Shown here: positions 1 through 18,363 of the stretch, piece by piece
How positions within the stretch are numbered: position 1 is the first letter of the stretch
Layout of the letters: every line of letters starts with the position of its first letter
Assembly (NCBI RefSeq): GCF_001556515.1
Contig: NZ_LSJA01000369.1
Span: forward strand, 1 to 18,363
Source of the DNA: Caulobacter sp. CCH9-E1
Lineage (GTDB): Bacteria > Pseudomonadota > Alphaproteobacteria > Caulobacterales > Caulobacteraceae
DNA: 18,363 bases
Direction: 5' to 3'
The notes under the pieces: generated by a model
Seen by the model: the letters and a program-made list of their open reading frames with translations, nothing else
What the model was told of the DNA's origin: nothing
The model's database searches: none
Translations under genes and position numbers: made by a program

Positions 1-57
1 GAAGGCCGCCAAGGCGTTCACCGACAAGACCACGGCGCCCAACCAGATGTGGCAGGC
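1..57 (+). pseudogene. IS3-family transposase fragment (internal piece)
   Basis: Read from base 2, the first 19 codons contain TDKTTAPNQMWQ. This matches the segment just before the catalytic DDE core of IS3-family OrfB transposases, which usually continues with a TDFTY motif. Here the similarity stops after the WQ codons and the frame continues with unrelated residues to a stop near 210, so the copy is cut off within its core. The transposase at the right edge of the window (18059-18363, minus strand) belongs to the same kind of IS3 protein but holds the C-terminal part and points the other way. The stretch 58-245 holds nothing I recognise. The match is short, so confidence is moderate. Confidence 0.5.
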
Positions 58-245
58 CTCGCCGTACTCATCAAAGGTTCCAGGCTTTTGGAATTGCCAA
101 CGCCTGGGCTGCTGGATCTGCCCAGGCTTGACCTTGTCGCACGAGCTGAAGTGGCTGCAGCCGGATGATACGCCTGCGTGTCATCGATCCTTGAACGACC
201 GGCACTGCTGAGCCCGAACCGGTACGCCGTGATATAAAATTGAGC

Positions 246-980
246 ATGCAAATGGCCGACAAGATACCCCCTGAGATATTTCTAGAAATCAGGCGTGTCG
301 CTAGCGCCGAGTGGCCCGACAGCCCGGAAATGCAACAATATATGGTCGATGCGGAAGCGACGGCTTACCGCAAGCTTGCCAAGCTCGATTTCGGAGGGGC
401 GCTTGAGCAAAAAGCGGCGATCCTCAAAGAAGCCCACGAATACTACCAATCCTGGCAGGACATCGTCAGCTTCGTCTCGGAAGAGGTCGATGCCTTCAAC
501 ACCTTGGCAGCCTTCGCACCGGAAGATGTGCCGGTTGGCTTCGTCACAGAGCAGAAGCGTAAAGCCCGTGTCGAACACGACTGGTTTGCGTCCCAGCTTG
601 AAGACGTCCAGCAAGCGGTAGAAGCCTATCGCTACGTCCAGCGCACACGCGCGAAGGTGGGGCCTATCCGTGATCTCCTCGTCCGGATGGAGTCAATCAT
701 CGGGTCAGAATGCTACAACGCCAACATTCAGAACTATAGCGCCTGGGGTGTTTGGGAGGGCGAGGGCCGCGCGTTCCGTTATCCCGTGACTTACATTCGC
801 AATGGCCAGGAAGAGAAGCGCAAGGCCCGAACTGATGACCTGGAGCCCGAAGCGCTGATCACCTGTCATTACAAGTTTGGAGCCAACGAGCTGAGTATTC
901 ACCGGGCTCTGGTGCGCATCATCGATATGCTCAGAAACGACTACGACCTTAAAATTCCCGGCGACGAAGACCGTGCCTAG
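246..980 (+). CDS. hypothetical protein, 244 aa
   Basis: This is an open frame with good coding character that I do not recognise. The product is soluble-looking, acidic and mostly helical, with no signal peptide or membrane segment. The middle (about residues 45-145) is rich in E, K, A and Q and probably forms long helices. The C-terminal half has a more mixed composition with the stretch SAWGVWEGEGRAFRYPVTYI, then a helical end. A TTG at 240 is in frame, but the ATG codons at 246 and 252 are better starts; no strong Shine-Dalgarno sequence precedes any of them, so 246 is a choice rather than a proof. It stands alone between a transposase remnant and the hipBA operon, so it may be cargo brought in with the element. 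Confidence 0.7.
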   Translation: MQMADKIPPEIFLEIRRVASAEWPDSPEMQQYMVDAEATAYRKLAKLDFGGALEQKAAILKEAHEYYQSWQDIVSFVSEEVDAFNTLAAFAPEDVPVGFVTEQKRKARVEHDWFASQLEDVQQAVEAYRYVQRTRAKVGPIRDLLVRMESIIGSECYNANIQNYSAWGVWEGEGRAFRYPVTYIRNGQEEKRKARTDDLEPEALITCHYKFGANELSIHRALVRIIDMLRNDYDLKIPGDEDRA

Positions 981-1079
981 GGAACGCGAGTTCTCGCCTG
1001 CTTCGTCTTCGCTGCTTTGACCCATGTGACGCGATCGCTATTCCGCGTGGGGCAATAATTCGCCCGCGACCTATCGGCA

Positions 1080-1093
1080 GTCCAGGTTTGGAC
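1080..1093. promoter_or_regulatory. upstream hip operator candidate (O2)
   Basis: The inverted repeat GTCCA-GGTT-TGGAC has the same arms and the same 4-bp spacer as the stronger site at 1121-1134 (GTCCA-TTTA-TGGAC). The two centres are 41 bp apart, close to four helical turns, which suits cooperative binding of a dimeric repressor. HipB-type antitoxins are known to bind paired inverted repeats ahead of hipBA. Assigning it to this HipB is inference. Confidence 0.55.
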
Positions 1094-1117
1094 AATTAAC
1101 TTGCAAAGTGCATGGTA

Positions 1118-1137
1118 ACTGTCCATTTATGGACAGT
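1118..1137. promoter_or_regulatory. main hip operator candidate (O1), 9-bp perfect arms
   Basis: The sequence ACTGTCCATTTATGGACAGT is two perfect 9-bp arms around a TT spacer. It overlaps the ATG-proximal codons of the longest possible hipB frame, which suggests that the real start lies at or after the GTG at 1136. A weak promoter may use TTGCAA (1101-1106) as a -35 with an AT-rich -10 inside this palindrome, so a bound HipB would block transcription. The palindrome is seen directly; the promoter reading is tentative because the -10 match is poor. Confidence 0.6.
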
Positions 1138-1471
1138 GCTAAAGACGCCATCCGAAATCCTGCAAGACCTCGCTGGGCGCATTAAGGCGCGACGAGTCGC
1201 CTTGGGCTGGCCCCAGCTGGAGGCCGCTCAACGGGCCGGCGTCGCCTACCGGACCTGGCGGCGTTTGGAGAACGAAGGTCAAGCCTCGCTGGAGGACATG
1301 GTCAAGGCCGCTGTCGCCCTGCGCTGCGAAGATGCGCTGAGCGGATTGTTTCCCCTCCCTGCGGCCAGCAGCCTCGATGCGCTCCTGGCGCAGCAGGCCG
1401 CCGACGCCGGGACACGGCCGGCGCGTGTGCGGGCGCCCAGGTCACGACCTGCGAAGGCTCCGCGCCCATGA
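1136..1471 (+). CDS. hipB: HipB-like antitoxin, XRE-family helix-turn-helix
   Basis: This is a small DNA-binding antitoxin that would neutralise HipA and repress the operon. Counting from the GTG start at 1136, residues about 6-65 form an XRE-type HTH: ILQDLAGRIKARRVALGW is helix 1, AAQRAGVAYRTWRRLENEG covers the recognition region, and ASLEDMVKAAVAL follows. The C-terminal tail is Arg/Pro/Ala-rich and probably disordered, as is common in antitoxins. An in-frame ATG at 1112 would give 119 residues, but it places a perfect palindromic operator inside the coding sequence; GTG at 1136 avoids this and would be leaderless or nearly so. The stop overlaps the hipA start as ATGA (1468-1471), so the two are translationally coupled. 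Confidence 0.85.
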   Translation: MLKTPSEILQDLAGRIKARRVALGWPQLEAAQRAGVAYRTWRRLENEGQASLEDMVKAAVALRCEDALSGLFPLPAASSLDALLAQQAADAGTRPARVRAPRSRPAKAPRP

Positions 1472-2721
1472 AGCTTGCGCCCGGGACCCCGCTGGCCGCC
1501 AACCTGGTCTTTGGCGAGGGCCAGCCCCCCCTCCCCGTCGGCCGGCTGGCCATGGCCGGCGGCCTGGCGCAGCTGGAATGGTCGCCGGAGCTGGTCGCCG
1601 CGCCTCTCCCCGTTTCGGCCCTACTCTATCCGCCCGAACCCGGCTTGCATCCCGCGCGCGGCCGGGAGTTTGAAGGTCTGCACGGTTTTCTCGCTGACAG
1701 CCTGCCTGAAGGCTGGGGCTTCCTCGTCATGCGGCGACGCTTGAGCAAGCTGGGCGTCGCTATCGAGACGCTAAGCGCCCTGGATCGGCTCGCCCTGGTC
1801 GGCGACCACGGCCGCGGCGCCCTCACCTACCGCCCGGCGACCGCGCCGCCGCCGGAGGTCGAAAGCCTCGATCTCGACGCCCTGGCCGCCGAGTCGACCG
1901 CGATCCTGACTGGCCACGAAGGCGCGCTGGCCGACACCTTGGCCACCCTGGCGGGCGGCTCGGGCGGCGCCCGGCCCAAGGTTCACGTCGGGTTCGACGC
2001 CGAAGGGCGGGTCTCGGTCTCAGAAGGCGAGACCGCCGCCGGCCACGAGGCCTGGATCGTCAAGTTCGCCGCGACCAACGATCCTCCCGACATCGGTCCC
2101 ATCGAAGCGGCCTATGCGGCCATGGCCGTGGCCGCCGGTCTGGCCATGGCCCCCTATCGGCTGCTGCCGTCAAAGACGGGGCCCGGCTATTTCGCCACCC
2201 GCCGTTTCGATCGCCCAGAGCCTGGTCGGCGCCTGCACATGGTCTCGTTGAGCGGCGCGGTCGAGGCGCCTTGGCGCACGCCCGCAAGCTACGATCTCTT
2301 CCTGCGCGCGACACTGGCCATCACCCGCCACGCTGACGACCTGCACGCGGCCTTCCGGCGCATGGTCTTCAATGTTCTTTCCAGCAATCGGGATGATCAT
2401 ACGCGGCAGCACAGCTATTTGATGGACGAGGCCGGGGAGTGGCGGCTCGCTCCAGCCTATGACCTGACCTATTCGACGGGGCCGGGCGGCGAGCACTACC
2501 TCGACATCGAGGGCGAGGGCAAAAACCCGACCCGCGACCAGGTCCGCAGCCTCGGACGTCGCCATGGTCTGCACGATAGGCTGATCGACACCATCATCGA
2601 TGAGGTCCGCGCCGCCGTGGCGGACTGGACGCGCTTCGCCAACGAGGCCGGCGTTAGCCGGGCGTCCCAAAGCGAAATTCAGTCCGCCCACCGGTCAGTT
2701 GTTTCGGCGTTCTTGACCTAA
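1468..2721 (+). CDS. hipA: HipA-like serine/threonine kinase toxin
   Basis: This is a type II toxin kinase. In the E. coli system HipA phosphorylates glutamyl-tRNA synthetase and induces dormancy; the target here is unknown. The 417-residue length is close to the family's usual 430-440. An N-terminal subdomain includes the family pattern GLHGFLADSLPEGWG (about residues 68-82). A Gly-rich phosphate-binding loop GGSGGARPK lies at about 163-171. The catalytic loop is NRDDH at 307-311, with the Mg-binding aspartate in APAYDLTYS (D332). The catalytic and metal-binding aspartates (309 and 332) fall at the same numbers known from E. coli HipA, so the kinase looks intact. It overlaps hipB by 4 bases. 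No clear terminator follows. On a plasmid this pair would act as an addiction module. Confidence 0.93.
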   Translation: MKLAPGTPLAANLVFGEGQPPLPVGRLAMAGGLAQLEWSPELVAAPLPVSALLYPPEPGLHPARGREFEGLHGFLADSLPEGWGFLVMRRRLSKLGVAIETLSALDRLALVGDHGRGALTYRPATAPPPEVESLDLDALAAESTAILTGHEGALADTLATLAGGSGGARPKVHVGFDAEGRVSVSEGETAAGHEAWIVKFAATNDPPDIGPIEAAYAAMAVAAGLAMAPYRLLPSKTGPGYFATRRFDRPEPGRRLHMVSLSGAVEAPWRTPASYDLFLRATLAITRHADDLHAAFRRMVFNVLSSNRDDHTRQHSYLMDEAGEWRLAPAYDLTYSTGPGGEHYLDIEGEGKNPTRDQVRSLGRRHGLHDRLIDTIIDEVRAAVADWTRFANEAGVSRASQSEIQSAHRSVVSAFLT

Positions 2722-2960
2722 GTTAGGGTCGCGTCAGCCATGGCCCGCCCGCCGATTGGGTCGTGAATATCGGACACATAGACGACAGAGCGCTCTTTGA
2801 TAGGGCCTCTCCCCCGCGCTGGGCACTTAGCCCAAGTGCTTGCACGCCCCTTACGCCGTGGCGCGCGCCGCGACGTGCTGGCCACGGGAGGCTCTCACAC
2901 ATTGACGAGGTGGGGCCCGACAGCCGGCTGCTCGTTTAGGATTTATTTACCATACGCCTG

Positions 2961-2976
2961 GATGAAAGTTTTCATC
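2961..2976. promoter_or_regulatory. palindrome upstream of parA (operator candidate)
   Basis: GATGAAA-GT-TTTCATC has perfect 7-bp arms around a 2-bp spacer in an AT-rich stretch about 75-90 bp ahead of the parA start. ParA proteins of this type carry an N-terminal helix-turn-helix and commonly repress their own operon, so this is a plausible site for it. The binding partner is inferred. Confidence 0.45.
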
Positions 2977-2998
2977 TTTGTTTTTGGCTAAATTCATT

Positions 2999-3025
2999 CA
3001 AACCTGCTCTCTCAGCCCAGGTTTG
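2999..3025. repeat. inverted repeat in the parA leader
   Basis: CAAACCTG and CAGGTTTG are perfect 8-bp arms separated by 11 bp. The feature ends 26 bp before the parA ATG. It could form a hairpin in the leader RNA or be a second operator. Confidence 0.4.
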
Positions 3026-3051
3026 GCGATTCACAGTGGGGACGGCGACAA

Positions 3052-4260
3052 ATGGATTCGATCGTGACCGAAGCGGATCGGATTGGCCAATTGGCCAACG
3101 CCGGCGAGCAAATGGTTGAGCGGCTTCGTCGAACAGCGTTTCTCCCCGGGCAGACCAAGAGCTTGGATGTTCGTATCGGCATCGCTGAGGCCGCCGAGCT
3201 ACTGGGATGCTCGTCCAATCGAATCCGGATGGCCGAACAAGATGGTCGCCTCCCCTCCCCGCCTGAGTCCGAGAGCGGTCGCCGGATTGGCTATGATATC
3301 CCCGCCCTCTTGAACATGCGGCAGGTCTTGGGCGCCTCACCGCGACGTGGGCCTAACGATCCACCGTCCATAATCACGGTTCAGAATTTTAAGGGCGGCG
3401 TTGGGAAGTCGACGGTTACGACGCACCTGGCTCACTATCTCGCCGTCGCTGGCTATCGCGTGCTCGTGGTCGACTGCGATAGCCAGGCCACGACCACGAC
3501 GCTCTTCGGCTTCAACCCTCACTTCGCCATACGGCGGGAGGAGACCCTCTATCCGTACCTGTCGATAGAGCCCACCCAAGACGATCTGGCCTATGCGGTT
3601 AAAAAAACCGTGTGGCCAAACGTCGACCTTATCCCCTCGAACCTGCAGATGTTCGACATCGAATATGAGCTCGCCGCGGCGGGAACTGGCGGTGGCGGGG
3701 TTCTGGCCTCACGGTTCCGGAAGCTCCGCGAGGGTCTCTTTGAACTGGCCCAGGACTACGACGTGGTTCTGCTGGATCCACCGCCGGCGCTGGGGACAAT
3801 TTCGCTTGCCGTCATGCAGGCGGCCAATGCGCTCTTGGTCCCCTTGGCGGCGACGACGCCAGATTTCTGCTCGACCGTTCAGTTTCTGTCGATGATGGAC
3901 CAGGTCATCGGTCAGCTCACCGCAGCAGGCATCACCGTCGAGTACGACTTCTGCCGGCTGATATGCTCCAAGTTCAACGCCAATGACCCCAGCCAAGACA
4001 TGGTCCAGCGCGTCATGGATCAGGCCTTTGGTCCCGCCCTTCTGCCCATCCCCATCCTCGAGTCGGCTGAGATCAGTCACGCCGCTCTTCGGATGATGAC
4101 GGTGTATGAACTGGAAAGGCCGATCGGAACGCCAAGGACCCACAAGCGCTGCCGCTCCAATCTTGATGAAGCGCTTTCGCAGGTGGAACAGCTTGTCCGC
4201 CGCCGCTGGGGTCGTCCCTTGGTCCAACCAGCCCCCTCGCTGGCCGCAGTGACCGCCTGA
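3052..4260 (+). CDS. parA: plasmid partition ATPase ParA with N-terminal HTH
   Basis: This Walker-type ATPase drives plasmid segregation together with ParB and parS. Residues about 40-95 form a MerR-like helix-turn-helix (IGIAEAAELLGCSSNRIRMA), typical of long type Ia ParA proteins that also autorepress. The deviant Walker A motif KGGVGKST is at 114-121, preceded by the usual beta strand ending IITVQNF. Motif A' VVDCDSQAT has D141, and Walker B VVLLDPPPALG has D242. The length (402 aa) fits type Ia and RepA-like ParA proteins. It starts at ATG 3052 after a weak GGGGAC sequence. It is 19 bp upstream of parB in the same direction and appears co-transcribed. A perfect 16-bp palindrome (3083-3098) lies inside its first codons. 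The gene looks complete. Confidence 0.95.
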   Translation: MDSIVTEADRIGQLANAGEQMVERLRRTAFLPGQTKSLDVRIGIAEAAELLGCSSNRIRMAEQDGRLPSPPESESGRRIGYDIPALLNMRQVLGASPRRGPNDPPSIITVQNFKGGVGKSTVTTHLAHYLAVAGYRVLVVDCDSQATTTTLFGFNPHFAIRREETLYPYLSIEPTQDDLAYAVKKTVWPNVDLIPSNLQMFDIEYELAAAGTGGGGVLASRFRKLREGLFELAQDYDVVLLDPPPALGTISLAVMQAANALLVPLAATTPDFCSTVQFLSMMDQVIGQLTAAGITVEYDFCRLICSKFNANDPSQDMVQRVMDQAFGPALLPIPILESAEISHAALRMMTVYELERPIGTPRTHKRCRSNLDEALSQVEQLVRRRWGRPLVQPAPSLAAVTA

Positions 4261-4279
4261 GGCGTCTGGAGGAAGCACG

Positions 4280-5392
4280 ATGTCCAAACGCCAATCCGAC
4301 TACCTGAATTCCCTTCTTGGCCCTGATCCGGCCGCTGTGGAGCCCGCGGCGGAGCCGGTGACGTCCGCGCCCCAGCCGGCGGCCGTGAGCAGTCCCGATC
4401 CGATCTCCCCTCCCCTCTCCTCTGCACGTACCGCGCCAGGTATGACCTTGCTCGCGCGAGAGTCCGCCTTGGCCCGGATCGCGGCGGGCGAGGTTAAACA
4501 GGTCACCCAGCTTCTGCTCGACCCAGCGCGCGTGCGGATCTGGGTGGGCAACGCGCGGCATCAGCAAAGCCTGAACGAGGCGGCCTGTCGTGATTTGATC
4601 GACTCTATCCTGGCCGAGGGCGGTCAGAAAGTGCCGGTGGTCGTAAGGCGCGTGTCAGACGACCCGCAGCATGATTACGAGCTCATTGCTGGAACCCGAC
4701 GGCACTGGTCCATCAGCTGGCTGCGGGCCAATAGCTACCCTGATTTACAGCTTCTGGCCCAGGTGCAGTCGCTCGATGATGAGAGCGCGTTTCGGCTCGC
4801 GGACCTTGAGAACCGGGCGCGCAAAGACGTCTCGGATTTTGAACGAGCGAGGAACTATCGCGACGCATTGAAGAGCTATTACGGCGACCGGCAGATCCGG
4901 ATGGCTGAACGCCTCAACCTATCCAAAGGCTGGCTCTCCAAGATGCTCTCGGTCGCGGATATCCCTGACTGGGCTGTTTCAGCATTCTCAGGGCTTGGCG
5001 ATATCCAGCTGAAAACTTGCTACCCGCTCGCCCAACGCATCAAGGCGGTCTCGCAAGCTGACCCAACCGCCTTGAAGCGGATGCAGAAGGAAGCGGCCCG
5101 GCTCAAGCAGGAGCAGCGTTCGCGGCTGGACACGGGGCAGCCACCACTAGGCGCCGCTGAAGTCTCAGACGCCCTCATCAAGGCCGCACAATCGCCTAGC
5201 CAAGAGCAGGAGTCGCTGTTCGCAGCCGACTCGGTGCATGGTCGACGGGCTTTGTCTGTGCTTTCCGCCAATAGGAACGGTGCGACGCTTCGGATCCACG
5301 CGGGGTCAGGCGCAAGCGAGGCCGAACTGTTGAGCCTGGTGGAGCAAGCCTTGGCTTTTCTGCGGTCGCGCGGCCGAGGCTTCGCCGACTAG
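4280..5392 (+). CDS. parB: plasmid partition protein ParB
   Basis: This is the centromere-binding protein that loads at parS and stimulates the ParA ATPase. The N-terminus (about 1-60) is a Pro/Ala-rich, low-complexity arm starting SKRQSDYLNSLLGP, where ParA-interacting residues usually lie. The ParB/Srx CTPase-like domain follows, with the hallmark box ELIAGTRRHW at about 134-143, then LADLENRARKDVSDFERARN. A helix-turn-helix is at about 203-230 (QIRMAERLNLSKGWLSKML). The C-terminal part is helical and ends in a likely dimerisation segment. A clear Shine-Dalgarno sequence (GGAGGAAG) sits 5-6 bases before ATG 4280. Two palindromic parS-like sites follow directly downstream, which supports the role. 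The gene looks intact. Confidence 0.94.
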   Translation: MSKRQSDYLNSLLGPDPAAVEPAAEPVTSAPQPAAVSSPDPISPPLSSARTAPGMTLLARESALARIAAGEVKQVTQLLLDPARVRIWVGNARHQQSLNEAACRDLIDSILAEGGQKVPVVVRRVSDDPQHDYELIAGTRRHWSISWLRANSYPDLQLLAQVQSLDDESAFRLADLENRARKDVSDFERARNYRDALKSYYGDRQIRMAERLNLSKGWLSKMLSVADIPDWAVSAFSGLGDIQLKTCYPLAQRIKAVSQADPTALKRMQKEAARLKQEQRSRLDTGQPPLGAAEVSDALIKAAQSPSQEQESLFAADSVHGRRALSVLSANRNGATLRIHAGSGASEAELLSLVEQALAFLRSRGRGFAD

Positions 5393-5398
5393 GCCTCA

Positions 5399-5420
5399 AA
5401 AGTTTCCCCGGGGAAACTTT
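5399..5420. promoter_or_regulatory. parS-like centromere site 1 (22-bp perfect palindrome)
   Basis: The core GTTTCCCCGGGGAAAC is flanked by AAA and TTT-type bases, giving 22 bp of perfect symmetry that begins 6 bases after the parB stop. The outer GTTTC/GAAAC arms resemble the outer arms of the chromosomal parS consensus (TGTTTCACGTGAAACA), but the centre CCCGGG differs. A 22-bp perfect palindrome is very unlikely by chance in 18 kb. Its location next to parB makes a ParB site the best reading. Confidence 0.75.
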
Positions 5421-5460
5421 GTTCGCGGCCCGCCAGGGTGGCGTGGGCATGGGTGAAGGA

Positions 5461-5478
5461 AGTTTCCCCAGGGAAACT
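5461..5478. promoter_or_regulatory. parS-like centromere site 2
   Basis: AGTTTCCCCAGGGAAACT is the same palindrome as site 1 with one substitution at the centre (G to A), exactly 60 bp further on. The shared arms and exact spacing suggest two ParB-binding sites on nearly the same helical face. It lies 50 bp ahead of the preferred repA start, so ParB binding might also influence repA expression. Confidence 0.7.
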
Positions 5479-5527
5479 CGCGGCGAGGGAAGAGAGACGG
5501 CGCGCTTGTCTGGAACGGTCGAGCATC

Positions 5528-6658
5528 ATGGCTAGCAATACGAGCAAGGGGGCCGTGGAGCAGATCGACCTGTTTCTGCCCTATCTGGCTGATCTGAATC
5601 TCCGAGATCAGCGCGAGATGATGGAAAGGCCCTTCTTCAGCCTTTCGAAAAGCAAGCGCACCAAACCGATCGACTACACCTCTCCCGACGGGAAGGTCTG
5701 GGTCCACGTTTCGGCCAATCCTGATTACGGCATGGCGACCATCTGGGACGCCGATATCCTGATCTACTGCGCCAGCGTCCTGAACGATTTGAAGGAGCGC
5801 CGGGTCAATGAGATCCCTCGCGTCCTGAAGGTCATGCCCTATGACATTCTGCGGAGTATCGGCCGTCCCGTCACGGGCCGCTCATACGAGCTCTTGGGGG
5901 CTGCGCTCGACCGCCTGCAATCGACCACGGTTAAGACCAACATCCGGGCGGATCAAAGGCGAGAGGCGACCTTCTCCTGGCTCGATAGCTGGAGCCAATT
6001 GGTCGATGAAAAGACCGATCGCTCGCGCGGGATCTCGATCGCGCTATCGAGTTGGTTCTACGACGGCGTCCTGATGGCCGGTGGGGTTTTGTCGATTGAT
6101 CGGTCTTACTTCTCAATCACAGGGGGACGCGAGCGCTGGCTCTACAAAGTCGCTCGCAAGCACGCTGGCGGGGCAGGGGAGGACGGCTTTGCGATCGCCC
6201 TTCCGACGCTCTTTGAAAAATCTGGCGCCGAAGGCCAGTATCGCCGGTTCAAGTTTGAAATGACCGCGCTGGTCCGGGAAAACCCTATCCCGGGCTATGA
6301 ACTCTCGCTTGAGCCAGCGGTCACCTCCAAGGAGCCCCTACTACGCATTCGGCGAAAGTCCGTCGAAAAGGCAAAGCCCGTGAGCAAGACGCCGGAGAAT
6401 GCGGCCGCTCCGAAGAAAACTGGCTTTACGACGTCCACGCCCAGACCCGTGGAACTGGAGCCGCGTGGCTACTTGACCGATGAGACATTGGCCCACCTTC
6501 GTGAGCACTACAGAGGCTGGGATTTCCACGCCCTGCATAGGGAGTTTCAGACCTGGCTCCATGGTCAGGATGAGCGTCAGCCCGACCGTTATCAGAGCGC
6601 CTTCATCGGCTTTGTGCGCCGCTACCACGAAAAAAACCGCCACCAACTGCGCGGTTAG
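5528..6658 (+). CDS. repA: replication initiator protein RepA (RPA family)
   Basis: This is a plasmid replication initiator of the RPA family (Pfam PF10134), expected to bind the iterons downstream and open the origin. Family signatures run through the protein: EQIDLFLPYL near the N-terminus, RPFFSLSKSKRT, then ATIWDADILIYCASVLND, PYDILRSIGRPVTGRSYELL, LDRLQSTTVKTNIR, FSWLDSW, and SIDRSYFSITGGRERWLYKV followed by ARKHAGG. The C-terminal quarter (after about residue 265) has a Lys/Pro-rich linker and then a separate helical segment ending near KNRHQLRG. A longer in-frame start (GTG 5438) would place the second parS site inside the gene, and its extra residues do not look like the family, so ATG 5528 is preferred although its ribosome site is weak. 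It is about 376 residues and intact. Confidence 0.92.
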   Translation: MASNTSKGAVEQIDLFLPYLADLNLRDQREMMERPFFSLSKSKRTKPIDYTSPDGKVWVHVSANPDYGMATIWDADILIYCASVLNDLKERRVNEIPRVLKVMPYDILRSIGRPVTGRSYELLGAALDRLQSTTVKTNIRADQRREATFSWLDSWSQLVDEKTDRSRGISIALSSWFYDGVLMAGGVLSIDRSYFSITGGRERWLYKVARKHAGGAGEDGFAIALPTLFEKSGAEGQYRRFKFEMTALVRENPIPGYELSLEPAVTSKEPLLRIRRKSVEKAKPVSKTPENAAAPKKTGFTTSTPRPVELEPRGYLTDETLAHLREHYRGWDFHALHREFQTWLHGQDERQPDRYQSAFIGFVRRYHEKNRHQLRG

Positions 6659-6719
6659 CTAGCGGCCGGCTCGTCCGGGGAGGGTGCTTTGCGGCCCGAC
6701 CTCACACCAACCGTTCCCG

Positions 6720-6797
6720 AAATGTCGTGCGGTGCTGGACGGCGGGGCGAGCGGAGCCGCCCACCACGGCACGCAGCGCTAGCGACTGAACGTTTTT
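6720..6797. other. possible hairpin and T-run after repA
   Basis: GGCGG and CCGCC arms, extended by imperfectly matching outer arms (TGCGGTGC versus GGCACGCA), could form a long GC-rich hairpin at about 6728-6776. A run of six T lies at 6792-6797. The T-run is too far from the stem for a textbook intrinsic terminator, so this is only a candidate transcription barrier between repA and the iterons. Confidence 0.3.
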
Positions 6798-6870
6798 TCT
6801 AGGGGAACGTGGCAAAGTGATTCAATCGCGATTTGCCCGCGTGTTCGATTGACCTAACTTTGCCAGGCTT

Positions 6871-6974
6871 CGACACATCAGGAACGCAAGACGACACCTC
6901 AGGAACAGCCTATCGACACTCCAGGAACGCCACGCTCGATACATCAGGAACGAAAGCCCGATACTCCAGGAACG
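6871..6974 (+). repeat. five iterons of the replication origin
   Basis: Five direct copies of a 16-bp unit with consensus CGAYACNYCAGGAACG start at 6871, 6892, 6914, 6937 and 6959, with steps of 21, 22, 23 and 22 bp (two helical turns). Copies alternate slightly between CATCAGG, CCTCAGG and CTCCAGG cores, and copy 2 ends in ACA rather than ACG. This spacing is characteristic of iterons bound by an initiator on one face of the helix. They lie about 210 bp after repA. Confidence 0.88.
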
Positions 6975-6975
6975 C

Positions 6976-6984
6976 TGTGGATAG
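6976..6984 (-). promoter_or_regulatory. DnaA box-like site beside the iterons
   Basis: TGTGGATAG is, on the minus strand, CTATCCACA, one base away from the DnaA consensus TTATCCACA. It sits 2 bases after the last iteron, the usual arrangement in iteron origins where the host DnaA helps open the duplex. Confidence 0.65.
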
Positions 6985-7127
6985 ATTCTTCCTTGGATTC
7001 TGGACCATTAGCGCGCTGAAGCCGCCCTTAACTCTTAAACTTTTTCTTCTCTAACCCTCTAACGCCCATGAGATGTCGAAAGATCTGAAGGGAAGATTAG
7101 GTCGCAAAAGGACGTTCCGCGCTGAGC

Positions 7128-7526
7128 TCAGGCGCGCATGCTCGCGGCCACACATCCGACAAGCGCTATTGCAGGACCCGTCAGCAGGACAACAGCCCCA
7201 ATCGTGCGCTCGCGGAGAGAGAGCGGCACCGCACCCCAAATTGGTCGCGGATGCAAAAGCTCATGAGCTCGAACGCCCTCAACGACCACTGTCAGCATGA
7301 AAACCAGCCAACCAAGCGGCCACCATAAAGCAACCAGTCCGTAGCTGGTTACCAAGTAGATCAACGCGCAAAAGACGTTCGTGGCCGCCCAGCCTGGGAT
7401 CATATCCCTCGACTTGGAAACGTTGGAGCCGCCATTAGAAGAAGGCTCATTTGGCTCTAAGACGATCGGCGGGAGAGGCTCCAACAGGCCTTCTATCCGT
7501 GTCTCGTACCGATGAGCCAGATTCAC
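7128..7526 (-). CDS. small membrane protein, unknown function
   Basis: I do not recognise this protein. The 132-residue product has a soluble N-terminal 40 residues with a Pro/Asn/Ser-rich stretch, then probable membrane helices in FCALIYLVTSYGLVALWW and PLGWLVFMLTVVVEGV, and a third near the C-terminus in TIGAVVLLTGPAIALVGCVA. The chosen GTG start (7524-7526) overlaps the stop of the upstream WGR gene as GTGA, which implies translational coupling. The longer frame to 7661 would run through the WGR gene in another frame. An alternative ATG at 7403 keeps all the membrane helices. It may work with the WGR protein, but that is only inferred from the coupling. Confidence 0.6.
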   Translation of the reverse strand: MNLAHRYETRIEGLLEPLPPIVLEPNEPSSNGGSNVSKSRDMIPGWAATNVFCALIYLVTSYGLVALWWPLGWLVFMLTVVVEGVRAHELLHPRPIWGAVPLSLRERTIGAVVLLTGPAIALVGCVAASMRA

Positions 7527-7765
7527 CACGCGGACGGGGCGGGTTGATATCCGCGTCGAAGTTTCTGGCGACGCAAATCCTCCAGCCGCGCCTCCGCGGC
7601 GCCCGGCGTTGCGAACCATTCCACGATAGAGCGCCCGCCTCGAGCCCCAATGCGGCCCCATGTCCGACAGAGCCCCGTCTGGCCAAAAAGGCCGGGAACA
7701 ACCGTTAGGCCATAGAAGCGGGCCATGTTGCGGGTTGCGTCTCGCCGATACAGCTCATGGTCCAT
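7523..7765 (-). CDS. WGR domain-containing protein
   Basis: This 80-residue protein consists of one WGR domain, a nucleic-acid-associated fold also found in PARP1 and bacterial MolR-type regulators. The motif RTWGRIGARGG is clear (about residues 34-44). It is preceded by RNMARFYGLTVVPGLFGQTG and followed by EWFATPGAAEARLEDL and KLRRGY, the standard pattern of stand-alone WGR proteins in alphaproteobacteria. A strong ribosome site (AAGGAAG) lies about 5 bases before ATG 7765. Stand-alone WGR proteins are common on alphaproteobacterial plasmids but have no settled role. It is the first gene of a two-gene minus-strand unit. Confidence 0.88.
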   Translation of the reverse strand: MDHELYRRDATRNMARFYGLTVVPGLFGQTGLCRTWGRIGARGGRSIVEWFATPGAAEARLEDLRRQKLRRGYQPAPSAW

Positions 7766-7876
7766 TTGGACTTCCTTTGAGGCGCGGTGGAGGAACGGCC
7801 TATCGCGGCCATGATCCTACCACAGCTATACGACAAGAACGGACGCAGGGCCCACTAACTTCACTTGAAAGAAGAA

Positions 7877-7894
7877 GGGGAGGGCGGGGAGGGG
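7877..7894 (+). other. G-quadruplex-type motif between divergent genes
   Basis: Four G runs separated by single bases (GGGG A GGG C GGGG A GGGG) meet the strictest quadruplex pattern, with 1-nt loops. It lies in the 163-bp gap between the WGR gene (minus) and the gene at 7929 (plus), within a purine-rich tract starting at 7868. The motif is seen directly; any role in promoter control is conjecture. Confidence 0.6.
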
Positions 7895-7928
7895 TGCATC
7901 CAATCGCACCTGCAAAGGCCTCCCAGCC

Positions 7929-8507
7929 ATGTCAAAATCTCTCTCGCGTCGTATCGGTCCGATCAACTACTGGCCGGCTGTCGACGCCGATTTCCAACTC
8001 CCCAAGCCGCTCGTCCACCTCATCGACCGATCGCTGGCGGCGCCGCTCATGCCGGGGATCACCAAGGAAGCCCGCCACTACATGCTGCAGATGCGGCTGC
8101 ATGCATTAGGCGTTGGTCTTGGCTACCGATCCCAAATCGAGGTCGGAACAGGCCACCGGCGCTTCATCGCCCAGGGACGGTTCGATGTCGTCTGGACGCA
8201 CGAGCCGGCCAACAACGACGGCTTTTTGGAGAAACCCATCATCTTCGAGATCGACAGCTGTTGGAGGCATGAGTCAGCCCTCAAGCTCGGCAGGGTAGGG
8301 GAGGAGGCCCTCAAGCTCTGGGTCTACTACGGCAACCGACCAGCCCCACCAGAGCCCGCGGAGCCAGGATTTCGGCGCCTAAACATCCTGCGCATTCAGC
8401 CCTGGCGACTTGGCGTCAAGGAGGCCCGGAGTGTTCGCCCGAGCACGTCGGGGGCGTGGCCAGATCCACTTTACCCACAGATGGCGCCCTCGGCGCGCCG
8501 ATCTTGA
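7929..8507 (+). CDS. hypothetical protein, possible PD-(D/E)XK-like fold
   Basis: This 192-residue protein matches no family I can name. Its middle resembles a restriction-nuclease-like core: a helix (about 46-62), a strand with D86 in GRFDVVW, a strand with E107 and D109 in PIIFEIDS, K119 in the following helix, and then LKLWVYYGNR. The spacing D-x20-E-x-D-x9-K recalls PD-(D/E)XK variants, but the exact signature is missing and catalysis is uncertain. The last 40 residues are Pro/Arg/Ser-rich and probably disordered. The ribosome site before ATG 7929 is weak. It lies about 1.7 kb from the start of the DUF2779 nuclease gene, which ends at 8749, so several nuclease-like genes may share this cargo region. 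Confidence 0.65.
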   Translation: MSKSLSRRIGPINYWPAVDADFQLPKPLVHLIDRSLAAPLMPGITKEARHYMLQMRLHALGVGLGYRSQIEVGTGHRRFIAQGRFDVVWTHEPANNDGFLEKPIIFEIDSCWRHESALKLGRVGEEALKLWVYYGNRPAPPEPAEPGFRRLNILRIQPWRLGVKEARSVRPSTSGAWPDPLYPQMAPSARRS

Positions 8508-8562
8508 TCGCGGGGCTCGGTCAGCGCAGACTTCGTAAAGTGAGACGATGTCGGAGGACGAT

Positions 8563-8709
8563 ATGCCCAAGACGGAGTTGGATCGGATATTCGAGAAACA
8601 TACCGAGGAGCTTTGCGCCATCATCCGCGAAAGCACCCGATGGCAAATCCTTGGGTTTTCGATCATCTTTGGCGCAGGCATGGCCATCTTGGTCGTGATG
8701 AGCCGATAA
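8563..8709 (+). CDS. small single-pass membrane protein, 48 aa
   Basis: This short gene has a charged N-terminal half (MPKTELDRIFEKHTEELCAI) and a C-terminal hydrophobic helix (ILGFSIIFGAGMAILVVM), ending just after it, so it is predicted as a tail-anchored or single-pass membrane peptide. A textbook Shine-Dalgarno sequence, GGAGGA, ends 4 bases before ATG 8563. That favours this start over the in-frame ATG at 8548, which has only a weak site. Similar little proteins are common in phage and plasmid DNA, but I cannot assign a role. Confidence 0.6.
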   Translation: MPKTELDRIFEKHTEELCAIIRESTRWQILGFSIIFGAGMAILVVMSR

Positions 8710-8748
8710 GCCCTGTGAACAGCGCCATATCGGATGTGAACTGTTCCC

Positions 8749-10230
8749 TCAGCCGCCAGCCAAAGCTCGTGCGACGGTGACCATCGCCCATGTATCTCTC
8801 GCACAATAGGCCCTGAGGCCCTCTTCCAGCGCCTTGCGCCGCTCGGGATCGCAGGCCGGATCCGCAGCCTCGAACCATGCCGCCTGTGCATCGCCCCCGT
8901 GCTTCACTGCGAGAGCGCCATAGTCGAGTTCGGATGCAATAGTGGGTAGCACCGCCTTGATGGACCAGCTGCCGCGCTGGTCACGGTGATACCAGTGGTT
9001 GCGGGCGACCGGCAGGAGATCGACTGTAGCCTCGGCCATCGCCTCGAGGCGCGAAGTAAGATCAGGAAAAGCCTCCGCCAGCTCGCGAAGCACGCCACGC
9101 TCGAAGGACGCAAAATAGGCGATGATCGTCGCGCCTTCAGGGATGAGCTCGATCAGCGCCTCAGCGCACGCTCGTCGGGGATCGTTACCGTCGACGTTCA
9201 GGAACTCATGATGGGTTATGCGCCCGTCGTGCTGCTCGAGATGGAGCGAGAACTGGAACGGGATCTGTTGGAAAGGTCTAGTCCCGACCCACCGCGGAAT
9301 CGCCGGAGCCACGGTCTCGAAGTCGAGCCAGGCGCGCGGCCAACCCCATGCGGCCATTGCCTTGCGAGCACCCTCAGCGTCGTGGAATGGCACGCCGTCA
9401 CGGGTCGCGGCGAGGACCCTTGCCTGCTTGTCGGTGAGATCGGCTTCGATCAGATCAAGCAGGTTATCGATCCCGCGCTCCAACCAGGGCTTGCCGCCGC
9501 CGTGGGGAAGCACGGTCACGGGCCATTCAGGCCCGGGCTGAAGGTGGCGGCTGCAATAGGCGGCGAACTCGCAAGCGAAAGGTTTGTTACAATGATCGCC
9601 CATGTCGCGCGAAGGCTCGCCACGGGACAAAATAGAGCGTGCTTCGGCCACCAATGCTGGGCGGCTGGCGATGGCGCCTTCCAGTTCGCCGAGCAAATCG
9701 ACGTCAGTGAACAGTCCAGCGTAATCGCCCTCCCGCGACAACACGAAGCTTGTGTCGATATGGCGGATAGCAGCGCGCGTCAGATCAACTCCCGCCTCGC
9801 GCATCACCCAAACTTGCGTGGCGAGATCGCTGCGATGATAATCCTTGACCTCGCCCGAGCTCTTGACCTCCGCAGCTGACCATCCCCCGGACGCGAGCCG
9901 TTCCAGCAGATCAACCCGCACCAGCACACCATCGTGCTCGAAGGTCGCCTCGAAAATCGGGCCTGGATGCCTGTTAGCGATCAGAGATGATGTCTGTGCG
10001 ACCGCTTCGGACAGTGACGGTGGATCGACCATTACCCCGCTCGGATGGAGCGCACAGGCAATCTCGCCCACCGCGTTGCCGATCGCAAAACGTGCCTCGG
10101 CGCCATCTGCCCGTTCGGCTAGATCGGGGCGGTGGGTCGAAAGCCACAGCTTCTTTGGGCATTGCTCGAAGGATGTGATCTTCGACTTAGAGAGGCCGAA
10201 GGCGCCGGCGGAATCGATGGTCTGTGTCAT
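8749..10230 (-). CDS. DUF2779 protein: Cas4-like Fe-S nuclease fused to DEDD exonuclease
   Basis: This 493-residue protein of the DUF2779 family (PF11074) joins two nuclease-like halves. In the N-terminal half, C24 (SKSKITSFEQCPKKLWL) and the trio C214, C220 and C226 form the four-cysteine pattern that holds a 4Fe-4S cluster in Cas4/AddB-type nucleases. Between them lie D107 (VRVDLLE), E121-V-K123 (AAEVKSS) and Q139, the usual PD-(D/E)XK residues. In the C-terminal half, DFET (D303, E305), D404 (ATVDLL) and D479 (AYCARDTWAM) suggest a DnaQ-like DEDD exonuclease, though the second motif (AYFASFERGVL) has Glu where Asp is usual. Both halves look intact, so DNA or RNA end processing is likely; the biological role of the family is not settled. 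It is monocistronic and divergent from the gene at 10324. Confidence 0.85.
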   Translation of the reverse strand: MTQTIDSAGAFGLSKSKITSFEQCPKKLWLSTHRPDLAERADGAEARFAIGNAVGEIACALHPSGVMVDPPSLSEAVAQTSSLIANRHPGPIFEATFEHDGVLVRVDLLERLASGGWSAAEVKSSGEVKDYHRSDLATQVWVMREAGVDLTRAAIRHIDTSFVLSREGDYAGLFTDVDLLGELEGAIASRPALVAEARSILSRGEPSRDMGDHCNKPFACEFAAYCSRHLQPGPEWPVTVLPHGGGKPWLERGIDNLLDLIEADLTDKQARVLAATRDGVPFHDAEGARKAMAAWGWPRAWLDFETVAPAIPRWVGTRPFQQIPFQFSLHLEQHDGRITHHEFLNVDGNDPRRACAEALIELIPEGATIIAYFASFERGVLRELAEAFPDLTSRLEAMAEATVDLLPVARNHWYHRDQRGSWSIKAVLPTIASELDYGALAVKHGGDAQAAWFEAADPACDPERRKALEEGLRAYCARDTWAMVTVARALAGG

Positions 10231-10249
10231 GCTGCTTTCCTACAGCAGC
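10231..10249 (-). promoter_or_regulatory. hairpin carrying the ribosome site of the DUF2779 gene
   Basis: Read on the minus strand, GCTGCT and AGCAGC (6-bp perfect stem) enclose the 7-base loop GTAGGAA, and the start codon follows immediately. The AGGA Shine-Dalgarno sequence is presented in the loop 6-7 bases from the ATG. This supports the start at 10230 and could modulate translation. The structure is predicted by eye only. Confidence 0.5.
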
Positions 10250-10323
10250 GATACGTCAAAATTGGTCACTAGTTCTTCAATGGCGGCCTACCGTGGTAGC
10301 TCAGACTTGCGAAATCTTCAGGC

Positions 10324-11172
10324 GTGGAATTCCCACTCAGCCTAACATCCCCATCCCCGCTATCTGACGTCTACAAGATTGAGCGCCCTCATAGATCGCC
10401 ATGTCCGGCTACCGTGGGCCTTGTGGAGCCGCTCGTCGTTTCGCGCGCCAAGGGCAGCGGTCCTTATCTTCTCCTGGACGGTCACGTGCGTTTAAGCGCC
10501 CTGCGCGATCAGGGCTCCACGGACGCGCGCTGCTTGATCGCCTCCGACGACGAGGGCTTTACCTACAACAAGCGGGTCAATCGCCTCGCGACGATCCAAG
10601 AGCACTACATGATCGTCCGCGCCCTGAATCGAGGCGTCTCGGAAGAGAAACTCGCCAGAGCGCTGGACGTCGACGTTGGGGTAATTCGGCGGCGGAGGGA
10701 CCTGCTCAACGGGATCAGCGCCGACGTCGCCGAGCTCCTGAAAGACAAGCCGGTCGGCACGCATACCTTCAGCAAGCTGCGGAAGATGAAGCCGATCCGG
10801 CAGCTTGAGGTGGCCGAACTGATGGTGTCGGCCAACAACTATAGCATCAACTACGCCAAGGCCCTGCTCGCGACCACCAAGTCGGCGGACCTGCATCGCC
10901 CCGAGGACCTGAAGAAAGCCACAGGGCTCACTACCGAGCAGATGGCGCTGCTGGAGCGGGAGATGGCGTCCGTCACCCACGACTACAAAGAGCTCGAGGC
11001 CACCTATGGCGACGACATGCTCCTGCTGGTGATCGCAGCCGGTTTCCTGGAGCGGCTGCTTTCCAAGCGCGAGGTCGAACGGTTCCTGTCCGTTCGGCAC
11101 CCCGAGATACTCGAAAACTTCAGATCGATCGTCGCCGCGGCTTCGTTGGATCAGGTCCAAGCCGCGGCGTGA
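10324..11172 (+). CDS. RepB/ParB-like protein, probably 5'-truncated
   Basis: The family part starts at VGLVEPLVVSR (codons from about 10411). It runs through the ParB-type box YLLLDGHVRLSALRD, then FTYNKRVNRLATIQEHYMI, an HTH-like stretch RGVSEEKLARALDVDVGVI, and the RepB C-terminal domain (PF07506) with HTFSKLRKMKPIRQLEVAEL and VSANNYSINYAKALLA. Family members normally have roughly 30-60 more N-terminal residues with a charged segment before the EPLVV strand. Here those are replaced by about 29 residues with no family character (Pro/Ser/His-rich), starting from a GTG at 10324. The gene therefore seems to have lost its 5' end. No parA adjoins it. Related proteins often sit in tandem pairs in alphaproteobacterial mobile DNA, where their role is unclear. 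Confidence 0.75.
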   Translation: MEFPLSLTSPSPLSDVYKIERPHRSPCPATVGLVEPLVVSRAKGSGPYLLLDGHVRLSALRDQGSTDARCLIASDDEGFTYNKRVNRLATIQEHYMIVRALNRGVSEEKLARALDVDVGVIRRRRDLLNGISADVAELLKDKPVGTHTFSKLRKMKPIRQLEVAELMVSANNYSINYAKALLATTKSADLHRPEDLKKATGLTTEQMALLEREMASVTHDYKELEATYGDDMLLLVIAAGFLERLLSKREVERFLSVRHPEILENFRSIVAAASLDQVQAAA

Positions 11173-11283
11173 TCCAGAGGGTGGGGACCGGGACCCGAAA
11201 GCGCCGGGACCGTCGGAGAAGCCGCCGGACGGGCGGATCAAGGGCGGTGGCGGGGGCGGCGGCGAACCCGCTTAAGCCCGCTA

Positions 11284-11306
11284 GGCCTGCCGTCATATGG
11301 CAGGCC
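11284..11306. repeat. perfect inverted repeat (hairpin)
   Basis: GGCCTGCC and GGCAGGCC are perfect 8-bp arms around a 7-base loop, about 110 bp after the RepB-like stop codon. No T-run follows, so it is either a factor-independent terminator without its tail, a binding site, or part of the transfer origin. Confidence 0.45.
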
Positions 11307-11486
11307 GGGCCGTGGCCTGTGTACACCGACCAACTGGACGGCCAACCACGTGGCGCTGGCTGTTCATGTGTGTTGGCGTAAGGAGATTGGGGCAGGGGGT
11401 CTACCGGATCTCCGAGAGCATAATCGCCATACTGAACTGACCCCCTTATGCACCGGAAGGGCAGGGGCGTAACTTCGGCCGGCTGG

Positions 11487-11505
11487 CCTCGCCGGAGGGG
11501 CGAGG
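11487..11505. repeat. inverted repeat (7-bp arms)
   Basis: CCTCGCC and GGCGAGG are perfect arms around a 5-base loop, in the gene-free region ahead of the transfer operon. It has no T-tract, and the function is unknown. Confidence 0.35.
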
Positions 11506-11893
11506 ATCGACGTCTGGGGTTCGCTCCCGGCTCCACGCGGCCCGTCTCCTGCCGGCCGAGCAGGATCTTGGTCGTGGCTACGTCGGTCTGGTTTCTGCAC
11601 CGAATAGCCGAGCACCCGTGGCCGCCAGTTCACGCGCTCTGTTCATCGCGGACGCCCTAAAGATACTGCCCGATGGACATTCACCTGGTGACGCGCGCAT
11701 GGCACATCTGTCGATTATGGGCGCGGATTTCGCTGGCGCTGGTAAGGCCACGAGGCCCACGGCGAATACCCTGACAACCCGCATTTTTCCCGTGACCGTC
11801 AGGCCAGGCGGTCCGTCATAAGGATAGGGCACGTCACGCACAGCTGCGCTTTTTCTAAGTTATTGAACAATCGGAATAAAATTTTGCATGTAA

Positions 11894-11966
11894 TGGTTTA
11901 CTTTGGATAACCGCAAAAGTGGTTCTTGTTGACCATCAATGGGTTAGGTGGTTTACTTTGGTAACC
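11894..11966 (+). repeat. two direct repeats upstream of the transfer operon
   Basis: TGGTTTACTTTGGATAACC (11894-11912) and TGGTTTACTTTGGTAACC (11949-11966) differ by one inserted base and start 55 bp apart. They lie in an AT-rich island that contrasts with the GC-rich surroundings. The second copy covers the -10 element of the predicted promoter. They are good candidates for binding sites of the RHH protein encoded immediately downstream, either as operators or as accessory sites of oriT. Confidence 0.65.
11929..11957 (+). promoter_or_regulatory. predicted promoter of the transfer operon
   Basis: TTGACC (5 of 6 to the -35 consensus) and TTTACT (4 of 6 to the -10) are separated by 17 bp, placing a transcript start near 11964, about 25 bases before the ATG at 11990. 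The -10 lies inside the second direct repeat, which suggests autoregulation by the first gene product, as TrwA represses trwABC in R388. Confidence 0.55.
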
Positions 11967-11989
11967 CACCAAGCGTCGGAAGGTCTGAT

Positions 11990-12370
11990 ATGGGCGATAG
12001 CGCAAGACGCAACGGGAAGATCACCTTCGCCGTCAAGCTCAACCCCGAAACAGCGGACCGGGCCCGGATCGACGCCGAACGCCTCGGCATGAAGATCTCT
12101 GATTACATGGACATGCTGATCACGCGGCGGGGCGTGAACAACTACCAGTATTTCGCGCAGCAAGCGGCGTTCCAGTCGTTCGTCAGCGCCGCCCTGGTGG
12201 TCCATCTTTCCCGCAAGGCGATGTCGAAGGACGAGCTCGCGGCGGCGCAAAAGTTCGTCTATCAGGCCGCCGCCACACTGTTTGGTCAGCCGCCGGAACG
12301 CCCGCCAGAGATCGGGGAGGACCCTGACGATCTCGACCCCCGTCTGACGGCCCTTTTCGAGGCCTTCTAG
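11990..12370 (+). CDS. ribbon-helix-helix relaxosome accessory protein, TrwA-like
   Basis: The 126-residue product has an N-terminal ribbon-helix-helix pattern: a strand KITFAVKLN, then PETADRARIDAERLGMK, ISDYMDMLITRR. A helical C-terminal half and an acidic, Pro-rich tail follow. It heads an operon in the order RHH, coupling protein, MobF relaxase, the same as trwA-trwB-trwC of R388, where TrwA (121 residues, RHH) binds oriT, stimulates the coupling protein and represses the operon. The similarity is in size, fold and position; I do not claim close sequence homology. A good ribosome site (GGAAGG) precedes ATG 11990 by 7 bases, which argues against the longer GTG start at 11948. Confidence 0.72.
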   Translation: MGDSARRNGKITFAVKLNPETADRARIDAERLGMKISDYMDMLITRRGVNNYQYFAQQAAFQSFVSAALVVHLSRKAMSKDELAAAQKFVYQAAATLFGQPPERPPEIGEDPDDLDPRLTALFEAF

Positions 12371-12440
12371 GACGGGTAGAACAGACCTGTGACTGCGCCC
12401 GAACGCCCCTTGAGCTCCTCTCGCTCAGGGACGTTCGATC

Positions 12441-14267
12441 ATGGCTCGAATCCATCGCGGCAAGAGCGAGGCTTGGCTTCGCGGCGGCCAGACCTTTTCC
12501 CACAATGTCGACATGGTCATGGAGGTGCTCGGCCGCCTGGTGATCCTGTCCCTGGTGTGGGGCATGGTGTGCCTCTGGCTGGGCAATAATTCGTCGTCCG
12601 ACCTGGAGCAGGAGTACGGTCTCCAGGGCGTCCAGGCGGCCCTGTTCGACAAGCTAGGCCACCCGCTTCCCGACAAGCTCTCTATCAAGGGTCTCGACGG
12701 GGTCGAGCGCACCTACAAGAACGCCGAGGTGCCGAAGCTGAAATGGCTTCAGACCTCGCGACAGACTTTCGTCTGGGCGACCTACCGCTTCAAGAAACTC
12801 TTCCCCCACGCGACGCTGCAGGACCTCCTGCAGATGTTCTTCGGGCCGGTCGAACTGCTTGAGTGGCTGGTTCGCGGCACGCCCGCCGCCGCGATCAAAA
12901 GCGTGCTGATGACGGGCCTCAACAGCCTCACGCACCTGGTCGGCGACCGCTCGACCTTCTCCATCCGCGAATGGGTCAACGCCCCGAAAGGCGAGGGCGG
13001 CTTCCTCTTTCTCTCGGCGCCCGAAACGCACATCGACAGCCTGCGTCCCCTGTTGTCGTTCTGGGTCGAATTGGTGGTCGGCGCCTTGCTCAGCCGACCC
13101 GAGGACAACCGGCCCGAGACGTGGGTGATGCTCGACGAGTTTTCCTCGCTCGGCCAGATCGACAGCCTGGCGACAGGCCCGGTGCGCCTGCGCAAGTACA
13201 ACGGCGCCATGGTGCTTGGCCTCCAGCAATTCAGCCAGCTCCAGGACATCTACGGCCACGAGACGGCCACCACGATCATCGGCCAGTGCGCGCACAAACT
13301 GATCCTGCGTTGCCAGGATCCCGACACCGCCAAGTTCATGAGCGACCAGCTCGGCCGCGCCCAGATGCGTCGAGTGGACGAGAGCATTTCGTTCGGGGCG
13401 AACTCCCAGCGCGATGGCGTGAACATCAACGCGAGTGAAGAGCTAGAACCCGTCGCCCTGCCCGAAGACCTGATGAACCAGCCCGCCATGCAGGGCTTCA
13501 TCAAGGTGGCCTCGGCGCGGGAAGGCGAGGCGTTCCCGGCCGCCACCCTGAAGTTCCGGTACAAGCCCCGCCCGAAGATCGCCGAGGGCATGGAAGAGCG
13601 CCCGGGACCGACCCCGACGGAGCTCTTCCTGGAGGCGCTGCAGGAGAGCAGCGAACTCATCCGCCAAGCTGAAATGGAGCGGGAAGCGGGGGAGGGGCCG
13701 CCAGCCCTGGAGGAGACCGCCGACAACGTAGTTCGGCCGATGTACGACCCCAAGACGGGCGAGATCGTTGTCGTCCGCCCGATGTTCGATCCCAAGACCG
13801 GAGAGATCTTCGAGCCGGACGCTCCCGAGCCCGAAGCCGCTGAGCCCCAGGAGACCGCGCCGCCGGCGGAGAGCGTCGCGGCCAATGACGAGGGCGGGCC
13901 GCGCATGGTCACGCCCGACGAGCGTAATCCAGGCGATGGAAGATCCACTGACCCGGCGGGCGCGAACGAGCCCGTCCTGCCCGAATTAGCCGCCAGTGGA
14001 AACCTCGATCGCACCAGCAAACTCGCGGTCGACGCCTACCGCTCAAGGCTCGACCAGCAGGAGCATCAGCGCGCCTTCATGCAGCTCTATGACCGGGTGC
14101 GCCGCGACATGGAGCAGGCCAACCCGCTCAACGGGATCGCGGTTTGGAAGGGCCGCGAAGGACAACGCAAAGGACCGGCCGACGCATGGCCGTTCGTATC
14201 CAAGGACCGCACTGGCGATCGTGACGAACCCGACGGCTCAGACAGCTTCTGGACGCCGCAGTCATGA
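12441..14267 (+). CDS. TraD/VirD4-type coupling protein with internal deletion of Walker A
   Basis: Coupling proteins link the relaxosome to the secretion channel with an inner-membrane ATPase. The N-terminus (MARIHRGKSEAWLRGGQTFS) and one membrane helix at about 32-48 are family-like, followed by a periplasm-type segment to about residue 102. The frame then jumps to RQTFVWATYRFKKL, TLQDLLQMFFG, RGTPAA, TFSIREWV and the Walker B box WVMLDEFSSLG (about 228-238), then LGLQQFSQLQDIYG. The second membrane helix and the whole Walker A stretch that should lie between are absent; no GxxGxGK[ST] occurs anywhere. The C-terminal third is an acidic, Pro-rich tail with a short tandem repeat. At 608 residues it is shorter than relatives I would expect to exceed 700. 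It overlaps the relaxase gene as ATGA. Probably non-functional as a pump. Confidence 0.85.
   Translation: MARIHRGKSEAWLRGGQTFSHNVDMVMEVLGRLVILSLVWGMVCLWLGNNSSSDLEQEYGLQGVQAALFDKLGHPLPDKLSIKGLDGVERTYKNAEVPKLKWLQTSRQTFVWATYRFKKLFPHATLQDLLQMFFGPVELLEWLVRGTPAAAIKSVLMTGLNSLTHLVGDRSTFSIREWVNAPKGEGGFLFLSAPETHIDSLRPLLSFWVELVVGALLSRPEDNRPETWVMLDEFSSLGQIDSLATGPVRLRKYNGAMVLGLQQFSQLQDIYGHETATTIIGQCAHKLILRCQDPDTAKFMSDQLGRAQMRRVDESISFGANSQRDGVNINASEELEPVALPEDLMNQPAMQGFIKVASAREGEAFPAATLKFRYKPRPKIAEGMEERPGPTPTELFLEALQESSELIRQAEMEREAGEGPPALEETADNVVRPMYDPKTGEIVVVRPMFDPKTGEIFEPDAPEPEAAEPQETAPPAESVAANDEGGPRMVTPDERNPGDGRSTDPAGANEPVLPELAASGNLDRTSKLAVDAYRSRLDQQEHQRAFMQLYDRVRRDMEQANPLNGIAVWKGREGQRKGPADAWPFVSKDRTGDRDEPDGSDSFWTPQS
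13728..13808 (+). repeat. tandem 14-residue repeat in the coupling-protein tail
   Basis: The unit VVRPMYDPKTGEI (residues about 430-442) recurs at once as VVRPMFDPKTGEI (444-456) with a period of 14 residues. The DNA copies have diverged at third positions, so the duplication is not recent. It lies in an otherwise acidic, disordered tail. Confidence 0.75.
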
Positions 14268-17200
14268 TGACGCCTTCGCGGATCCGCAGCGCGGCCGGCG
14301 CGGCCGATTACTACGCCAAGGATGACTATTACATCGAGGGCGAGGCGGGGGCGCCGAACCTCGAATGGGGCGGCCAGGGCGCGGCCGATCTTGGGCTCAA
14401 GGGCAAGGTCGACGCCAAGGATCTACGCGCCATCCTGGATGGTCGAAATCCCGACCCGAACGGGCCCGCGCTTACCGACAGCGAGAACAAGGCCAAGCAT
14501 CACGCGGGGTGGGATTTCACCTTCGCGGTGCCCAAGTCCGTCACGCTCCTGGTGATCGCCGCCGAGAAGCATGACCCCGAGCTGGCCGACCGCCTGAAGG
14601 GCCACGTCATGGCGGCCAACAAGGCGATGATGTCCTACCTCGAGGCCAACCACGCCGTGACCCGGGTTCGCGACGAGCAGGGGGCGGTGCGGGAGGTTCA
14701 GACGAAGAACCTTGTCTATGGCTCCGTGATGCACGTCACGACGCGCGGCGGGGATCCGCACCTGCACGTCCACAACCCCATCGCCAACGTGACCAAGAAC
14801 CCCGAAACCGGGAAGTTCGGCGCGCTCGAAACACGCCACATGTACAAGTGGCAGAAGAACACATCCCTCGTGGGCGCGCGCGAGCTGCAATCGCGGCTGA
14901 TGGCTGAAGGCTACAGCATCGAACGCAAGGGCGAACTGGCATGGGAAATCGCCGGGACGAGCACGAAGCTCATCCAGGAGTTCAGTAGCCGCAGTCGCGA
15001 GATCAACGCCGGCGCCGAGGCCCTGGCCGCCGAACGCGGCGTCTCATCGGTCTCCGACGAACAGCGCACGATGATCCAGAAGCAGACCCGCAAGACCAAG
15101 GGCGATGTCGTGCGCGAGGTCCTGCAGAAGGAATGGTCGGAACGCGCCGAGAAAGTCGATCCCGGCGCGCTCGCACAGCAGGTCGCGGCCCGCACACTCG
15201 AACGCGGACAGGACGTGACGGCCAAGCTCATCGGAGCCATCAATCCTGCTATCGCCAAGTTGCGAAAGATGGTTCGCGACCACAACGGCTCGAATGCGCG
15301 GATCGACCTTTACGCCCGCGCTACGAACGATCCAGACAAGGAGGCCCAGGCCGTTGTTTCTCTTGGCCTCCGATCGGCCGAGGAGCGCGACGCCGTTGTC
15401 AGTAAACATCTCATCCTCCAGAAGGCGCTCTTAGCTTCGGACGGCGGCGTCACTTACGATCGCCTAGAAGCTTCGTTCGACCGCTTCGCCAAAGCCGGTC
15501 ACATCGTCGAGGCCGACCGAACGCGGATGGCGGGCGTGACAACGGCTCGCACGCTCGTGCGCGAAACCGCCATCGTCGGTGCGATCGAGCGCGGACGCGG
15601 CGCGGCGCCCGAACTGATCTCCGCCGCGGCGCTCGACAAAGCGATGCGGCCCGAAGCCGTCAAGGATCGGACCGGCCTTTCCCTGACCAAGGGACAAGCG
15701 GCGGGTGCGCGCCACATGTTGCAATCCAGGGACCGTTACGCCGTGGTCGAAGGTCTGGCCGGCGTCGGCAAGACCACGGCGCTACGTGTCACCAACGACG
15801 TCGCCGAGCGCCACGGTCTGCACATCTTCGGCATCGCCAGCCAACACCGCTTCGCCGAGGAGATCCGCAAGGCGGGCGTGGGGGCCGCGACCGTCGAGAG
15901 CTTCCTTCGCAAGGCGGAACGGGCCATGGAAGTCGGCGGCCAAAGGCTCGAGCGACTACGGGCCAATTTCGCCAAGACGATCCTGATGGTCGACGAGTCC
16001 TCGACCCTCACGAACGAAACGATGTACCGCCTGGTCAACGTGGTCGACGGCCTGCGCATCCCAGCCGTGCGCTTCCAGGGCGACCGGGGCCAGCTGGGCG
16101 GTCCCGGCGCGGGCAATCCTTTCAAGGCGATCATTGACCGTAAGGCCGACCGGGTGATGATGGACGAGATCCTTCGCCAATCGCAAGCGCCGACGCACCT
16201 GCGCGATGCGGTCCAGCGCATGGGGGAGGGGAAGTTCAAGGAGGGGTTGACCCTTCTCCGCCCCAACATCGAGAGCGTGGGCCGCGACGCCGACCAGGCC
16301 GCCATCGCAGATCGCGTGGTGTCCGCCTATCTCGAGATGCAGGCCCAGCGGGACACGCAGATCGTTGTTGCCACCAACGCCATGCGCGGCCTCGTTTCGG
16401 CCAGGCTGCGAAACCAGCTGCAGGATAGCGGAGCGCTGTCGCGGAGCGAGCGCGAGGTCGATCGCCTCTACGCCAAGAACCTGTCCCGAGCCGAACAGGT
16501 CGATGCGCGCTTTTATGCGCTTGGCGACAAGATCGTGTCGAACGACGCGTTCGCGGGCGCGGCCACGCCCCGCCACATGGTGGAGACCATTGTTGGGGTC
16601 GATCGCGACAACAACATGCTCAAGGTCCGCAGCGACAAGGGCCGCGAGCGGATGGTCGACCTTAACGACGAGGCCGCGCGCCGCAGCCCGTCCTTTTCCA
16701 CCTTCACCGAGCGCGCCCACCCGATCGCCGCCGGCGATCGGATGGTCTGGGAGGCGCGGTTCTCGGACCGCGGCTATGAGCGGGGCGGCGCCTTCAGCAT
16801 CGTGGCCATGGACAGCAAGGCCGTGACGATCCGCCACGAGGGCCAGGGCGCCATGGCGGGCAAAGTCGAGAAACTCTCGGCCACCGACGAGGCGCTGCGG
16901 TTCTCCGGCTACGGCTACGCCATGACGGCCGACCGGGCCCAGGGCTCGACCTTCAAGGGCGTCGTGTTCGAGATGTCGTCCAAGTTGGGCGAGGCGGCGA
17001 ACATGGCCCGCCTCTACGTGATGAGCTCGCGCCTCGCCGAGGACGCCAAGATGATCACCGACGATCTGTCGCGGACGGCCCAGCTGATCCTCCGCCAGGA
17101 CGGCCAGAAGCTTGTCGCCCTGGACGAGATCCGGAGGGCGGAGGCCGAGCTTCGCAAGGACGACGCCAAGACCGGAGCGACCGCGTCCGAGAAGGACAAG

Positions 17201-17323
17201 GAGTTCTCCAAGTCCATGGACAAAGGCATGTCGAGCTCCGGCGGCGCCGGCGCGGAACGCCCGAAAACCCGCACCAAGGAGCGGGACACGCAGATCCAGC
17301 AGCAACAGAACCTAGGGCTTTAG
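14264..17323 (+). CDS. MobF-family conjugative relaxase-helicase (TrwC/TraI-like)
   Basis: This protein nicks one strand at oriT, stays covalently bound, and unwinds the plasmid for transfer. The relaxase domain (about 1-300) opens with RIRSAAGAADYYAKDDYYIE, giving the tyrosine pairs Y16/Y17 and Y22/Y23 expected for MobF. It continues with WDFTFAVPKSVT (D84) and the metal-binding triad PHLHVHNP (H166, H168, H170). The helicase domain (RecD-like SF1B) has Walker A GLAGVGKTT at about 497-505, Walker B ILMVDESS (D577, E578), FQGDRGQLGGPGAGNPF, and motif VI YAMTADRAQGSTFKG at about 885-899. The C-terminus is a charged, Lys-rich tail. The length of 1019 residues is close to TrwC (966). The start overlaps the coupling-protein stop by 4 bases. 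All key residues appear intact, in contrast to the gene before it. Confidence 0.95.
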   Translation: MMTPSRIRSAAGAADYYAKDDYYIEGEAGAPNLEWGGQGAADLGLKGKVDAKDLRAILDGRNPDPNGPALTDSENKAKHHAGWDFTFAVPKSVTLLVIAAEKHDPELADRLKGHVMAANKAMMSYLEANHAVTRVRDEQGAVREVQTKNLVYGSVMHVTTRGGDPHLHVHNPIANVTKNPETGKFGALETRHMYKWQKNTSLVGARELQSRLMAEGYSIERKGELAWEIAGTSTKLIQEFSSRSREINAGAEALAAERGVSSVSDEQRTMIQKQTRKTKGDVVREVLQKEWSERAEKVDPGALAQQVAARTLERGQDVTAKLIGAINPAIAKLRKMVRDHNGSNARIDLYARATNDPDKEAQAVVSLGLRSAEERDAVVSKHLILQKALLASDGGVTYDRLEASFDRFAKAGHIVEADRTRMAGVTTARTLVRETAIVGAIERGRGAAPELISAAALDKAMRPEAVKDRTGLSLTKGQAAGARHMLQSRDRYAVVEGLAGVGKTTALRVTNDVAERHGLHIFGIASQHRFAEEIRKAGVGAATVESFLRKAERAMEVGGQRLERLRANFAKTILMVDESSTLTNETMYRLVNVVDGLRIPAVRFQGDRGQLGGPGAGNPFKAIIDRKADRVMMDEILRQSQAPTHLRDAVQRMGEGKFKEGLTLLRPNIESVGRDADQAAIADRVVSAYLEMQAQRDTQIVVATNAMRGLVSARLRNQLQDSGALSRSEREVDRLYAKNLSRAEQVDARFYALGDKIVSNDAFAGAATPRHMVETIVGVDRDNNMLKVRSDKGRERMVDLNDEAARRSPSFSTFTERAHPIAAGDRMVWEARFSDRGYERGGAFSIVAMDSKAVTIRHEGQGAMAGKVEKLSATDEALRFSGYGYAMTADRAQGSTFKGVVFEMSSKLGEAANMARLYVMSSRLAEDAKMITDDLSRTAQLILRQDGQKLVALDEIRRAEAELRKDDAKTGATASEKDKEFSKSMDKGMSSSGGAGAERPKTRTKERDTQIQQQQNLGL

Positions 17324-17385
17324 CCGATGGGAAACCTTCTTCGTCAGCCACTCGGCAACCACGTCCCTCAACCGTATTTCAGGCC

Positions 17386-18028
17386 TTGCGTTGTACTCGT
17401 CGTGACAGGGCGCGCCTTTGGCGGCCCGGGAGACGACGATGGTCGCTGGATCTTGGCTTGATGGTCGTCGTCTATATCGTCGGCACCACGGCCTACACCT
17501 CGGGTTTCAAGCGCGAGCCGGTCATGGACGTCTTCGTCTTGGGGGCGCTCTACATGCTCCGCCTGGCCGCCGGCGGGGCGGCGACGAGCGCGCCTCTCAG
17601 CCCGTGGTTCCTCGCGTTCAGCGGCCTCTTCTTCCTGTCCTTGGCCCTAGCCAAGCGGCACACCGAGCTCCGAAAGCAGCTCGACCAGGGAGAGACCCCG
17701 GGAAGGGGCTATCGGCCCTCGGACTGGGCCCTTCACCCTTTCCGCCGGTCTAGGGGCGGGCATGGGCGCGGTCGTGGTGTTTTTGCTCTACGTGGCCTTG
17801 AACGGCGGCTTCGCCGCCCGAACACACGCCGCGTGGGGGCTGTGGGCGATCGGCGCGGTCATGTCGGTGTGGATCTTCAGACTGTGGTTCACCGCGCAGC
17901 GCGGCGAGCTCGATTATGACCCGATCGTTTGGGCCTTCCGCGATCCCATGAGCCGTGTGCTCGGTCTCATCGCCGCTGGGTTCCTGTCCGTCGTCAGAAG
18001 TTTTGGGACAGCCGGGCTGCGGATTTAG
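17386..18028 (+). pseudogene. UbiA-family prenyltransferase remnant, frameshifted and truncated
   Basis: UbiA-family enzymes attach polyprenyl chains in membranes. Here only the second half remains. The first frame gives VVVYIVGTTAYTSGFKREP, then MDVFVLGALYMLRLAAGGAA, a membrane helix WFLAFSGLFFLSLALAKRHTEL, and GRGYRPSDWAL. The similarity continues in another frame from LSAGLGAGMGAVVVFLLYVA, then IFRLWFTAQRGELDYDPIVW and AFRDPMSR. One extra C at about 17734 accounts for the shift: without it the two halves join as DWALTLSAGLG. The N-terminal half, including the first Asp-rich motif, is missing, so the gene was already cut on the left; on the right it runs into sequence adjoining an IS3 element. 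Family members of this type include decaprenyl-phosphate phosphoribosyltransferases, a chromosomal kind of gene, so this marks a junction with non-plasmid DNA. Exact borders are uncertain. Confidence 0.72.
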
Positions 18029-18058
18029 TGGAGGGTTGGCCTCGTCTGGGCTTGAGAT

Positions 18059-18363
18059 TTAGGCGGCGATTTTGCGGTGCTGCAAGCGCCGATGTTCGAG
18101 GGTCTGGCGCTTGACGCTGGCTCGGCGGCGCAGGATGTCGGCGGCCCTGCCGAAGTAGGCGTCGGCGGGGGTCACGTTATCGAGGCTCTCGTGGTAGCGG
18201 GCGTGGTTGTAGTGCTCGATGAAGGCGCCGATCTGGGCTTCCAGGTCGCCGGGCAGGTAGTAATTTTCCAGCAGGATGCGGTTCTTCAGGGTCTGATGCC
18301 AGCGCTCGATCTTGCCCTGGGTCTGGGGATGGTAGGGCGCGCCCCGGACGTGTTTCATCTCCT
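18059..18363 (-). mobile_element. IS3-family transposase, C-terminal part (runs off the window)
   Basis: On the minus strand the frame encodes the end of an IS3-family OrfB integrase. It has MKHVRGAPYHPQTQGKIERW and HQTLKNRILLENYYLPGDLE, which contain the region around the third catalytic acid (E in GKIERWHQ), then YNHARYHESLDNVTPADAYF and GRAADILRRR. The stop is at 18059-18061. The protein continues beyond base 18363, so the first two catalytic acids are not visible. The end of the IS should lie between about 17985 and 18058. The inverted pair CTGTCC (about 17987) and GGGACAG (about 18005) is there, but the terminal repeat cannot be fixed without the other end. Confidence 0.88.

Follow-up and report, generated by a model that had tools for sequence, protein, structure and literature searches.

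The stretch of DNA analysed here (the window, 18,363 nucleotides from Caulobacter sp. CCH9-E1) carries a shortened gene for a conjugative coupling protein of the TrwB/TraD type. According to our analysis, this gene probably represents a decayed coupling protein, left by the ordinary reductive decay of a transfer system, rather than a novel machine. Two in-frame gaps account for the missing parts, and an uninterrupted relaxase gene follows directly. The features that bear on this reading are collected in Table 1.

Table 1. Features of the transfer region (positions in the window; all on the forward strand).
Feature	Position	Strand	Basis
Small gene preceding traD, without Pfam match; L003 counterpart 43% identical (amino acids)	11990..12370	+	ORF, Pfam
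Shortened TrwB/TraD-type coupling protein gene, 608 aa	12441..14267	+	Pfam PF10412 from profile position 109, PF12696, PF02534
Sole membrane helix, residues 25-48	12513..12584	+	Hydropathy; model helix at residues 8-51
Junction of deletion 1, codon 104; 561 bp absent; 2-bp AG microhomology	12750..12752	+	G042/L107 alignment; L003 flanks; P0005
Junction of deletion 2; 11 codons fewer than P0005, 34 bp fewer than G042; CGCG microhomology	12889..12893	+	Alignments with P0005 and G042
Walker B LDEFSSLG, residues 231-238	13131..13154	+	Sequence
C-terminal part, residues 373-608, colinear with P0005 except for substitutions	13557..14264	+	Protein alignment
ATGA overlap, relaxase start within the traD stop	14264..14267	+	Same overlap in L003, same sequence in G042
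MOBF/TrwC relaxase-helicase, 1019 aa, uninterrupted	14264..17323	+	Pfam; structure matches

The shortened gene and its relatives

The reading frame is open throughout, with neither a stop codon nor a frameshift. Its product matches the Pfam family TrwB_AAD_bind (PF10412) with 203 bits against a cutoff of 20.5, and the match, which begins at protein residue 102, covers positions 109 to 377 of the 387 positions of the profile. Since it starts only at profile position 109, the front of the ATPase is absent. Likewise, phmmer aligns the 436-residue TrwB chain only from its residue 155 onwards. The P-loop of VirD4/TrwB-type coupling proteins (PF10412) is missing, as the Walker A pattern G..G.GK[ST] has zero occurrences in the 608-aa protein and the Walker A segment is absent from the alignments. 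Walker B and the second half of the nucleotide-binding domain are present (LDEFSSLG; PF10412 to profile position 377; PF12696), and the all-alpha domain is incomplete, having lost its front part and an 11-aa stretch. Hydropathy predicts one membrane helix in the short form, compared to two in each full-length relative tested (P0005, L003 and the Brevundimonas nasdae protein P0001); two helices are found in most coupling proteins, while some T4CPs are without them. An earlier, sequence-only reading had proposed a single N-terminal helix at about residues 32-48, a jump past the P-loop at residues 100-106, and a Walker B motif without P-loop. All three agree with our results, the hydropathy peak lying at residues 25-48, the break in codon 104, and LDEFSSLG at residues 231-238 of a protein in which the pattern search was negative.

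The nearest full-length relative, the caulobacteral TraD P0005 of 806 residues, is 89% identical over the shared columns, and its colinearity with the window protein is interrupted by only two gaps, which comprise 187 residues (P0005 residues 104-290) and 11 residues (P0005 residues 338-348) and make up the whole difference in length (608 + 187 + 11 = 806). Both deletions are in frame. P0005 differs in that both membrane helices, Walker A and the 11-aa stretch are retained. Based on the TrwB domain limits in the part of PMC7434980 used here and on the alignment of P0005 to TrwB, deletion 1 removes the second membrane helix together with the half of the nucleotide-binding domain that holds Walker A, and reaches about 34 residues into the all-alpha domain. 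An in-frame deletion had been suspected near positions 12740-12760, and this part of the claim stands with the break at 12750-12752, but the second deletion (12889-12893) had been missed.

At the DNA level, the window was compared to contig C3 (189,357 bases) of G042, a genome of the same genus as Caulobacter sp. RHG1 that was recovered in a search of 299 genomes from the family of RHG1. Identity is 94.4% over positions 12751-17442, and the alignment shows a single 561-bp gap at 12750 and a single 34-bp gap at 12889 in the window. Sizing the loss against full-length homologues, as had been suggested earlier, thus yields 187 and 11 residues (P0005) or 561 and 34 bp (G042). The traD gene of G042 retains the 561 bp with the second helix and Walker A (GAPGSGKS), and the relaxase next to it is closely related to that of the window; unlike the window gene, it is broken by a frameshift into open frames of 539 and 538 aa. 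This frameshift, which lies inside the stretch missing from the window, may be biological or a sequencing error. In L107 (G042 C3, 92000-110000) the traD frameshift is found at the site of deletion 2, and TraC is located on the same contig. Caulobacter sp. RHG1 (L003) has an uninterrupted traD of 799 aa. That the gene descends from that of a normal coupling protein through in-frame deletion is supported by these relatives at both the DNA and the protein level, as judged from sequence comparison.

Deletion 2 might alternatively have arisen in a G042-like, frameshifted ancestor and have restored the frame by chance, which would point to selection that keeps the ORF unbroken. The location of the G042 frameshift inside the absent stretch, and the loss of 34 bp relative to G042 but of 11 codons relative to P0005, are consistent with this order of events. 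We nevertheless consider it unlikely, as an intact gene that simply lost 33 bp would require one event fewer and the G042 frameshift may be private or an error.

The short form is rare among the relatives examined. In a protein search that yielded 74 relatives from the 7992 candidates with the most words in common, 70 of the 74 matches retain the 187-aa segment in whole or in part, three (P0019, P0067 and P0068) are listings that start after this segment, and only P0004 shows an internal gap with the N-terminus kept. At least 10 of the 11 residues are present in 72 of the 74 matches, in all but P0004 and the truncated P0019. Homologues of the same length, which had been named, together with a second ATPase supplied elsewhere, as the observation that would speak against a loss, are not widespread among these 74 matches. 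P0019 is a 334-aa TraD listing whose longest contig (5,666 bp) is equal in length to that of P0079, an 84% identical relaxase, and may represent a third lesion or a contig edge. Among the plasmid records listed (up to 5000), none reached 80% query coverage. The short protein as a single query found no relatives in either genome_contigs or viral_contigs, and a search of viral_contigs for the exact junction pattern was likewise negative. Among the 299 genomes, which were drawn evenly from the larger family with at most 4 candidates scored per genome, 18 had a match; none of the 26 match rows spanned both the N-terminal and the ATPase part, and those that began ahead of residue 92 extended no further than residue 111. 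Within the best 80 of 362 genome loci examined in a family-alignment search, L062 was the sole one in which tblastn coverage of the 187-aa segment fell below 100 residues (96/187). A split gene with the 187-aa piece elsewhere in the window was also considered and rejected, since tblastn searches from three relatives found nothing credible (best E 0.75). A literature search yielded no paper on a truncated coupling protein, but one may nevertheless have been published.

P0004 helps to judge whether two strains or a repeat were collapsed at the junctions during assembly; an assembly collapse had been one of the alternatives in the sequence-only reading. This protein likewise has 608 aa and both gaps, differs from the window protein by four substitutions, lies on a contig of 22,233 bp and belongs to a 90% cluster of 10 member sequences. 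Its two gaps combined with four different residues, the identity to G042 of 93-99% in 20 out of 20 steps of 150 bases (12150-15150), across both junctions, and the preservation of the frame by both gaps make an artefact very unlikely. P0004 is the sole other copy that is readable and bears a single source label (lgn), so that its evidence is strong but not final, and the short form is most likely real.

Predicted function of the remnant

In TrwB of R388 (PDB 1e9r/1gl6), the Walker B motif, the second ATPase half and the rear of the all-alpha domain align with the remnant, whereas the second of the two TrwB membrane helices and the Walker A residue K136 have no counterpart in it. TrwB with a mutated Walker A motif is deficient in transfer, and conjugation fails in mutants that lack the membrane domain or the nucleotide-binding domain, according to the portions of the literature drawn on here (PMC7431656; PMC7434980). 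Because certain coupling proteins function without a membrane domain, as stated in the same portions (PMC7431656; PMC7434980), the missing ATPase half outweighs the missing helix. From topology, the presence of only one helix would place the rest of the chain on the periplasmic side. The AlphaFold model of the short form has a mean pLDDT of 66.5 and a pTM of 0.44, compared to 77.7 and 0.64 for P0005 (same 49 sequences each), and the target-normalised Foldseek TM-score to TrwB chains drops from 0.83-0.85 (P0005) to 0.42-0.46 (short form). The missing parts, the mutant precedents and the poorer model together lead us to hold that the protein is probably unable to drive DNA transfer. The loss of DNA pumping that had been claimed from the sequence is likewise what the TrwB mutants predict, and by this analogy the remnant should be unable to pump DNA.

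Coupling proteins of the pIP501 type keep their nucleotide-binding domain. The remnant differs from these in that half of this domain is missing too. What they have in common is a reduced membrane part, as pIP501-type coupling proteins are described without a transmembrane domain in the part of PMC7434980 used here, where the nucleotide-binding domain is also given as the family-defining domain of coupling proteins.

We posit that a TrwB/TraD gene of the 806-aa type, on a caulobacteral MOBF plasmid, probably lost 187 and 11 residues through two in-frame deletions, with 2 and 4 bases, respectively, shared between their ends. The product would neither bind ATP in the way of its family nor place the remaining ATPase half in the cytoplasm. 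The plasmid could then not pump its own DNA and would move only via the coupling protein of another element. A coupling protein provided in trans, by a second plasmid or the chromosome, might also be what made traD dispensable, a scenario that is compatible with decay. Further PF10412 proteins besides traD (two in G042, five in G001, one of the latter a short partial match) and the uninterrupted relaxase point in this direction. We regard it as possible but doubtful, given that coupling proteins require a specific interaction with their own relaxase, as far as the consulted part of the source goes (PMC7431656).

The short form might instead be a functional protein that has been kept, membrane-anchored and either inhibiting the transfer of related plasmids via relaxase or coupling-protein hexamers, or tethering the relaxosome. 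The two gaps are in frame, no stop interrupts the ORF, the same form recurs in P0004 with its cluster, change is biased towards synonymous sites with the C-terminal part retained, and a chimeric TrwB shows negative dominance in the laboratory according to the available part of PMC7431656. However, a one-helix remnant would sit in the periplasm, the front of the ATPase is missing, the predicted model is poorer, and G042 has a different lesion in the same gene. Also against a kept function, residue 332 is Ser in both short forms, but Arg in seven other displayed relatives and in G042, and Lys in P0001 and P0002; this R332 change is a single hint of relaxed constraint. A kept function is in our view quite improbable, and it is very improbable that two in-frame deletions turned a conjugative ATPase into an inhibitor or relaxosome tether that is anchored in the membrane, has been retained and targets coupling proteins of other plasmids. 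While an inhibitory or tethering role is possible, nothing in the data demands it.

Relaxase, reading frame and selection

The sequence-only reading had also stated that the downstream relaxase was left readable, and this is confirmed by its domains, the lack of any interruption and the ATGA overlap. A TrwC-type relaxase overlaps the traD stop and belongs to the MOBF class, with PF08751 at residues 11-297, PF13604 at residues 474-665 and matches to the TraI/TrwC structures. L003 has the same overlap; in G042, the overlap sequence is identical and the closely related relaxase then follows traD. Under the preferred reading of decay, the frame would have been kept either because relaxase translation needs ribosomes that finish traD, in which case a frame-breaking deletion would silence the relaxase too, or because the event is recent.

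Support for such translational coupling is weak. The Shine-Dalgarno energy at the relaxase start (-3.0 kcal/mol) does not rise above the background median (-3.1), so that translation may depend on ribosomes finishing traD. The measure has poor power, since the listed starts of repB (-2.5) and repA (-1.9) and the start of traD itself (-5.2) also score low. The better score of the L003 relaxase start (-5.7) speaks against coupling, as does the G042 frameshift, which, if real, breaks it there. Coupling between traD and the relaxase may thus be the reason why the frame survived, but the frame may alternatively have been kept because the deletion is recent or a function was retained.

Codon comparison between the window and G042 shows 17 nonsynonymous and 36 synonymous differences in the remnant (omega 0.14), two of the 17 being junction codons, and 39 nonsynonymous and 143 synonymous differences in the relaxase (omega 0.077). 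In the second ATPase half there are 2 nonsynonymous (one a junction codon) and 8 synonymous differences. When codons 1-372 are polarised with L003, 4 nonsynonymous and 9 synonymous changes fall on the window branch since G042 and 2 and 7 on the G042 branch, with 7 unresolved. As 76% nonsynonymous changes are expected under drift, the 4:9 ratio indicates that the decay is recent or the remnant constrained. Accelerated evolution of the remnant was rejected, as relative rates are mixed and inconsistent across outgroups, with differences derived in the short form versus the full form of 13:19 (P0006), 12:5 (P0007), 12:5 (P0008) and 9:10 (P0009). Most of the divergence arose under constraint, and the counts would fit constraint before as well as after the deletion. 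In codons 301-640 of the relaxase (window 15164-16183), synonymous divergence from G042 amounts to 0.48, compared to 0.09 in codons 1-300, which suggests mosaic recombination within this gene.

Plasmid setting and implications

The window contains HipBA-like, ParA, ParB, RepA and RepB-family genes. Its par-rep block (2933-7077) shares 80-82% identity with the L003-bearing RHG1 contig, and positions 3052-6658 are without a match in G042. By sequence similarity, the window appears as a mosaic of an RHG1-like par-rep block and a G042-like transfer block. Between backbone and transfer genes lies a DUF2779 protein on the reverse strand (8749-10230) with a weak, below-cutoff Cas4-like match. A short stretch at 11441-11649 has several matches ahead of traD in G042 and could represent iterons or transfer-origin repeats, and the small gene next to traD would be a candidate for an accessory relaxosome role. 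At the far end (17386-18363), a partial UbiA-like ORF, below the Pfam cutoff, adjoins a fragment of an IS3-type transposase; positions 17440-17985 are 94% identical to G042, where they lie about 1.8 kb farther from the relaxase. A circular window was rejected, as the two ends share no exact overlap of 20-1999 bases and a comparison of the terminal 3 kb gave no credible match.

No channel genes of an MPF_F conjugative plasmid, such as TraC, were found among the 16 window genes searched with Pfam (of 70 ORFs of at least 80 aa), the window being 18 kb and part of a plasmid. TraC, a component of an F-type channel, occurs on the same record as a full-length traD in the Brevundimonas nasdae plasmid W01 and in pASTEX02 (W02), and on the same contig as traD in G042, G004 and G005. 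Within G001-G008, it is located on another contig in 4/8 genomes and was not found in 2/8 (G001, which is RHG1, and G007). The family therefore spans plasmids that carry channel genes as a set and at least one draft genome that does not, as in the reductive evolution of mobilizable elements described in the part of PMC11389934 used here. With the reductive 'hitchers' among mobilizable plasmids, as this part presents them (PMC11389934), the window, which covers only part of its plasmid, has an uninterrupted relaxase and a defective transfer ATPase in common.

The profile score of the shortened gene is still far above the cutoff, and such remnants could therefore inflate counts of transmissible plasmids. 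The locus looks like an intermediate of plasmid mobility loss caught in the act, with the pump disabled in frame and the relaxase readable, and its close relatives are either intact or carry another lesion. It may serve to test whether the survival of deletions in transfer operons is shaped by translational coupling.
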